64,000 nucleotides of DNA from Williamsia sp. 1138. GTDB taxonomy: Bacteria; Actinomycetota; Actinomycetes; Mycobacteriales; Mycobacteriaceae. Of this stretch, positions 1 to 64,000 are shown one piece after another. The notes below the pieces were generated by a model. It did no database searches and was not told the DNA's origin. It was given only the letters and a program-made list of their open reading frames with translations. How positions within the stretch are numbered: the first letter of the stretch is position 1; every line of letters starts with the position of its first letter. A program made the translations under genes and the position numbers. The stretch lies in NCBI RefSeq assembly GCF_002095435.2, contig NZ_MJEJ02000048.1, forward strand, positions 186,001-250,000. Reading direction: 5' to 3'.

Positions 1-744
1 CGGTACCGCGACATGGACGTCCTCCTCGTCGACGACATCCAGTTCCTCGAGGGCAAAGAAGGTATCCAGGAAGAGTTCTTCCACACCTTCAACACCTTGC
101 ACAACGCGAACAAGCAGATCGTGGTCTCTTCGGATAGGCCGCCGAAACAGCTTGCGACGCTGGAGGATCGTCTGCGTACCCGCTTCGAATGGGGTCTGAT
201 CACCGACGTCCAGCCGCCCGAGCTGGAGACCCGGATCGCCATCCTGCGGAAAAAAGCACAGATGGACGACATCCGCGTACCCGACGACGTCCTCGAACTG
301 ATCGCCTCGAAGATCGAGCGCAACATCCGCGAACTCGAGGGCGCATTGATCCGGGTGACGGCCTTCGCCTCGCTCAACCATTCTGAACTCGACACTGCAC
401 TCGCCGACGTGGTCCTACAGGCTCTGCTACCCGATTCGGCAAGTCTGGAGATCACCGCGGCCACGATCCTCGCGGTCAACGCCGAGTACTTCGACATCAG
501 CATCGAGGAGCTCCGCGGACCGGGTAAGACCAGGTCCATCGCTCAGGCCCGCCAGATCGCCATGTACCTGTGCCGCGAACTGACCGACCTCTCGCTGCCG
601 AAGATCGGTGAGACGTTCGACCGGGACCACACCACCGTCATGTACGCGGACAAGAAGATCCGCAAGGAGATGGCCGAGCGTCGTCGTGTGTACGACCAGG
701 TCCAGGAACTCACCGCGCGTATCAAACAGCGCTCACGCCGCTAG
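1..744 (+). CDS. dnaA: Chromosomal replication initiator DnaA, C-terminal part (5' truncated by window)
   Basis: DnaA is the AAA+ ATPase that binds DnaA boxes at oriC, melts the DNA and loads the helicase. The reading frame is open from base 1, so only about the last 247 residues are seen. They begin at the Walker B segment ([12 protein letters not shown]), continue through the sensor and lid part of the AAA+ module, and end in domain IV with the DNA-binding signature [14 protein letters not shown] near the C-terminus. The gene ends at TAG and is followed by an oriC-type spacer and dnaN, the standard actinobacterial arrangement. The missing N-terminal part lies upstream of the window and is not evidence of damage. 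Confidence 0.97.
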
Positions 745-1367
745 CTTCTGCCGCCCTTCACCGGGCTCTCGCGCACGTCGAGCGCGGCCCCTCCATGCCT
801 CGAGCCACGCCCGTTCCGTGCACCCGTATGGGCGTCCGCCGCGGCACTCTCCACGCGGACGACAACACCTCCCGACGCGACACTCTCGACCCCGCCATGA
901 GACTTTCCGGTTGTTCTCCGACCGAATCACACGTTCACCGCGAGCAGATCTGCCTGTGTACAAGCCGGTGGATAACTACCGAAATCTGTGGATAGACAGT
1001 GCACCTTTCCCGAACGGAGGCGCCCCGTTCACATGCACGTCACGTGTGTTCATCGGCGACTGACATTTCGCCCCCAGGCCTCCGGTCCCGATACCAGCCG
1101 AATCTGCCTGTCATCCACAAATTCACAGGACCTATTACTACGAAGAATTTATCTCTCAACAAAGCTCTTTAAAAGCAAGGGTGTGCACAAGTCATCTCCA
1201 CAGGCATCGGCCTGGGCAGAATCACAAGGAGTCGAGACGACCCCATCGGCACCGAATACTTGTCATCCGCCTTAGAGTGGAGACCCTGGCGCACGCCGCA
1301 CGGTCGAAGGCTGTCTTCGCACCGGAGCAGGCACAGCTCGAACAACCAGAAGGGCAAGCTGAAGACA
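745..1367. other. dnaA-dnaN intergenic region, probable oriC
   Basis: This 623-base spacer has no convincing gene. It contains several DnaA-box-like nonamers: TGTGTACAA at 955-963, GGTGGATAA at 967-975, TGTGGATAG at 987-995, TCATCCACA at 1111-1119 and TGTGCACAA at 1182-1190. All differ from TTATCCACA or TTGTCCACA by one or two bases. An AT-rich stretch at about 1120-1175 (including TTTATCTC and CTTTAAAA) is unusual in this GC-rich sequence and is a candidate unwinding element. In mycobacteria and relatives oriC lies exactly here. The dnaN promoter should also be inside this spacer, but I could not pick it with confidence. Confidence 0.8.
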
Positions 1368-2537
1368 ATGAAGTTTCGGGTGACTCGCGACGAGTTCGCA
1401 GATTCGGTCGCGTGGGTTGCACGTAGCCTGCCGAGCCGACCTCCGGTACCGGTCCTCGGCGGTGTGCTGCTGACGGTGACCGACACCGGACTCTCGGTGT
1501 CGGGATTCGACTTCGAGGTCTCAGCGCAGGTCAACGTCTCGGCGGAGGTCGCCGACGAAGGCCAGGTGCTGGTGTCGGGCAAGCTGCTTGCCGACATCAC
1601 CAGGGCTCTCCCGGCCAAACCCGTCGACGTGCAACTCGACGGAACGCGGGTCGCGATCGTCTGTGGCAGCGCGAAGTTCTCGCTGCCCACGATGCCTGTG
1701 GAGGACTACCCGCAGCTGCCCGACGTCCCGGAGAACACGGGGTCCATCCCGTCGGACGTCTTCGCGGAGGCGATCACGCAGGTCGCCATCGCAGCAGGCA
1801 AAGACGACACCCTGCCCATGCTGACCGGCATCCGCCTCGAGATCGACAACAACACCGTGGTCTTGGCCGCGACGGACCGGTTTCGGCTCGCCGTTCGCGA
1901 ACTCACCTGGACCCCGGAGGTCGCGGACACCACGTCCGCAGTGCTGGTGCCCGCCAAGACCCTGGCCGAAGCGGCCAGGACCGCGGGGTCGGACGGCACC
2001 TCGGCCGTCGGACTGGCATTCGGTTCCGGTGGCAGCATCGGTGCAGACGGTCTGCTGGGCATCCTGGGATCCGGACGACGCACGACCACCCGGCTGCTCG
2101 ATGCCGAGTTCCCGAAATTTCGGCAGTTGCTGCCGCCGAGTCACACCTCGGTCGCCAATATCGAGATCGGTCCGTTGACCGAGGCGATCAAGCGCGTTGC
2201 CCTGGTTGCCGAACGGGGCGCACAGGTGCGGCTCGAGTTCGGTGAGGACACCGTGCTGCTGACCGCCGGCGGTGACGACGCAGGCCGGGCCGAGGAGCAG
2301 GTCGATGTGAAGTTCTATGGCGACCCGCTGACCATCGCCTTCAATCCGGGATACCTGCTCGACGGGCTCGGATCGCTGCACGCCGGGACGGTCGACTTCG
2401 GGTTCACCACCCCGTCGCGTCCCGCGGTACTGCGTCCCGGTTCCGACGCCGAGCCCACACCTGACGACAACGGCGCCTACGCGGCGCCGAACAGCGAATA
2501 CACATACTTGCTGATGCCGGTCCGGCTGCCGGGCTGA
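1368..2537 (+). CDS. dnaN: DNA polymerase III beta subunit (sliding clamp)
   Basis: The beta clamp is a ring-shaped homodimer that tethers DNA polymerase III to DNA. The predicted protein is 389 residues, the normal length for actinobacterial clamps, and starts [14 protein letters not shown]. The middle carries the clamp-typical stretch [20 protein letters not shown] and the C-terminus ends in the conserved [10 protein letters not shown]. The frame stays open about 100 bases further upstream, but ATG 1368 matches the family start and has a purine-rich AGAAGGG about 13 bases before it. It follows oriC and precedes gnd and recF. Confidence 0.98.
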
Positions 2538-2626
2538 AAGATGAGCGGCACCGGTGCCGCTGGACAACAATGGTTGCAGCGGAACCGGACCGCAGCGAGA
2601 CGTCATCGGCAAAGGAGTGATCGACC

Positions 2627-3526
2627 ATGCAAATGGGTTTGGTGGGACTCGGCAAGATGGGTGGCTTCATGCGCACCCGCATCAAGGATGCAGGCATCGA
2701 GGTCGTCGGGTACGACCCACGTCCTGAGGTCACCGACGTCGGCTCCCTCGCCGAACTCACGGAGGCACTCGACGCGCCGAGGATCGTCTGGGTCATGGTC
2801 CCCTCCGGGGAACCGACCAGGTCCACCGTGCGCACCCTCTCGGAGACCCTGTCGCCCGGTGATCTGGTGATCGACGGCGGCAACTCGAAGTACACCGATG
2901 ACGCGATCAATGCAGAACTGCTCAGTGCCAAGGGAATCAGCTACATCGACTGCGGTGTCTCCGGCGGCGTCTGGGGTCTGGAGAACGGTTACGGCCTGAT
3001 GTGCGGCGGCGCGAAGGACGATGTCGCCCGCGCCATGCCGATCTTCGACGCGCTGCGCCCGCCGGGGGAGCGCGCCGACGGATTCGTCCACGCCGGCCAG
3101 GTCGGCGCAGGTCACTACGCCAAGATGGTGCACAACGGCATCGAGTACGGACTGATGCATGCCTATGGTGAGGGATACGAGATCCTCGACGCCGAACCGC
3201 TCATCGAAGACGTCACCGGAACGCTACGCGCCTGGACCAACGGCACCGTTGTCCGGTCCTGGCTGCTCGAACTCCTGGTCAAGGCGTTGCAGGAAGACCC
3301 CGGTCTGGCCGAGATCTCCGACTACACAACCGATTCCGGCGAAGGACGCTGGACGGTCGAAGAAGCCATCCGACATTCCGTACCCGCCAACGTCATCTCC
3401 GCAGCGCTGTTCGCCCGTTTCGCATCCCGGCAAGAGGGCGGTTCGCCGGCACTCAAGGCGGTCTCGGCACTGCGCAACCAGTTCGGCGGTCATTCGGTGG
3501 TTCCCAAGTCCGCAACGTCCGAGTGA
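2627..3526 (+). CDS. gnd: 6-phosphogluconate dehydrogenase, decarboxylating (short form)
   Basis: This enzyme oxidises and decarboxylates 6-phosphogluconate to ribulose 5-phosphate in the pentose phosphate pathway. The N-terminus has the Rossmann motif GLVGLGKMG (residues about 4-12). IDGGNSKYTD (about 84-93) is the substrate-binding region. TTDSGEGRWTVEEAI is the short-form version of the C-terminal signature. At 299 residues it is the short type, clearly smaller than the roughly 470-residue enzyme. The start is ATG 2627 behind AAAGGAG. Its place between dnaN and recF is typical of Gordonia, Rhodococcus and mycobacteria. The partner zwf lies far away at about 57 kb. Confidence 0.93.
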   Translation: MQMGLVGLGKMGGFMRTRIKDAGIEVVGYDPRPEVTDVGSLAELTEALDAPRIVWVMVPSGEPTRSTVRTLSETLSPGDLVIDGGNSKYTDDAINAELLSAKGISYIDCGVSGGVWGLENGYGLMCGGAKDDVARAMPIFDALRPPGERADGFVHAGQVGAGHYAKMVHNGIEYGLMHAYGEGYEILDAEPLIEDVTGTLRAWTNGTVVRSWLLELLVKALQEDPGLAEISDYTTDSGEGRWTVEEAIRHSVPANVISAALFARFASRQEGGSPALKAVSALRNQFGGHSVVPKSATSE

Positions 3527-3549
3527 CTTGCGGGAGATGATCTGACGAG

Positions 3550-4713
3550 GTGTTCGTCCGCAACCTTGGCCTGCGCAACTTTCGCTCGTGGGAAGACGTT
3601 TCTGTCGAACTGGGCACCGGCACAACGCTTTTCGTTGGGCGTAACGGTTTCGGCAAGACCAACCTGCTGGAGGCGCTCTACTATCTCGCGGGCCTGAGGT
3701 CACATCGGGTGAGTACGGATGCGCCGCTCATCCGTACCGGTGCCGACCATGCGAAAGTATCGGCGACCGTCGAGAATGACGGGCGTGAGTTGACCGTCGA
3801 TCTGCTGATTGCCGGAGGGCGGGCGAACAAGGCTGCGATCAACGGCGCCCCGTGCAGGCGTCCCCGCGACATCCTCGGGATCCTGCGAACCGTGATGTTC
3901 GCGCCCGAGGATCTCGCGCTCGTCCGGGGCGACCCCGGCGAACGCCGCCGATTCGTCGATGAGCTCATCGCGATGCGGGGACCGAGGTGGGCGGCGGCGA
4001 AGGCGGACTACGATCGGGTGCTCCGTCAGCGGGCCGCCCTCCTCAAGACCGCATCGTCGGCGTTGCGGCGCGGTGACGGAGAGTCGGTGATCAGCACCTT
4101 GGATGTGTGGGATGCCCAGCTCGCCGACTTCGGAGCGCAGGTGACCGCGGCGCGGATAGATCTGGTTCGGGAGCTCGAACCTCATGTGCAGCAGTCATAT
4201 TCGACCATTGCCCCGCAGTCCCGGCCGGCCGGTATGCGCTATCGTCCATCGATCTCGGTGGACATCGAGCCGGCGCCGGGCGAAGCGGCGGACGTCGACT
4301 ACATCGAGGCGGCGATGCTGAACGATCTCGGGACCCTGCGTCAGAAGGAGATCGACCGGGGCGTGTGTCTGGTCGGACCACATCGAGACGACATCGAACT
4401 GCTGCTCGGGACGGAGACTGCCAAGGGATTCGCCAGCCACGGGGAGTCGTGGTCGCTCGCACTGGCGCTGCGACTCGGTTCGGTGGAACTGGTGCGATCG
4501 GACGGGGTGGAACCGGTACTACTGCTCGACGACGTGTTCGCAGAACTCGACGCCCGCCGTCGTGAAAAACTTGCCGACGTCGCCGGGACCGCAGAACAGG
4601 TCCTCATCACGGCGGCAGTCGCAGACGACATACCCGCCTCGATCGGCGGCAGGACGGTTGCGGTGAACATCATCGAGGCCGATGGTGTCCGTACCTCGGA
4701 ACTGGTGAGTTGA
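3550..4713 (+). CDS. recF: DNA replication and repair protein RecF
   Basis: RecF is an SMC-like ATPase that helps load RecA at gaps through the RecFOR pathway. The protein has 387 residues. Walker A is GRNGFGKT (30-37), the ABC-type signature region is around [13 protein letters not shown], and Walker B is [16 protein letters not shown] near the C-terminus. The GTG start at 3550 gives [14 protein letters not shown], which matches the usual family N-terminus. The stop lies two bases before the ATG of the next gene, so the two are probably translationally coupled. Confidence 0.97.
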
Positions 4714-4715
4714 AC

Positions 4716-5258
4716 ATGGCCGAAGAACCCGAGTCCGGACAGGGCAGTGGATACGACATGGCCCGCAAGGCGCTCGAAGACGCCCGCGCGGCGGCCCGTG
4801 CCGCAGGAAAATCGGTCGGTCAGGGGCGCGCATCACCCAGTAAGAGGACGTCCGCGCCCCGGCCCGCCTCACGCCGGGGCTGGACCGGCGCCGGCCCCGA
4901 CGTCCACGATCCGCAGCCGATGGGCAGGGTTGCGGGCAACCTCGCAGGTCGCCGTGGCTGGAACTCGAAGATCTCCGAAGGCACCGTGATGGGTGCCTGG
5001 GACCGCATCGTCGGGGCCGAGATCGCTGCGCACGCACAGCCCAAGTTGTTGCGCGACAAGGTGTTACACGTCACTGCCGAATCGACTGCCTGGGCGACCC
5101 AACTGCGGCTCATCCAGTCGCAGATCCTGGCGAAGATCGCTGCCGTGGCCGGCAACAACGTGGTGACCAGCCTCCGGATCACCGGGCCGCAGAGCCCGTC
5201 GTGGCGCAAAGGTGAACGCCATGTGAAGGGTCGCGGGCCGCGCGACACGTACGGCTGA
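4716..5258 (+). CDS. DUF721 / DciA-like protein
   Basis: This 180-residue protein belongs to the DUF721 family that sits between recF and gyrB in actinobacteria. Family members related to DciA help load or operate the replicative helicase DnaB. The N-terminal 70 residues are basic, low-complexity and Ala/Arg-rich. The C-terminal domain (about 75-160) has the DUF721 pattern with [19 protein letters not shown] and [19 protein letters not shown] 4716 is preferred; a TTG at 4710 overlapping the recF stop is an alternative. The helicase-loader role is inferred from the family and was not tested here. Confidence 0.85.
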
Positions 5259-7711
<2,453 letters not shown>

Positions 7712-7752
7712 CATCCTCGCGCCCGCCGACCTGACCCGACGAAAGTGAACTG

Positions 7753-10260
<2,508 letters not shown>

Positions 10261-10320
10261 CAGCAAGCAAGCGGAGCCCGATCAACGCTCCTCCTCACCG
10301 GAGGCGAGGCAAAGGAACGC

Positions 10321-11337
10321 ATGAGCACACCCAACGAGCCGAACAAACCGACTCAGACCCCGGCGGGTCCGGCGCCCAAGGGGCAGCCGGGGAGTGGCGA
10401 CCAGGAGTCCGGGAACGGATCCCGGCCCGCGGTCTCCGTGCAGGAGTCTGCCGCGCGTTCCGGTGAGACGCCCGCAACGAAGGCGACCCCGGCGGCCGGT
10501 CCGAACACGCCGCCCGCGGGACAGGCCGGACCCACCCGCCCGGTCGGCAACGGCCAGGGTCCGGGTGGGGTGCCCCCATGGCAGCGAGCACAGGGTCCGG
10601 GCCCTCAGGGACCGGGTAATGCGGGCGCTCAGGGACCGCAGGGTGGCCCGGGTAAGCCGCCGCCGCCCGCGGGCAGCCAGCCGCCTCCTGGATCCGGTAG
10701 CGGGCAGCAGCCCGGTGCGCCCGGGCCCGGCCGTGGTCCCTCGGGGCCGCCGCAGGGTCGTGGTCAGGGACCGGGGAATGCGCCGGGGGGCAAGCGTCCG
10801 GTGATCACCGGCACCGCGGCCCCGAAACCGATCGACGGGCCGACGCGGAACATCGATCGCCGGGACCTGCCGCAGGAAGAGCTGCCCGACCTCGACGCCA
10901 TCCATCACCCTGAGGTGGCGGCGACCGGCCCGTCACGGTCCATCGAGGCCGTGCCGTCGCCAGGTGCGATGGGAGCGCTCCGGGCGTCGGTGCAGCTGCG
11001 CCGTATCGACCCCTGGTCGGCCTTCAAGGTGTCCGCGGTGCTGTCGGTGGCCTCCTTCTTCATCTGGATGATCGCTGTCGGTGTGCTGTATCTCATCCTC
11101 GACGGCATGGGTGTGTGGGATCAGCTGAACAACTCGTTCGGGACCCTGGTGTCGAGTGACACGACCACCGAGTCGTCGTTCGAGATCAGTGCCGGGGGTG
11201 TGTTCGGGATCGCGGCCCTCATAGGTGCGGTCAACGTGGTGCTGTTCACCGCACTCGCCACTGTCGGATCCTTCATCTACAACCTGTCTTCCGACCTCGT
11301 CGGCGGAATGGAGATCACCCTTGCGGACCGCGACTAG
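10321..11337 (+). CDS. DUF3566 membrane protein downstream of gyrA
   Basis: This 338-residue protein corresponds by position and architecture to the mycobacterial protein encoded directly after gyrA (Rv0007 type). The first roughly 200 residues are a disordered, Pro/Gly/Gln-rich cytoplasmic segment. From about residue 220 the DUF3566 domain begins (LRRIDPWSAFKVSAVLSVASFF) with two hydrophobic helices, one around 237-262 and one around 295-325. ATG 10321 lies 60 bases after the gyrA stop. The function is unknown; the family is a conserved inner-membrane protein of actinobacteria. Confidence 0.88.
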   Translation: MSTPNEPNKPTQTPAGPAPKGQPGSGDQESGNGSRPAVSVQESAARSGETPATKATPAAGPNTPPAGQAGPTRPVGNGQGPGGVPPWQRAQGPGPQGPGNAGAQGPQGGPGKPPPPAGSQPPPGSGSGQQPGAPGPGRGPSGPPQGRGQGPGNAPGGKRPVITGTAAPKPIDGPTRNIDRRDLPQEELPDLDAIHHPEVAATGPSRSIEAVPSPGAMGALRASVQLRRIDPWSAFKVSAVLSVASFFIWMIAVGVLYLILDGMGVWDQLNNSFGTLVSSDTTTESSFEISAGGVFGIAALIGAVNVVLFTALATVGSFIYNLSSDLVGGMEITLADRD

Positions 11338-11349
11338 AGCCCGATCTGA

Positions 11350-11369
11350 CCAGGCGTTTTGTCGCCTGG
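11350..11369 (+). terminator. Hairpin after the gyr operon
   Basis: CCAGGCG and CGCCTGG form a perfect 7-bp stem with a 6-base loop (TTTTGT). It lies 12 bases after the stop of the DUF3566 gene. There is no T-tract, which is common for actinobacterial terminators. It also overlaps the -35 region of the tRNA-Ile promoter, so it may act as an insulator. Confidence 0.4.
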
Positions 11370-11388
11370 GCGTGCGGTCGGGTAATCT
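11359..11388 (+). promoter_or_regulatory. Candidate tRNA-Ile promoter
   Basis: TTGTCG (11359-11364) and TAATCT (11383-11388) are separated by 18 bases and resemble sigma70-type -35 and -10 hexamers. A start point about 7 bases downstream would begin transcription roughly 9 bases before the mature tRNA-Ile. Confidence 0.5.
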
Positions 11389-11403
11389 CTGACTTCGGTT
11401 CAC

Positions 11404-11477
11404 GGGCCTATAGCTCAGGCGGTTAGAGCGCTTCGCTGATAACGAAGAGGTCGGAGGTTCAAGTCCTCCTAGGCCCA
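11404..11477 (+). tRNA. tRNA-Ile (GAT anticodon)
   Basis: A full cloverleaf can be drawn. The acceptor stem is GGGCCTA with TAGGCCC and discriminator A at 11477. The anticodon stem is CTTCG/CGAAG with loop CTGATAA, placing GAT at 11438-11440. The T-arm contains GTTCAAGTC. The 3' CCA is not fully encoded (bases after the discriminator are CCG). It pairs with the nearby tRNA-Ala, as in other Mycobacteriales origin regions. Confidence 0.97.
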
Positions 11478-11526
11478 CCGTGACGACGAGACAGAGAGCG
11501 GTAAAACCCCCCGAAAGGAGGGCGCG

Positions 11527-11637
11527 ATGAAGACAGTTCTGATCACCGCAGCCGTACTCGCACTCATCGTCACAGGCCTGCTCACGGAGTCTCGACGCAA
11601 TATCGAGGTGTGGCACGGCCTACCCGAAGACCAGTGA
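11527..11637 (+). CDS. 36-aa single-helix membrane microprotein between two tRNA genes (DLW-39-like)
   Basis: The frame starts MKTVLITAAVLALIVTGLL, continues TESRRNIEVWHGLPEDQ and stops at 11637. A textbook Shine-Dalgarno AAAGGAGG (11514-11521) lies 5 bases before the ATG, which strongly supports translation. One N-terminal hydrophobic helix is followed by a short polar tail with a tryptophan. Position and layout resemble the small actinobacterial DLW-39 family found next to these tRNAs, although the DLW residues themselves are not present here. Function unknown. The gene is too short for normal ORF cutoffs. Confidence 0.72.
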   Translation: MKTVLITAAVLALIVTGLLTESRRNIEVWHGLPEDQ

Positions 11638-11647
11638 GAACTGGCAC

Positions 11648-11720
11648 GGGGCCTTAGCTCAGTTGGTAGAGCGCTGCCTTTGCAAGGCAGATGTCAGGAG
11701 TTCGAATCTCCTAGGCTCCA
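11648..11720 (+). tRNA. tRNA-Ala (TGC anticodon)
   Basis: The acceptor stem is GGGGCCT with AGGCTCC (one G-T pair) and discriminator A at 11720. The D-arm is GCTCAGTTGGTAGAGC. The anticodon stem is CTGCC/GGCAG with loop TTTGCAA, placing TGC at 11681-11683. The T-arm contains GTTCGAATC. The 3' CCA is not encoded. It begins 10 bases after the microprotein stop. Confidence 0.97.
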
Positions 11721-11762
11721 CAAGTGTTTGCACGGGCAGCCATCGCGCGCCAGAGTGGGATC

Positions 11763-12689
11763 ATGGAACTTCGCATTTTCGTCGAACCGCAGCAGGGTGC
11801 CACTTACTCGGATCAGCTCGCGGTCGCCCGCACGGCCGAGGCCGCTGGATTCGGGGCCTTCTTCCGATCAGACCACTACCTCGCCATGAACGTCGAGGGA
11901 AACCCGGGACCGACTGATACCTGGACCACGCTCGCAGGTCTGGCCCGCGAAACCACCACGATCCGACTGGGCACACTCGTCACGTCGGCGACGTTCCGGT
12001 ATCCGGGACCGTTGGCGATCGCGGTCGCCCAGGTGGACGAGATGTCCGGCGGCCGGGTGGAGTTCGGATACGGCGCAGGTTGGTTCAGCGCGGAGCACGA
12101 GGCCTACGCGATCCCGTTCCCTTCGCTGGGGGAGCGCTTCGACAAACTAGAGGAATCACTCGCAGTCATCACCGGACTCTGGAAAACCCCAGTCGGAGAA
12201 AAGTTCTCATACTCAGGCGAGCATTACACCGTGAAGGACTCGCCGGCGTTGCCGAAGCCGATCCAGACGCCGACGCCGCCCATCGTGCTGGGCGGGCAGG
12301 GCAAGAAGCGGACCCCGGCATTGGCCGCGCAGTATGCCGACGAGTTCAACGTCCCGTTCATCTCGGCGGGAGACGCCGCGCAGGCTTTCGAGCGCGTGCG
12401 GACGGCATGTGAGGCCCGTGGGCGCGCCGCAGACGACATGACCTACTCGGCCGCGCTGACGGTGTGCGCCGGCGCCGACGACGCGGAGGTCACTCGCCGC
12501 GCCACGAACATCGGGCGCGATCTGGCGGAGCTGCGCAAGGACGGCTTGGCGGGGTCGCCGGCCGAGATCGTGGACAAGATCGGCAGTTACCGCGAGATCG
12601 GGGCGTCGAGGATCTACCTGCAGGTGCTCGACATGTCCGACCTCGAGCACCTCGAGTTCATCGCCGACACGGTGATACCACAGCTCTGA
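11763..12689 (+). CDS. LLM-class F420-dependent oxidoreductase (luciferase-like)
   Basis: This 308-residue protein is a TIM-barrel luciferase-like monooxygenase family member. It starts MELRIFVEPQQG and shows FFRSDHYL near residue 40, TWTTLAGLARETTTIRLGTLV, the conserved GRVEFGYGAGW, and PTPPIVLGGQGKKRTPALAAQYADEFN, the usual C-terminal phosphate/cofactor-binding region. In this order the family normally uses coenzyme F420. The substrate cannot be told from sequence. ATG 11763 is chosen because the further upstream open frame overlaps the tRNA-Ala leader. Confidence 0.88.
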   Translation: MELRIFVEPQQGATYSDQLAVARTAEAAGFGAFFRSDHYLAMNVEGNPGPTDTWTTLAGLARETTTIRLGTLVTSATFRYPGPLAIAVAQVDEMSGGRVEFGYGAGWFSAEHEAYAIPFPSLGERFDKLEESLAVITGLWKTPVGEKFSYSGEHYTVKDSPALPKPIQTPTPPIVLGGQGKKRTPALAAQYADEFNVPFISAGDAAQAFERVRTACEARGRAADDMTYSAALTVCAGADDAEVTRRATNIGRDLAELRKDGLAGSPAEIVDKIGSYREIGASRIYLQVLDMSDLEHLEFIADTVIPQL

Positions 12690-12708
12690 CCGGGCGGCCG
12701 GGGAACTC

Positions 12709-13224
12709 TCAGTAGCCTAGTTCGCCTCGGCGGCGTGACTCGATGTCACGTCGCCGCTGCTGCTCGTCGGCGTCGAGCCCGGGTGCATCGGTGTTGTCGG
12801 GGCCCGCCCAGATCCGAATCGCGCCGAACGACAGGGGGAGCAGGATGAACACGAGCCAGGCCATCGGCACCCCGAGTGCCAGGAGCAGAAAGAACACCAG
12901 GACGGTGCCGCCGCCGGCGAACAGATTCAGTGTCCGGATGACCTTGTCCCTGCGTCCGGTACGGGGAACCGGTGCCGCCGCGGCCCGGGCCGCTGGGGTC
13001 AGCTGAGAGCTGCCGTCACCGGGTCCGAACGGGGTCGGCTCCGGCAGGTCCATGAACAACTCCGACAACTCTGACCGGGTGTGTGCCGTGGTGACCGCAT
13101 CGACGCGCTCGGAGTACTCGGCGTTGTCGAGTCGTCCGCTGGTGTAGTGCTCACCCAGAGCCTCGAGTGCGGTGGTGCGCTCGGCGTTGCCTATCCGGAT
13201 CTCGCGGGGCTTCTCTGAATCCAT
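12709..13224 (-). CDS. DUF1707 (SHOCT-like) membrane protein
   Basis: The 171-residue protein begins with a DUF1707 domain (about residues 8-60: IRIGNAERTTALEALGEHYTSGRLDNAEYSER, quoted here as two overlapping blocks IRIGNAERTTALEALGEH and YTSGRLDNAEYSER). After a linker there are two adjacent hydrophobic helices (about 100-145) and a charged C-terminus (EQQRRRDIESRRRGELGY). DUF1707 proteins are common in actinobacteria and thought to be regulatory or envelope-linked, but no function is established. It lies 6 bases downstream of the DUF4190 gene on the same strand, so the two are probably cotranscribed. Confidence 0.85.
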   Translation of the reverse strand: MDSEKPREIRIGNAERTTALEALGEHYTSGRLDNAEYSERVDAVTTAHTRSELSELFMDLPEPTPFGPGDGSSQLTPAARAAAAPVPRTGRRDKVIRTLNLFAGGGTVLVFFLLLALGVPMAWLVFILLPLSFGAIRIWAGPDNTDAPGLDADEQQRRRDIESRRRGELGY

Positions 13225-13230
13225 GGGTGT

Positions 13231-13854
13231 TCAGCTGCCCTTGCCGACGATGTAGAGGTATCCGCCGAGGACGAGGACCCCCGCGGCCAGATAGAGGTAG
13301 CCGACCCAGAGCGCAGCAACCGCGAATGATGCACCCTGTTCGCCGGTACGGCGTATCTGCGCGCGGGCGACATGTCCGCACACTATGCCGATCAGAAAGG
13401 TCAGTCCGATCACGGAGAGGATCAGTGCGACGATCGCGGTGACGTTGGTCTTGTTCGTCCGGCGGGCCGGTGCGGGACTCATCTGCGCTCCGGACTCCTC
13501 TTCGTGGCCGTACGTGTGCTGCGGCTCGTCATTGCGGGTGTCGGCGGGGTCCGCGGTCTGGGAGTAGGCATTCGAGTTGGTGTTGGGGGCCGGGCTCGCT
13601 CCGATTCCGGCAGCGGGCCCGCTCAGTGGTGAGGGGGAGTAGGGCGGTGGCGGCCTGCGCACCGGGGGAGCCCCCGGACCTCCGCGGCCGCGGAAGGGCG
13701 GCTGACCGCCCGGGCCCTGGGGTGGGGGGCCTGCCGGACCTGGTTGGGCCGGCCGGTACGCGGGAGCAGGCCCGGAGGACCCACCGCGCTGCTCCCAGGC
13801 CGGAATCGGTTCGACATCTCGTCGCCGTCGGCCCTCACCACTGTCATAACTCAC
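13231..13854 (-). CDS. DUF4190 membrane protein with proline-rich N-terminus
   Basis: The 207-residue protein has a disordered Pro/Gly-rich N-terminal half of about 125 residues. The C-terminal DUF4190-type domain has two hydrophobic helices: TNVTAIVALILSVIGLTF, followed by IVCGHVARAQIRRTGEQG, then a second helix AALWVGYLYLAAGVLVLG. The GHVARAQIRRTGE loop is typical of the family. It starts with GTG at 13854. Function unknown. It forms a two-gene unit with the DUF1707 gene. Confidence 0.82.
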   Translation of the reverse strand: MSYDSGEGRRRRDVEPIPAWEQRGGSSGPAPAYRPAQPGPAGPPPQGPGGQPPFRGRGGPGAPPVRRPPPPYSPSPLSGPAAGIGASPAPNTNSNAYSQTADPADTRNDEPQHTYGHEEESGAQMSPAPARRTNKTNVTAIVALILSVIGLTFLIGIVCGHVARAQIRRTGEQGASFAVAALWVGYLYLAAGVLVLGGYLYIVGKGS

Positions 13855-13882
13855 GAGTCACACGGTACCTGCCGCAGGCAGG

Positions 13883-14308
13883 TCAGCTGCCCGACTGCCC
13901 GTTGGCCGAAGGGGAGGCCGGATCCAGCGTCTTGGCTTCCTCGCCGGCCACGGGCACGTCTGCCAGGCGCGGCGGGGCTGCGGCGACGCTCGGTGGTTGA
14001 GGCCGGGTGCGCCGGGTGATCGAGAAGGCTGCGGCCCCCGCGACGAGGACGGCAACCGAGACCAACGCGATCTTGAGGCGGCGCCGTGATCTAGGCCGTG
14101 TCGTGGCCAATTGCTCGGGCAAGGCGTCGGCGAGGCCGGCGCGCTCGAGTCCGGACACGACCGTCGGGCTGGTGATGTGCACCGGGAACACGTCCGAGGC
14201 CTGGGCGGTGAGCTTCTTGCCGCCGGACCACAGCGCCGCCGCCGCGCTCTGCGTCGTGGCGACGGCTTGATCGCGTACTGCCTTCAGTTCGGATTCGAGC
14301 TTGCTCAT
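13883..14308 (-). CDS. Hypothetical single-pass membrane protein
   Basis: The 141-residue protein starts MSKLESELKAVRDQAV. The ATG at 14308 has a strong ribosome-binding site AAAGGAG 6 bases upstream. The N-terminal 75 residues look soluble and helical. RSRRRLKIALVSVAVLVAGA (about 74-93) supplies a positively charged flank and a transmembrane helix, followed by a short Pro/Ala-rich tail. I do not recognise the family. It is on the same strand as the DUF4190 gene, 28 bases upstream of it. Confidence 0.7.
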   Translation of the reverse strand: MSKLESELKAVRDQAVATTQSAAAALWSGGKKLTAQASDVFPVHITSPTVVSGLERAGLADALPEQLATTRPRSRRRLKIALVSVAVLVAGAAAFSITRRTRPQPPSVAAAPPRLADVPVAGEEAKTLDPASPSANGQSGS

Positions 14309-14375
14309 ATATGACTCCTTTGGCCCCGCGCCGACTCGCTCGCGCCCGGGTGGTCTCGGCTCAGATCACTCCACC

Positions 14376-15092
14376 CTAATGTTTCGGGGACCCCGCCGGA
14401 GGATGCTCACGGAGCACCAGCTTCCGGGCGACGTCCGCGAGCCGCGTATTGGCGTCCTGAGAAAGACGCTTGAGCAGATCGAACGCCTGTACCGCGTCGA
14501 GGTCGTAACGTTCCATGATCATGCCCTTGGCCTGTCCGATGACATCTCGGGAAGCCAGCGCGCTGTCGAACTCACTGTTGCGCCGCGCCGCATAGAGAGT
14601 CACCGCCGCGTGCGTGGCGTGGATCAGGCCGATCTCCTCGGCACCGGCCCCGAACGCACCCGGTGTCTCCGAATAGAGATTCAGTGCACCCGCCGCCTCC
14701 CGGTCGGTGTACAGCCGGAACGACAGACTCGCGCGGACCGGGCTCTGCGCCAACACCGCTGCGGTGAAAGCGGGCCAACGGCTGTCGGAGGAGAGGTCAT
14801 CGGCTCGAACGGTGTCCGACTGCAGGGCGGCGTCCACACAGGGGCCCTGTCCGAACTGACTCTGCAGCGAGTCGACCAGTGCCGCGGTCGGGTGCGTGGC
14901 GGCTGTCGAGCTGACATCGTGGCCCTTCGAGATGATCGTGATCCCTCCGCATTCCGCACCGGGGACGGTGTCGACGGCGCTCGACATGATGCCCTCGAGC
15001 ACGGAGGCGATACTTTGCGGCAGTCGCGTGCGGATGTGTGCGGCCAGATCGGCCGTCACTGCACCCAGATCGTTGTCGCGTTCGGTCTGCAT
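14376..15092 (-). CDS. GAF and ANTAR domain protein (RNA-binding antiterminator type)
   Basis: About 238 residues. A GAF domain spans roughly 25-165 (SVLEGIMSSAVDTVPGAECG, QFGQGPCVDAALQSDTVRAD). The C-terminal ANTAR domain contains RDVIGQAKGMIMERYDLDA, then QAFDLLKRLSQDANTRLADVA. ANTAR domains bind paired hexaloop RNA hairpins to prevent transcription termination; GAF provides a sensory input. ATG 15092 is preferred over the adjacent GTG at 15095. A second GAF-ANTAR gene lies immediately upstream on the same strand. The signal and RNA targets are unknown. Confidence 0.88.
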   Translation of the reverse strand: MQTERDNDLGAVTADLAAHIRTRLPQSIASVLEGIMSSAVDTVPGAECGGITIISKGHDVSSTAATHPTAALVDSLQSQFGQGPCVDAALQSDTVRADDLSSDSRWPAFTAAVLAQSPVRASLSFRLYTDREAAGALNLYSETPGAFGAGAEEIGLIHATHAAVTLYAARRNSEFDSALASRDVIGQAKGMIMERYDLDAVQAFDLLKRLSQDANTRLADVARKLVLREHPPAGSPKH

Positions 15093-15148
15093 CACAGTCC
15101 ATCCGTTTCAGGTGTCGATGTGTCGTGGTGGCCCGGGTCGGAGAGGAT

Positions 15149-15931
15149 TCATCGGCCTTCCACCTCGTCGGTGTCACGCAGGGTGAGGCGGCGGGCGACG
15201 ATGTCGTCGGCGACGTCTTTGATCGACCGCCCGTGTTGATAGGAGTATGCGCGCAGGATGTCGAGGGCCTCGTCCGCCGCAATGGCGAGCTGCACCGCGA
15301 CCATGCCCGAGGCGAGGTAGACCTGCGAGCGGGAGAACTCATCGGCCGCGACGTCAGGGTCGGCGTCGTCGACGGCAGTCAGGTAGTCGTCCCAGTTCCG
15401 GCGGACGGTGCGGCCGGCGGAGGTGGCGATGGTGACGGCTGCGGTCTGCGCGGCCACCTCGAGCCCGCCCTCTGTGCCCCGGTACAGCTCGAGGACGCCG
15501 AGGGGATGATCGCTTTCCACAATCGGGAACGCGAACACGGCGCGGGCGCCGACGGCAATTGCCTCACCGCTGAACACCGGCCAGCGCTCCAGCGCCGACC
15601 GATCGCGTAGGTCGGGCACCAGATGCGGCGTTCTGTCGTGAAAAGCGTCGAGGCAGGGTCCCTCACCGAGGGTGAACTGCAGCTCGTCGATCTGCTGGGA
15701 GATGGCGTCGGTGGCGAACACCAGGTCGCGGACCCGGCTCGTCCGGGTCATCAGGGCCACTGCCGCCCCGTCGACGCCGGAGAGACGGACCGCCGTTTCG
15801 CAGAGCCGTCCGACACCGAGGAAGCCCGGGTTGCGTGCCGAGTCCGTTGCCGAAGAAGTGCGATCCGGCATGTCGTGCGGGTCGCCACCGCCGCCCGGGG
15901 GATGTGCGTCGCGGTCCGAGGTACCGCTCAT
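15149..15931 (-). CDS. GAF domain protein with divergent ANTAR-like C-terminus
   Basis: About 260 residues. The GAF domain (about 35-175) includes FTLGEGPCLDAFHDRTPHLV and AVFAFPIVESDHPLGVLELY. The C-terminus (SQVYLASGMVAVQLAIAADE, ALDILRAYSYQHGRSIKDVA) follows the ANTAR pattern but lacks the usual GQAKG-type start, having LASGMVAVQ instead. ATG 15931 is chosen because GGGAG lies 5 bases upstream; an in-frame ATG at 15943 is the alternative. It sits 56 bases upstream of the other GAF-ANTAR gene in the same direction and is divergent from ppiA. Confidence 0.85.
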   Translation of the reverse strand: MSGTSDRDAHPPGGGGDPHDMPDRTSSATDSARNPGFLGVGRLCETAVRLSGVDGAAVALMTRTSRVRDLVFATDAISQQIDELQFTLGEGPCLDAFHDRTPHLVPDLRDRSALERWPVFSGEAIAVGARAVFAFPIVESDHPLGVLELYRGTEGGLEVAAQTAAVTIATSAGRTVRRNWDDYLTAVDDADPDVAADEFSRSQVYLASGMVAVQLAIAADEALDILRAYSYQHGRSIKDVADDIVARRLTLRDTDEVEGR

Positions 15932-15995
15932 GTCAGCTCCCATCGCTACTGGTAAACGTACTCCAGCTCAGGCCCGGTGGCGGCCAGATGGCACC

Positions 15996-16535
15996 ATGGA
16001 GGTCGTGACCACAGCATTGAAAACCGCAACCGCGATCCTGCACACCAACAACGGTGACATCAGGATCGCCCTGTTCGGAAACCACGCACCCAAGACGGTT
16101 GCCAACTTCACCGGCCTGGCCGATGGCAGCAAGGACTACTCCAAGCCGAACGCCTCCGGCGGCGACGCGGGGCCCTTCTACGATGGCGCGATCTTCCACC
16201 GCATCATCTCGGGCTTCATGCTCCAGGGCGGCGACCCCACCGGCACCGGCATGGGCGGCCCGGGATACGAGTTCGAGGACGAGTTCCACCCCGAGCTGAC
16301 CTTCAGTCAGCCCTATCTGCTGGCCATGGCGAACGCCGGCCCCGGGACCAACGGCTCGCAGTTCTTCATCACCGTCGGCCCGACCCCCCACCTCAACCGC
16401 AAGCACACCATCTTCGGTGTGGTCGAGGACGAGGAGTCCAAGAAGGTCGTCGACAAGATCGAGGCGGTCTCGACCGACCGTCGTGACCGTCCGCTCGAAG
16501 ACGTGATCATCCAGAAGATCACCATCGAGTCCTGA
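15996..16535 (+). CDS. ppiA: Peptidyl-prolyl cis-trans isomerase, cyclophilin type
   Basis: Cyclophilins catalyse proline isomerisation during protein folding. The 179-residue protein has the full cyclophilin core: TVANFTGLADG, FYDGAIFHRIISGFMLQGGD with the catalytic Arg, MANAGPGTNGSQFFITVGPT, and LNRKHTIFGVV. There is no signal peptide, so it is cytoplasmic. ATG 15996 is used; GTG 16005 is possible. The frame stays open far upstream, but that part runs antisense to the GAF gene. The location matches ppiA (Rv0009) in mycobacterial origin regions. Confidence 0.95.
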   Translation: MEVVTTALKTATAILHTNNGDIRIALFGNHAPKTVANFTGLADGSKDYSKPNASGGDAGPFYDGAIFHRIISGFMLQGGDPTGTGMGGPGYEFEDEFHPELTFSQPYLLAMANAGPGTNGSQFFITVGPTPHLNRKHTIFGVVEDEESKKVVDKIEAVSTDRRDRPLEDVIIQKITIES

Positions 16536-16545
16536 TCGGTTCTAT

Positions 16546-17424
16546 GTGACATTCCAGCCCCCGGCGCCCGGGCGTCCATCGCCTCCGGCCCAGGTGTGCG
16601 TCCGGCACCCCGATCGCCCGACTGGACTGTCGTGCAGTCGGTGCGGCCGTCCGGCCTGCCCCGAATGTCTGCACCCGGCCGCAGTCGGCCAGCATTGCGT
16701 CGACTGCGTCCGGGCAGCGGGCAACCGGGTCCCGCGCGCCAGGACGATCGGCGCGAGCAGGCCGTACGCCACCTACACCCTGCTCGCGGTGAATCTCGTC
16801 ATCTTCGCGATCACCGCCCTGCAGGCCGGCAGCGTCACGGAACTGCGTTCCTCGGAGGTGTTCACCGAAGGCGCCCTCTGGGGACCGTTCATGGCCTCGG
16901 GCGAGTACTGGCGGGTGCTCACCGCCGGTTTCCTGCACTTCTCGTTGATCCATGTCGCGGTCAACATGTTCTCCCTCTACATTCTCGGCCGTGATGTCGA
17001 GATCACGCTCGGCACAGCACGATTCGTCGGGATCTACCTCACCTCGCTGCTCGGTGGCAGCGCGCTGGTGATGCTCTTCGAGAACCCGCTGGCGATCAAC
17101 GCCGGAGCCTCGGGTGCGATTTTCGGTCTGATGGGTGCGACCCTCGTGGTGGTCCTCAAGGCCAAGATCCCGGCCGGCATGGTCCTCGGAGTCATCGGCA
17201 TCAACGTGGTGCTGTCGCTGACCATCCCGAACATCTCTTTGTGGGCCCACATGGGCGGCCTGTTTTTCGGGGCCGCGGCCGCCGCGGGGATCCTCTACGG
17301 CCCCGAACTGCTGCCCGCCGGCAAGAAGACCTCCCGCAACGCCGCAGCGATCGGGTGGATCGTGATGGGTGGCCTCATCGTGCTCGCGCTCGTGCTCAGT
17401 GCCGCCCGCGCCCAGACCCTGTGA
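16546..17424 (+). CDS. Rhomboid family intramembrane serine protease with N-terminal zinc-finger-like motif
   Basis: The 292-residue protein has an N-terminal Cys/His cluster (CVRHPDRPTGLSCSRCGRPA, then CPECLHPAAVGQHCVDC) resembling a B-box type zinc finger. Six or seven hydrophobic helices follow. The rhomboid active site is complete: INAGASGAIFG with nucleophile Ser189 and WAHMGG with His235. HFSLIHVAVNMFSLYILGRD is the conserved loop and helix. GTG 16546 lies 10 bases after the ppiA stop, so it is probably cotranscribed with ppiA. The substrate is unknown. Confidence 0.93.
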   Translation: MTFQPPAPGRPSPPAQVCVRHPDRPTGLSCSRCGRPACPECLHPAAVGQHCVDCVRAAGNRVPRARTIGASRPYATYTLLAVNLVIFAITALQAGSVTELRSSEVFTEGALWGPFMASGEYWRVLTAGFLHFSLIHVAVNMFSLYILGRDVEITLGTARFVGIYLTSLLGGSALVMLFENPLAINAGASGAIFGLMGATLVVVLKAKIPAGMVLGVIGINVVLSLTIPNISLWAHMGGLFFGAAAAAGILYGPELLPAGKKTSRNAAAIGWIVMGGLIVLALVLSAARAQTL

Positions 17425-17425
17425 G

Positions 17426-17890
17426 CTACTTGCGTTCTTGAATCGCCAGTCCGGCCTCGCGGAGTGCATCGGCGACGTCGAGTGGGTTCGCGCCCAGGTC
17501 CCAGCGACCGAAGATCACCAAACGTTCGCCGTCATGGGCGGTCGCGTCGTCGATGTCGAACTCCAGATGCGGCACCCGCCTTCCCAGTCGCGGGTAGCTG
17601 ATCACCTGGGCCCGGCGGACCTCGTCGAACGCATAGCGCCGGACGCCACCGGTGAGCGTCCTGATCGCGAGCGTGTGGGTGTCGACCACCGCCAGTCGCG
17701 GGCGGACGCGTAATCCGATCGCCCCGAGTACGAGCAGCAGCACCGCAGCGATGACCATCAACAGGACACCCGCGGGATCGGGACCTGCGACCAGCGCGGC
17801 GACACCCAGCAGGACTCCGCCGGCCACCATGACGCCCGCCATCGCGGGAGGTGTCGACCACGACAGGGTCGACGAAGCAGAGTTATCCAC
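17426..17890 (-). CDS. PH-like membrane protein (Rv0010c type)
   Basis: Two hydrophobic helices (PAMAGVMVAGGVLLGVAALV and VLLMVIAAVLLLVLGAIGL) are followed by a soluble domain with the bacterial PH-like features RPRLAVVDTHTLAIRTL and RLVIFGRWDLGANPLDVADA. By position next to crgA it corresponds to mycobacterial Rv0010c. The start is uncertain: GTG 17890 gives a normal-length protein, and TTG 17905 is in frame but would place both perfect DnaA boxes inside the gene. Its stop is one base from the rhomboid stop (convergent). The molecular role is unknown. Confidence 0.8.
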   Translation of the reverse strand: MDNSASSTLSWSTPPAMAGVMVAGGVLLGVAALVAGPDPAGVLLMVIAAVLLLVLGAIGLRVRPRLAVVDTHTLAIRTLTGGVRRYAFDEVRRAQVISYPRLGRRVPHLEFDIDDATAHDGERLVIFGRWDLGANPLDVADALREAGLAIQERK

Positions 17891-17960
17891 AGGCCTTATC
17901 CACAATGGGGACTAGTTACACACATGTTGTTCCACAGCTGTGGATGAATTACACACATGT
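17883..17960. promoter_or_regulatory. Cluster of DnaA-box-like sites with palindrome and direct repeats
   Basis: Two perfect TTATCCACA nonamers lie at 17883-17891 and 17896-17904. Two weaker ones follow: TGTTCCACA at 17928-17936 and, on the other strand, TGTGGATGA at 17939-17947. The 12-base palindrome CCACAGCTGTGG is at 17932-17943. It is flanked by a direct repeat TTACACACATGT at 17916-17927 and 17949-17960. The array spans the 5' end of the PH-like gene and the gap behind crgA. DnaA binding is inferred from the consensus match. Confidence 0.65.
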
Positions 17961-17992
17961 AGTTCGGGTGCTCACAGGCATCGACGTCGAGG

Positions 17993-18283
17993 TCAGCGCC
18001 ACTTCATGGTCATCAGCAGTCCGGCCACCATGAAGCCGAAGCCGATGAGAAAGTTCCACGGGCCGAGCTCGTACATCCAGTTCAGGATCTTGCCCTCGGC
18101 GCCGAGTGATTCGGGGGTGGCGACCAGATAGAAGACGATCAGCCACAGCAGGCCGAGCAGCATCAGGCCGAGCATCGTCGAAACGTAGACCGTGCTCGAC
18201 GGTCCGGTTTTCACCTTGACCGGAGTGCGGCTCGCCGGGTTGATCGTGTAATCGGTCTTCTTGCGGACCTTTGACTTGGGCAT
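17993..18283 (-). CDS. crgA: Cell division protein CrgA
   Basis: CrgA is a small septal membrane protein that interacts with FtsZ and other divisome parts in actinobacteria. The 96-residue protein begins [18 protein letters not shown], the usual basic start. It has two transmembrane helices ([20 protein letters not shown] and [19 protein letters not shown]) separated by the conserved [11 protein letters not shown] loop. ATG 18283 is supported by GAGGA 6-7 bases upstream; the open frame extends 11 codons further. It is divergent from trpG. Confidence 0.95.
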
Positions 18284-18382
18284 AGAATTCCTCGGTTCGC
18301 GGGCAAAACGTGTCACTACAACCTAGCTCACCAGGCAATAGAGATGTGAAGCCGCAGCGTCGTCCCAGGTAGCCTGATCGTT

Positions 18383-19063
18383 GTGACCGACCCGATCCAT
18401 ACCGGGCCCCAGCAGGCCCCCGCCCGCATCCTCGTCGTCGACAACTACGACAGCTTCGTCTACAACCTCGTCCAGTACCTCGGACAGCTGGGGGTGCACG
18501 CCGAGGTGTGGCGTAACGACGACGCCAGGCTCGCCGACCCGGCCACCGCGATCGCCGAGTTCGACGGGGTACTGCTCTCGCCGGGACCGGGGACGCCGCA
18601 ACGGGCCGGTGCCACCATGCCCTTGGTCGCAGCGGCCGCCACGAGCGAGACTCCCTTGCTCGGGGTCTGTCTCGGGCATCAGGCAATCGGCGCGGCATTC
18701 GGTGCCACGGTCGACCGCGCCCCGGAGCTGCTGCACGGCAAGACCTCGCTGGTCTCACACGACGACGACGGTGTCTTGGCCGGTCTGCCCAATCCGTTCA
18801 CCGCCACCAGGTATCACTCGCTGACCGTTCTCCCGGAGACGATCCCGACCGAGTTGGTGGTCACCGCGACGACCGGCACCGGCATCGTGATGGCCATGCG
18901 CCACCGCGAATTGCCGATCCACGGCGTCCAGTTCCACCCCGAGAGTGTGCTGACCCAGGGCGGGCACCGGATGCTGGCGAACTGGCTGACGGTGTGCGGG
19001 ATGATCGTTCCCGATGGTCAGGTACGTGTCCTGGAAGAGCAGGTCGCCGCGGCACTCGGCTGA
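18383..19063 (+). CDS. trpG: Class I glutamine amidotransferase, anthranilate/aminodeoxychorismate synthase component II
   Basis: This subunit hydrolyses glutamine and channels ammonia to the chorismate-using partner. The 226-residue protein has the catalytic triad motifs: Cys in LLGVCLGHQAIG and His plus Glu in HGVQFHPESVLTQGG. The N-terminal ILVVDNYDSFVYNLVQYLG is typical of TrpG/PabA. The start is GTG 18383. In mycobacteria the gene at this position is called trpG but may serve both folate and tryptophan synthesis; no partner gene is in the window to decide. Confidence 0.92.
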   Translation: MTDPIHTGPQQAPARILVVDNYDSFVYNLVQYLGQLGVHAEVWRNDDARLADPATAIAEFDGVLLSPGPGTPQRAGATMPLVAAAATSETPLLGVCLGHQAIGAAFGATVDRAPELLHGKTSLVSHDDDGVLAGLPNPFTATRYHSLTVLPETIPTELVVTATTGTGIVMAMRHRELPIHGVQFHPESVLTQGGHRMLANWLTVCGMIVPDGQVRVLEEQVAAALG

Positions 19064-19074
19064 CGGGACACGTG

Positions 19075-19722
19075 ATGGTCTCCGACACCGAGCGATCCAC
19101 CCGATCGGCCGCGACCCGCGACCGGATCCTGGTCGCGGCAGAGCGACTGTTCGCCGAACACGGGCTGTTCGCGGTGTCGAATCGCCAGGTGAGCGAGGCG
19201 GCCGGACAAGGCAACAACGCCGCTGTCGGCTACCACTTCGGGACCAAGACCGACCTGGTGCGGGCGATCGTGACGAAGCACGCGGGACAGATCGAGGAAC
19301 TGCGCGCTGCAGCGCTGCGCGAGATCGAAGGTTCGACCGATGTCCGGGACTGGGTCACCTGCCTGGTACGTCCGTCGACCGAGCATCTCGCCGCGCTGGG
19401 CACTCCATCCTGGTATGCCCGCTTCAACGCTCAGGTGCTCACCGATCCGACCCTGCGCGTCCTCGTCTACACCGAGGCGTCCGGGGCCTCACCGAGTCTG
19501 GCGAGGTTGCTGTCCGGGCTCGGGAGCACCGTCGACGACATACCCGAGGACATCCGCCGCGCCCGGGCCGACATGGGCCGGTCGCTGATGGTCCACATGT
19601 GTGCCGAACGAGAGTTGCGGCTCGCCGGCGAGGGCGGCCCCGAGACCATCGGTTGGCACGACTTCGGCACCGACCTGATCGACGCGATCGTCGGCATCTG
19701 GACCGCGCCCGTGACCCGCTGA
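19075..19722 (+). CDS. TetR family transcriptional regulator
   Basis: The 215-residue protein has an N-terminal TetR helix-turn-helix: TRDRILVAAERLFAEHGLFA, then NRQVSEAAGQGNNAAVGYHFG. The C-terminal ligand domain (about 65-215) is generic. ATG 19075 (or the adjacent in-frame GTG 19072) lies 11 bases after the trpG stop. It is convergent with pknB. The target genes and effector are unknown, and it is an addition to the usual mycobacterial gene order between trpG and pknB. Confidence 0.88.
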   Translation: MVSDTERSTRSAATRDRILVAAERLFAEHGLFAVSNRQVSEAAGQGNNAAVGYHFGTKTDLVRAIVTKHAGQIEELRAAALREIEGSTDVRDWVTCLVRPSTEHLAALGTPSWYARFNAQVLTDPTLRVLVYTEASGASPSLARLLSGLGSTVDDIPEDIRRARADMGRSLMVHMCAERELRLAGEGGPETIGWHDFGTDLIDAIVGIWTAPVTR

Positions 19723-19741
19723 ACCTGCGATCCGCCCGAGC

Positions 19742-21649
19742 CTAGGGCAGCAGACTCGCGCGTCCCACGGTGATGGAGACCGAACCGTCCTTGCGGACGA
19801 GACCGCCCGCTGCGGGTGTCTGGTCGAGGATCTTCTCGTCGTCCGGACTGCCCAGTGGAACGTTGCGGGGCACCGTGGTCAGCGTTGATCTCTCCCACCC
19901 GGCGGCGACCAGCGCGGCCTGCGCCTGCGCGGCTGTCTGTCCCCGCAGATCGGGCATCGTGAACATGTTGCCGCGGCTGACGGTGATCTGGACGATGCTG
20001 CCCTCGTCGACCTCGACGCCCGCCTCGGGCGAACTGCTGATGACGGTGCCCTCGGGTAGTTCGGAATCCGCCGCGACCACCGCTGGGTTGAGTTCGAGCT
20101 GATCGAGGTTGGTACGCGCCTGGGACTCCCGCTGCCCGGTGAGGTCGGGGACGGAGACCCGGCGAGGGCCGGTACCGACCTGAATGGTGATCAGTGCCGT
20201 CACCGGTTGGGTGCTGCCCGCAGCCGGAGTGGTGCCGACGACTTTGCCCTTGAGCGCGGTCGTCGACGGGACATCCACGGGGCGTACGTTCCCGAAGCCC
20301 AGATTGCTCAGCTCCGTGGTCGCATCCTCTGGGGATTTGTTCCTCAGGTCCGGTACCTGCTGTCGTTGCGGTCCGGCGGAGACGTACAGGGTCACCCGGG
20401 ATCCCTTGTCCACCTTGACGCCTTCGCCCGGGGTGGTCCTGGTCGGTGCACCGGCGGCTACGGTCGGACTGGGTTCGTCGAGCTGGTTGACGCGAAAGCC
20501 CATCTTCTCCAGCTCGGCGCGGGCCTGTTCCGTCGACATCTCGGTGACCTGGGGTATCGACACCTGCGGGGTGGCCTCGGACGCCCAGGGACGTACGAGC
20601 AGCAGGGTCACGCCGACGATCAGCAACAGGGCCAAAGCTCCGAATCCCGCGATCTTCAGGGCGGTGCGGTTCGTGCGCGGTGGATCGTCGTCGTTCTCGT
20701 CGCGCCGATGCGATCCCGACGGGCCCACGCGAGCGACCCGGGCGCGGGGCCCGGTGTCGATGAGTGCCGTGCGGTCTTCGTCGCTCATCACCATCGGCGC
20801 GCTCGGCTTGCCGCCGGCGAGGACCTTCATCAGATCCGAACGCATCTCCGCCGCGGACTGATACCGGTTGGCGGGGTTCTTGCTCATGGCCTTGAGGACA
20901 ACGGAATCGAGTTCGGCAGGTACCCCTGCGAGCACCGACGACGGGGTCGGCGGATCTTCCCGGACGTGTTGATAGGCCACTGCCACCGGTGAATCGCCGG
21001 TGAAAGGCGGTTCGCCGGTGAGTAGTTCGAACAGCACGCAACCCAATGAGTAGACGTCGCTGCGGGCATCGACGCTCTCGCCGCGGGCCTGCTCCGGCGA
21101 GAGGTACTGCGCGGTTCCGATGACGGCCGCGGTCTGGGTCACGGAGTTGCCGGTGTCGGCGAGCACCCGGGCGATACCGAAGTCCATCACCTTGACGGCA
21201 CCGGACTTGTCGATCATCACGTTCGCCGGTTTGACGTCTCGGTGAACGATGCCGTTTTGATGGGAGAAGTGCAGAGCCGCAGCCACATCGGCGATCCACG
21301 TCATTGCCTGACGCGGCTTGACATGACCTTCCGCGCGCAGCACGTCGCGCAGCGTCTCGCCGTCGACGAACTCCATCACGATGTACGGCAGCGGGCCCTC
21401 GGGAGTGGTCGCCTCGCCGGTGTCGAAGACCTGGACGATGGTCGGGTGATTCAGCGCCGCGGCGTTCTGTGCCTCACGCCGGAAGCGGAGGTAGAACGTC
21501 GGGTCACGGGCGAGGTCGGCACGCAACACCTTGATCGCGACGTCGCGGTGCAGGAGGAGATCCCGCGCGAGGTGGACCTCTGACATGCCACCGAAACCGA
21601 GCGTCTCGCCCAGTTCGTAGCGGTCCGAGACCTGTCGGGGGTCAGCCAT
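19742..21649 (-). CDS. pknB: Serine/threonine protein kinase PknB with PASTA repeats
   Basis: PknB phosphorylates cell-wall and division proteins. The 635-residue protein has an N-terminal kinase domain: GFGGMSEVHLA (glycine loop), VAIKV (lysine), HRDVKPANVM (catalytic loop), DFGIA and GTAQYLSPEQA. A juxtamembrane segment precedes a single transmembrane helix IAGFGALALLLIVGVTLLLV (about 335-355). Four extracellular PASTA domains follow, beginning near SIPQVTEMSTEQAR, QVPDLRNKSPEDA, VSVPDLTGQRES and TMPDLRGQTAAQ. These bind muropeptides. The ATG at 21649 overlaps the pknA stop by one base. It is the last gene of the operon. Confidence 0.97.
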   Translation of the reverse strand: MADPRQVSDRYELGETLGFGGMSEVHLARDLLLHRDVAIKVLRADLARDPTFYLRFRREAQNAAALNHPTIVQVFDTGEATTPEGPLPYIVMEFVDGETLRDVLRAEGHVKPRQAMTWIADVAAALHFSHQNGIVHRDVKPANVMIDKSGAVKVMDFGIARVLADTGNSVTQTAAVIGTAQYLSPEQARGESVDARSDVYSLGCVLFELLTGEPPFTGDSPVAVAYQHVREDPPTPSSVLAGVPAELDSVVLKAMSKNPANRYQSAAEMRSDLMKVLAGGKPSAPMVMSDEDRTALIDTGPRARVARVGPSGSHRRDENDDDPPRTNRTALKIAGFGALALLLIVGVTLLLVRPWASEATPQVSIPQVTEMSTEQARAELEKMGFRVNQLDEPSPTVAAGAPTRTTPGEGVKVDKGSRVTLYVSAGPQRQQVPDLRNKSPEDATTELSNLGFGNVRPVDVPSTTALKGKVVGTTPAAGSTQPVTALITIQVGTGPRRVSVPDLTGQRESQARTNLDQLELNPAVVAADSELPEGTVISSSPEAGVEVDEGSIVQITVSRGNMFTMPDLRGQTAAQAQAALVAAGWERSTLTTVPRNVPLGSPDDEKILDQTPAAGGLVRKDGSVSITVGRASLLP

Positions 21650-23016
21650 CAACCACCGTCCTGGGGTCCGGGCTGTTCGCTTTCGCTCAGCTCGTTGTCG
21701 TTGCCCTGATCATTGTCGCTCTCGCGCGCCGGTAGGCCCGGAATCTGGATGCTCGGCAGCGTCGGGAACGTCGGACCATCGTTCGTGGTGGTCGTCGTGG
21801 TCTCCGGGGTGGTGGTCGTGGTCGTTTCCTCGGTCGTCGTGGTGGTCGTCCGAGTGGTGGTCGTGGTCGTTTCTTCGGTGGTCGTCGGTGGCGGCGTGGT
21901 GGTCGTGGTGGTACTCCGCGTGGTCGACGACCTCGGCGCCGGCGTATCGGAGTCGCCGGTCGAGCGCATCAGGAGGAAGCCGACGAGGACCAGCGCGCCG
22001 ATCAGCAGGATCACCGCGGCGGCGGCGAGCGCCTTCTGCCCGTTCGACCAGCCCTGCTCGTCGTTGCGCGCCGGCGGCTGTGGTCGAGGTTGCGGTGCCG
22101 GAGCCGGCCGGGGTGCGACGACAGGCGCCATCATGGCGGTTGCCGGGCGCGGACCGGTCGCTGCGCCGGGCTGTGGGGGGCGCCGTCCGGCGCGGACCGC
22201 GGCCACCGCGTTGGCGAACTCGCCACCGTCGGAATAGCGCTGAGTGGGATCTTTGGCCATGGTGATCTCGATGAGCTCGCGCACATTTACCGGCAAGTCG
22301 GTCGGTAGCGGCGGCGCCTCTTCGCGGATGTGCTTCATCGCCACGGTGATCGCGCCATCGCCCAGGAACGGTCTGCGGCCCGCGATGGCCTCATAGCCGA
22401 CGACCCCGAGCGAATACACATCCGACGCCGCAGTGGCGTCCTCACCGAGGGCCTGCTCCGGGGAGATGTATTGCGCGGTACCCATGACCATGCCGGTCTG
22501 CGTGACCGGCGCGGCGTCCACTGCCTTGGCGATACCGAAGTCGGTGATCTTCACCTGGCCGGTCGGCGTGATGAGGATGTTGCCCGGTTTCACGTCGCGG
22601 TGCACCAGACCGGCGTCGTGGGCCGCCTTGAGAGCTCGACCGGTCTGCTCGAGCATGTCGAGGGCGTTGTTCAGAGAGAGTCTGCCGACCCGGGTGAGTA
22701 CGGCGTTGAGCGGCTCACCGTTGACGAGTTCCATGACGAGGTAGGCGACATTGCCTGCGCCCGGATCCTGGGCCTCGCCGTAGTCGAAGACGTTCGCGAT
22801 GCCGGGGTGATTGAGCATGGCGGTGGTACGGGCCTCGGTACGGAACCGCTCGAGGAACTCGGGGTCATCGGAGAATTCGGCCTTGAGGGCTTTGACGGCG
22901 ACGCGACGATCGAGCCGGGTGTCCATGGTTTCCCACACCTGGCCCATGCCGCCGGTCGCGATCAGTCGCATCAGCCGATACCGGCCCGCGATGGTCGTGC
23001 CTCCCTGCAAAGTCAC
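21649..23016 (-). CDS. pknA: Serine/threonine protein kinase PknA
   Basis: The 455-residue kinase acts with PknB in control of growth and cell shape. Kinase motifs are [35 protein letters not shown] and [11 protein letters not shown]. One transmembrane helix lies in [20 protein letters not shown]. The extracellular tail is almost pure Thr with Pro and Glu (about residues 375-425) and has no PASTA domains. GTG 23016 is preferred because GAGGAG lies 7 bases upstream; an in-frame GTG at 23031 would overlap pbpA. The start sits 4 bases after the pbpA stop. Confidence 0.96.
21785..21930 (-). repeat. Low-complexity Thr-codon tract in pknA
   Basis: The + strand reads as repeated GTGGTCGTGGTCGTT-like units. 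On the coding strand these are runs of ACC/ACG threonine codons broken by Glu and Pro codons. It encodes the extracellular stalk of PknA and is prone to replication slippage. It is a coding simple repeat, not an intergenic array. Confidence 0.8.
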
Positions 23017-23020
23017 CCGG

Positions 23021-24523
23021 TCACTCCTCACCTGCGAGCGCGTTGATCACTGCGCGCCCGATCGGAGCGGCTGACGAGCCGCCCGTTGCCTGTAGTCCCC
23101 CATCGCCGTTCTCGACGATCACCGCGACCGCCACCTGGGCGTTGCTCGACGGACCGAACGCGATGTACCACGCATACGGTGTCTCGTCGGTGCCCTGGGT
23201 ATCGGAATGTTCGGCGGTGCCGGTCTTCGATGCGATCGGTACCGGGCCGCCGGAGCCACGAGTGTTGCGTTCTGAATCGATCATCATTCCGGTCAGCGTC
23301 GCGGCAGTCTGGGAAGAGATCGGTTCGTTCAACGACTCGGGGCGGGTCGTGTTCAGTGTCTTGAGATCGGGACCCTGCAGTTTATCCACGAGATAGGGCT
23401 GCATGCGAACTCCGCCGTTGGCGATGGTCGCCGCGATCATCGCGTTCTGGATCGGGGTGAACCGCACGTCGCGCTGGCCGATGGCGCTCTGGCCGAGGGC
23501 GGCGAGGTCAGGAACCGGGCCCATGGTCGACTCCGACACCGGCAGCGGGGTGTCCGGGAGTTGGGTGTCGACGCCGAACGCGTTCGCCTGGTTCTTGACC
23601 GAATCGATGGGGTTCTGCAGCTTCTCGGTGGCGAGCTGGACGAACGCGGTGTTGCACGAGTACTCGAGCGCCTGGTGCATCGTCACCTGTCCGCCACTCG
23701 AGTCCGGGCAGGTCTCGCCGCCGTAGTTGGTGAGTCCGGTGGTGGTCTGCGGGAGGTCGATGCTGCTGGCCGCGGTCAGCCTGACGTCCTCGGTGACCCC
23801 CTGCTCGAGCGCCGCCGCGGTGGTGATGACCTTGAAAGTCGAACCCGGAGGGTACGTCTCGTTGAGCGCGCGGTTGAGCATCGGCTGGAAACCGGTCGAG
23901 GTCTCGGTGGGATTCCACTGGGCCCAGGCGTCTTCGCGGACAGTCGAGTCGTGATTGGCCAGCAGGTTGGGGTCGTAGCTCGGTGTCGAGACCATCGCGA
24001 GGATCGCGCCGGTACTGGGCGCGATGGCGACGACGGCGCCGCGGCAGCCACCGTTGCATCCCTTGCCCATCTCGTCGAACGCCACCTTCTGCAGCTTCGG
24101 GTTGATGGTGGTGATGACGTTGCCGCCACGAGGATCGCGTCCGGAGAACATGTCGGCGAACCGCTGACCGAAGAGGCGGTCGTCGTTGCCGTTGAGGATC
24201 GAGTCCTCGGCCTGCTCCAGTCCCGAACTCGCGTACTGGAACGAGTAGAAACCGGTGACCGGGGCGAACGCGTCGGCCCACGGACCGGGGTAGGTGCGCA
24301 GGTACTTCAGCCGGTCGTCGGTGGGCACCGATTGCGCGATCACCTCTTGGCCGGCGGTGATCTGCCCGCGTTGACGGGAGTACTCATCGAGCAGCACCCG
24401 CTGGTTGCGTGGGTCGGCGCGCAACTCATCGGCCTTGAACACCTGGACGTAGGTGGCGTTCAGGAGCAGGGCAAGGATGATCACCATCACCGCGATGACC
24501 ACACGGCGGATCGGAATGTTCAT
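23021..24523 (-). CDS. pbpA: Penicillin-binding protein PbpA (class B transpeptidase)
   Basis: This membrane-anchored transpeptidase cross-links peptidoglycan at the septum. The 500-residue protein has an N-terminal anchor helix ([20 protein letters not shown]). The transpeptidase motifs are STFK (nucleophile Ser, in [18 protein letters not shown]), SCN ([12 protein letters not shown]) and KTG ([12 protein letters not shown]). ATG 24523 overlaps the rodA stop by 4 bases, indicating coupled translation with its SEDS partner. Confidence 0.96.
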
Positions 24524-25953
24524 GTGCGCTTGACCATCTCGGTGGGCGCGTCCGCAATCGGCGTCGGCTTCTTCTTTGTGGGGTCGGGTTCGCGCGCAGC
24601 GTTGGAGACGCGGATGAGCAACGCCACCAAGATGTAGTTGGCGAGCAGCGACGAACCACCGTAGGACATGAACGGAGTCGTCAGACCCGTCAGTGGGATC
24701 AGCTTGGTTACGCCCCCGACGACGACGAAGATCTGCATCGCAATGGTGAACGAGAGCCCGGTGGCGAGCAGTTTGCCGAAGCTGTCGCGCACCATGATCC
24801 CGGTCCGCAGTCCCCGCACGATGAGGATCAGGTACAGCAGCAGGATCGCGGCCAGGCCGACCAGACCGAGCTCTTCACCGATCGTCGCGATGATGAAGTC
24901 TGTGTTGGCGAACGGCACGATGTTCGGGCGTCCCGAACCCAGTCCGGTGCCGAAGAGGCCACCGGTGGCGAGCCCGAAGAGGCCTTGCCCCACCTGATAG
25001 CCCTGGCCGTAGAAGTCGTTGAACGGATCCTGCCAGATGCTCACGCGCACTTGCAGATGCGAGAACAGCTGGTAGGCCACGATGGCGCCGAGGGCGAACA
25101 GACTCACCCCGATGATCAGCCAGCTGACCCGTTCGGTCGCGACGTAGAGCATCACCAGCATGGTCGAGAAGATGAGTAGCGAGGTGCCGAGGTCGGCCTC
25201 GAACGCCAGCACGCCGATCGAGATGACCCAGGCGGCCAGCAGGGGTCCGAGGTCGCGGGCGCGTGGCAGGTCCATGCCGAGGAAGTGTTTGCCGGCGGTG
25301 GTGAACAGATCGCGCTTGGAGACCAGCAGCGATGCGGTGAAGATGATGATCAGGATCTTCGAGAACTCGCCGGGCTGGATGTTGAACAGCGGGGTTCGGA
25401 TCCAGATCTTCGAGCCGTTGATCTCCGACATCGACGCAGGCAGGATCGCCGGGATCGCCAGGAAGATCAGACCGCCGAGTCCGAGGATGTAGCTGTACCG
25501 CGACAGCGTGCGGTGGTCGCGGATCAGGATCAGGACCGCCGAGAACGCGACGATGCCGAGCACCGCCCACAAGACCTGCTGGTCGGCGTCGTGGGTACGT
25601 TCGATCGGGTTCGCCGTCTCGCCGTTCTGGCCGGTGCCGAGGTCGAGGCGATGGATGAGCACCAGTCCCAGCCCGTTGATGGTGGCCACCAACGGAAGGA
25701 TCAGCGGGTCCGCGTATGGGGCGAACCGTCGCACCACGAGGTGCGCCAGCCCGAAGAGCGCCATGTAGGCGAGGATGTATTTCGCCAGATCCCAGGTGAG
25801 ACTCTGCGACTGAGCCACCTGCACCAGGATCAGGGCAACCGCGACGATCACCGTCGACAACCCGAGCAGTAGCAGCTCGGAGTTGCGGCCGGTGTAGTTC
25901 CGTGACGTCGGCCCGGTGGCCGGTGGTTTTTGGGTGACGGCTGCCTGCGACAT
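24520..25953 (-). CDS. rodA: SEDS family peptidoglycan glycosyltransferase RodA/FtsW
   Basis: The 477-residue integral membrane protein polymerises glycan strands and pairs with a class B PBP, here PbpA. It has about 12 hydrophobic helices and SEDS motifs such as [20 protein letters not shown] and [22 protein letters not shown] 25953 ([15 protein letters not shown]) overlaps the pstP stop by one base. The open frame continues upstream, but that part is out-of-frame pstP sequence and is not coding for RodA. Confidence 0.96.
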
Positions 25954-27437
25954 CAGCGCCCCCGACAGTTGGCGGGCTGGGTGACCGGCGGGGTGGTGGT
26001 GCTGGTCAACGGCGGCTGCGTGCTCGCGGTCCCGGACTCCGGGGGTGCCGGTTGGCCCGACGGTGCCGGGGGCGCGGGGGATCCGGGTGGCGGTGTCGCC
26101 GGGGCAGGGCTCGCCGGGGCGGGCGTGACGCCCTGCGCCGACGCCGAATCCTCTTCCGGACACAACGGCAGCAGGTTGTTCATGAGCGTGCGGACCTGGG
26201 CCTCGGCGTCGTCGAGCGGCACCGGGTCGCGCCCTTCGAGCGAGGCGGGAGCGGTTCCGGTCAGGTCGCTCACCTTGAGGGGAACGCAGTCGGCGGGCCG
26301 ATTGTCGACGTCGACGAGGTCGACGGTCGATTGATCGGTGTCCATCCCGTGGGTACAGGTGATCTTGCTCAGCTCTTGCAGGTCGAGTCCGAGGAACGAG
26401 CCCTGCATACCGCGGTAGAGCACCACCTCGCCATTGCTGCTGCTGACGTAGTAATTGGAGCGGACGATCGCGCGACCGACGAACACGCCCGCCACCAAGA
26501 TCACGATGATCGCGAGCGCGACCCCGCCGATGATCCACTTGCGCCGCGGATGCGCCTGCGGGGGTTCGGGTTCGGGTGTGTTGATGGTAGGTCTGCGAGG
26601 AGACTGCGCGGGAGGCCGCAGGGCCGCTGCCCGCCCGGCGGAGGTGCGGGGGTCCGGGACGTACTCCTGGTCGTCGCCACCGGCCGCCCCACCCAGGATC
26701 GGCTTGCTGTCTCCATAGTCGACATCCACCACGTCGGCGACGACGACGGTGACGTTGTCGGGCCCACCGCCGCGTAGCGCGAGTTCGATCAGTCGATCGG
26801 CGCAGTCCTTGTGGTTGGCAACCGACGACATGGTGTCGGAGATGGTCTCTTCACTGACGACGTCCGACAGCCCGTCGCTGCACAGCAGGTACCGGTCGCC
26901 GGCCCTGGCCTCGCGGACGGTGAGGGTCGGCTCGACCTCGGTCCCGGTGAGCGCCCGCATGATCAGGGATCGCTGGGGATGGGTGTGCGCCTCTTCGGCG
27001 GTGATCCGGCCCTCTTCGACGAGGGTCTGGACGAAGGTGTCGTCGCGGGTGATCTGCGTGAGCTGTCCGTCGCGGAGGAGGTAGCCGCGGGAGTCGCCGA
27101 TGTGGCACAGACCGAGACGCGAGCCGGCGAACAGGATGGCGGTCAGGGTGGTGCCCATACCGTCCAGTTCTGGTGCTTCGGCGACCTGATCGGCGATGGC
27201 CTCGTTGCCGTGCCTGGTGGCGGCGTCCAGTTTGGCGAGCAGGTCGCCGCCGGGTTCGTCGTCGTCGAGGGGACGCAGCGCCTGGATCACCAGCTGACTG
27301 GCGACCTCGCCCGCGGCGTGACCCCCCATGCCGTCGGCCAGTGCCAGCAGGCGGGCTCCGGCATAGACGGAGTCCTCGTTGTTCGCGCGGACCAATCCGC
27401 GGTCGCTACGCGCGATATAGCGCAACACCAGGGTCAC
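25953..27437 (-). CDS. pstP: PP2C family Ser/Thr phosphatase PstP
   Basis: PstP dephosphorylates PknA, PknB and their substrates. The 494-residue protein has the PP2C metal-site motifs: [29 protein letters not shown] and [14 protein letters not shown] single transmembrane helix follows ([20 protein letters not shown], about 300-325). The extracellular domain ends in a Pro/Ala/Thr-rich tail. The GTG start at 27437 overlaps the fhaB stop by 4 bases. Confidence 0.96.
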
Positions 27438-27898
27438 GGGCGCAACTCAATCACGGTTTTGCCCACGCGTACCGGAGTTGCGAGCGGGACGCGAACGGCG
27501 GTGGTCACCTTCGCGCGGTCGAGGTAGGTGCCGTTCGTCGAGCCGAGGTCTTCGACGTACCAGTCGTCGCCGCGGCGGATCAGGCGAGCATGTCTTTCAG
27601 AGGCGTATTCGTCGGTCAGCACCAGCGTGGAGTCGTCGGCACGGCCCAATAGGACCGGCTGGGTGCCGAGCGTGATGCGGGTGTTCGCCAACGCGCCATG
27701 CGTGACGATGAGATATCTGGGGCCGCCTTTGACCCTCGCGGGGGTCCCGCCTCGATTGCGGCGTTCGTACCGCGTGAGCGGCCGCTGGCCGGTCGCGGCG
27801 TACACATCGCTGCGGATCACACGCAGGACGGCCCAGATCATCAGCCACAAGAGCAGCAAGAAGCCGACACGCGTCAGCTGCAGCACTATGCCCTGCAC
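27434..27898 (-). CDS. fhaB: FHA domain protein FhaB (FipA)
   Basis: FhaB binds phosphothreonine on kinases or divisome proteins. The 154-residue protein has an N-terminal membrane helix (VGFLLLLWLMIWAVLRVI), a short linker and a C-terminal FHA domain with LLGRADDSTLVL, YASERHARL and VEDLGSTNGTYLD. The GTG start at 27898 follows a strong GGAGGTGA. The gene lies 112 bases downstream of fhaA and overlaps pstP. Confidence 0.95.
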   Translation of the reverse strand: MQGIVLQLTRVGFLLLLWLMIWAVLRVIRSDVYAATGQRPLTRYERRNRGGTPARVKGGPRYLIVTHGALANTRITLGTQPVLLGRADDSTLVLTDEYASERHARLIRRGDDWYVEDLGSTNGTYLDRAKVTTAVRVPLATPVRVGKTVIELRP

Positions 27899-28010
27899 GT
27901 ATTTTCACCTCCCGGGCCAGCCAACAACGTCCTGTGCATCTTATGGCCCAGTGGCGGCCCGGTTGGTATTCGGATGTGTCACTTGTGTATCGGACACCCA
28001 ATTTCGGACG

Positions 28011-29390
28011 TCACTGGAACCGGACGGTGATGTCGGAATGTCCTACGCGGATGCGGTCGCCGTCGGCGAGTTCCCAGCTGCTGACCTGGACGTCGTTGAC
28101 CGTCGTGCCATTGGTGGAGTTGAGGTCGTTGAGCAGCGCGCTCGAGCCGTCCCACCGGATTTCCACGTGCCGACGCGAGACGCCGGTGTCCGGCAGCCGG
28201 AATTGCGCATCCTGGCCGCGGCCGATCACGTTCGAACCGTTGCGGAGCTGGAACGTGCGGTTGCTGCCGTCCTCGAGCAGGAGGGTGATGGCCGTCGGTG
28301 CGTAACCGGCGGGCGCCGCGTAGCCGCCGCCCGCTGCATAGCCGCCCTGGTCGTATCCGCCGGGCTGATCGGCGTAGGCGCCTTGCTGGTCCGCGGCGTA
28401 GCCGCCCTGGTCGTATCCGCCACCCTGCTGGTAGCCCTGGGCGTATCCGGGTTGCTGCTGGTCCGGGGCGTAGGCGCCACCCTGGTTGTAGGCCGCCGGC
28501 TGCTGGTCGTACCCGCGGTCGTAGCCACCCTGCTGTTCGGGCGCGTAGCCGCCCTGGTTCTCGTAGCCGGCCTGTTGGTAGCCCTGGTCGTATCCGCGCT
28601 GGTCGTAGCCCTGCTGATCCGGTGCGTAGCCGGGTTGCTGGTAGCCGCCGGCCTGGTAACCCGCCGGGTCGTACGCGCCCTGCTGGTCGTACCCGCGCTG
28701 GTCGTAGCCCTGTTGGTCGTAGCCCTGTTGGTCGAAGCCCTGCTGGTCATAACCCTGCTGGTCGTACCCACGCTGGTAATCGGGCCCGCCCTGCTGGCTG
28801 TACGCCTGAGGGGGGCCGTCCACCGGAGCCTGATCCTGACCGTCATACGGCTGCTGGCTGTATGCCGCCGCCGGCGGGTAGGAGCCCTGGTCGTATCCTC
28901 CGCGCTGGTCGTATCCGGAGTTCTGCGTCATGGGGGTGGCTCCTGCTTCTCGGTTGCGTGGTGGTGCGGGGGGCGGGACGTTGGGCGGCTGCGGTGGTGG
29001 AACCGGCATCGGACGCGCGTCCGGGTTGATCGAACCGCGAGCCCGGAACTGTCCGGTGTGCAAGGTCGGCGAGTGCGCGAACTCCACGACCACGTCACCG
29101 TATGTTTGCCAGCCGTTGTCGCGGATGAAGTTCTCGAGATGCCTCGAGAACGTCTTGCGATTCAACTCGTACTCGGCCGCCATCTCCTGGTGGTCGGTCG
29201 AGCTGACGACCAGTGTGTAGGCGTTGGGAGCCAGCTTTCCGCCGTCTCCGAGGTCCTCGAGGCTGTCTTCGGCCTCGCGTTGCAAAGCGTTCTCGACCTC
29301 TTGCGGTGCCACCTTGCCGCCGAACACCCGGGCGAAGCCGTCGTCCACAGCGCCCTCGAGTTTGCGCTCGATTCTCTGAAGTATTCCCAT
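28011..29390 (-). CDS. fhaA: FHA domain protein FhaA (DUF3662-FHA)
   Basis: FhaA links Ser/Thr kinase signalling to peptidoglycan synthesis; in mycobacteria it binds phosphorylated MviN. The 459-residue protein starts [19 protein letters not shown], the DUF3662 domain (1-120). A long Gln/Tyr/Gly-rich repeat region (about 160-360) follows, then a C-terminal FHA domain with [21 protein letters not shown] and [13 protein letters not shown] 29390 has GGAGG about 11 bases upstream. It is the first gene of the fha-pst-rod-pbp-pkn operon. Confidence 0.95.
28310..28925 (-). repeat. Tandem YDQQG-type repeat tract inside fhaA
   Basis: The coding strand carries a long series of 15-24-base degenerate repeats encoding units such as [15 protein letters not shown] and GGYAP. 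They appear on the + strand as recurring CTGGTCGTA and CCGCCCTGG blocks. The most regular stretch is at 28680-28780. The tract stays in frame with fhaA and forms a flexible linker between DUF3662 and FHA. It is likely to vary in length between strains. Confidence 0.88.
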
Positions 29391-29704
29391 GGCCAGACGA
29401 CCTCCCTCCGGATTGTCAGCGTGTCGGCGTGCCAATCGTGCTGTTTGATGATAGCGACTCCGGCCCTGCGATGGCACTCCAGGGAGAACATCTGCAACGC
29501 CAGCCCCAGTTGTCCCAGGTGACGTGAGCCGAAGTCGTCTGATTGAACGGTAGGCCAGTGACGCCCGATTTCAGAATGACGGTGCCACTTCACGGGAGTC
29601 GACCAGCTCGAACGTGGGGGCCGGATACGGATTTCAGGACCCACGGGTGCTCGTGTTACCGTTTTCCGGTTCCGTTTCGAAGCACTTCGACGCGGAGCAG
29701 CCAC
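29391..29704. other. Intergenic region between fhaA and tRNA-Leu
   Basis: This 314-base gap separates the divergent fhaA and tRNA-Leu. It holds the candidate fhaA promoter on the minus strand. No convincing gene is present; short open frames here have no ribosome-binding site. A tRNA-Leu promoter is expected near 29640-29690 (the area containing GTGTTACCG) but I cannot place it firmly. Confidence 0.6.
29448..29476 (-). promoter_or_regulatory. Candidate promoter of the fhaA-pknB operon
   Basis: Reading leftwards, TGCCAT (29476-29471) and TATCAT (29453-29448) are separated by exactly 17 bases. TATCAT is a good -10 element. The -35 is weak, as is common in actinobacteria. The implied 5' leader is about 50 bases before the fhaA ATG and contains the ribosome-binding site. 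Confidence 0.5.
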
Positions 29705-29790
29705 GGGCGAGTGGCGGAATGGCAGACGCGCTGGCTTCAGGTGCCAGTGTCCTTCGGGACGTGGGGGTTCAAGTCCCCCTTCGCCCACCA
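29705..29790 (+). tRNA. tRNA-Leu (CAG anticodon)
   Basis: A class II tRNA with a long variable arm. The acceptor stem is GGGCGAG with TTCGCCC (one G-T pair). The anticodon stem is CTGGC/GCCAG with loop TTCAGGT, placing CAG at 29738-29740. The variable arm is TGTCCTTCGGGACG. The T-arm contains GGTTCAAGTCC. Unlike the other two tRNAs here, the 3' CCA is encoded (29788-29790). Confidence 0.97.
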
Positions 29791-29793
29791 CGA

Positions 29794-29827
29794 GGTCAGG
29801 TCGCAGAAATGCGGCCTGACCTTTTTT
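29794..29827 (+). terminator. Intrinsic terminator after tRNA-Leu
   Basis: A 12-bp stem (GGTCAGGTCGCA with TGCGGCCTGACC, one G-T pair) is closed by a GAAA tetraloop and followed directly by six T residues. It begins 4 bases after the tRNA CCA end. This is a textbook Rho-independent terminator, and the strongest in the window. Confidence 0.95.
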
Positions 29828-29897
29828 GATGCTTTCAGTGCGCTCCGCGGAGCGCGGGTAGGAGCCAAGCGCGCATGTCAGCGCTCAGACCCCTGGC

Positions 29898-30602
29898 ATG
29901 CTGGAGCGAGTGGATGCCTTTTGGAACTTCGTCGGCAACTACTGGTGGCTGGTGTTCGTCTTCGGCGGCACGGTCGGCGGTGCGTTCAAGGCGGTCGGTG
30001 CTGCCAACGAGCGCCGGGCACAGCGTCGGCAGGAGCGGTACCGGCTCAAACAGCAGGCCAAGATTGCCGAAGCCGAGGCTTTGGGCAAGCGCCGAATCGA
30101 TGTCGCGGCGGTGAAGCGGGACATCGCCAAGTCGATGGACGAGCACAATCAGACCGACGCGCGCTGGTTCGCCTACGAGACCGATGCCGCGACCCTCTTG
30201 GACTATCCGATGATGATCGATCTGCGCGACCCGTTGACCATCGATTTCCACCGGGCCAAACGCCGCGCCGATCTGTTGCGGCCGGAGCAGGTCGAAGACC
30301 TCGTGGACGACCACGAACGGCAACGTGAATATCGAGACGTGGTGCACGACTACGCCACTGCCTTCGACGTCGCCGAGACCGAGGCGAAGCGCCGCCGCAG
30401 ATCCGGGTTCAGCGTCGACGAGCAAGAACGCCTGTTGCGCGCCCAGCGTCTGCTCAATCTCGCGCAGGATCCGGGTGCCAGCCCGGAGGAGCGACGCAGC
30501 GCCTACGCCAAGGCGCGCAAGGAACTCGACGGCCTGATCGTGTTGCCGGTGGCGACCACCGAGCAGCTGGAACAGCGCGTCGCCGGCCAGCTGGAGAGGT
30601 GA
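29898..30602 (+). CDS. Hypothetical membrane-anchored coiled-coil protein
   Basis: The 234-residue protein begins MLERVDAFWNFVGNYWW and has one N-terminal hydrophobic helix (WWLVFVFGGTVGGAFKAV, about 16-33). A long charged, Arg/Glu/Ala-rich helical region likely to form coiled coil follows. No enzymatic motif is visible. It lies about 70 bases after the tRNA-Leu terminator, so it must use its own promoter. I do not recognise the family. Confidence 0.78.
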   Translation: MLERVDAFWNFVGNYWWLVFVFGGTVGGAFKAVGAANERRAQRRQERYRLKQQAKIAEAEALGKRRIDVAAVKRDIAKSMDEHNQTDARWFAYETDAATLLDYPMMIDLRDPLTIDFHRAKRRADLLRPEQVEDLVDDHERQREYRDVVHDYATAFDVAETEAKRRRRSGFSVDEQERLLRAQRLLNLAQDPGASPEERRSAYAKARKELDGLIVLPVATTEQLEQRVAGQLER

Positions 30603-30615
30603 CGGCGCCGAAGCG

Positions 30616-31254
30616 TCAGAGCAGGGTCGACCAGTAGTACCAGAACCGCTCGGTGATCAGGGCGATCACGACGAGTACCCACAGCACCGGGACGACGGAG
30701 TGGATCGAGACCAGTCGGTCGACCACTCGCCGCGACCGTGCCGTGGTGGCGAACTCGTCTGCGGTGCGCAGACTCACGTACCAGAAGGCCAGCACCACGG
30801 CGACCCACACCGCCATGCAATACGGACACAGGGCACCGATGCGGTAGAAGCTCTGGAAGATGAGCCAGTGGACGAATACGAGGGCGGCGGTCAGGCCTAC
30901 CTGCAGGCCGATCAGCACGAATCGTTGCGGCGTCCGGCCCATCATGACCGCGACGGCGAGCAGCGCGGCAAAACCGGCGATCCCGAGCAGCGAGTTCGGG
31001 AATCCGAACACCGCCGCCTGGGAGGTGTCCATGATCGAGCCGCAGTTGACGACCGGGTTGATGCTGCACGAGGGCACGTAGCCGGGATCGGATGCCAGCT
31101 CGAACTTCTCGACCGTCAGGGTGAAGGACGCGATCAACCCGATCGTTCCGCAGATCCCGAGCAACCAGGGCAGCAGTTTCGGGAACAGGACCGGGTCGTT
31201 GAGATCAGGCGCCGCCCCCGAATCGGGCGTCTCCGAGTCGAGCACTGCCGCCAT
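30616..31254 (-). CDS. Vitamin K epoxide reductase (VKOR) family protein
   Basis: Bacterial VKOR proteins reoxidise DsbA-like thioredoxins and so drive disulfide formation outside the membrane. The 212-residue protein has five hydrophobic helices. The redox centre is CPYC (Cys143-Cys146, in GALCPYCMAVW). The loop cysteines are Cys63 and Cys71 in SCSINPVVNCG. ATG 31254 is preceded by a perfect AGGAGG at 5-6 bases, so the 52-codon upstream extension is not used. No DsbA-like partner is adjacent. Confidence 0.93.
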   Translation of the reverse strand: MAAVLDSETPDSGAAPDLNDPVLFPKLLPWLLGICGTIGLIASFTLTVEKFELASDPGYVPSCSINPVVNCGSIMDTSQAAVFGFPNSLLGIAGFAALLAVAVMMGRTPQRFVLIGLQVGLTAALVFVHWLIFQSFYRIGALCPYCMAVWVAVVLAFWYVSLRTADEFATTARSRRVVDRLVSIHSVVPVLWVLVVIALITERFWYYWSTLL

Positions 31255-31376
31255 CTGTTCCTCCTGAACTGCCCCTACTTCGCCCAGTAGTTTACGCGGG
31301 CCCGGGTCCGACTGAGCTGAGCGATTGCTTAGTGTGATCCACTGAATACTTCCCCGGTGCAAAGAAGGACACGAGC

Positions 31377-32330
31377 ATGGCCAAGGTGGCAATCGTCGGT
31401 TGTGGCGCAATGGGTTCGGTGTACGCCGGACTGATGCAGGAGGCGGGTCACGAGGTGCACGGCGTCACGCTGTGGACCGACCACGTCGCCGCTGTGAACG
31501 CCGCCGGGCTGCGTGTCTACGGCGATTCCGGCGACCGAACCGTCCGCCTGGCTTCGATGTCGACGACTGCGGACGCGATCGGCGAGTGCGACCTGGTCAT
31601 CATCGCGACCAAGTCCTTCGACGCCGAGGCGGCCGCGAAGTCGGCCGCAGCACTGATCGGACCCGACACCGTGGTGCAGACGATTCAGAACGGCCTCGGT
31701 TCTCCGGATGTCGTCGCGAACTCCATCGATCCCGACCAGATCGCGGTGGGGGTGGTGGGCGGCTTCGGGGCGTCGATCCCGACCCCGGGGCAGGCGCATC
31801 ACAACGGTCGAGAGATCACCCGGTTCGGGGCGTACCGCGGGCTGTCCCGCGAACGCCTCGAGTTCGGGGCACAGGTCTGGTCGAGCGCAGGATTCAAGGT
31901 CGCGCTGTTCGATGACATTGATCAGATGGTCTGGGAGAAGCTGCTGATCAACGTCGCATTCTCCGGATCGTCGTTCCTGACGGGACTGACGATCGCGCAG
32001 ATCATCAACGACCCGAAGGCGTGGCGGGTGGCTTCGGCGTGCGCCCTGGAGGCACTCGACGTCGCGAACGCTCTGGGTGTGACCATCGACGTCGGTGATC
32101 CGATCGAGTACATCCGCACGCTGGGCCTGCGCATCGGCGACGCGAAGCCGTCGATGCGGCTGGATGCAGAGCTCCGCCGCCGCGCCGAGGTCGATGCCAT
32201 CAACGGGTCGATCGTGCGTATCGGGGCGGAGACCGGTGTGCCGACCCCTGTGAACTCGGTGGTGGTCGATCTGGCGCACGCAGCAGAGTCCGCATACATC
32301 CACGAAGCGGACGTCACCAGGATCGGCTGA
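31377..32330 (+). CDS. panE: 2-dehydropantoate 2-reductase (ketopantoate reductase)
   Basis: This enzyme reduces ketopantoate to pantoate with NADPH in coenzyme A synthesis. The 317-residue protein has the N-terminal Rossmann motif VAIVGCGAMGSVYAGLMQEAG. Further family features are VIIATKSFDAEAAAK, TIQNGLGSPDVVA, and the C-terminal ApbA_C domain around WEKLLINVAFSG, ending in PTPVNSVVVDLAHAAE. ATG 31377 has AAGGA 9 bases upstream. It is convergent with the LeuB-like gene. Related ketopantoate-reductase-like enzymes with other substrates exist, so the precise substrate is inferred. Confidence 0.85.
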   Translation: MAKVAIVGCGAMGSVYAGLMQEAGHEVHGVTLWTDHVAAVNAAGLRVYGDSGDRTVRLASMSTTADAIGECDLVIIATKSFDAEAAAKSAAALIGPDTVVQTIQNGLGSPDVVANSIDPDQIAVGVVGGFGASIPTPGQAHHNGREITRFGAYRGLSRERLEFGAQVWSSAGFKVALFDDIDQMVWEKLLINVAFSGSSFLTGLTIAQIINDPKAWRVASACALEALDVANALGVTIDVGDPIEYIRTLGLRIGDAKPSMRLDAELRRRAEVDAINGSIVRIGAETGVPTPVNSVVVDLAHAAESAYIHEADVTRIG

Positions 32331-32351
32331 CCCTGGGCCGCCCCAGGTCAG
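32327..32351. terminator. Hairpin spanning the stop codons of convergent genes
   Basis: CTGACC(C)TGGG pairs with CCCAGGTCAG, giving a 10-bp stem with one bulged C and a short G/C-rich loop. It contains the panE TGA (32328-32330) and the TGA of the opposite gene (32348-32350). It reads the same on both strands and could terminate both transcripts. There are no T-tracts. Confidence 0.5.
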
Positions 32352-33466
32352 GCGTGCTGGGGAGCGAGTGACGCGAGGGTCTGCATCAGCGATCCGCTCG
32401 TGGTCGGGACGTCGATCTCGGCCACCCGCGTCGCGATGCGGGCACTCACTTCCGCGGTGTCCACCTGCTGTCCGGCCTTGTCGCCGCCCTCGGCCAGTAC
32501 GGAGGCCGCTGCGGCCTCCAGGGTCAGAGCGGCCTCGCGTTCGCCGAGTCCGGCCAGGCACAGCGCTGCCGACAGCACTGCGGCGGTGGGATTCGCCCGG
32601 CCGGTACCGGCGATGTCCGGTGCCGAACCGTGTACCGGCTCATACATGCTGGGCGCCGATCCGGAGACGTTGAAGTTCGCACTCGCGGCCACGCCCAGGC
32701 CGCCTTGCACGACGGCTCCGAGATCGCTGATGATGTCGCCGAACAGGTTGGGTGTCACCACCACATCGAACCGGCCCGGGTCCAGGATCAGGTGCTGGCA
32801 CATCGCATCGGCGTGAACGTAGTCGTGTTCGACGTCGGGGTAGCGCTCGGCGATCTGGTCGACGATCTCTTGCCACAGCCGGCCGGTGTAGAGCAGCACG
32901 TTCTTCTTGTGACACAGGGTCAGCCGCTTGCGACGCGCCGACGCCATCCGGAAGCCGAACTCCACGATTTCCGACGTCGCGGGGACCGTGGTGATCGAAT
33001 GCTGGATTGCGATCGCGTCGGGTGTTCCGTCTTTGACCATCACGCCGCCGCCGGTGTAGATGCCCTCGGTGTTCTCCCGCAGGATCACGAGGTCGCAGTT
33101 GTCCGAGCTCACCTCGGTCACCGGGCTGACGACACCCGGGTAGAGCCGAACGGGGCGGATGTTGACCGACTGATGGAACAGGGTGCGCAGGGCCACGATG
33201 AGGCCTCGCTCGAGGACCCCTGGATCCACACGCGGATCCCCGACGGCACCGAGCAGGATGGCGTCATAATCACGCAGTTGCTCCGCGACCGCGGCCGGGA
33301 GCGCCTCACCGGTACGCAGGTACGCCTCGGACCCGAGGTCGAAATCCGTTGTGCGAAGTCCGAATCCGAACCGATCGGCGGCGACGTTCATGGCCGCCAA
33401 CGCTGAGGCCGTCACCTCGGGCCCGATTCCGTCGCCGCCGATGACTGCCAGGTTGTGTGTGCTCAA
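32348..33466 (-). CDS. 3-isopropylmalate/isocitrate/tartrate-type dehydrogenase (LeuB-like)
   Basis: The 372-residue protein belongs to the beta-decarboxylating dehydrogenase superfamily. It begins NLAVIGGDGIGPEV and shows the Mg- and substrate-binding segments ILRENTEGIYTGGG, YVHADAMCQHLI, NLFGDIISDLGA and EPVHGSAPDIAGTGRANPTA. This fits 3-isopropylmalate dehydrogenase (leucine synthesis), but tartrate-type enzymes look similar. There are no other leu genes nearby, so leuB is not asserted. The start is TTG 33466 with AAGGA 7 bases upstream; no ATG or GTG fits the family N-terminus. Confidence 0.85.
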   Translation of the reverse strand: MSTHNLAVIGGDGIGPEVTASALAAMNVAADRFGFGLRTTDFDLGSEAYLRTGEALPAAVAEQLRDYDAILLGAVGDPRVDPGVLERGLIVALRTLFHQSVNIRPVRLYPGVVSPVTEVSSDNCDLVILRENTEGIYTGGGVMVKDGTPDAIAIQHSITTVPATSEIVEFGFRMASARRKRLTLCHKKNVLLYTGRLWQEIVDQIAERYPDVEHDYVHADAMCQHLILDPGRFDVVVTPNLFGDIISDLGAVVQGGLGVAASANFNVSGSAPSMYEPVHGSAPDIAGTGRANPTAAVLSAALCLAGLGEREAALTLEAAAASVLAEGGDKAGQQVDTAEVSARIATRVAEIDVPTTSGSLMQTLASLAPQHA

Positions 33467-33651
33467 GCGAGTGTCCTTCTACGACTGGCTGCCGACGACC
33501 GGAAGCTCATTCTCGATTGTTGCAAACATCATTTACATTGACCAGCGCGGTTCTGCTCCAGCCGGCGCGGAGAGCGGTTTCTCGAGGCCACCGGACCTCC
33601 CGGGGTGCGTTAGGCTGCGGTCGTATCCGTCACGACGAAAGATCCACGACT

Positions 33652-34434
33652 ATGAGGGCAGCGGTCACCCCCGAAGCCGAGAGCGCCATCGCCGACATCG
33701 CGCAGCGCTACTCGCTCTCCCATGACGCAGTGTTCGCCATGCTGATCGCCGTCAACAACGGGGGCGGCACGATGGCGCAGTTCTCCATACCCGAACTCGG
33801 TGGGTCAGGGCAGTGGATGCGTGGCGGCATGACGATGGTCGGCAACATGTTCGACAACGGCCTCAAGGCCCGGGTCGACGGACTGTGCCGGGAGCTCTCC
33901 CAACTGCTTTCCACCACCACGGTGTTCCCCCCGGTCACCACCAACGCCCAAGGCGGTTTCTCGTCGAACAACTGGTGGCCCGCCGACCTGGGTAGCCCCA
34001 GTTCTTCCGGCGCGCAGAACAGCACGCGCTACGCAATCTTTCCGAACGCGCGTCGGCTCGCGATTCAAACCGGCGGCGTGACAAAGGTTTACGACACCGG
34101 TGATCACCGGATCGGCGGGGTGCAGCAACAGCAGGGTGGTCCGTCCGGCTCCGTGAACTTCACGAGCCAGTTCGGCACCTTCGACGTATCGAGTCTGTCC
34201 GAGATCGGCGTGCAGGCGCCGGCCCCCGCACCCACTAACGAACCGTCGTCCTACCCGCCGCCGCCCCAGCCGTCCCAGCCTCTGCAGGCGCCGACTCAGC
34301 AATCCTCGGGCGCGATCAGTGACGCCGACGCCATCGTGGCAGCCATCGAGGCGCTGGCGGGCCTGCACCAGCGCGGCATCTTGTCTGACGAAGAATTCTC
34401 CGCGAAGAAGGCGGAGTTGCTCGGCAGGCTCTGA
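33652..34434 (+). CDS. SHOCT domain protein
   Basis: The 260-residue protein starts MRAAVTPEAESAIADIAQRY. A Gly/Ser-rich middle part (about 35-170) has no known motif. A Pro/Gln-rich linker (about 185-220) leads to a C-terminal SHOCT domain (AIEALAGLHQRGILSDEEFS AKKAELLGRL, residues about 230-260). SHOCT domains are short C-terminal oligomerisation or regulatory modules. There is no signal peptide. ATG 33652 is chosen because the upstream in-frame region overlaps the divergent gene's leader. Function unknown. Confidence 0.8.
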   Translation: MRAAVTPEAESAIADIAQRYSLSHDAVFAMLIAVNNGGGTMAQFSIPELGGSGQWMRGGMTMVGNMFDNGLKARVDGLCRELSQLLSTTTVFPPVTTNAQGGFSSNNWWPADLGSPSSSGAQNSTRYAIFPNARRLAIQTGGVTKVYDTGDHRIGGVQQQQGGPSGSVNFTSQFGTFDVSSLSEIGVQAPAPAPTNEPSSYPPPPQPSQPLQAPTQQSSGAISDADAIVAAIEALAGLHQRGILSDEEFSAKKAELLGRL

Positions 34435-34479
34435 GTACGGGGTTGACTGGGCTCACACCCACCAACCCGAGGAGTAACC

Positions 34480-34836
34480 ATGCCGGACACAACCACGATC
34501 GATACCTGGCGCCGCCGATCACTGGCTGCGACGTTCGTCGCCGCGTTCGTGACGCAGAACGCCATCGCTGTGCCATACGTCAAGGAGAACGGCCCGAAGT
34601 CGGTGCTGGACTTCTTCGTCGGCGACATCCACAAGACAGTCCCCGGCCGATTCGCGATGGTCGATCTGCTCTATGTGGTTGTCGGGTTCCATCTCTGGGC
34701 GATCGTCGAGGCCAAGAAGCTCGGCATCATCCGCTGGTGGGTCGCGTCTTTCGTGATGACTTTCGGGGTTGGGATCGCCACTGCCATACCGTTTTTCCTG
34801 CTCGCCAGGGACGTCGCTGTCGAGCGACGCGGCTGA
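34480..34836 (+). CDS. DUF2834 membrane protein
   Basis: The 118-residue protein has three hydrophobic segments (about 15-32, 60-78, 86-108), with DLLYVVVGFHLWAIVEAKKL and FGVGIATAIPFFLLAR. These fit the DUF2834 family of small integral membrane proteins. The ATG at 34480 has an excellent GAGGAG 6 bases upstream. It follows the SHOCT gene by 45 bases and is convergent with the MFS gene. Function unknown. Confidence 0.82.
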   Translation: MPDTTTIDTWRRRSLAATFVAAFVTQNAIAVPYVKENGPKSVLDFFVGDIHKTVPGRFAMVDLLYVVVGFHLWAIVEAKKLGIIRWWVASFVMTFGVGIATAIPFFLLARDVAVERRG

Positions 34837-34859
34837 GGGTACGACGCAGTGGGCAGGCC

Positions 34860-36224
34860 TCAGCGCACCTCGCGCGGCGTCAGGATCCACGCCCCGACGC
34901 CCGCGAGCGCGAAGACCGACGACATCGTCAGCAGTGTCAGGACAAAGCCGTGCTCGCCGCCGCCGTACACCGTCACCAGGGCGACACTGGCTGCGCTGCC
35001 GACGCAGAAGCCGAGATACCGCAGCACGGTGTTGAACGCCATCGCACTGCCGGTCTCCTCTTGCGGGATGTGGGGCACGATCAGGACGGCGAGTGAGGAG
35101 AAGGTGAAGCCGCTGCCGAGGCCACCGACCCCGGTCCAGATGAAAACCCAGACGATGCTGCTGTGGGAAAGCGCCAAACCAACTGTCGAGCAGATGAACA
35201 CCGCACAGCCGATCGGCAGGATGATCCTGGGGCCGAGTCGCCGTGCGGCGGCGAGTGCGAATCGGCTCCCCGTCACGCTCATGATCGAGTAGGGCAGCAA
35301 CGTCAGTCCGGCCATGATGATCGACCGCCCGAGTCCCCACTCCGTGTTCTGCACCATGACGATGGTCAGCGTCAGCAGCGTGTACATCGCGAGCCCGGCA
35401 CCGAATGCGATCAGATTGGGTGCGGCCACTCCGGGCCGGACAGACAAGCGGAGATCGACGAGCGGATGACTGCTGCGCAGCGTCCAGATGACGAAGACAC
35501 CGACCAGCAGAACGCCGACCGCTGCGAGTCCGATGGTCAGGGCCGATGCCCAGCCCCAGTGATCGCCCTGGCTGACGGCGAGCAGTACGCCCGCCATCCC
35601 GAGTGAGAGCAGCAACGCGCCCCACCAATCAACCCGCATGCGGGTCGTCGCGGTCGACACCGGGATGAAACGCAACGCCATCAGAAGTGTGAACGCACTG
35701 AGGACTGCACCCAGCCAGTAGGCCATCGATACGCCGAGATACTGAGCGACGGTGGCGGTCAGTGGATAACCCAAACCGGCACCGGCGACCACCGCGACCG
35801 AGAGCATCGAGACCGCGGACGGCAGTCGGCTCGCCGGGAGCGCCTCTCGCGCAACAGCCAGTGCCAAAGGAACCAACGCGAGGCCCACACCCTGCATGGT
35901 GCGTCCCAGCACCATCACGACGAATCCGACCTCGACAGCGGACAGGATGGATCCGATCGTGACGATGACCAGGCCGGCCAGGATCGTGGGCCTCCGCAGC
36001 GGGCCGGCGCCGAGACGTCCGACGATCGGTGTGGCGACGGCAGCCGTGAGAAGTGTTGCGGTCAAGGCCCACTGGGCTTGGGTGATCGCGATGTCGAAGT
36101 CGTCGGCGATCGCGGGGATGAGCGGCGCGCCGAGGCTGCTCACGATGGCTGTGATCGTGGTCAGCAGGCCGAGTGTGAACAGCAGGATCCCATGGCGCGG
36201 TGGCCGGGTGTCTTCCGGCGCCAT
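34860..36224 (-). CDS. MFS transporter, DHA2-like drug efflux type
   Basis: The 454-residue protein has 12-14 hydrophobic helices. The N-terminal part reads GAPLIPAIADDFDIAITQAQ and LTATLLTAAVATPIVGRLG, and GRTMQGVGLALVPLALAVAR corresponds to the motif C area of antiporter-type MFS proteins. It is most likely a proton-driven efflux pump of unknown substrate. ATG 36224 is preferred over TTG 36227. It lies 25 bases downstream of the alpha/beta-hydrolase gene and may be cotranscribed with it. Confidence 0.88.
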   Translation of the reverse strand: MAPEDTRPPRHGILLFTLGLLTTITAIVSSLGAPLIPAIADDFDIAITQAQWALTATLLTAAVATPIVGRLGAGPLRRPTILAGLVIVTIGSILSAVEVGFVVMVLGRTMQGVGLALVPLALAVAREALPASRLPSAVSMLSVAVVAGAGLGYPLTATVAQYLGVSMAYWLGAVLSAFTLLMALRFIPVSTATTRMRVDWWGALLLSLGMAGVLLAVSQGDHWGWASALTIGLAAVGVLLVGVFVIWTLRSSHPLVDLRLSVRPGVAAPNLIAFGAGLAMYTLLTLTIVMVQNTEWGLGRSIIMAGLTLLPYSIMSVTGSRFALAAARRLGPRIILPIGCAVFICSTVGLALSHSSIVWVFIWTGVGGLGSGFTFSSLAVLIVPHIPQEETGSAMAFNTVLRYLGFCVGSAASVALVTVYGGGEHGFVLTLLTMSSVFALAGVGAWILTPREVR

Positions 36225-36249
36225 CAACGCGCAGACGCGATCGCGGTGT

Positions 36250-37140
36250 TCACCGCCGGCTGTCCCAGTGTGCCAACACTGTTCGCAGGGTCGCCACCAA
36301 CGGCAACGGCTGATCCATCATCGGATGGTGACCGGCATCTGCCAGTTCGACCACGGTCGCAGGTCGACCGAACAAACCGGCGATCTCAGCGCTCATCTCG
36401 GGACTGACCATCCCGAGTTCGCAGCGGATGTACATCGCGGGGATCTGTACGTCGGGGAGCATCTTGCGCAATTGCACGCGGTCCCCGCTCTGATGACGTT
36501 TGCGGAACATGTCCGGGTCGAACTTCCAGATCCACCCCGCCTCGGTCTCGCGTACCGACTCTTCGGCAACGTGCCGTGCCACATACGGCAAAAGAGTGTC
36601 CTGCCTCGGTTCCGTCCGGAAGCGGCTCAGGATCTCGTCTCTGCTCGGGTGGGCCCGGGATTTGCGGTTGAGCTGCCGGAGGATGACCTCCTCTGGCGGT
36701 TCATCGAACAGCGGGGAGTCGATGATCACCAGACCTGCCGCGTCCGAGCCGCGCAGCGCACCGACTGCGGCGGTCACCCACCCGCCCATACTGTGCCCGA
36801 CGACGTACGGGGTGCCGGCGATACCGCCTGCCTCTGCGGCCGCGACCACCTCGTCGGCCCAGAGGCCCAGCGGATACCGAGACCGCACATCGCTGTCACC
36901 GTGGCCGGACAGATCGAGTGCCACCACGCGGTGCGACGCTGCGAGGAGCGGCGCGATGTGGTCCCACCAGCCGGAATGAGCCGATCCGCCGTGAACCAGT
37001 ACGACGCCGGGTGTGTTCTCGGCGCCCCAGCAGCGCAGCCGAATCGATGCCCCGGCGACCTCGACCTCCCGGGGCTCGGGCAACTCCTCGATCGCGGCCC
37101 GGAACCACCGGGGCGCCGTATCAGCCACGTCCGCTGTCAT
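36250..37140 (-). CDS. Alpha/beta hydrolase
   Basis: The 296-residue protein has the hydrolase fold motifs VVLVHGGSAHSGWW (oxyanion region), VVALDLSGHGDSD, the nucleophile elbow GHSMGG, an acid near VIIDSPLF or PAMYIRCELG, and a C-terminal His in ELADAGHHPMMDQ. No secretion signal is visible. ATG 37140 is chosen because GAGGAG lies 6 bases upstream. Longer in-frame starts at 37146 and 37182 exist. The substrate is unknown. Confidence 0.88.
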   Translation of the reverse strand: MTADVADTAPRWFRAAIEELPEPREVEVAGASIRLRCWGAENTPGVVLVHGGSAHSGWWDHIAPLLAASHRVVALDLSGHGDSDVRSRYPLGLWADEVVAAAEAGGIAGTPYVVGHSMGGWVTAAVGALRGSDAAGLVIIDSPLFDEPPEEVILRQLNRKSRAHPSRDEILSRFRTEPRQDTLLPYVARHVAEESVRETEAGWIWKFDPDMFRKRHQSGDRVQLRKMLPDVQIPAMYIRCELGMVSPEMSAEIAGLFGRPATVVELADAGHHPMMDQPLPLVATLRTVLAHWDSRR

Positions 37141-37240
37141 CACCATCTCCTCGTCCGCAGGCTCAACCTCTACTTGGACCATATCCACCACCGACTCCCG
37201 GCCGCTTGCCAGTGGGGTCGAACGGGCAGACGATGATGAG

Positions 37241-37762
37241 GTGGAATACAACCTCGGCGATGACGACTGGGATCGGCGTGAGCGCAACGAGACCCCGACC
37301 CAGCGTCTCGACCGAAACTGGTCTGGCCTCCTGCAGGAACTCCGGGTGGTGCAGACGGGTGTCCAACTGCTGACCGGTTTTCTGCTGACTGTTCCTTTCC
37401 AGGACCGGTTCTACGTGCAAGACAACATTTTTCAGTCGATCTACCTCGTGACGGTGAGCGCCTCGGTCGGTGCGACGATCTTGTTGCTGGCACCTGCCTC
37501 GATGCACCGGATCCTATTCCGCCGACACCGTCTCAAGACTCTCATCGACGCGTCCCAGCGCTGTGCCCTCGGCGGTCTCGTACTCCTGGGGATCGCACTG
37601 ACCGGAGTGATGATGTTGGTTTTCGAACTCGTCATCGGACGAACAGCGGGCTGGTTCGCCGGCGCCGTCACGGTCGTGTTGTTCGTCGCGTTCTGGTTCG
37701 CGATCCCGTGGCGCTACCGCGAACTCGATACCGGCGAGGATCTTCACGACCGGGCGTCCTGA
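37241..37762 (+). CDS. DUF6328 membrane protein
   Basis: The 173-residue protein contains the family hallmark ETPTQRLDRNWSGLLQELRV followed by QTGVQLLTGFLLTVPFQDRF. Four hydrophobic helices follow, the last ending WFAIPWRYREL. GTG 37241 is the only plausible in-frame start near the conserved region. The 3' end overlaps the convergent GrpB gene by 19 bases. Function unknown. Confidence 0.82.
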   Translation: MEYNLGDDDWDRRERNETPTQRLDRNWSGLLQELRVVQTGVQLLTGFLLTVPFQDRFYVQDNIFQSIYLVTVSASVGATILLLAPASMHRILFRRHRLKTLIDASQRCALGGLVLLGIALTGVMMLVFELVIGRTAGWFAGAVTVVLFVAFWFAIPWRYRELDTGEDLHDRAS

Positions 37763-38316
37763 GCCCGCACCGTCCAGCCGGAACGCCGGGCCCACTGCTC
37801 GGCCCGGATGGTGATCTCCCCGATGAGCGGACCTTTTGCGGCGGCGTACTCGTTCATGTCCGACCATTCCTGCGCGGCCAGGGTCTTCTTCAAGGCTCCG
37901 TAGGCCGTACGGTCGTCCTCGTTGTGTCGCAACCAATCCCGGAACAGCAGATGTCGGCGTTGCCAATCGCTGTCGGGAGCGCACACGTGCACATGTACAT
38001 CGAGTTCCGGGGTCCGGACCATACGATGGCCGCGCTCGCGAACCCGGAGCAGGTATCCGGCGGACTCGAGGGCGGGGAGGTACGCGGCCTCGTCGTCGGG
38101 ATCGCGCACGGTGAGGTTGATATCGATGATCGGTTTGGCCGACAGACCGGGAATCGAGGTGGAGCCGATATGGTCGATTCGGATCGCCGCGGCGCCGAGA
38201 GCGGTCTCGATCCGGCGCTGTTCGCGAGCGAAGTCTGCGGGCCACTCCGGGTTGTAGGCCACCAGCACTATTGCCCGCTGCTCCATTCCACCGATCAACT
38301 CGACGCCGCGATCCAT
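37744..38316 (-). CDS. GrpB family protein (UPF0157, nucleotidyltransferase-like)
   Basis: The 190-residue protein contains the GrpB pattern VAYNPEWPADFAREQRRIE, RIDHIGSTSIPGLSAKPIID (G-S and D residues of the nucleotidyltransferase-like core) and LFRDWLRHNEDDRTAYGALK. The biochemical role of the family is not established. ATG 38316 is used; ATG 38286 is the alternative. It is divergent from the HD-domain gene 43 bases away. Confidence 0.86.
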   Translation of the reverse strand: MDRGVELIGGMEQRAIVLVAYNPEWPADFAREQRRIETALGAAAIRIDHIGSTSIPGLSAKPIIDINLTVRDPDDEAAYLPALESAGYLLRVRERGHRMVRTPELDVHVHVCAPDSDWQRRHLLFRDWLRHNEDDRTAYGALKKTLAAQEWSDMNEYAAAKGPLIGEITIRAEQWARRSGWTVRAQDARS

Positions 38317-38359
38317 GTGTGTCAGCCTAAAACGACCACACAGGTCGAGGAGCGTGCCT

Positions 38360-38830
38360 ATGACAACGGTGTTGAGTGGCCGTGAATTGATCGGTGTCGC
38401 CGATGCGATCGCCGAGCGCGCACACAGCGGACAGGTCGACAAGGTCGGTGGGGAGTACATCGTGCATCCGCGGTCGGTGGCATCGCGGGTCGCGCCGCGC
38501 GAGCCCGAGTACATCGCGACAGCACTCCTGCACGACGTCATCGAAGACTCCTCGTATACCGCCAACGACCTGCGCAAAGCCGGGATCCCGGAATCGGTCG
38601 TCGTCGCGGTGACGCTGCTGACCCGCAGAGATGACGTTGCGCCCATCGACTACTACGCCGGTATCCGGACCGACGAGATGGCTCTCGCTGTGAAACTGGC
38701 CGACCTTGCCGACAACACCGATCCGGTACGGCTGGAGCGGCTGCCCGCCGACACGCAGGACCGGCTGCGCTCGAAATACCGGCAGGCTTACTGCGAGCTG
38801 GGGGCAGCGGAGCTCGCAGCCGCCCTGTAA
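38360..38830 (+). CDS. HD domain phosphohydrolase-like protein
   Basis: The 156-residue protein has HD-superfamily residues: AHSGQVDKVGGEYIVHPRSV (His), ALLHDVIEDSSYT (His-Asp pair) and AVKLADLADNTDP (Asp). The pattern resembles the hydrolase half of RelA/SpoT-type and MESH1-like enzymes, so a (p)ppGpp- or nucleotide-hydrolysing role is possible but inferred. ATG 38360 lies 7 bases after GAGGAG. There is no synthetase domain. Confidence 0.83.
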   Translation: MTTVLSGRELIGVADAIAERAHSGQVDKVGGEYIVHPRSVASRVAPREPEYIATALLHDVIEDSSYTANDLRKAGIPESVVVAVTLLTRRDDVAPIDYYAGIRTDEMALAVKLADLADNTDPVRLERLPADTQDRLRSKYRQAYCELGAAELAAAL

Positions 38831-38893
38831 TAGATCGGATCGGGCATCGCACAAACGTGTCGGTGCCGCGGCGGCAGTGGCATTCTCGAACGC

Positions 38894-39763
38894 ATGGCCA
38901 TCGACCTCTCCACTGCGCGGCGCCTGTGGCGGCTGCTGGAACCGATCCACGCCGTCACCTACTTCTCCGACGAGACCCGTGAGGCGATGTCGGCGGCCGG
39001 CTACCGCGGCTTCTGGATGGGGTACTTCGCGGGCCGGTCCGCGCCGCTCGGCGCGGTGGGACCGGAGATCGTCACCGCCCTGTTCTACAACTTCGCGCCG
39101 GGACGCGTGGCGCGAGCACTCCCGGATGCCTGGGACCACGCACCCCCGGAAACTGCACTGACGGTGCGGTGCGACGCCGCGGTCGCGACGCTGACGCGGA
39201 TGCTCGGCGATGACGGCGGCGATGCCGCAGACCGTGCAGTTGCGCTGCTTCGTCCGGCCGCGGCGGGCGCCGACCTCGGTGGTCGGGCACTGTTCGCTGC
39301 CAACTCAGCGCTCCCGTGGCCGGACGACCGGTACGGTGCGCTTTGGCATGCGGCGACCTTGCTGCGTGAGCATCGCGGCGACGGCCATGTCGCGGCGCTG
39401 ACTGTCGCTGGCATCACCGGACGCGAGGCGGGGGTCCTCCATGCGGCGGCTACCGCGACGCCACGGTCGGTGCTCGAGACCAGCCGTGATTACACGGAGG
39501 ACGAATGGAACGCGCTCACAGCAGCTTTGGCCGACCGCGGACTTCTCGAGCATTCCGGTGCCATCACGCCGGCCGGCCGCGCACTCAAGAGCGAGATCGA
39601 GCTGACCACCGATCGACTGGCGGCGCCGGCCTACGAAGACCTTCGCGATGATGACGTCGCCACCCTGTCGTCTGCGCTGATGTCCCTGGCAAAGGTCGTG
39701 GTCGCCAGTGGCGAAATTCCGGCCCAGACACCGATCGGCCTCGATCTGGACGACGTCGGCTGA
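38894..39763 (+). CDS. SCO6745 family protein
   Basis: The 289-residue protein begins MAIDLSTARRLWRLLEPIHA and contains YFSDETREAMSAAGYRGFWM, YFAGRSAPLGAVGPEIVTAL, FYNFAPGRVARALPDAWD, and a C-terminal winged-helix-like segment (DEWNALTAALADRGLLEHSG). These fit the actinobacterial SCO6745 family of unknown function. It lies 20 bases upstream of the Ddn-like gene on the same strand. Confidence 0.82.
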   Translation: MAIDLSTARRLWRLLEPIHAVTYFSDETREAMSAAGYRGFWMGYFAGRSAPLGAVGPEIVTALFYNFAPGRVARALPDAWDHAPPETALTVRCDAAVATLTRMLGDDGGDAADRAVALLRPAAAGADLGGRALFAANSALPWPDDRYGALWHAATLLREHRGDGHVAALTVAGITGREAGVLHAAATATPRSVLETSRDYTEDEWNALTAALADRGLLEHSGAITPAGRALKSEIELTTDRLAAPAYEDLRDDDVATLSSALMSLAKVVVASGEIPAQTPIGLDLDDVG

Positions 39764-39783
39764 TCGAGGATTAGACTCCCACC

Positions 39784-40185
39784 ATGGGTTTCAATGACGA
39801 CATCATCGCGGAGTTCCGGGCAAACGACGGCAAGGTCGGTGGCAATTTCGAAGGCGCCCCGTTGTTGCTCCTGCATCACAAGGGCATCAAGAGCGGCAAG
39901 GACTACGTGGCGCCGCTCGTCTACCTCGAGTCCGACGGCAAGCGATACATCTTCGGCAGCTACGCCGGCGCCGACTTCGACCCGCAATGGTTCAAGAACA
40001 TCAAGGCTGAGCCGTCCACCACGATCGAGGTCGGTACGGAGACCGTGCCGGTGACGGCCACCGAGGTCACCGGCGCCGAGCGCGACCGACTCTTCGCAGC
40101 GCAGGTCGAGGTCATGCCGGGATTCGCCGATTATGAGAAGAAGACCTCGAGGGTAATTCCGGTCATCGAACTCGTACCCGCCTAG
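39784..40185 (+). CDS. Nitroreductase/deazaflavin (F420)-dependent family protein, Ddn-like
   Basis: The 133-residue protein fits the small split-beta-barrel family of F420-binding quinone or nitro reductases. Features are ANDGKVGGNFEGAPLLLLHH, AGADFDPQWFKNIKAEPSTT and IEVGTETVPVTATEV. Family members in mycobacteria use reduced F420 to reduce quinones. Its substrate is unknown. The close spacing to the SCO6745-type gene suggests an operon. This is the second F420-type enzyme in the window. Confidence 0.88.
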   Translation: MGFNDDIIAEFRANDGKVGGNFEGAPLLLLHHKGIKSGKDYVAPLVYLESDGKRYIFGSYAGADFDPQWFKNIKAEPSTTIEVGTETVPVTATEVTGAERDRLFAAQVEVMPGFADYEKKTSRVIPVIELVPA

Positions 40186-40207
40186 ACGAGATCGGTGCCA
40201 GGGCGTT

Positions 40208-40624
40208 TCAGTACGCGGTCTGGCGAGGCGGCGGCGCGTAGATGCCGCCGCCGTCGGCGTCGACGATCTCCGCGCCCAGCGGAAGCAGCGACACCGGGAC
40301 CATCTTGAAGCTCGCGATGCCCAACGGGATTCCGATGATGGTGATGCACAGTGCGATGCCCGTGACGATGTGCCCGAACGCCAACCAGATCCCAGCAAAG
40401 ATCAGCCAGATGACATTGCCGATCGCGGAGCCGACTCCCGCCGTCGGCTTCCGCACCACGGTGCGGCCGAACGGCCACAGCGCATAGGCCGCGATTCGGA
40501 ATGACGCGATCCCGAAGGGGATCGTGATGATCAGGATGCAGCAGATGATTCCGGCGGCGATGTATCCCAACGCCATCCAGAATCCGCAGAGCACGAGCCA
40601 GATGACGTTCAGAATGGTCTTCAT
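40208..40624 (-). CDS. YccF family inner-membrane protein
   Basis: The 138-residue protein has an internal duplication: two copies of a roughly 55-residue unit, each with LNVIWLVLCGFWMALGY- or IGNVIWLIFAGIWLAFGH-like helices and IPFGIASFRIA- or IPLGIASFKMV-like motifs. This is the YccF (DUF307) hallmark. Four hydrophobic helices are present. The C-terminal tail is short and proline-rich. Function unknown. Confidence 0.92.
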   Translation of the reverse strand: MKTILNVIWLVLCGFWMALGYIAAGIICCILIITIPFGIASFRIAAYALWPFGRTVVRKPTAGVGSAIGNVIWLIFAGIWLAFGHIVTGIALCITIIGIPLGIASFKMVPVSLLPLGAEIVDADGGGIYAPPPRQTAY

Positions 40625-40726
40625 CCGTTCATTCTGCCAAATGTGACCCGCGACGCACGGTGAATGGTTTTGGACCCCGTGTTTGTTTGAGTCTGTGAGG
40701 TCACATTCACATGCGAGGTGTCAGAA

Positions 40727-40942
40727 ATGAAGTACGGACTGCGCGAGGCGCTGTGGTCGGTGGGCGTCCTACTCATCGTCGTGGTGCGGGTGGTCACGAC
40801 GCTGAGCACGGCGTTGTTGGTCATGGGGTGGGTGGTGGTCGCGTTTCGGTCGGACCTGCTCAACGGCTGGCTCTGGCCGGCGGTGATCTCCGGCGTGTTG
40901 CTTGCGGGCAGCACCCTGCTCTACAACGTGGCCAGGGGCTGA
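40727..40942 (+). CDS. Small two-helix membrane protein
   Basis: The 71-residue protein starts MKYGLREALWSVGVLLIVV and has two hydrophobic segments (about 8-38 and 47-68). ATG 40727 has GAGG 8 bases upstream; an in-frame GTG at 40718 is an alternative. It is convergent with the response-regulator gene, one base between stops. I recognise no family. Confidence 0.6.
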   Translation: MKYGLREALWSVGVLLIVVVRVVTTLSTALLVMGWVVVAFRSDLLNGWLWPAVISGVLLAGSTLLYNVARG

Positions 40943-40943
40943 T

Positions 40944-41588
40944 TCAGACCCCGAGGTAGGCGAGCACGGCCAGCACCCGGCGGTTGTCGTCCGCCGACAC
41001 GGGTAGATCGAGTTTGGTGAAGATGCTGTTCGAGTGCTTGCTGACGGCCTTCTCCGACACGAACATGGCTTCCGCGATGGCCGCGTTGGATCGACCCTCC
41101 GCCATGAGTGCCAACACTTCTCGTTCGCGTAAGGACAGACGCTCCAACGGCCCGTCGGCTCGTTGACCGGTCAGCAACTGCGACACCACTTCCGGATCGA
41201 GCACCGTACCGCCCGCGGCCACCTGGCGGACCGCGTCGATGAACCCGGCGACGTTCGCGACCCTATCCTTGAGGAGGTATCCGACGGCACCCTCGCCGCT
41301 CTCGAGCAGCTCTCGGGCATACAACTGTTCGACGTACTGGGAGAGCACGAGGACGGGAAAGCCGGGCCGGCGGCCGCGGATCTTGATGGCGGCGCGCAAA
41401 CCCTCGTCGGAGAACGTCGGCGGCATCCGGACGTCGAGTACCGCCACGTCCACGGTTTCGTCCGTCAGTGCGACGTCGAGTTCTGTCGCGTTGTCGACGG
41501 CCGCGACAACCTCCATGTGATGCGCTGCGAGAATTCTGGTCAGACCGTCACGCAGCAACGCGTGGTCTTCGCCGATGACTACCCGCAC
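40944..41588 (-). CDS. NarL/LuxR-type response regulator
   Basis: The 214-residue protein has a receiver domain with the acidic pocket Glu7/Asp8, phospho-acceptor Asp52 (VAVLDVRMPP) and a Lys in YLLKDRVANVAG. The C-terminal LuxR helix-turn-helix is LSLREREVLALMAEGRSNAA, then IAEAMFVSEKAVSKH. The GTG start lies inside the 3' end of the sensor kinase gene, overlapping by 10 bases. It forms a two-component system with that kinase. The likely targets include the divergent MMPL gene (inference from position). Confidence 0.94.
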   Translation of the reverse strand: MRVVIGEDHALLRDGLTRILAAHHMEVVAAVDNATELDVALTDETVDVAVLDVRMPPTFSDEGLRAAIKIRGRRPGFPVLVLSQYVEQLYARELLESGEGAVGYLLKDRVANVAGFIDAVRQVAAGGTVLDPEVVSQLLTGQRADGPLERLSLREREVLALMAEGRSNAAIAEAMFVSEKAVSKHSNSIFTKLDLPVSADDNRRVLAVLAYLGV

Positions 41589-42694
41589 GGGACCTCCATG
41601 GACACGATGGTGGGGCCACCTACGGGACTGTGTACGAACATTTTTCCATCGAGAGCGTCGAGTCGTTGCGTGACACCGTGCAGCCCCGAGCCGGTGGCGG
41701 CCGCCCCGCCGATACCGTCGTCTCCGACCTCTACGCGCAGCACACCGTCGAAGATACCCATGGCGATCCAGGCGTTGCGGGCGCGGGCGTGTTTGCCGAC
41801 GTTCGCGAGGGTCTCGGCCACCGCGAAGTACACCGCATTCTCCATGGCTGCCGGAAGCCGCTCCCTGACACCGAGATTCAGCGTGATGGGCAGCGGCATG
41901 TCGAGGGCCAGGGCCTCGACGGCGGCGCCGACCCCGCGGTCGGCAAGGACCGGCGGATGGATACCGCGCACGACCGAACGCAATTCGCCGAGTGCAGCGG
42001 TCGCAGAGCCCCGAGCCTCGGCCATCAGCTGTTTGGCGGCGACGGGATCGCTGTCGATCTGACTCTCTGCCAGACCGATGGTCATCCCGAGGGCGGCCAG
42101 GCGTGCCTGCGTCCCGTCGTGCAGATCCCGCTCCACCCGACGCAATTCGGATGCTGCGGAATCAACTGTTGCGGTACGCGATTCGGTGACCTGCTGTACA
42201 CGCGCCTGCAGCACCTCGGTGCGACTTCGGTTCAATGCCCACAGATCCATGGTGGCGCGCGCTTTCATGAGAGGTTCGACGAAGGGGATGAGGACCAGCG
42301 TCGCGGTGAAGACGACACCGACGAGAGAGACCGCGAAGCCGATGGTCGACGCCAGGAACAACCATCCGAGGTCGCGCCACCGCAGCGAGTCGGAGGTCCA
42401 CACGTAGAGCAGGTGCAGGATGCTCCTGCTGCCTCCCGGTGCGTAGTCGCCTCGTTGCGCCGGCCGGTCGAGCATGCCCGCCGCCATCCGGCGGTGCAGA
42501 TCGCAGAGGGCAGCGGTCAGCGGCACGAACAACCACAGGACCAGCGCCCCGACCGTCACCAGCACCAGCGGGATGGCCACGACCACCACGATGAGCAACG
42601 CCAGGGTCAACGGGAAGGCCAGGGTGGTGACGAGTGCGAACATCGCCGCCCGCAGCCAGCGGATGGCGAGGGTCGGGCGCTCGTCGGTGTCCAC
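41579..42694 (-). CDS. NarL-family sensor histidine kinase (HisKA_3)
   Basis: The 371-residue protein has four or more N-terminal hydrophobic helices with two long pairs (about 14-62 and 108-140). The HisKA_3 phosphoacceptor is His192 in ERDLHDGTQARLAALG. The HATPase part has AVAETLANVGKHARA (N box) and VGDDGIGGAAATGSGLHGV (G boxes). The N-terminal part resembles the sensor domain found in DesK/LiaS-like kinases of actinobacteria. GTG 42694 follows AGGAAAGG. The next gene outward is the divergent MMPL transporter. Confidence 0.93.
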   Translation of the reverse strand: MDTDERPTLAIRWLRAAMFALVTTLAFPLTLALLIVVVVAIPLVLVTVGALVLWLFVPLTAALCDLHRRMAAGMLDRPAQRGDYAPGGSRSILHLLYVWTSDSLRWRDLGWLFLASTIGFAVSLVGVVFTATLVLIPFVEPLMKARATMDLWALNRSRTEVLQARVQQVTESRTATVDSAASELRRVERDLHDGTQARLAALGMTIGLAESQIDSDPVAAKQLMAEARGSATAALGELRSVVRGIHPPVLADRGVGAAVEALALDMPLPITLNLGVRERLPAAMENAVYFAVAETLANVGKHARARNAWIAMGIFDGVLRVEVGDDGIGGAAATGSGLHGVTQRLDALDGKMFVHSPVGGPTIVSMEVPCG

Positions 42695-42912
42695 AGCGTG
42701 CCTTTCCTGATCGGGATGAGGACTTCATGATGACCGCATCTGCCGGAAGAAAACAGTGGTGCCAGGTCTACCCCCTCGGTCGGACTATTCACCTCCAGGT
42801 GGGGGGTCTGACGTTCCTGACCAGCGTCGCCGCGCCGAGCAACCTTGAGCACAGCCCGGTGTCGCCGGGTGTCCCACCGAGGCGGATGCCGCCTCATGCA
42901 CGAGGAGCTCAC
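42695..42912. promoter_or_regulatory. Divergent promoter region between the two-component system and MMPL gene
   Basis: This 218-base non-coding gap holds the promoters for both directions. The MMPL ribosome-binding site GAGGAG ends 5 bases before its ATG. I could not define a -10/-35 pair or an operator repeat with confidence. Confidence 0.4.
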
Positions 42913-45060
42913 ATGGGAAGAATGACACGGGGACCCCAAGCGGTGGCCCGGTGGAGTGCGCGCAACCCCTGGCGCGCAATAGGTTTGTGGCTGGCGCTGG
43001 TCATCGTGGCGGTAGGGTTCAGCGCGCTGATCCCCACCCAGAACGCGGACGACGCCGACTACCGGGTCGGTCAGTCCGGCCGGGCGGATCAGATGATCCA
43101 CGAGGCGGGGCTCGCCGCTCCCGACACGGAGTACGTACTGATCACCGGAGACCGCGAGCAGGCGGTCACCGCTGCAGACCAGCTCGAAGCGGAACTCGCC
43201 GGTTCGCCGGAGGTGCAAGAAATCTCTGCGCCGGTGTTCTCACCCGAGGGAACGTTGTTGTCGTCGATATCGCTGCGAGCACCGCCGGGAGACGAGGATC
43301 CGGCCATCACCGACATCAAGGCCGCGGTCCGGACGATCACCGCTGATCACCCAGAACTCACCGTCGGCCAGTTCGGCGATGTCTCGGCCGATGAGGCCAT
43401 CAACGAACGCGTCGCCGAAGATCTGCTCTCGGCCGAGATGATCAGCATCCCGATCACGCTCGGCATCATGCTGTTCGCCTTCGGTGCGCTCATCGCGGCC
43501 GGAATCCCCGTGTTGCTGGCGATCACCTCCGTCGTCGCAACGATCGGGATCTACGCGCCGATCTCCTACCTGGTGCCATCAGAGATGACCGCATCATCGG
43601 TGGTGATGCTCATCGGTATGGCTGTGGGGGTGGACTATTCGCTCTTCTACCTCAAACGCGAACGGGAAGAACGCCGTAAGGGCCACCATACGATCGACGC
43701 GGTCGAGATCGCTGCGGCCACGTCGGGTCACTCGATCATCGTCTCCGGGGTCGCGGTCATCGCGTCGCTGGCCGGTGTCTACGTGCTCGGCAGTGCCACG
43801 TTCAACTCGCTCGCGACGGCCGCGATCATCGTCGTCGCGGTTGCGGTGGTCGGATCGCTGACCGTGCTGCCGGCCCTGCTCGCCAAGCTGGGCAAGTGGG
43901 TCGACCGCCCACGGGTGCCACTGCTCTGGCGGGTCAACAACCGGATCGGTGAAGGCGGCATCTCGTCGCGCATCATCGGGCCCGTCATCCGCAGGCCGAT
44001 GACCGCGCTGCTCGCCGGCCTGGTGGTGATGATCGCTCTCGCGGTGCCCGCCTTCTCGATGACGTTGCGTGGCGCCGGACTCGACACCCTGCCTCAGGAT
44101 CTGCCCGAGGTCCAGGTGGCGCAGCAGATGAACGAGCAGTTCCCATCCGAAGGCCCGTCTGTGCGAGTCGTCGTCACCGGGGGCGATGCCGCTGCGGTCT
44201 TCGGAGCTCTGAACACCGTAGGCGCCGACGCCACCGAGAGCGGTGCCTGGACCGTCACCGGACCTGTCATCACCTCCGCCGGCGGCACCACCAGCGTGCT
44301 CGACCTGGCCAGCACGTATCCGCCCAACGATCCGAAGACCGACGACGCGCTGCTCACCCTTCGTGATTCGGTCGTACCCGAACAGGTCGACGCCGTGTCC
44401 GGGGCAGAATTCGCGGTCGGCGGCGACGTGGCCGAGCAGTACGACACCACCAAGGTGCAGGCCGACGGTCTGCCGATCGTCGTCGCGGTGATCCTGACGC
44501 TGACCATGCTGATGCTGATCGTGACCTTCCGGAGTCCGGTGATCGCACTGGTGTCCACGGCACTGAACCTGATGTCCGTGGGAGCCGCGTTCGGTGTGCT
44601 GGCGCTCGTGTTCCAGCACACCTGGGCCGAGGGCTTCCTCGACTTCACGTCCAACGGCACCGTCGTCGAGTGGATCCCGATGTTCATGCTCGCGGTGCTC
44701 GTCGGCCTGTCGATGGACTACCACGTGTTCGTCTTGAGCCGGATCAAGGAAGGTATCGACAAGGGACTACCGCCGACGGTGGCCGTGCGGGCCGGGGTCA
44801 CCCAGACCGCCGGGGTCGTGACCAGCGCGGCGCTGGTGATGGTGTCGGTGTTCGCGCTGTTCGCGGCGCAGAGCATGGTCGAGATGAAGCAGATGGGGGT
44901 CGGGCTCGCGGTGGCGATCCTGATCGACGCGACCATCGTCAGATTGCTGCTGCTGCCCTCGATCCTGGTGCTGCTCGGCAACCGCGCCTGGTGGCCGCTG
45001 CGGACCAGGACCGATCAGCCGATCGCACCGGATCGTCAGGTCGTACCTGCACTTGTGTGA
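42913..45060 (+). CDS. MMPL family RND transporter
   Basis: The 715-residue protein has the RND layout: helix 1 (AIGLWLALVIVAVGFSALI), a large extracytoplasmic loop, helices 2-6, a second loop and helices 8-12. The proton-relay Asp-Tyr pairs are Asp241-Tyr242 (GMAVGVDYSLFYLKRE) and Asp602-Tyr603 (GLSMDYHVFVLSR). Mycobacterial MmpL proteins export lipids or drugs. Shorter actinobacterial MMPL proteins like this one are often annotated as drug exporters. The ATG at 42913 follows GAGGAG. The substrate is unknown. Confidence 0.93.
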   Translation: MGRMTRGPQAVARWSARNPWRAIGLWLALVIVAVGFSALIPTQNADDADYRVGQSGRADQMIHEAGLAAPDTEYVLITGDREQAVTAADQLEAELAGSPEVQEISAPVFSPEGTLLSSISLRAPPGDEDPAITDIKAAVRTITADHPELTVGQFGDVSADEAINERVAEDLLSAEMISIPITLGIMLFAFGALIAAGIPVLLAITSVVATIGIYAPISYLVPSEMTASSVVMLIGMAVGVDYSLFYLKREREERRKGHHTIDAVEIAAATSGHSIIVSGVAVIASLAGVYVLGSATFNSLATAAIIVVAVAVVGSLTVLPALLAKLGKWVDRPRVPLLWRVNNRIGEGGISSRIIGPVIRRPMTALLAGLVVMIALAVPAFSMTLRGAGLDTLPQDLPEVQVAQQMNEQFPSEGPSVRVVVTGGDAAAVFGALNTVGADATESGAWTVTGPVITSAGGTTSVLDLASTYPPNDPKTDDALLTLRDSVVPEQVDAVSGAEFAVGGDVAEQYDTTKVQADGLPIVVAVILTLTMLMLIVTFRSPVIALVSTALNLMSVGAAFGVLALVFQHTWAEGFLDFTSNGTVVEWIPMFMLAVLVGLSMDYHVFVLSRIKEGIDKGLPPTVAVRAGVTQTAGVVTSAALVMVSVFALFAAQSMVEMKQMGVGLAVAILIDATIVRLLLLPSILVLLGNRAWWPLRTRTDQPIAPDRQVVPALV

Positions 45061-45100
45061 GGTGGTGCACAATTGAGGAGATGACCGAGAGCTGATCGAA

Positions 45101-45129
45101 CTCCGCGGGCGGCCTTGCTGCCCGCGGAG
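45101..45129 (+). terminator. Hairpin after the MMPL gene
   Basis: CTCCGCGGGC and GCCCGCGGAG form a perfect 10-bp stem around a 9-base loop. It lies 41 bases after the MMPL stop and 24 bases before the next start. There is no T-tract. It can act as a terminator or as a leader structure for the downstream regulator gene. Confidence 0.6.
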
Positions 45130-45152
45130 TCCGGCCCGGAATGGAGGTAGCG

Positions 45153-46469
45153 ATGGGCGAGACCGCACCCGCCCGCGACTTCTGGACCGCCCTCGGCCCC
45201 GGCGAAGACCCCGCCACCCGGCTGGCACAGGTCCGCCGGGCGCACGAGCTGTTCGTGCAGACCGGAACCCTCGCCCCCGCCACCGGCCCGACCTCGGTGC
45301 GATCAGTCGTCCGCGATTCGTGGATGCGATCGGTCAAAGGTGGCGTCAACCCGTCGGGCATGGTCGACGACGGTGATATGTCGTGGAACGACTTCCTCGA
45401 GTACCGCGCCCGCCACCCGATGGCGGCCGCCTACCCGTTGGTGCGTTCTCTCATGCTCGATGAAGTCTCCGACTCCGGCGTAGTGGTAGCGCTCACCGAT
45501 GACGTGGGTCGGCTGTTGTGGGTAGAGGGTGACCACAAAGCGAGGGATCAGGCCGGCGACATCAATTTTGTCGAAGGAGCGTTGTGGGCAGAGCGTGTTG
45601 CCGGCACCAACGCTCCTGGTCTGGCCCTGGAGGTCGATCACGGGGTGCAGATCTTTGGCGCCGAACACTTTTCGGTTCCGGTTCAAGAATGGAACTGCGT
45701 CGCGGCGCCGGTGCACGATCCGGTTACCGGCGCGGTGATCGGGGTCATCGATGTGACCGGTGGCGAGCGGGTGGCGGCGCCCTTCGCGCTGTCGATGGTC
45801 AAGTCGGTGGTCGCGGCGGTCGAAAGTGAGTTGAGGGTCCGGACCCTCACCGCGGGCGGGCCGGCGATTCCCGCTCCCGCTGGTCCGACGTTGCTGGTCC
45901 TCGACGGCGACCGCTACTTCTGGCGCACCGGCGACGGTCCGGCGCTGCGTTTGTCGCGTCGGCATGCCGAGATCCTGGTGCTTCTCGGTGAGTATTCGGA
46001 CGGTCTCGGCACCGAAGAAATCGCCACCATGCTCGCCGAAGACGGGATCGATCCGGTCACCGTGCGCGCGGAGATCTCCCGGCTACGACGTGACCTCGGC
46101 GCCGACCTCGTCGCGTCCAGGCCGTATCGGCTGACGCTGCCTGTCGACTCCGACATCAGCCAGGTGCGCCGGATGCTCAGGACCGGGGACGTCTCCGGAG
46201 CGATCGAGAAGTTCGGGAGAGGTGGTCTGCTGTCGGCGTCGCTGGCCCCGGGTCTCGGTGACCTCTTCGAAGAACTCAAGGAAGACCTGCGGTCGGCTGT
46301 GCTGACCGCCCGCGATCCCGAACTGCTGCGGGCCTGGACGGGGTCCGTCCACGGTAGGGAAGATCTCGCCGCGTGGCGTCGCTGGGCCCAGACCCTGACC
46401 CCGGGCCACCGTGACGAAGCCCTCGTCAAAGGCCGCGTCCGGCTTCTCGACCGCCGCTTCGGTATCTGA
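45153..46469 (+). CDS. GAF-domain transcriptional regulator
   Basis: The 438-residue protein has an N-terminal AcoR-like segment (PTSVRSVVRDSWMRSVKGG), a GAF domain (about 85-225) with LWAERVAGTNAPGLALEVDH and a C-terminal winged-helix-like region (LRLSRRHAEILVLLGEYSDG, TVRAEISRLRRDLGADLV). It has no AAA+ sigma54 domain. Such regulators often sit beside aldehyde dehydrogenase genes in actinobacteria, and one lies 4 kb downstream here. ATG 45153 is preferred over ATG 45141 because GGAGG lies 5 bases upstream. Confidence 0.82.
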   Translation: MGETAPARDFWTALGPGEDPATRLAQVRRAHELFVQTGTLAPATGPTSVRSVVRDSWMRSVKGGVNPSGMVDDGDMSWNDFLEYRARHPMAAAYPLVRSLMLDEVSDSGVVVALTDDVGRLLWVEGDHKARDQAGDINFVEGALWAERVAGTNAPGLALEVDHGVQIFGAEHFSVPVQEWNCVAAPVHDPVTGAVIGVIDVTGGERVAAPFALSMVKSVVAAVESELRVRTLTAGGPAIPAPAGPTLLVLDGDRYFWRTGDGPALRLSRRHAEILVLLGEYSDGLGTEEIATMLAEDGIDPVTVRAEISRLRRDLGADLVASRPYRLTLPVDSDISQVRRMLRTGDVSGAIEKFGRGGLLSASLAPGLGDLFEELKEDLRSAVLTARDPELLRAWTGSVHGREDLAAWRRWAQTLTPGHRDEALVKGRVRLLDRRFGI

Positions 46470-46471
46470 GA

Positions 46472-46575
46472 TCAGTTTTCGTTTTTGTCTTCCTTCTTCG
46501 GCTTCTTCTCGTTGCCGTTTCCGTTTCTGTTGCCGTTGTTGCCGTTCCCGTTGCTGTTCCCGTTGTCGGTGGGGG
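46472..46575 (-). repeat. Asn/Gly codon repeat at the 3' end of the kinase gene
   Basis: The coding strand repeats AACGGCAACGG-like units encoding NGN blocks (NGNSNGNGNNGNRNGNGNE), then a basic/acidic end. It forms the extracellular C-terminus of the kinase. The repeats are imperfect and in frame. Confidence 0.75.
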
Positions 46576-47680
46576 CGGGGATCACCACGGTCGCGGTCTC
46601 TCGAGTGGTCGGCTCTTCGAGAACCGTCTGACCCGTGGTGGTGGGAGTTGTAGCCGACGTCGTGACATCCGACGGCGGCGTCGCGGGGCTGTCTGCGCCG
46701 TCTCGGGAGACGAGAACGATCACACCGACGAGCAGCGCGGCAATCACGGCAGCGATCACCCCGGCGATGGCGAGCGATCGCCGACCGGTCGCGGGAGGGT
46801 GCGCGGTGGCGGGTGTCGGCGGCTGAGGTCGCCCGGGGGGTGGGGCCGTGAATGGGGTGGTCGCCGGCGCCGGCGGAGGCGCTTGGAGTGCGGCTCGCAG
46901 TGCCGCCGCCGTCGAAAACCGTGTTGCAGGGTCGGGCGCCATCGCCCGTTCGACGGCGTGGACGAGGGCGGCATCAGCGTTCGGGTTCAACGCGGCGAGG
47001 GGCTCGGGTCGCTGCTGCAGGATGTTTCGCGCCATCGACGCGATGTTGTCCCCGGCGAAGGGCCGGCGACCGGTGATGGCCTCGTATCCGACCACGCCCA
47101 CCGCGTAGATGTCGTCGCCCGCGGTGGCGGGCCTGCCTTCGATGCGCTGGGGGCTGAGGTAGGCGACGGTGCCCAGCACCTCTCCGGTGGTGGTGTGGGC
47201 GGAATCGGCGGTTTTGGCGATCCCGAAGTCACCGACCTTGACGATGCCGGTCGCAGAGAACAGGACGTTGCCCGGCTTGATGTCGCGGTGCAGGATGCCT
47301 GCCGCATGGGCAGCCGCAAGCGCGCTCAGCACATCGGACAGGATTGCGCGGACCCGATCCGGTGGCAGGGGTCCCGCCTCGATCTCCTCGGACAGGGTGC
47401 GCCCGGGCAGGCGTTCCATCACGATGTACGGGACACCCCGGTCCTCCCCGCTGTCGTACACCGAGACCACGTTCGGGTGGTTGAGGGTGGCTGCCGTGCT
47501 GGCTTCACTTTCGAATCGGATGCGGATATCGGCCTTGTCGGCGAACTCGGGCCGGAGCACCTTGACTGCCACCGGGCGCCGTAGCCGCTCGTCCCACGCG
47601 TCGTAGACGTCGCCCATTCCGCCGTGACCCAGGAGGGCACGAAGTCGGTAGCGCCCGGCGAGGATGGTGGGAACGGGCAT
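46472..47680 (-). CDS. Serine/threonine protein kinase, third in the window
   Basis: The 402-residue protein has a complete kinase domain: GHGGMGDVYDA, VAVKVLR, HRDIKPGNVLF, DFGIAKT and GTVAYLSPQRI. A proline-rich linker, one transmembrane helix (AIAGVIAAVIAALLVGVIVL) and a short extracellular tail follow. The tail is an Asn/Gly repeat ending in a Lys/Glu-rich segment. No PASTA or other sensor domain is present. It differs from PknA and PknB and has no wall-synthesis neighbours. Two bases separate its stop from that of the GAF regulator (convergent). Confidence 0.93.
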   Translation of the reverse strand: MPVPTILAGRYRLRALLGHGGMGDVYDAWDERLRRPVAVKVLRPEFADKADIRIRFESEASTAATLNHPNVVSVYDSGEDRGVPYIVMERLPGRTLSEEIEAGPLPPDRVRAILSDVLSALAAAHAAGILHRDIKPGNVLFSATGIVKVGDFGIAKTADSAHTTTGEVLGTVAYLSPQRIEGRPATAGDDIYAVGVVGYEAITGRRPFAGDNIASMARNILQQRPEPLAALNPNADAALVHAVERAMAPDPATRFSTAAALRAALQAPPPAPATTPFTAPPPGRPQPPTPATAHPPATGRRSLAIAGVIAAVIAALLVGVIVLVSRDGADSPATPPSDVTTSATTPTTTGQTVLEEPTTRETATVVIPAPTDNGNSNGNGNNGNRNGNGNEKKPKKEDKNEN

Positions 47681-47723
47681 CTCGTCACGCTAGCCGAACC
47701 CCGCCGATACCGATCAGTTGACG

Positions 47724-48533
47724 TCAGATGGTCAGTAGCATCGCAACATTGATCGCGGCGACGACGATGGCTCCGTAGAACGCTGCGCGGCCGGGTAACC
47801 GCATCGTGACGGCCGAGAGCACCGCGACCACCGCCAATCCGACCCACAGCCACCAGGTCGACGAATTGGCGACGACCAGAATCGCCGTCGCGGCGACCAT
47901 CAGTGCGGCAGCGACCAGCGGTACCCGCCGCGCGCCGAGACGGTGGGGGAGCCCGTCGATGCCGGTCGCGGCGTCGTCATCGAGATCGGGCAGGGCGTTG
48001 AGCAGATGGGCGCCGACGCCCAGCAGCGCCGCCACTGCCACCATCCACGCGGGCGGCAACTCTCCGGGGTGCACTGCCAGCGATGCGATGACGGGCAGTG
48101 AACCGAATGCGACGGAGTATGGAAGCCACGACAGCACAGTGGCTTTGAAGTATGCGTTGTAGGCGAGCCCGGACCCCACACCCAGCAGCAGGTGGACCGT
48201 GCCCGCAGACCACCCACAGGCGAACGAGCCCACCACGCAGATCCCTGCCGCCGCCACGATGGCGACGACCACGGTGCGTGAGGTGAGTTCTCCTGTTGCC
48301 AAGGGTTTGTCGTGTCGCCCGACCTGTCGATCACGACTGCGGTCGAGGAAGTCGTTGCTCCAGCCGATGACGAGTTGACCGGAGAAGATGGCGATGACGA
48401 TGGCGATCAACGTCCAGATGTCGGCCCCGTCTGCGACGGCCAGCAGGCCGGTGAAGACAGTCACGGCGACTGCCGGGACGGCGTGTCCTGCGCGGACCAG
48501 CGCGATCACGCCTCCGGACCGTCGCGGATTCAC
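47724..48533 (-). CDS. UbiA-like prenyltransferase (SCO3242 / EboC type)
   Basis: The 269-residue integral membrane protein has about eight hydrophobic helices. The first Asp-rich motif is SNDFLDRSRDRQVGRHDKPL, typical of UbiA prenyltransferases. The second Asp-rich region is LPDLDDDAATGIDGLPHRLG. It resembles the SCO3242 group related to EboC rather than MenA or UbiA of respiratory quinones. The GTG at 48533 overlaps the upstream gene's stop by 4 bases, so the pair is translationally coupled. The prenyl acceptor is unknown. Confidence 0.84.
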   Translation of the reverse strand: MNPRRSGGVIALVRAGHAVPAVAVTVFTGLLAVADGADIWTLIAIVIAIFSGQLVIGWSNDFLDRSRDRQVGRHDKPLATGELTSRTVVVAIVAAAGICVVGSFACGWSAGTVHLLLGVGSGLAYNAYFKATVLSWLPYSVAFGSLPVIASLAVHPGELPPAWMVAVAALLGVGAHLLNALPDLDDDAATGIDGLPHRLGARRVPLVAAALMVAATAILVVANSSTWWLWVGLAVVAVLSAVTMRLPGRAAFYGAIVVAAINVAMLLTI

Positions 48534-49699
48534 CGGGTGCCGCGGATGACGATGGCGGGGACGAGTTGTTCGGCGGTATCCCACGAGCCGTGATTGCCGA
48601 TGAGCGCGGATTCGAGGGGTTCTGCCACCGAGCGGACCATGGCGGTGTCGCGGCGGGCGGCAGCGACCACATCGCCGATCCGAACCCGATGGTCCCCGGC
48701 CACGGTTTTGCCGAACCACCCGGCGTCGATGGCGTCGTCGCGACCCAGCACCGTGGCCCGGTCGCCGAGCATCGTCGTCCAGGTGTCGAGAACGTCGCCG
48801 GCGGCTCCCGCGTCGGAATACACGTGCCGGACCCGGGCTTCCCCGGCGATGGTCGTCACCCCCGTCGTCAGCTCATGGTGGAGATCGAGGTCGAAACGGC
48901 CTGCAGAGGTGTCGATCATGCCGTGGTCGCCGGTGACGATCACCTGCCGACCCGCGGGCATCGTGTCTGCGAGGGCGCCGACCATGGTGTCGACGAGGCG
49001 CAGCTGCTCACACCACGCCTGCGAACCCGGACCCTCGAGGTGGCCGGCGAGATCGAGACCTCCGTAATACGCGTATGCCAGGGTCGGCGCGGGTGTCATC
49101 ATCTCCGCGAGGATCGACGCCTGCAGTTGACCGAGGTGATCGGCCGCGGTGGTCCTGTTCGCGCCCCGCCACGAGGCACGGGTGAGCCCGGATCCCTCGT
49201 GGTATCCGGGCACGATCGACACGGTGTCGAACCCTTGGGCCCGGCATCGCTCGAAGATGGTCGACTGCGTCTGGAACTCTTCGGGCACAACGGCTTTGCG
49301 CAGATCGTGATCGTGGTCGCCATGCACACACCACCGGAGCGTGTTCAGGACAGGCGTGGCGACGTCGCCACCGCCGGCTCGAAATGTGTACCCCATGATG
49401 CCGTGGGTGCCTGCGGACCGACCGGTGGACAGGCTGGTGATACTGACGGCGGTGGTCGCAGGGAAACCCGCGGCGACAGTCGTGGAATCGGCGAGACCCG
49501 CCGCGTTGAGGTGGGGTGCGATGTCAGGATGCGACGCGACCAGCTCGGCTCCGAGGCCGTCGATCAGCAGCACGGTGGCCGACTGGGCGGGTACCAATTG
49601 CAGCCGGTTGTCGAGGTCGGCGGCGCCGAGGGAGGCAGCCACCGATTCCAGGACGCAGGACAGAGGCGGCAGGCTGTTGCGCGGATCGAGTTCACTCAT
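48530..49699 (-). CDS. Alkaline phosphatase / nucleotide pyrophosphatase family protein (EboF-like)
   Basis: The 389-residue protein belongs to the type I phosphodiesterase superfamily. Metal-site features are LLIDGLGAELVASH, FPATTAVSITSLSTGR (catalytic Thr), AYYGGLDLAGHLEGPG and VTGDHGMIDT. No signal peptide is visible, so it is probably cytoplasmic. It overlaps the UbiA-like gene by 4 bases. The UbiA plus phosphodiesterase pairing recalls ebo clusters, but the other ebo genes are absent here. The substrate is unknown. Confidence 0.84.
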   Translation of the reverse strand: MSELDPRNSLPPLSCVLESVAASLGAADLDNRLQLVPAQSATVLLIDGLGAELVASHPDIAPHLNAAGLADSTTVAAGFPATTAVSITSLSTGRSAGTHGIMGYTFRAGGGDVATPVLNTLRWCVHGDHDHDLRKAVVPEEFQTQSTIFERCRAQGFDTVSIVPGYHEGSGLTRASWRGANRTTAADHLGQLQASILAEMMTPAPTLAYAYYGGLDLAGHLEGPGSQAWCEQLRLVDTMVGALADTMPAGRQVIVTGDHGMIDTSAGRFDLDLHHELTTGVTTIAGEARVRHVYSDAGAAGDVLDTWTTMLGDRATVLGRDDAIDAGWFGKTVAGDHRVRIGDVVAAARRDTAMVRSVAEPLESALIGNHGSWDTAEQLVPAIVIRGTR

Positions 49700-49703
49700 C
49701 GTC

Positions 49704-50357
49704 TTACGACGCTAGCGCGCGTACCGGCTTTCGGGGCAGAGAAATGAGCGAGGCGACGAGGAAACAGAGTGCTCCGATGAAGGTTCCCGCCTGGTCCACG
49801 AACGGCGCGACGACCTTCCCGCTCTCGGGGTCGATGTACGCGGCGACGGCGGAGAAACCGAAGGCGACGGAGCCGGCGGTGTTGAGGACGGTGGCCGTCC
49901 AGCCGGGGGCGTCGGGTTCGTCGCGACGCCGGTAGAGCTCGGTGGCGAACACGGCCAGTCCCGAACTGATGAGAAAGGCTGCGGAGCCGTAGACGTCGGG
50001 GCGCCAGCCGAAGCGGTCGGCGTCGACGATGGAATGCACGATGAACACCGCGCCGGTGCTGATGTTGAAGGCGATGGTCCCGGCGAACTGGACCATGGCA
50101 GACCACCACTCGGATCGATGGACCTCTCGTCCGACACGTACCGACCCCGCGATCGACGCGGTCGGTCCGCGCAGCGAACCGCACAGTTGCAGCTGCACGA
50201 ATGCGGCGAACGTGAAGAACCACGAGCCGACGAAGAACGAGATGTTCGCGGCGGGCGCTCCGGCCCAGTGGGCGAAACCCGGCGCCGAGCCGAGCGCAAA
50301 TAGCGCAGATCCCACCGCGAAGCCCCAGCACTCGGTGCGGACGTTGTGGCGGATCAC
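49704..50357 (-). CDS. Six-helix membrane protein, possibly YrhK-like
   Basis: The 217-residue protein has six hydrophobic helices: GFAVGSALFALGSAPGFAHW, ISFFVGSWFFTFAAFVQL, SAMVQFAGTIAFNISTGAVF, AAFLISSGLAVFATELY, VLNTAGSVAFGFSAVAAYI and FIGALCFLVASLISL. Two internal repeats of the helix pair are suggested. It resembles YrhK-domain proteins, with moderate certainty. It starts with GTG 50357 and is divergent from the aldehyde dehydrogenase. It ends 4 bases before the phosphodiesterase gene begins, so all may form one transcript. Confidence 0.72.
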   Translation of the reverse strand: MIRHNVRTECWGFAVGSALFALGSAPGFAHWAGAPAANISFFVGSWFFTFAAFVQLQLCGSLRGPTASIAGSVRVGREVHRSEWWSAMVQFAGTIAFNISTGAVFIVHSIVDADRFGWRPDVYGSAAFLISSGLAVFATELYRRRDEPDAPGWTATVLNTAGSVAFGFSAVAAYIDPESGKVVAPFVDQAGTFIGALCFLVASLISLPRKPVRALAS

Positions 50358-50512
50358 GCGATGAGGTTATCCCGGCAGGTCGGGCGCCGAGTTTGCAGTT
50401 GCAACTTTGATGCAACGGCACCGCTCGTACTGTGTGCCTTACGTCACACGTGACCGCCCGGACAGGGGTGGGTCACGAGAGGGCCAACACAGGCACTGAA
50501 GGAGCACCGAAC

Positions 50513-52036
50513 ATGACCGTTTATGCCAATCCCGGAACACCCGGCGCAGTGATGAACTTCGAATCACGCTACGAGAACTGGATCGGTGGCAAGTGGACGC
50601 CGCCCGTGAAGGGCCAGTACTTCGAGAACCCGTCACCGGTGAACGGCAAGACCTTCACCGAGGTCGCCCGCTCGACCTCTGAGGACATCGACCTCGCACT
50701 GGACGCCGCCCACAAGGCCGCTCCGATGTGGGGCCGTACCTCGGTCGCGGAGCGTTCGCTCGCCCTGCTGCGTATCGCTGATCGCATGGAGGCCAACCTC
50801 GAGAAGATCGCCGTCGCCGAGTCCTGGGACAACGGCAAGGCCGTCCGCGAGACCCTCGCCGCCGACATCCCGCTGGCGATCGACCACTTCCGCTACTTCG
50901 CCGGGGCCCTCCGCGCCCAGCAGGGTGGCATCTCCGAGATCGACGAAGACACCGTGGCGTACCATTTCCACGAGCCCCTCGGCGTAGTGGGACAGATCAT
51001 TCCGTGGAACTTCCCGATCCTCATGGCCGTGTGGAAGCTGGCTCCCGCCCTCGCTGCCGGCAACGCGGTGGTTCTCAAGCCTGCCGAGCAGACCCCGGCT
51101 TCGATCCTGCTCCTGGTCGACCTGATCAAGGATCTGCTCCCGGCCGGCGTGCTCAACATCGTCAACGGATTCGGCGTCGAAGCAGGCAAGCCGCTCGCCT
51201 CGAGCAACCGCATCCGGAAGATCGCCTTCACCGGTGAGACCACCACCGGCCGCCTGATCATGCAGTACGCCTCCGAGAACATCATCCCGGTGACCCTGGA
51301 ACTCGGTGGAAAGAGCCCCAACATCTTCTTCGCCGACGTGATGGCGCAGGATGACGGCTTCCGTGATCGTGCGCTCGAAGGTTTCACCATGTTCGCCCTC
51401 AACCAGGGCGAGGTCTGCACCTGCCCGAGCCGCGCGCTGATCCAGGAATCGATCTACGACGACTTCATCGATCTCGCCGTGGCGCGCACCAAGAAGATCA
51501 AGCAGGGCAACCCGCTGGACACCGACACCATGATGGGTGCGCAGGCATCCAACGATCAGTTCGAGAAGATCTCGTCCTACCTGTCGATCGGTAAAGAAGA
51601 GGGTGCTCAGGTGCTCACCGGCGGTGAGATCGTCGAGCTCGACGGCGATCTCGCAGGCGGCTACTACATCCAGCCGACGATCTTCGCCGGCACCAACCGG
51701 ATGCGCATCTTCCAGGAAGAGATCTTCGGCCCGGTCCTGTCGGTGACCAAGTTCTCGGACTACGCCGACGCGCTCTCCATCGCCAACGACACCCTGTACG
51801 GCCTCGGCGCCGGCGTGTGGACGCGTGACGGCGCCACCGCCTACCGTGCGGGACGTGAGATCCAGGCCGGACGCGTGTGGACGAACACGTACCACGACTA
51901 CCCGGCACACGCGGCCTTCGGCGGCTACAAGCAGTCCGGCATCGGACGCGAGAACCATCTGATGATGCTCGAGCACTACCAGCAGACCAAGAACCTGCTG
52001 GTGGGTTACGCTCAGGAGGCCAAGGGCTTCTTCTGA
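50513..52036 (+). CDS. NAD-dependent aldehyde dehydrogenase
   Basis: The enzyme oxidises aldehydes to carboxylates. The 507-residue protein has the full ALDH set: [20 protein letters not shown], the NAD-binding [11 protein letters not shown], catalytic Glu263 (LELGGKSPN) and catalytic Cys302 ([11 protein letters not shown]), and the C-terminal [10 protein letters not shown]. It resembles the acetaldehyde/ExaC group that is coupled to DUF779, which follows 53 bases downstream. ATG 50513 is preceded by AAGGAG. Confidence 0.94.
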
Positions 52037-52089
52037 TCGGGAGCTGCTAGCCAAGAGCGACAAGAGATTTCATCAGAAAAGAGACCGTG

Positions 52090-52500
52090 ATGACTGCTAC
52101 TGACAGAGTCGTCGCAACTGACTCCGCCGTGGAGCTCCTGACCAAGTTGTCGGAGCTCCACGGCGGCCTCATGATTCACCAGTCCGGTGGATGTTGTGAC
52201 GGATCAGCGCCCATGTGCTACCCCGCGGGTGAGTTCCGGGTGGGAAGTCGCGACGTCCTGCTCGGCGAAATCGAGCTGCCCGAACTCCTTCCCGCAGTGC
52301 GGGTCTGGATCCAGGGCGACCAGTATGAGCTGTGGAAACACACCCAGTTGATCCTCGACGTCGTCAAGGGACGCGGCGCAGGCTTCAGCCTCGAGGCGCC
52401 CGAAGGGGTTCGATTCCTCGCCCGGTCGCGGGTCTTCGACGAAGCAGAGAACACCTGGCTCGACGCCTGCCCACCCCGCAAGGGTGCCGACGTCACCTAG
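52090..52500 (+). CDS. DUF779 protein (aldehyde dehydrogenase companion)
   Basis: The 136-residue protein contains the DUF779 signature with clustered cysteines, HQSGGCCDGSAPMCYPAGEF, followed by VWIQGDQYELWKHTQLILDV and a C-terminal Cys. DUF779 genes almost always lie next to aldehyde dehydrogenase genes; the biochemical role is unknown, although a metal or redox role for the cysteines is plausible. ATG 52090 or GTG 52087 may start it. Confidence 0.93.
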   Translation: MTATDRVVATDSAVELLTKLSELHGGLMIHQSGGCCDGSAPMCYPAGEFRVGSRDVLLGEIELPELLPAVRVWIQGDQYELWKHTQLILDVVKGRGAGFSLEAPEGVRFLARSRVFDEAENTWLDACPPRKGADVT

Positions 52501-52510
52501 GACACGTGAA

Positions 52511-52584
52511 CTCCGAGAGCCCACCACATTCGGAGCCATGAGGGACTGCCGAGGGCTATCTACCCTCGCCGGCCCCTCACGGGG
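52511..52584 (+). terminator. Three consecutive hairpins after the aldehyde dehydrogenase operon
   Basis: CTCCGA pairs with TCGGAG (52511-52516 with 52530-52535). CGAGGG pairs with CCCTCG (52550-52555 with 52563-52568). CCCC pairs with GGGG (52573-52576 with 52581-52584). None has a T-tract. Together they form a structured 3' region after the operon that may terminate transcription. Confidence 0.45.
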
Positions 52585-52630
52585 ACGTTTGTGGTGACCA
52601 ATCGGGCGCGACGGTCGATAGGATTCATAC

Positions 52631-53227
52631 ATGCGCGAGGTATCTGTGGTGCTGTTCGACGGCTTCGAATTGCTCGACGTCTTCGGCCCCGTGGAAATCC
52701 TCAGCGTCCTTCCCGAGCAGTTCCGGATCACGATGGTGGCTGCGGAGGCGGGGCTGGTCGCGAGTTCGCAGGGGACGCGCGTCGAGGCGACCGCGGGCTT
52801 CGCCGACGCAGCGTCCCCCGACATCGTCATGGTCCCCGGCGGCATCGGGTCGCGACCCCTGGTGGACGACGAGCACTATCTCGAGCAGCTCCGGACCTAC
52901 GTGAGCGGCGCACAACTGGTGACCTCCGTGTGCACCGGTTCGGCGATTCTCGCCGCAGCAGGACTGCTCGACGGATATCGGGCCACCTCGAACAAGCGGT
53001 CGTTCGATTGGGTTGCCACACAGGGAAGTTCGGTCAGCTGGGAGCGGCGGGCCCGCTGGGTGCAGGACCGGGATCGCTGGACATCGTCGGGTGTGGCGGC
53101 CGGCATCGACATGACCGCCGCTCTGATCGCGGACCTCGTCGACACCGAGACCGCGCAGCATGCGGCCGCGGTCATCGAGTATGCGCCGCACACCGATCCG
53201 GACAACGATCCTTTCGCCGACCAGTAG
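52631..53227 (+). CDS. DJ-1/PfpI family protein
   Basis: The 198-residue protein has the GATase1-like fold: VVLFDGFELLDVFGPVEIL, VMVPGGIG (Glu/Gly region) and the nucleophile elbow SVCTGSAILAAAGLLDGYRA with the reactive Cys. The helix-turn-helix domain found in the larger GlxA-type regulators is absent, so it is the short DJ-1/PfpI form. The reaction is unknown. It follows the structured 3' region of the ALDH operon and has its own leader. Confidence 0.9.
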   Translation: MREVSVVLFDGFELLDVFGPVEILSVLPEQFRITMVAAEAGLVASSQGTRVEATAGFADAASPDIVMVPGGIGSRPLVDDEHYLEQLRTYVSGAQLVTSVCTGSAILAAAGLLDGYRATSNKRSFDWVATQGSSVSWERRARWVQDRDRWTSSGVAAGIDMTAALIADLVDTETAQHAAAVIEYAPHTDPDNDPFADQ

Positions 53228-53317
53228 CAGCCGCGACCGCAGCGCGTTTCGGCACGGCCGAGGCGAGGTATCTGGCGAAGGTCGGTCGAACGTCGATGCA
53301 GGAGTGAGGTGGACCCG

Positions 53318-53659
53318 ATGGCTTCGAAGGCGCAAGACGCTGTCGCCGAGGTGTGGGACGACTGGCGGGATGCGGTGAACATGACGGCGAAGGAGTTGGA
53401 AGACTTCTTGGAGACCTCAGAGTCGAAATCTGTCGGGGACAAGGCTTCCGGTGGTGAGTCGACCGGCCACGAGTCGGGCCGTCGGATCGTGGAGATCGAA
53501 CGCTCGAAGAAGGGCGATTTGACCGACGACGACGCCGCGCACATGCGCAAGGTCGTCGGGTACGTACATCGGCACCTGGCACAGCGTCCGTCCGGTGACG
53601 TAGAGAACTCGGCGTGGCGATACTCACTCATGAACTGGGGCCACGACCCCACGAAGTGA
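53318..53659 (+). CDS. DUF3140 protein
   Basis: The 113-residue protein has the DUF3140 pattern EVWDDWRDAVNMTAKELEDF LETSESKSVG near the N-terminus and DDDAAHMRKVVGYVHRHLAQ with SAWRYSLMNWGHDP at the end. It is charged and soluble. ATG 53318 is preferred because GAGG lies 8 bases upstream; GTG 53309 is possible. Function unknown. Confidence 0.86.
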   Translation: MASKAQDAVAEVWDDWRDAVNMTAKELEDFLETSESKSVGDKASGGESTGHESGRRIVEIERSKKGDLTDDDAAHMRKVVGYVHRHLAQRPSGDVENSAWRYSLMNWGHDPTK

Positions 53660-53722
53660 CGATGCCGGGGCCGGAGTTCGCAGCGTGTGTCGAATCCGGA
53701 CAATACGGGCACACTGGGGCCT

Positions 53723-54958
53723 ATGGGCAGATCTGATGTGGTGGCAATCGTGCAAGCCGGTGGCAAGGGCTCGCGAATGGACGTGTTGACCGAGTCGCGG
53801 GCCAAACCGGCTCTCCCTTTCGGCGGGAACTACCAATTGATCGACTTTCCGCTGTCCACCCTGCACCGCAGCGGGATCGACGAGGTCTGGCTGTGCGTGC
53901 AGTACGAGGCGCACTCGCTGCTCGAACAGGTGGCGGGAGGCCGTCCGTGGGATCTCGATCGCACCGGTGGCGGTCTGCGATTCGTGTTGCCGCAGGAGAC
54001 GAGCGACGACGCCACCGAGGACGGATTCGCCACCGGAAACGCCGACCTGCTCTACCGAATCCGTGGACAGATAGCAGACCGTTCGCCGGAGGAGGTCATC
54101 GTCATGAGCGCTGATCATGTCTATTCTTTCGATCTCGAGGATGCGCTGCAGACCCACCGGGCAGCGGGTGCAGAATGCACCGTCGTGACCACCACCTGTC
54201 CGCGTGACGAGGCGTCTTCGCATGCGACGGTCACCGCGAACAAGGCCGGCAAGGTCACGGGTTTCGCGTACAAACCCGAGCGTCCGACGACGAGCGTCAT
54301 CGCCGCGGAGATCTTCGTCTACGACCCGAAGGTGCTCGTCGCAGCGTTGGAAGAACTGATCGATCGCACCACCGACGACAACGACGACGACGGTGACACC
54401 GGGCTCGGCGACTTCGGTGAACACCTGGTGCCCTGGTTCGTCGATCGCGGTAAGACTGTCGCGCACCGGATGCCGGGTTACTGGATTGACGCCGGGCGAC
54501 CCGAGACGTTCATGCAGGCCCACCGCGACCTCATCGACGGCACCATCGATCTCGCCGATCCCCGCTGGCCGATCTTGACCCGTCAGCCGCAGCGGCCCGC
54601 CGCTCGGATCGCCGCGAGTGCGACCGTGGTCGACAGCATGATCAGCAGCGGTGCCCACGTACTGGGTGAAGTCCGGCGCAGCGTCATCGGGCCCGGCGCC
54701 ATCGTCGAGCGCGGCGCCACGGTGAGCGATTCGATCGTGTTCGCCGACAGTGTCATACAGGCGGATGCGACCGTCGACTGGTCGATCATCGACGAACGGG
54801 TGGTGGTCGGACGCGGGGCATCGGTGGGTGGTCGGCCGCGGTCGCGCCCGGTGCCGAGCGAGAAGATCACCATTGTCGGAATGGACGCGACCGTTGCCAA
54901 GAAGTCGCGGGTCGCGCTCGGCGATCGGGTGTCGCCGTCGGGTCGCGTCAGCCGCTGA
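53723..54958 (+). CDS. GlgC-like sugar-1-phosphate nucleotidyltransferase
   Basis: The 411-residue protein has the nucleotidyltransferase signature AIVQAGGKGSRMDVL, then AKPALPFGGNYQLIDFPLS as in ADP-glucose pyrophosphorylase. Further features are VIVMSADHVYSFD and GYWIDAGRPETFMQAHRDL. The C-terminal left-handed beta-helix is indicated by hexapeptide-like repeats (ARIAASATVVDSMISSGAHV onward). It may make ADP-glucose for glycogen, but it diverges from typical GlgC, so the symbol is withheld. It lies 46 bases upstream of the GH15 gene. Confidence 0.85.
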   Translation: MGRSDVVAIVQAGGKGSRMDVLTESRAKPALPFGGNYQLIDFPLSTLHRSGIDEVWLCVQYEAHSLLEQVAGGRPWDLDRTGGGLRFVLPQETSDDATEDGFATGNADLLYRIRGQIADRSPEEVIVMSADHVYSFDLEDALQTHRAAGAECTVVTTTCPRDEASSHATVTANKAGKVTGFAYKPERPTTSVIAAEIFVYDPKVLVAALEELIDRTTDDNDDDGDTGLGDFGEHLVPWFVDRGKTVAHRMPGYWIDAGRPETFMQAHRDLIDGTIDLADPRWPILTRQPQRPAARIAASATVVDSMISSGAHVLGEVRRSVIGPGAIVERGATVSDSIVFADSVIQADATVDWSIIDERVVVGRGASVGGRPRSRPVPSEKITIVGMDATVAKKSRVALGDRVSPSGRVSR

Positions 54959-55004
54959 TCGCGAGATCGAACTGCGGTGAGCGACGCTTACGTACCGTGG
55001 AGGG

Positions 55005-56876
55005 ATGAGGCGGAAGCGGAAGGATCGCGAGTCGGGCGGCGCAGAGTGTGAGGCCGAAAGTACTGCGGTCGACTACTTGCCGATTGCCGACCACGGTGTC
55101 ATAGGTGACCTGAGGACCGCAGCGGTCATCGGCATCGATGGCCGGATCGACTGGTTCTGCTGTCCGCGCTTCGACTCGCCGAGTGTGTTCGGGTCTCTCC
55201 TCGATGCCGACGGCGGCGGCGTGTGGTCGATCGAGCAGATCGATGGCGACGTCACGACGCGCCAGTTCTACCTTCCGGACTCCAACGTGCTGGTCACCCG
55301 CTTCATGAGTGACGACGGGGTCGCCGAGGTGCAGGACCTCATGCCGCTGGTGGAAGCAGGCCGCACCGACCACCGCACCCGAATTGTCCGGCGATTCGAA
55401 TGTGTCCGGGGTGCAGTCAGATTTCGGACCGTGGTGGCGCCGCGTCTGGACTACGGCCGGGCCGCGCACAGCCTCGAACTCGACGGAGATACCCGCGCCC
55501 AGTTCACCGGTGCCGATCTGACGCTGCACCTGGCGGCGACGCAGCCATTGATCCAGAACGACGACCGCTCCGTCACTGCCGAGTTCGAGATGTCCGTAGG
55601 TGAGAGCGCCACGTTCGTGCTGGCTGCCGAGCCGATTTCCGAGGAGTGTTTCGAGCTCGACAGCTCGCCGGACATCGTGCATTCGACAGTCGACTTCTGG
55701 CAGAGCTGGGTGTCGCAGTCCGACTACACGGGCCGGTGGCGCGAGATGGTTCACCGCTCGGCACTGGTGCTGAAGTTGCTCACCCACGAGCCTTCGGGCG
55801 CGATCGTGGCGGCGGTGACCATGGGGCTGCCGGAAGAGATCGGCGGCGAGCGCAACTGGGACTATCGGTACGTCTGGATCCGGGACGCGGCCTTCTCGCT
55901 GTACGCGTTGTTGCGTCTCGGCTTCACCTCTGAGGCAGCTGAATTCATGAAATGGCTGACACAACGGTTCTGCGGCGAGACCGATGAGTCGGACAACCGG
56001 GGACCTCTGCGGCTGATGTACACCGTCGACGGTGAGATGCCACCTGCGGAGACGGTGCTCGACCACTGGGCCGGCTACCGGGGTTCATCGCCGGTCATGT
56101 TCGGCAACAACGCTTCTGATCAGCTGCAGCTCGACATCTATGGCGAGTTGATCGATTCGGTTTATCTGTTCAACAAATACGGTGCGGGGATCTCCTACGA
56201 GTCGTGGGACCAGCTGTGTGCCGTGGCGGGCTGGCTCACGGAGAACTGGGACCAACCCGATCAGAGCATCTGGGAGCCCCGCGCCGAGCCGCAGAACTAC
56301 GTGTATTCACGGCTGATGTGCTGGGTGGCGCTCGAACGGATGATCCGGGTCAGTCGGCAGCGCGGATTGCCCGGAGATGTCGCCGGCTGGATGTCGACCC
56401 GCGACGAAATCTTCGCGCAGATCATGGATCGTGGCTGGAACGACAAGCTCGAAGCCTTTGTCCAGACGTTGGATTCGGATCAACTCGATGCCTCGCTGTT
56501 GCTCATACCGGCGGTCAAGTTCCTCTCTCCGACCGACGACAGGTTCGTGAAGACTCTGACGGCGCTCGAGGAACACCTGGTCAGCGACTCGCTGGTATTT
56601 CGCTACGACGCGGCCGAAGGCTCCGATGGCCTGGCGGGCAGCGAGGGCACCTTCTCCCTCTGCTCGTTCTGGTACGTCGAGGCGCTCACGCGTTCGGGAC
56701 GGGTCGCCGAAGCCAGGCTGGCGCTGGAGAAGATGTTCACGCACGCCAATCACCTCGGCATCTATGCCGAGCAGATCGGCGTCAACGGCGCTCAGCTGGG
56801 GAACATCCCGCAGGCCTTCACCCATCTCGCCCTGATCAGTGCCGCGATCAACCTCGATCGGAGGCTCGGCGACTGA
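55005..56876 (+). CDS. Glycoside hydrolase family 15 protein (trehalase/glucoamylase-like)
   Basis: The 623-residue protein starts with the GH15 N-terminal beta domain: YLPIADHGVIGDLRTAAVIG, DGRIDWFCCPRFDSPSVFGS. The (alpha/alpha)6 barrel has ERNWDYRYVWIRDAAFSLYA, the general-acid region QSIWEPR (Glu424) and the C-terminal GTFSLCSFWYVEALTRSG. Actinobacterial members include trehalases. There is no signal peptide. Position beside a GlgC-like gene and zwf suggests glycogen or trehalose turnover feeding the pentose phosphate pathway. Confidence 0.93.
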   Translation: MRRKRKDRESGGAECEAESTAVDYLPIADHGVIGDLRTAAVIGIDGRIDWFCCPRFDSPSVFGSLLDADGGGVWSIEQIDGDVTTRQFYLPDSNVLVTRFMSDDGVAEVQDLMPLVEAGRTDHRTRIVRRFECVRGAVRFRTVVAPRLDYGRAAHSLELDGDTRAQFTGADLTLHLAATQPLIQNDDRSVTAEFEMSVGESATFVLAAEPISEECFELDSSPDIVHSTVDFWQSWVSQSDYTGRWREMVHRSALVLKLLTHEPSGAIVAAVTMGLPEEIGGERNWDYRYVWIRDAAFSLYALLRLGFTSEAAEFMKWLTQRFCGETDESDNRGPLRLMYTVDGEMPPAETVLDHWAGYRGSSPVMFGNNASDQLQLDIYGELIDSVYLFNKYGAGISYESWDQLCAVAGWLTENWDQPDQSIWEPRAEPQNYVYSRLMCWVALERMIRVSRQRGLPGDVAGWMSTRDEIFAQIMDRGWNDKLEAFVQTLDSDQLDASLLLIPAVKFLSPTDDRFVKTLTALEEHLVSDSLVFRYDAAEGSDGLAGSEGTFSLCSFWYVEALTRSGRVAEARLALEKMFTHANHLGIYAEQIGVNGAQLGNIPQAFTHLALISAAINLDRRLGD

Positions 56877-56883
56877 GCCGGGC

Positions 56884-56917
56884 GCGCATCAGACCCAGCC
56901 GCGCATCATACCCAGCC
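56884..56917. repeat. 17-bp tandem repeat at the GH15/zwf junction
   Basis: GCGCATCAGACCCAGCC is followed directly by GCGCATCATACCCAGCC (one mismatch). The repeat runs into the last codons of zwf. It could reflect local duplication at the 3' end of zwf. Confidence 0.7.
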
Positions 56918-58294
56918 GCAGTGCCCGACCAGATCCTCGGCAGCGGCTGGACCCGAGGAGTGGGGCGCATACGGCTGCGGCGCAGGCGGGTTCGCCAGCA
57001 ATGGCGCCGCGACATCCCAGACATGGCTGAGCCCGTCGGGCCTGGTGAACAGCGAACGGTCACCGCGGAGAACGTCGTTGATCAACCGGGAGTACGGCGC
57101 GAGGCCATCGGCGACGGAGTCGAGGGGCAGGGACAGATGCCCGGTGGACAGCTTGGTCCCCGACCCTGGTTCCTTCACCGTCATCGTCATGTCGATCGCG
57201 CCGTCACCACTGAGGTCGAAGGTCAGGACCGTGCCGTCTGCGGGCGCGTCTGTGATGGGACCGTCGTCGGGGCGCCGGAAGACGAGACTGACGCGCTGCG
57301 CGCTGTGATCGAGCATCTTGCCGGTGCGCAGGACGAACGGCACATCGCGCCAGCGATCCGTATCGACCCAGAGGCGCGCTGCCACAAAGGTTTCCCGGGA
57401 CGAGTCGTCCGCGATTCCCTTGGTCTCGCGGTACCCGTCGTATTGGCCGTAGACCACCTCTTTCGGATCCAGCGGCCGGAACGCAGCGATCACCGATTCG
57501 CGGGCGTCTTGCAGATCGTCGGCGTCGAGACTCACCGGTGGTTCCATCGCTACCTCCGCTGCGACCTGGAACAGGTGAGTCACCACCATGTCGAGGAATG
57601 CTCCGGTCGCGTCGTAGAACTCGGCACGATCGTCGATGTCGAGGGTCTCGGGCACATCGATCTGGACCTGCTCGACGTGTTCGCGGTTCCAGACGCCGGA
57701 CACCATGCCATTCGCGAACCGCAGCACGTGGAGGTTCTGGGTGCTCTCCTTACCGAGGAAGTGGTCGATCCGGTAGACCTGCTTCTCGTCGAAGACCTTG
57801 TGGACGGCGACGTCGAGCTCGCGGAACTTCTCGGGCGACGTGCCGAACGGCTTCTCGTAGACGACGCGGGCATCGGTCGCGAGTTGATGAGCTCCCAAAG
57901 CTTCCGTGTAATCGATGAACGTTGTCGGCGGAAGCGCAATGTAATGAACGAGTTGAGCACTGCCGCCCAGCTTCTCGCGCAGGGTGTCGATGACCGAGGG
58001 GAGATCGCCCGGGTCGTCGACGGTGAACCCGCCCCCGGCGAAATGAACGTTCTTTGCGAACGCCTCCCACTCGGCGTCGTCGGGTGCGGTGGCGAACTCT
58101 GTGAGCGAGTCCTTGATGTGGTCCCTGAACTCGTCGTCAGAACGATGACCCCGGCCGTTCCCGATCAGTGCCCATGACGTCGGCAGGAGATTCTCCACGG
58201 CCAGCTCGTAGAACGAGGGAAGCACCATGCGCTTGGCGAGATCCCCGGTGGCGCCGAACAATACGAATATCACTGCCGGGGACTCATCGGGCAT
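56906..58294 (-). CDS. zwf: Glucose-6-phosphate dehydrogenase
   Basis: The enzyme makes 6-phosphogluconolactone and NAD(P)H, the first step of the oxidative pentose phosphate pathway; gnd near 3 kb is a later step. The 462-residue protein has the dinucleotide motif GATGDLAKR (14-22), EKPFG (147-151) and the catalytic RIDHFLGKE (175-183). It is slightly shorter than the roughly 490-510-residue typical enzyme. ATG 58294 has AAGGAG 8 bases upstream. It is convergent with GH15. Confidence 0.93.
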   Translation of the reverse strand: MPDESPAVIFVLFGATGDLAKRMVLPSFYELAVENLLPTSWALIGNGRGHRSDDEFRDHIKDSLTEFATAPDDAEWEAFAKNVHFAGGGFTVDDPGDLPSVIDTLREKLGGSAQLVHYIALPPTTFIDYTEALGAHQLATDARVVYEKPFGTSPEKFRELDVAVHKVFDEKQVYRIDHFLGKESTQNLHVLRFANGMVSGVWNREHVEQVQIDVPETLDIDDRAEFYDATGAFLDMVVTHLFQVAAEVAMEPPVSLDADDLQDARESVIAAFRPLDPKEVVYGQYDGYRETKGIADDSSRETFVAARLWVDTDRWRDVPFVLRTGKMLDHSAQRVSLVFRRPDDGPITDAPADGTVLTFDLSGDGAIDMTMTVKEPGSGTKLSTGHLSLPLDSVADGLAPYSRLINDVLRGDRSLFTRPDGLSHVWDVAAPLLANPPAPQPYAPHSSGPAAAEDLVGHCGWV

Positions 58295-58356
58295 GTGCTG
58301 GCTCCTTGATGTCGGTGATACCTGGCTACCGAACAGTCTAGGTCAGTGATGCCGCG

Positions 58357-59592
58357 TCAACGGCGAGTCGCACGAACGAGGATCCAGGTCAGGATCACCG
58401 CGGCCAGCATGAAGGCCCCGACATACCCGGCGACGCCGACCCAGCCGGCGAGGGTGAAAGCGACGCCACCGAGCGCGCCGACAATCGAACTGCCGAGGTA
58501 GTAGCCGAGGAGATACAGCGACGAGGCTTCCGCGCGATGGGTGGTTGCCCGGGCGCTCACCCAGCCGCTCGCGACCGAATGGGCGGCGAAAAAGCCTGCG
58601 GTGAAGAGCAATATGCCGATGAGAACGGTGGGTAACCAGTCGGGCAGGCTCAAGGCGAGACCGCCGATCATCAGGATCACGGCGCCGACCAGGACGCGAC
58701 TGCGGCCGAGTGAGTCGGACATACGGCCCGCCGTCGCCGACGACACGGTGCCGGCCAGGTACAGCAGGAAGACCAGGCCGGCCAGGGTGGCCGGCAGGTC
58801 GAACGGGCCGGCGATGAGTCGGTAACCCAGGAAGTTGTAGACGGTGACGAAGCCGCCCATCAGCACGAATGCCAGGCCGAACAGGCAGAGCAGCGGGGTG
58901 TCCCGCAGGTGGGCGGCGAGGTTGCGGACCGTCTGCATCGGCGCGACCGGCCTCGGCGCGAACTGCCGCGACGCCGGGACCTGTCGTGCGAACCAGACAG
59001 CGAACAACAGTGCCACCAGCGAGGCGATCTCCAGCGCCCACTGCCAGTCGGTGATGTCGATCGCCAGTGTGGGGATCATGCGGCCGACCAATCCGCCGAT
59101 CGTGGTGCCGGCGACGTAGGTGCCCATCGCCGTACCCAGTGACGTCGCGTCGATCTCCTCGGCGAGGTAGGCCATCGCGACGGCAGGCACGCCTGCGCAC
59201 AGGATTCCTTGCAGCGCCCGGCCTGCGAGCAGGACCTCGAAGGTCGGACTCCACGGCAACACCACGCCCAGGAGCGTCGCCGAGACCGCCGAGATCGTCA
59301 TCACCCGCACGCGGCCGTACCGTTCGGACAGCACACTCGCCGGAACGATCGCGAGGGCGAGCAGGCCGGTGGCCACTGATACCGCCAGCGCGGACGTCGC
59401 AGGCGAGACGCCGTAGTGCTCGGAGAACACCGGGAGTAGTCCCTGCACGTAGTACAGGGTCATGAAAGTGGCCAAGCCGGCAGCGAACAGCGCCAGGCTG
59501 GCTCGCTTGTACCCGCGTTCGCCGACCCGATGACCGGATGGTGCGGGCAGGCAGCGCGTGGTGGAGGTGTCGGTTGCGCTCACTGTGTCCAC
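58357..59592 (-). CDS. MFS transporter, YnfM/arabinose-efflux-like
   Basis: The 411-residue protein has 12 hydrophobic helices, with LFAAGLATFMTLYYVQGLLP at the start and the MFS motif LSERYGRVRVM after helix 2, and GRMSDSLGRSRVLV between helices 8 and 9. The pattern resembles YnfM and sugar- or drug-efflux permeases. The start is uncertain: GTG 59592 or 59583; a TTG at 59628 would enter the regulatory region. It is divergent from a LysR regulator that likely controls it. Confidence 0.87.
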   Translation of the reverse strand: MDTVSATDTSTTRCLPAPSGHRVGERGYKRASLALFAAGLATFMTLYYVQGLLPVFSEHYGVSPATSALAVSVATGLLALAIVPASVLSERYGRVRVMTISAVSATLLGVVLPWSPTFEVLLAGRALQGILCAGVPAVAMAYLAEEIDATSLGTAMGTYVAGTTIGGLVGRMIPTLAIDITDWQWALEIASLVALLFAVWFARQVPASRQFAPRPVAPMQTVRNLAAHLRDTPLLCLFGLAFVLMGGFVTVYNFLGYRLIAGPFDLPATLAGLVFLLYLAGTVSSATAGRMSDSLGRSRVLVGAVILMIGGLALSLPDWLPTVLIGILLFTAGFFAAHSVASGWVSARATTHRAEASSLYLLGYYLGSSIVGALGGVAFTLAGWVGVAGYVGAFMLAAVILTWILVRATRR

Positions 59593-59638
59593 AGTTCCAG
59601 GCTCAAGCCGTCGGCGGAAATGAATCAATCGCAGGTTG

Positions 59639-59659
59639 CTTATACCCTGGCTGCATAAG
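59639..59659. promoter_or_regulatory. LysR-type operator between MFS and LysR genes
   Basis: CTTAT and ATAAG form an inverted repeat separated by 11 bases, matching the T-N11-A LysR box. It lies just upstream of the LysR gene, and its right arm runs into the AAGGAGG ribosome-binding site, so binding would suit autorepression. Control of the divergent MFS gene is likely but inferred. Confidence 0.55.
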
Positions 59660-59669
59660 GAGGCCCTGC

Positions 59670-60569
59670 ATGGAACACACCTGGTTTGTCACACTGGCCG
59701 AGCTGGAGAACATGTCCGCGGCCGCAGACGAGCTGCACGCCACTCAACCAACGCTGTCGCGGCAGCTCGGTCGCCTCGAACGCGACCTCGGGGTCGCACT
59801 GTTCGACCGTAAGGGAAAGCGTTTGGTGCTCAATGCTGCCGGGCGGATCTATCTCCGCCACGTCCGACGGGCAGTGGCGGAGATCGACGCCGCCCGATAC
59901 GAACTCGCGGAACTGGCAAATCCCGTCGCAGGACGGATCGATCTAGGATTCCTTCATTCGTTCGGCATGTGGCTGGTGCCGACGCTGATCCGAGAGTTTC
60001 GGCGAGAGCCCTCACAGGTCGTGTTCGGGTTGGCGCAGGGCGCCGCAGAGGACATTCTGCAGCGCGTGCTCGGTGGTGAATCGGACGTTGCCATCGTCTC
60101 GCCTAGGCCCAACAACGTCGACGTCGGATGGGTGCCCATCATGCGGCAACATCTCGGGGTCGCGGTACCGGACGGGCACCGGCTGGCCCACCGGGACAGG
60201 CTGACGATCGCCGATGTGCGTGAGGAGAGCTTCGTTGCGATGGAAACCGGCTTCGGGATGCGCAGGATTCTGGAAGAACTTTGTGCCGCCGAGGATTTTC
60301 ATCCAAGAATCACCTTCGAGTCGACCGAACTCGCCACCGTCGCGGGGCTCGTGGCAGCGGGGCTCGGAGTCGCGGTGATGCCGGTCGAGCACGATCCGCA
60401 GCTTCCCGCCGGCGTCGTGCTGATCGTTCTGGACGGTCCCGCGAACATTCGGGAGGTGGGACTGATCTGGAAGCGCGACACCGCGATGAGTCCGGCCGCG
60501 GCCAGGTTCAGGGATTTCGTTTCCGGGTGGGCGAACAACAATGACGGCGGGATCGCCACCGGCACGTAG
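59670..60569 (+). CDS. LysR family transcriptional regulator
   Basis: The 299-residue protein has the N-terminal winged helix: TLAELENMSAAADELHATQP, TLSRQLGRLERDLGVALFDR. The C-terminal periplasmic-binding-like effector domain (about 90-290) includes GRIDLGFLHSFGMWLVPTLI and DVAIVSPRPNN. ATG 59670 follows AAGGAGG. It is divergent from the MFS transporter. The effector is unknown. Confidence 0.95.
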   Translation: MEHTWFVTLAELENMSAAADELHATQPTLSRQLGRLERDLGVALFDRKGKRLVLNAAGRIYLRHVRRAVAEIDAARYELAELANPVAGRIDLGFLHSFGMWLVPTLIREFRREPSQVVFGLAQGAAEDILQRVLGGESDVAIVSPRPNNVDVGWVPIMRQHLGVAVPDGHRLAHRDRLTIADVREESFVAMETGFGMRRILEELCAAEDFHPRITFESTELATVAGLVAAGLGVAVMPVEHDPQLPAGVVLIVLDGPANIREVGLIWKRDTAMSPAAARFRDFVSGWANNNDGGIATGT

Positions 60570-60674
60570 CAGGACCGACCGGGGAGGTCCCGATTACTTC
60601 CGGCGACTGACATGGTCATCACAACCGAATACGACTCACACCGTGTGCGTCTGAGCTTTGGAAGGACACGTCAC

Positions 60675-60881
60675 ATGACTGCGCCCAAAGGACCGGCTTC
60701 CTACTTTCCGTCGATCGAGAAGAAATACGGGCGACCTGTTGCCGAGTGGCTGACGCTGATCAGGAGTTCACCCCTGACCAAGCACGGTGAACTCGTGACC
60801 TGGCTGAAGACCGATCACGGGCTCGGACATGGGCACGCCAACGCGCTGGTCGCGTATGTCCGAAAGGAAGACGGGGCCTGA
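60675..60881 (+). CDS. DUF4287 protein
   Basis: The 68-residue protein contains GPASYFPSIEKKYGRPVAEW, KHGELVTWLKTDHGLGHGHA and NALVAYVRK, the DUF4287 pattern. Lengthening to an upstream ATG at 60612 is possible, but ATG 60675 fits the family and has GGAAGGA about 8 bases upstream. Function unknown. It is 40 bases upstream of the next gene on the same strand. Confidence 0.88.
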   Translation: MTAPKGPASYFPSIEKKYGRPVAEWLTLIRSSPLTKHGELVTWLKTDHGLGHGHANALVAYVRKEDGA

Positions 60882-60921
60882 TGTGTGGCCCCGAGCCCTG
60901 ACCGTCTGTTGACGGAGGATC

Positions 60922-62625
60922 ATGTCGTCAGTGGAGACGACCGATACCGCGGTGGACAGCACCTCCGAGACGACGCGGTCGCAACCGTGGTGGCGCAGGC
61001 AGCTGAATCGATACGCCTACAGCGGGATGGTGGTGGCGGTGGTGTTGCTGCTGCTGTCCCTGACCCCCTCCTTGCTGCCCAGGGGACCGCTGTTCCAGGG
61101 TGTGGTCAGCGGAGGGTCGGCGGCGGTGGGGTACGCGCTCGGTGTGTTCGGTGCCTGGCTGGCCGGATTCATGATGTCGCGGACCGAGCCGTGGCCCAGT
61201 CCGAATCGATGGTGGTGGATCGGTCTCGGCGCAGCGTCGGCGGTCTGCATCCCGTTGATGTTCTATTGGTTCTCGGTGTGGCAGAGCGAGGTTCGAGACC
61301 TCATGGGTGTCGAGCATCTGCGGTGGACGGCGTACCCGACGAGCGTGGTGATCACCGTCGTGGTGTTCGTATTGCTGATGTCGATTGGGCAGGCATGGGG
61401 CGCCCTGGTCCGGTTCCTGGTCCGCAAGCTCAACAAGATCGCACCCCCGCGCGTCTCAGCGTTTGTCGGATTCGGGATCGTCGTCGCCCTCACCGTGGTC
61501 GTGCTCAACGGTGTGGTCGCCAGGTACTCGATGGAGTGGTTGAACTCCAGCTTCGCCGCGGTCAACGAGGAGACCACCGCAGACTCGTCGCCTCCGGCCA
61601 CCACGCTGCGTTCCGGCGGGCCCGGGTCGTACGTCTCGTGGGGCTCGCTGGGCAAGCAGGGCCGGATCTTTGTGTCCAACGGACCGGATCAGACTGCACT
61701 GGAGGAGTTCAATGGAGCGCCCGCGATGGAGCCGATCCGCGCGTTCGTCGGACTCGGATCAGGTGACGACCTGAGAGCGAATGCGGAACTGGCCGCGCGA
61801 GAACTCGAACGGTCCGGCGGTCTGGATCGCGCAGTGGTGGCGGTGGCGTCGACCACGGGGACGGGCTGGATTAACCGGGCGACCGTCGACTCCATCGAGT
61901 ACATGTACAACGGGGACACAGCGACAGTGAGTATGCAGTACTCCTACCTACCGAGCTGGCTGTCCTTTCTCGTCGACCAGGAGCGGGCCCGGCAGGCAGG
62001 GCAGGCCCTGTTCGAAGCAGTGTCGAAGCGGGTCTCGGACATCCCGGAGGCGCAGCGACCAAAGCTGGTGGTGTTCGGCGAGAGCCTCGGATCCTTCGGC
62101 GGGGAGTCGGCGTTCGGCACCATCCCCGACGTGGCCGCGCGTACCGACGGCGCCTTGTTCGTCGGCCCGACCTTCAACAACACGCTGTGGGACGACACCT
62201 CCGGAAACCGCGATCCGGGCTCCCCGGAATGGCTGCCGGTCTATGAGAACGGCGAGACGGTGCGCTTCATCGCCGAGCAGTCCGACCTCGATCGCCCCGC
62301 AGCTCCATGGGAGGAGGACCGGCGGGTGGTCTACCTGCAGCATGCTTCCGATCCGATTGCGTGGTGGTCACCCAATCTGATTCTGCAGAAACCTGATTGG
62401 CTCCGCGAAGACCGGGGTCGGGACGTCCTGTCGTCGATGCAATGGATCCCGTTCGTGACCTTCCTGCAGGTGTCCGCTGACATGGCGGTGGCCACCGGCG
62501 TTCCCGATGGGCATGGTCACAACTATCTGTCTGCGATCCCCTACGCGTGGTCGGCGATCTTGCAGCCGCCGGGCTGGACCGATCAGAAGACCGAGAAACT
62601 CCTGCCGCTGTTGTCGCGGAATTGA
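60922..62625 (+). CDS. Membrane-anchored alpha/beta-hydrolase family protein
   Basis: The 567-residue protein has four or five hydrophobic helices in the first 210 residues (for example YSGMVVAVVLLLLSLTPSLL and VVITVVVFVLLMSIGQAWGA). A large C-terminal hydrolase-like domain follows with the nucleophile elbow VVFGESLGSFG. VYLQHASDPIAWW is conserved in this actinobacterial family. The catalytic acid and His (perhaps the GHNY region) are less certain. No homologue with a known substrate comes to mind. Confidence 0.87.
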   Translation: MSSVETTDTAVDSTSETTRSQPWWRRQLNRYAYSGMVVAVVLLLLSLTPSLLPRGPLFQGVVSGGSAAVGYALGVFGAWLAGFMMSRTEPWPSPNRWWWIGLGAASAVCIPLMFYWFSVWQSEVRDLMGVEHLRWTAYPTSVVITVVVFVLLMSIGQAWGALVRFLVRKLNKIAPPRVSAFVGFGIVVALTVVVLNGVVARYSMEWLNSSFAAVNEETTADSSPPATTLRSGGPGSYVSWGSLGKQGRIFVSNGPDQTALEEFNGAPAMEPIRAFVGLGSGDDLRANAELAARELERSGGLDRAVVAVASTTGTGWINRATVDSIEYMYNGDTATVSMQYSYLPSWLSFLVDQERARQAGQALFEAVSKRVSDIPEAQRPKLVVFGESLGSFGGESAFGTIPDVAARTDGALFVGPTFNNTLWDDTSGNRDPGSPEWLPVYENGETVRFIAEQSDLDRPAAPWEEDRRVVYLQHASDPIAWWSPNLILQKPDWLREDRGRDVLSSMQWIPFVTFLQVSADMAVATGVPDGHGHNYLSAIPYAWSAILQPPGWTDQKTEKLLPLLSRN

Positions 62626-62719
62626 TCATCCTCACACCGAATTCGCAGGTGGAACAGTAAGAGTTTGCGAAATGAAATGGCGGGGTAGCTATCGGTCATC
62701 ATCACCGAGAGGACCAGAT

Positions 62720-63013
62720 ATGACCACCCCGATCAACGAGACCGGCACAGGCACGACCACGACCACCACCCAGAAGAGGGGCGGTCGCGTATCGACGATC
62801 ATCGGACTGATCGTCGCCGCGGTGCTGGTCGTCGCCTTCATCGTTTTCGTCACCCAGAACACCGAACAAGTCCAGATCGAGTTCTTCGGTCTCAATCTCG
62901 ACCTCGCGCAAGGCGTGGCGTTGTTACTCGCCGCAGTGGTCGGATTTCTCATCGCCGTACTGGGTGCGGGCGTCCTGCGTCTGCGCAGCAAGGTGCGCAG
63001 ACGCCGAAGCTGA
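62720..63013 (+). CDS. LapA family (DUF1049) membrane protein
   Basis: The 97-residue protein has a Thr-rich start, helix 1 (STIIGLIVAAVLVVAFIVFV), the conserved TQNTEQVQIEFFGLNLDLA, helix 2 (GVALLLAAVVGFLIAVLGAG) and a basic tail. This is the LapA/YciS-type layout. In enteric bacteria LapA accompanies LapB in LPS regulation, but actinobacteria lack LPS, so the role here is unknown. ATG 62720 follows GAGAGGA. Confidence 0.9.
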   Translation: MTTPINETGTGTTTTTTQKRGGRVSTIIGLIVAAVLVVAFIVFVTQNTEQVQIEFFGLNLDLAQGVALLLAAVVGFLIAVLGAGVLRLRSKVRRRRS

Positions 63014-63048
63014 GGGCAACGGAGGCCCGAAGACGTAGAAAACCCTCC

Positions 63049-63064
63049 TCGAACAAACATTCGA
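63049..63064. promoter_or_regulatory. LexA (SOS) box
   Basis: TCGAACAAACATTCGA matches the mycobacterial SOS box consensus TCGAAC-N4-GTTCGA at all but one arm position. It overlaps the -35 element of the promoter for the downstream DUF222 gene, so LexA would block initiation until DNA damage. Confidence 0.8.
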
Positions 63065-63089
63065 CAAATCTAGGTTCTCGAGGTACTGT
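63061..63089 (+). promoter_or_regulatory. Promoter of the DUF222 gene
   Basis: TCGACA (63061-63066) and TACTGT (63084-63089) are separated by exactly 17 bases and each is close to consensus. The predicted start point is near 63096, giving a leader of about 75 bases before the ATG. Confidence 0.65.
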
Positions 63090-63170
63090 CGGCTGTAGAG
63101 AAACTCTTTTGGCGACGAATCCTTTCTGGTTGTTGTTGTCCGCGTGTGTTTCTGGGGCTGGGGGGCCTGC

Positions 63171-64000
63171 ATGTCTGATGGTGTCGTCATCGATTCGCCG
63201 GTTGTTGGTGCGGTGGCGGGCCTTGACGCGGCTATCGCACAGTTGGCTGAGTTGGATCTGACGGCGTTCTCCGATTCTGATTGCGTGCGGTTGACTGAGC
63301 GATTGGAGATCGCCGCGAGGCGGTTGCAGTCAGCGTCGTTGCCGGTGTTGCGGGAAGTTGCTGTGCGGCGGGCGTATTCGACGGCGGGGTGTTCGTCTCC
63401 GGCGGCGGTGTTGACGTCGATGACGCGGATGCGCCCGGGTGCTGCGAAGGCGCGGGTGGAGGCGATGGATGCGTTGACGCCGTCGGTGACTCCGAGTGGT
63501 GAGGTGATCGGTCCGCGGTTCCCGGAAACAGCGCAGTTGTTGGCCGCGGGTGTGATCGACCTCGATCATGTCGGGGTGGTGATCGAGGTGATGGCGGATA
63601 TCCCGCACAAGATCGATGCCGAGCAGCGCGCGAACACCGAGGTCGCGTTGGCCGATCTGTGCCGCAAGTATCCGCCGGGGCAGGTCAAGACGATCGGTGA
63701 GCGGATCGTCGACTACTTGGATCCCGACGGCAAACTCGCTGACGATGTTGATCGCGCGAAGAAGCGGGGTGTCGATCTGGGTAAGCCGGCGACGGATTTC
63801 ATGGCGAAGGTGGCCGGTCATCTGGATCCGACGACGACGGCGTTGATGGAAGTGATGTTGGGGGTGTGGGCGGCGCCGGGGATGAACAATCCCGATGATG
63901 AGTTGTCCCCGTCGGGGGCTGCCGATGACCCGGCACTGGATCCTGCGGTTCTGCAGGCCGCGGCGGACAATGATCTTCGTACGCAGTCGCAGCGTAATCA
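63171..64000 (+). CDS. DUF222 / 13E12-family HNH endonuclease-like protein (3' truncated by window)
   Basis: The frame is open from ATG 63171 to the end of the window (276 codons seen), so the gene is incomplete. The visible part is the DUF222 domain: VAGLDAAIAQLAELDLTAFS, RLTERLEIAARRLQSASLPV, HVGVVIEVMADIPHKIDAEQ and LADLCRKYPPGQVKTIGERI. Members usually carry a C-terminal HNH nuclease domain, which would lie outside. Codon use differs from neighbours: TTG leucine and T/G-ending codons are common, unlike the C-rich wobble elsewhere, suggesting transfer or a repeated family. The SOS box upstream fits the DNA-damage-linked 13E12 family. Confidence 0.9.
   Translation, partial: MSDGVVIDSPVVGAVAGLDAAIAQLAELDLTAFSDSDCVRLTERLEIAARRLQSASLPVLREVAVRRAYSTAGCSSPAAVLTSMTRMRPGAAKARVEAMDALTPSVTPSGEVIGPRFPETAQLLAAGVIDLDHVGVVIEVMADIPHKIDAEQRANTEVALADLCRKYPPGQVKTIGERIVDYLDPDGKLADDVDRAKKRGVDLGKPATDFMAKVAGHLDPTTTALMEVMLGVWAAPGMNNPDDELSPSGAADDPALDPAVLQAAADNDLRTQSQRN

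What the first reader, a model, noticed from the sequence alone, without database searches (positions are those of the whole stretch)
17883..17960. Compact DnaA-box cluster far from oriC, beside crgA
Two perfect TTATCCACA sites 13 bases apart, two near-matches, a 12-base palindrome and a 12-base direct repeat sit together within 78 bases. The candidate oriC spacer after dnaA contains only imperfect boxes, so this second cluster carries better matches than the origin itself. It lies next to division gene crgA and just downstream of the gyrase block. It could be a DnaA-titration site, a DnaA-controlled promoter or a part of the origin.
Basis: partly seen in the sequence, partly recalled or inferred. 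Interest (0 to 1): 0.72.

Follow-up and report, generated by a model that had tools for sequence, protein, structure and literature searches.

The report
Conserved DnaA-binding site beside crgA
A short non-coding stretch beside the division gene crgA, near the replication origin, carries binding sites for the replication initiator DnaA next to a second, palindromic operator that also recurs at promoters of other genes, several of them division genes; it is kept in many actinobacteria and may tie DNA replication to cell division.

Summary
In detail: two exact DnaA boxes 13 bp apart (17883, 17896), weaker inverted boxes and two copies of a palindrome AATnACA-nnnn-TGTnATT (17914-17931, 17947-17964). 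The composite recurs at the 3' end of crgA: 55 of 60 class genomes with both positions listed, 111 of 115 named loci, four more inverted, and 13 of 16 crgA-bearing matches in other classes, though most genomes outside the class do not match (29 of 198 match). Exact boxes occur in 69 of 87 crgA 3' regions, 0 of 475 control windows. It lies within 60 kb of dnaA in 33 of 36 genomes. Where the PH gene is absent it sits between converging genes, so it is not mainly a promoter.

In mycobacteria the site is a published DnaA target of unknown function (PMC7738170). New here: the wide conservation, and the palindrome as an operator of its own. It follows the boxes in 120 of 120 named loci chosen by boxes alone and recurs at whiB2 promoters (also in this genome), a DUF3145 gene, and sepX- and ripA-like genes. 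In weakly matching lineages it is often lost (7 of 30 keep it). Its binder is unknown; MtrA leads. Best reading: an early-replicated DnaA control site tuned by a division regulator.

The parts
17883..17891 (+). DnaA box 1, exact TTATCCACA
   Evidence: conserved column block in alignment A1
17896..17904 (+). DnaA box 2, exact TTATCCACA, 13 bp after box 1
   Evidence: conserved in A1
17906..17914 (-). weak inverted DnaA box (TAGTCCCCA, 2 mismatches); the TGGGGA block is well conserved in relatives
   Evidence: (T32 G33 G35 G36 A37 at 90% or more)
17914..17931 (.). palindromic operator, copy 1 (AATnACAnnnnTGTnATT type; here the right half ends in GTT)
   Evidence: A44 A46 T51 G52 T53 invariant, C45 at 90% or more, in 30 loci; ACA-N4-TGT after the boxes in 58 of 59 loci and 120 of 120 named loci picked by boxes alone
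17932..17943 (.). 12-bp palindrome CCACAGCTGTGG, overlapping box 3; seen in part of the relatives only
17939..17947 (-). DnaA box 3, inverted, TCATCCACA (1 mismatch)
17947..17964 (.). palindromic operator, copy 2
   Evidence: (partial model match, E 3.4e-4)
17993..18316 (-). crgA (ORF bounds; Pfam match 17996-18283); the element lies at its 3' end
   Evidence: PF06781, E 3.4e-32
17426..17905 (-). PH-domain protein gene (bPH_6); the ORF's first codons overlap boxes 1 and 2; absent from some lineages that keep the element
   Evidence: PF10756, E 4e-6
16546..17424 (+). rhomboid protease gene, left neighbour of the element where the PH gene is absent
   Evidence: PF01694, E 3.4e-29

Best explanation
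A conserved non-coding DnaA-binding control site. Two or three closely spaced DnaA boxes load a small DnaA complex soon after the fork passes (the site is 9-60 kb from dnaA in most genomes measured), so the free or active DnaA pool changes just after initiation, as at datA or the box clusters of other bacteria. A dimeric regulator bound to the abutting palindrome, the same operator that lies upstream of whiB2 and other genes, helps or blocks DnaA loading, so DnaA availability follows the state of division. MtrA is the leading candidate for that regulator. Shown here: sequence, position, conservation, recurrence of the operator. Shown by others in mycobacteria: DnaA binding, and a cell-length phenotype when sequences at the site are altered. 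Inferred: titration/control as the function, the gating, the identity of the binder, and the sign of the effect.
For: Own genome: one full-length model match (E 1.2e-16) plus the adjacent second palindrome; other matches have E > 0.4 (150 of 559 first-look candidates scored). Class: 212 of 296 genomes match at E<=0.01, partial matches included; of 104 best places 60 had a listed crgA position and 55 lie within 400 bp of its 3' end. Of 30 regions from genomes with weak or no match near crgA, 24 still have two or more boxes. Named genomes: pattern of boxes only, 120 loci; crgA seen in 115, element within 400 bp of its 3' end in standard orientation in 111, four more inverted with gaps of 73-574 bp; ACA-N4-TGT follows in 120 of 120. 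Other classes: 13 of 16. Of five genomes of family f40 that keep the element 9-23 kb from crgA, the two I read have no box at crgA itself, so it is an independent unit. DnaA binding at the orthologous locus by IDAP-seq and EMSA (M. tuberculosis) and ChIP-seq (M. smegmatis) (PMC7738170). Operator: 26 of 37 exact palindromes in 14 genomes lie at this element (10), whiB2 (8), sepX-like (2), ripA-like (3) or DUF3145 (3) genes. MtrA binds oriC and dnaA in two genera and is reported to touch DnaA (PMC5487470); ripA is a proven MtrA target (PMC6265350); the S. coelicolor MtrA site has a TNAC-N6-GTNA core (PMC5650626).
Against: No binding, replication or division experiment was run here. The published phenotype is increased cell length with unchanged initiation rate, likened to reduced DnaA activity, which a pure titration site would not predict. 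The palindrome is not universal: only 7 of the 30 weak-match regions hold ACA-N4-TGT, and 6 of 30 have no boxes at all. Outside the class only 20 genomes matched among the 198 searched at phylum level (29 matches in all). Against MtrA: its published site is a direct repeat while this one is symmetric; a 2026 S. venezuelae study fixes only two bases of a 7-bp motif and lists whiB as an indirect target (PMC13189361); whiB transcription is unchanged in the S. coelicolor mtrA mutant; MtrA passes the NCBIfam cut-off in 14 of 16 genomes, not in G386 and G474, which carry the palindrome. A fixed place beside crgA is not required by titration.
Confidence: 0.47

Rival explanations
1. A DARS-like site: the box cluster, with the palindrome-bound factor, speeds ADP release from DnaA and so raises ATP-DnaA.
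For: A short cluster of boxes with an accessory-factor site recalls DARS1/2 with IHF/Fis (passages of review PMC5742627); variants at the published site phenocopy dnaA variants that the authors liken to reduced activity (PMC7738170).
Against: The position near oriC is like datA, which the review places near oriC. I found no report of nucleotide exchange at such a site in Actinomycetota in the passages I read; I made no search for it beyond.
Confidence: 0.2
2. An operator/promoter region for the PH-domain gene or crgA, with DnaA as transcription factor.
For: In this family the boxes overlap the PH ORF start and the palindrome lies upstream of it. HigA2, a regulator, binds there in vitro and Rv0010c is up-regulated in its mutant (PMC11205783).
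Against: In nine of 29 loci no PH gene was found, the gap from rhomboid to the element is 16-283 bp, and the element lies between the converging 3' ends of rhomboid and crgA; Rv0010c and Rv0011c expression is unchanged in dnaA mutants (PMC7738170). The promoter scan found none, but 0.2 were expected, so it says little.
Confidence: 0.13
3. The palindrome is a WhiA (or WhiA/WhiB) site, so the element is a DnaA-WhiA meeting point.
For: Half-sites sometimes read GACAC and often nACAC; WhiA's motif is GACAC and it governs division genes (PMC3781837); WhiA HTH is present in 15 of 16 genomes checked, including G386, which has no MtrA over the cut-off.
Against: WhiA binds as a monomer to an asymmetric motif, and the G of GACAC is not conserved here. 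G474 has the palindrome without a WhiA match, in a draft genome.
Confidence: 0.1
4. A chromosome-organising or transcription road-block mark at the crgA 3' end that uses DnaA as a structural protein.
For: The position at the crgA 3' end is more constant than titration needs.
Against: Five f40 genomes keep the element 9-23 kb from crgA.
Confidence: 0.07
5. A part of the replication origin.
For: DnaA boxes, origin-proximal.
Against: Median 21.5 kb from dnaA, up to 178 kb; a separate box-bearing dnaA-dnaN spacer exists.
Confidence: 0.02

Closest known systems
M. tuberculosis Rv0010c-Rv0011c (crgA) DnaA interaction site (PMC7738170)
   Same: Same place and gene neighbours; DnaA binds it in vitro, and its M. 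smegmatis homologue in vivo; a palindrome lies beside the boxes.
   Different: [quoted passage not shown] here the palindrome is a separate, recurring operator and the site recurs across the class and in some genomes of other classes.
E. coli datA
   Same: Non-coding DnaA-box cluster near oriC with a site for an accessory protein (review passages).
   Different: An IHF site was not looked for; the element is far shorter; ATP hydrolysis untested.
E. coli DARS1/DARS2
   Same: Short core of about three boxes, with accessory factors at DARS2.
   Different: Origin-proximal position; nucleotide exchange untested.
S. coelicolor DnaA-box clusters (Smulczyk-Krawczyszyn 2006; paper not held; not seen)
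   Same: Non-oriC box clusters that repress untimely initiation (as the review says). From recall, clusters H69, H24 and D78 lie near oriC, and H69 may be this site.
   Different: Identity of H69 with the crgA site was not tested; the large-genome family f33 has a mirrored, looser arrangement.
MtrA binding sites
   Same: TNAC-N6-GTNA core; shared target ripA (PMC6265350) and, in S. venezuelae ChIP, whiB (as cited in PMC5650626).
   Different: Inverted symmetry rather than direct repeat; no MtrA above cut-off in two genomes that keep the palindrome.

Membership tests
Mycobacterial Rv0010c-Rv0011c DnaA site | Lies between a PH-domain gene and crgA and holds a DnaA-box cluster | tested here: met
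Mycobacterial Rv0010c-Rv0011c DnaA site | Bound by DnaA | not testable with these tools
   published for two mycobacteria only
datA-type DnaA control locus | Origin-proximal non-coding cluster of DnaA boxes | tested here: met
datA-type DnaA control locus | Stimulates DnaA-ATP hydrolysis with IHF | not testable with these tools
   no such assay; no IHF consensus was searched
DARS | Promotes ADP release from DnaA | not testable with these tools
   none
MtrA box | TNAC-N6-GTNA core with 11-bp period | tested here: inconclusive
   core in 49 of 87 crgA 3' regions against 6 of 475 controls and in 93 of 120 named loci; in this window the second half reads GTTG/GTAG, so the core is imperfect
MtrA box | Direct, not inverted, repeat | tested here: not met
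   the columns outside ACA/TGT are two-fold symmetric (AAT...ATT); family f33 alone shows a direct-repeat form
MtrA box | MtrA present wherever the site is | tested here: not met
   14 of 16 genomes over cut-off; weaker matches to the same model are present in all 16
WhiA site | GACAC with conserved G | tested here: not met
   first base of the half-site varies
FtsR site | 25-bp AACCCTAAAGTAAAGGTTGAGGGTA-type inverted repeat | tested here: not met
   motif from passages of PMC6683498 compared by eye
Promoter | A gene start facing away from the element in all lineages | tested here: not met
   convergent neighbours in nine of 29 loci

The most novel reading that the evidence does not exclude
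The element is an ancient junction where the replication initiator DnaA and a dimeric division-gene regulator (the one that reads whiB2, and probably sepX and ripA, promoters) bind side by side. The operator there has no gene to regulate; its job is to gate DnaA storage or activity, which couples initiation to division in Actinomycetota, a phylum for which no equivalent of RIDA, datA or DARS is known to me (recall).
Probability: 0.4. Interest if true: 0.86.

Novelty: new variant of a known kind. Interest (0 to 1): 0.68.

Why it matters
How Actinomycetota limit DnaA and tie initiation to division is, to my knowledge, largely open. A ~50-bp non-coding site kept beside the same gene across a class, and in some genomes of other classes, must matter, and its two halves make the question testable: which protein binds the palindrome, and does it change DnaA loading? 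It also offers a new reading of a mycobacterial site that is mutated repeatedly in clinical isolates: the reported hot spot is a palindrome that I read as a separate operator rather than DnaA boxes.

Tried and rejected
Promoter of the PH gene: rejected as the main role (PMC7738170); the promoter scan was uninformative. RNA element: no Rfam match at E<=1 in 16500-19200. Origin part: rejected on distance. FtsR as binder: motif differs. HigA2 as the conserved binder: its published motif has the form of the palindromes seen in g29 genomes, but I searched no genome for HigA2, so this is only judged unlikely. BldD: considered from a recalled consensus, not tested. Palindrome as a pair of DnaA boxes: disfavoured, because it recurs at whiB2 promoters and the published DnaA map names five highly enriched regions, whiB2 and ripA not among them. 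Fetching the S. coelicolor cluster paper failed, so H69 = this site stays untested. 11 of the 37 exact palindromes lie at none of the named gene types (for example beside an acyl-CoA dehydrogenase, a HAD hydrolase and a desaturase gene); one of these 11 (G318:C8) was not read.

Corrections made on re-check. The 38-of-38 invariance of ACA and TGT is by construction, since extracted only sites with ACA-N4-TGT; I now use, the 58 of 59 (L028 lacks it). I had read 80 of the 120 loci (75 of 76 with crgA); all 120 are now counted. The distance count held G050, which has no boxes at crgA; it is dropped and G135 and G282 are added. I had looked at the wrong stretch of L035 and L036: both do hold a box pair. 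The low palindrome count in the weak set is now told. For these I lowered the main confidence from 0.50 to 0.47, the novel case from 0.42 to 0.40, MtrA from 0.35 to 0.30, and raised the promoter and road-block rivals by 0.01 each.

Limits: samples overlap. Of the 87 regions, 30 came from DNA similarity, 27 from the model and 30 from genomes with weak or no model match (one, G062, matches at 2.4e-6 but about 1.8 kb from crgA); G036 is counted twice; L059 was dropped, no crgA found. Boxes there allow one mismatch to TTRTCCACA. The reversed-pattern control (1 site) differs in end dinucleotides, so it is loose. In one search I chose the 16 places partly because the same sequence recurred. sepX-like and ripA-like labels rest on recalled resemblance: no Pfam match for L097, L128, L129, a sub-threshold one for L131. 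For distances crgA with boxes stood in for the element in seven genomes, and 4 of the 40 genomes are left out (three with unknown contig length, and G050).

Full report
OBSERVATION. The cluster is real and as described: two exact TTATCCACA boxes with starts 13 bp apart (17883, 17896), an inverted one-mismatch box (17939), a weak inverted box (17906), CCACAGCTGTGG (17932) and TTACACACATGT twice (17916, 17949). In 100 Markov copies of the window the mean number of exact boxes was 0.07 and no two fell within 78 bp. The dnaA-dnaN spacer has only one-mismatch boxes; the region upstream of dnaA, outside the window, has two exact ones (TTATCCACA, TTGTCCACA) 12 bp apart. Neighbours: crgA (PF06781), a PH-domain gene (PF10756), a rhomboid gene and a cyclophilin gene.

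WHOSE GENOME. The window lies in an unnamed 6.08-Mb genome. Its congeners G001 and G006 have contigs of 86,142 and 1,148,744 bases, the lengths of the Williamsia sp. 1135 and Williamsia muralis records that hold the same pattern, so the genus is probably Williamsia (inference from contig lengths).

CONSERVATION IN RELATIVES. A 301-base query matched 38 of 61 genomes, own included, but crgA itself carries many of those matches. Reading 30 loci showed a separate conserved block: gagTTATCCACAgg-nn-TTATCCACA-n-TGGGGATGAAT-nACA-nnnn-TGT-nATT. A sequence-only model (R1) finds one full-length place in the own genome; apart from the adjacent second palindrome copy (E 3.4e-4), other matches have E > 0.4. 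Two of these weak ones hold a DnaA-box pair of their own (L035, L036).

CLASS. R1 matches 212 of 296 genomes at E<=0.01, 89 of 115 genera; this counts partial, box-only matches. CrgA is present in 289 of 296. Joining the two lists, 60 of 104 best places had a crgA position listed; 55 of 60 lie within 400 bp of its 3' end, 53 of them in one orientation; the five exceptions are all in family f40 and lie 9-23 kb away, inverted. In the two of these five whose crgA region I read (L163, L164) there is no box at crgA and the element is kept at the distant place. I then read 30 crgA 3' regions from genomes with weak or no match there: 24 of 30 have two or more boxes and 14 of 30 an exact one; six have none; but only 7 of 30 hold ACA-N4-TGT and 11 of 30 TNAC-N6-GTNA. 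In family f33, whose genome sizes suggest Streptomyces relatives (not verified), the order is mirrored, with GTCAC-N6-GTCAA on the other side of the boxes in several genomes. Over all 87 regions, 68 have two or more boxes and 69 an exact one, against 12 and 0 of 475 control windows of the same loci.

NAMED GENOMES. crgA is in view in 115; in 111 the element lies within 400 bp of its 3' end in the window's orientation, and in the other four (L260, L283, L294, L298) crgA is on the other side, inverted, with gaps of 73, 235, 574 and 111 bp. ACA-N4-TGT follows within 38 bases in 120 of 120, although the pattern did not ask for it. Genera include Amycolatopsis, Rhodococcus, Saccharopolyspora, Mycobacterium, Mycobacteroides, Williamsia, Gordonia, Jiangella, Pseudonocardia and a record titled Bifidobacterium breve.

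OTHER CLASSES. Of 198 genomes drawn at phylum level (some of them of the class) 29 match at E<=0.001; 20 of the 29 are outside the class. Sixteen of the 20 have crgA, and in 13 of 16 the match lies 6-361 bp from its 3' end, two of them inverted. The 13 stretches read there show boxes followed by AATnACA-nnnn-TGTnATT or a degenerate form. So the site is old, but outside the class most genomes do not match this model; whether they lack crgA was not tested.

PLACE IN THE CHROMOSOME. In 36 genomes the element (in seven, crgA with boxes) lies a median of 21.5 kb from dnaA; 33 of 36 are within 60 kb; the others are at 84, 168 and 178 kb. In nine of 29 loci no PH gene was found and the element lies between the converging 3' ends of rhomboid and crgA, so it cannot be a promoter of either there.

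THE PALINDROME. Its ACA and TGT columns are invariant or at least 90% in the 30-locus alignment; 58 of 59 loci have ACA-N4-TGT just after the boxes. In crgA 3' regions T.ACA....TGT.A occurs in 40 of 87 and 0 of 475 control windows, ACA....TGT in 63 and 16; nearly all come from the 57 matching regions (56 of 57 against 7 of 30). Searching 14 genomes for exact ATnACAnnnnTGTnAT gave 37 sites, 1 for the reversed pattern. By my reading, 10 are this element, 8 lie upstream of whiB2 (including this genome, contig C47), 2 upstream of a sepX-like gene, 3 upstream of ripA-like genes, 3 upstream of a DUF3145 gene, and 11 elsewhere. Over all 36 such loci fetched, 14 have whiB2 and 5 the sepX-like gene. 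WhiB and DUF3145 are confirmed by Pfam; sepX and ripA labels are by recalled resemblance. So the palindrome is an operator in its own right.

WHAT IS PUBLISHED. PMC7738170 (abstract, section 9 and found passages read): in M. tuberculosis five regions are highly enriched by DnaA in vitro, one being Rv0010c-Rv0011c; homologues of the same five are found by ChIP-seq in M. smegmatis; all but one of the convergent clinical mutation sites fall in a small palindrome upstream of Rv0010c; reconstructed variants lengthen cells and shift isoniazid tolerance; expression of Rv0010c and Rv0011c is unchanged in dnaA mutants; the mechanism was left open. That their palindrome is the operator described here rests on position and on the insertion-site letters they quote, not on an alignment with their sequence. 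PMC11205783 (found passages) reports HigA2 binding at the same place. PMC8613195 and PMC12584712 (passages) list Rv0010c among isoniazid candidates. A search for DnaA box + Mycobacterium + crgA + Rv0010c gave two papers, and one for Rv0010c/Rv0011c/intergenic gave twelve; from these listings and the passages I opened, none reports conservation of the site outside mycobacteria.

WHO BINDS THE PALINDROME. MtrA: for, a shared TNAC-N6-GTNA core (PMC5650626, passages), ripA as proven target (PMC6265350, passages), whiB as S. venezuelae ChIP target (cited in PMC5650626), binding at oriC and dnaA in two genera and a reported contact with DnaA (PMC5487470, passages, citing Purushotham 2015). Against, the symmetric rather than direct repeat; a looser MtrA motif and whiB as indirect target in PMC13189361 (passages); unchanged whiB in the S. 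coelicolor mutant; no MtrA above cut-off in G386 and G474. WhiA: present in 15 of 16, but a monomer with an asymmetric motif (PMC3781837, passages). I put MtrA at about 0.30, WhiA at 0.15, and another protein at 0.55.

HOW IT PROBABLY WORKS. DnaA loads on the boxes soon after the fork doubles the site, lowering or reprocessing free DnaA; the palindrome-bound regulator, abutting the boxes, tunes this. The sign is open: origin proximity favours a negative (titration/datA) role, while the published resemblance to dnaA variants of reduced activity favours a positive (DARS) role. Binding and a phenotype are published for mycobacteria; gating and sign are inference.

VERDICT. The site itself is known in mycobacteria; the widely conserved composite and the operator reading are, as far as my searches go, new. 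New variant of a known kind.

Noticed in passing
L035 (G000:C16:9785-9818) and L036 (G000:C48:90331-90364): Two other DnaA-box pairs in the window's own genome (TTATCCACA with a two-mismatch box; TTGTCCACA with a one-mismatch box), found as weak model hits. They could be counterparts of the other published DnaA targets.
   Followed up: partly
L010 (G003), crgA 3' region: The module is present twice, about 100 bp apart, in one congener; the second copy has one exact box.
   Followed up: partly
17947-17964: The palindrome is duplicated in the window's genome and in its closest relatives (L001-L004); congeners L005-L008 have one copy.
   Followed up: partly
17883-17905: A possible GTG start of the PH gene lies inside DnaA box 1, so its true start codon is uncertain.
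   Followed up: no
L152 and L153 (family f15): No DnaA boxes at the crgA 3' end, but GTTAC-N6-GTAAC is there, as if only an operator half had been kept.
   Followed up: no
L132, L133, L134 (family f51): The same palindrome lies upstream of a DUF3145 gene of unknown function in three genomes (Pfam confirmed for L132 only), a candidate division-linked gene.
   Followed up: partly
L123 (G000:C29) and L124 (G016): An identical palindrome ATCACATATATGTGAT in two genera of the family; beside an acyl-CoA dehydrogenase gene in L123. Possibly a different regulator's site.
   Followed up: no
L208, record titled Kitasatospora arboriphila NRRL B-24581: Its contig length (1,421,547) equals that of G008:C2, a congener of the window's genome, so the record title looks wrong.
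   Followed up: partly
L104 and L105 (G344, 5.272 and 5.282 Mb): Two identical palindromes 10 kb apart near the other side of the origin in one g29 genome; one lies upstream of a fatty acid desaturase gene.
   Followed up: no
L162 positions 1618-1638: The region upstream of dnaA has two exact inverted DnaA boxes 12 bp apart, consistent with dnaA autoregulation.
   Followed up: no
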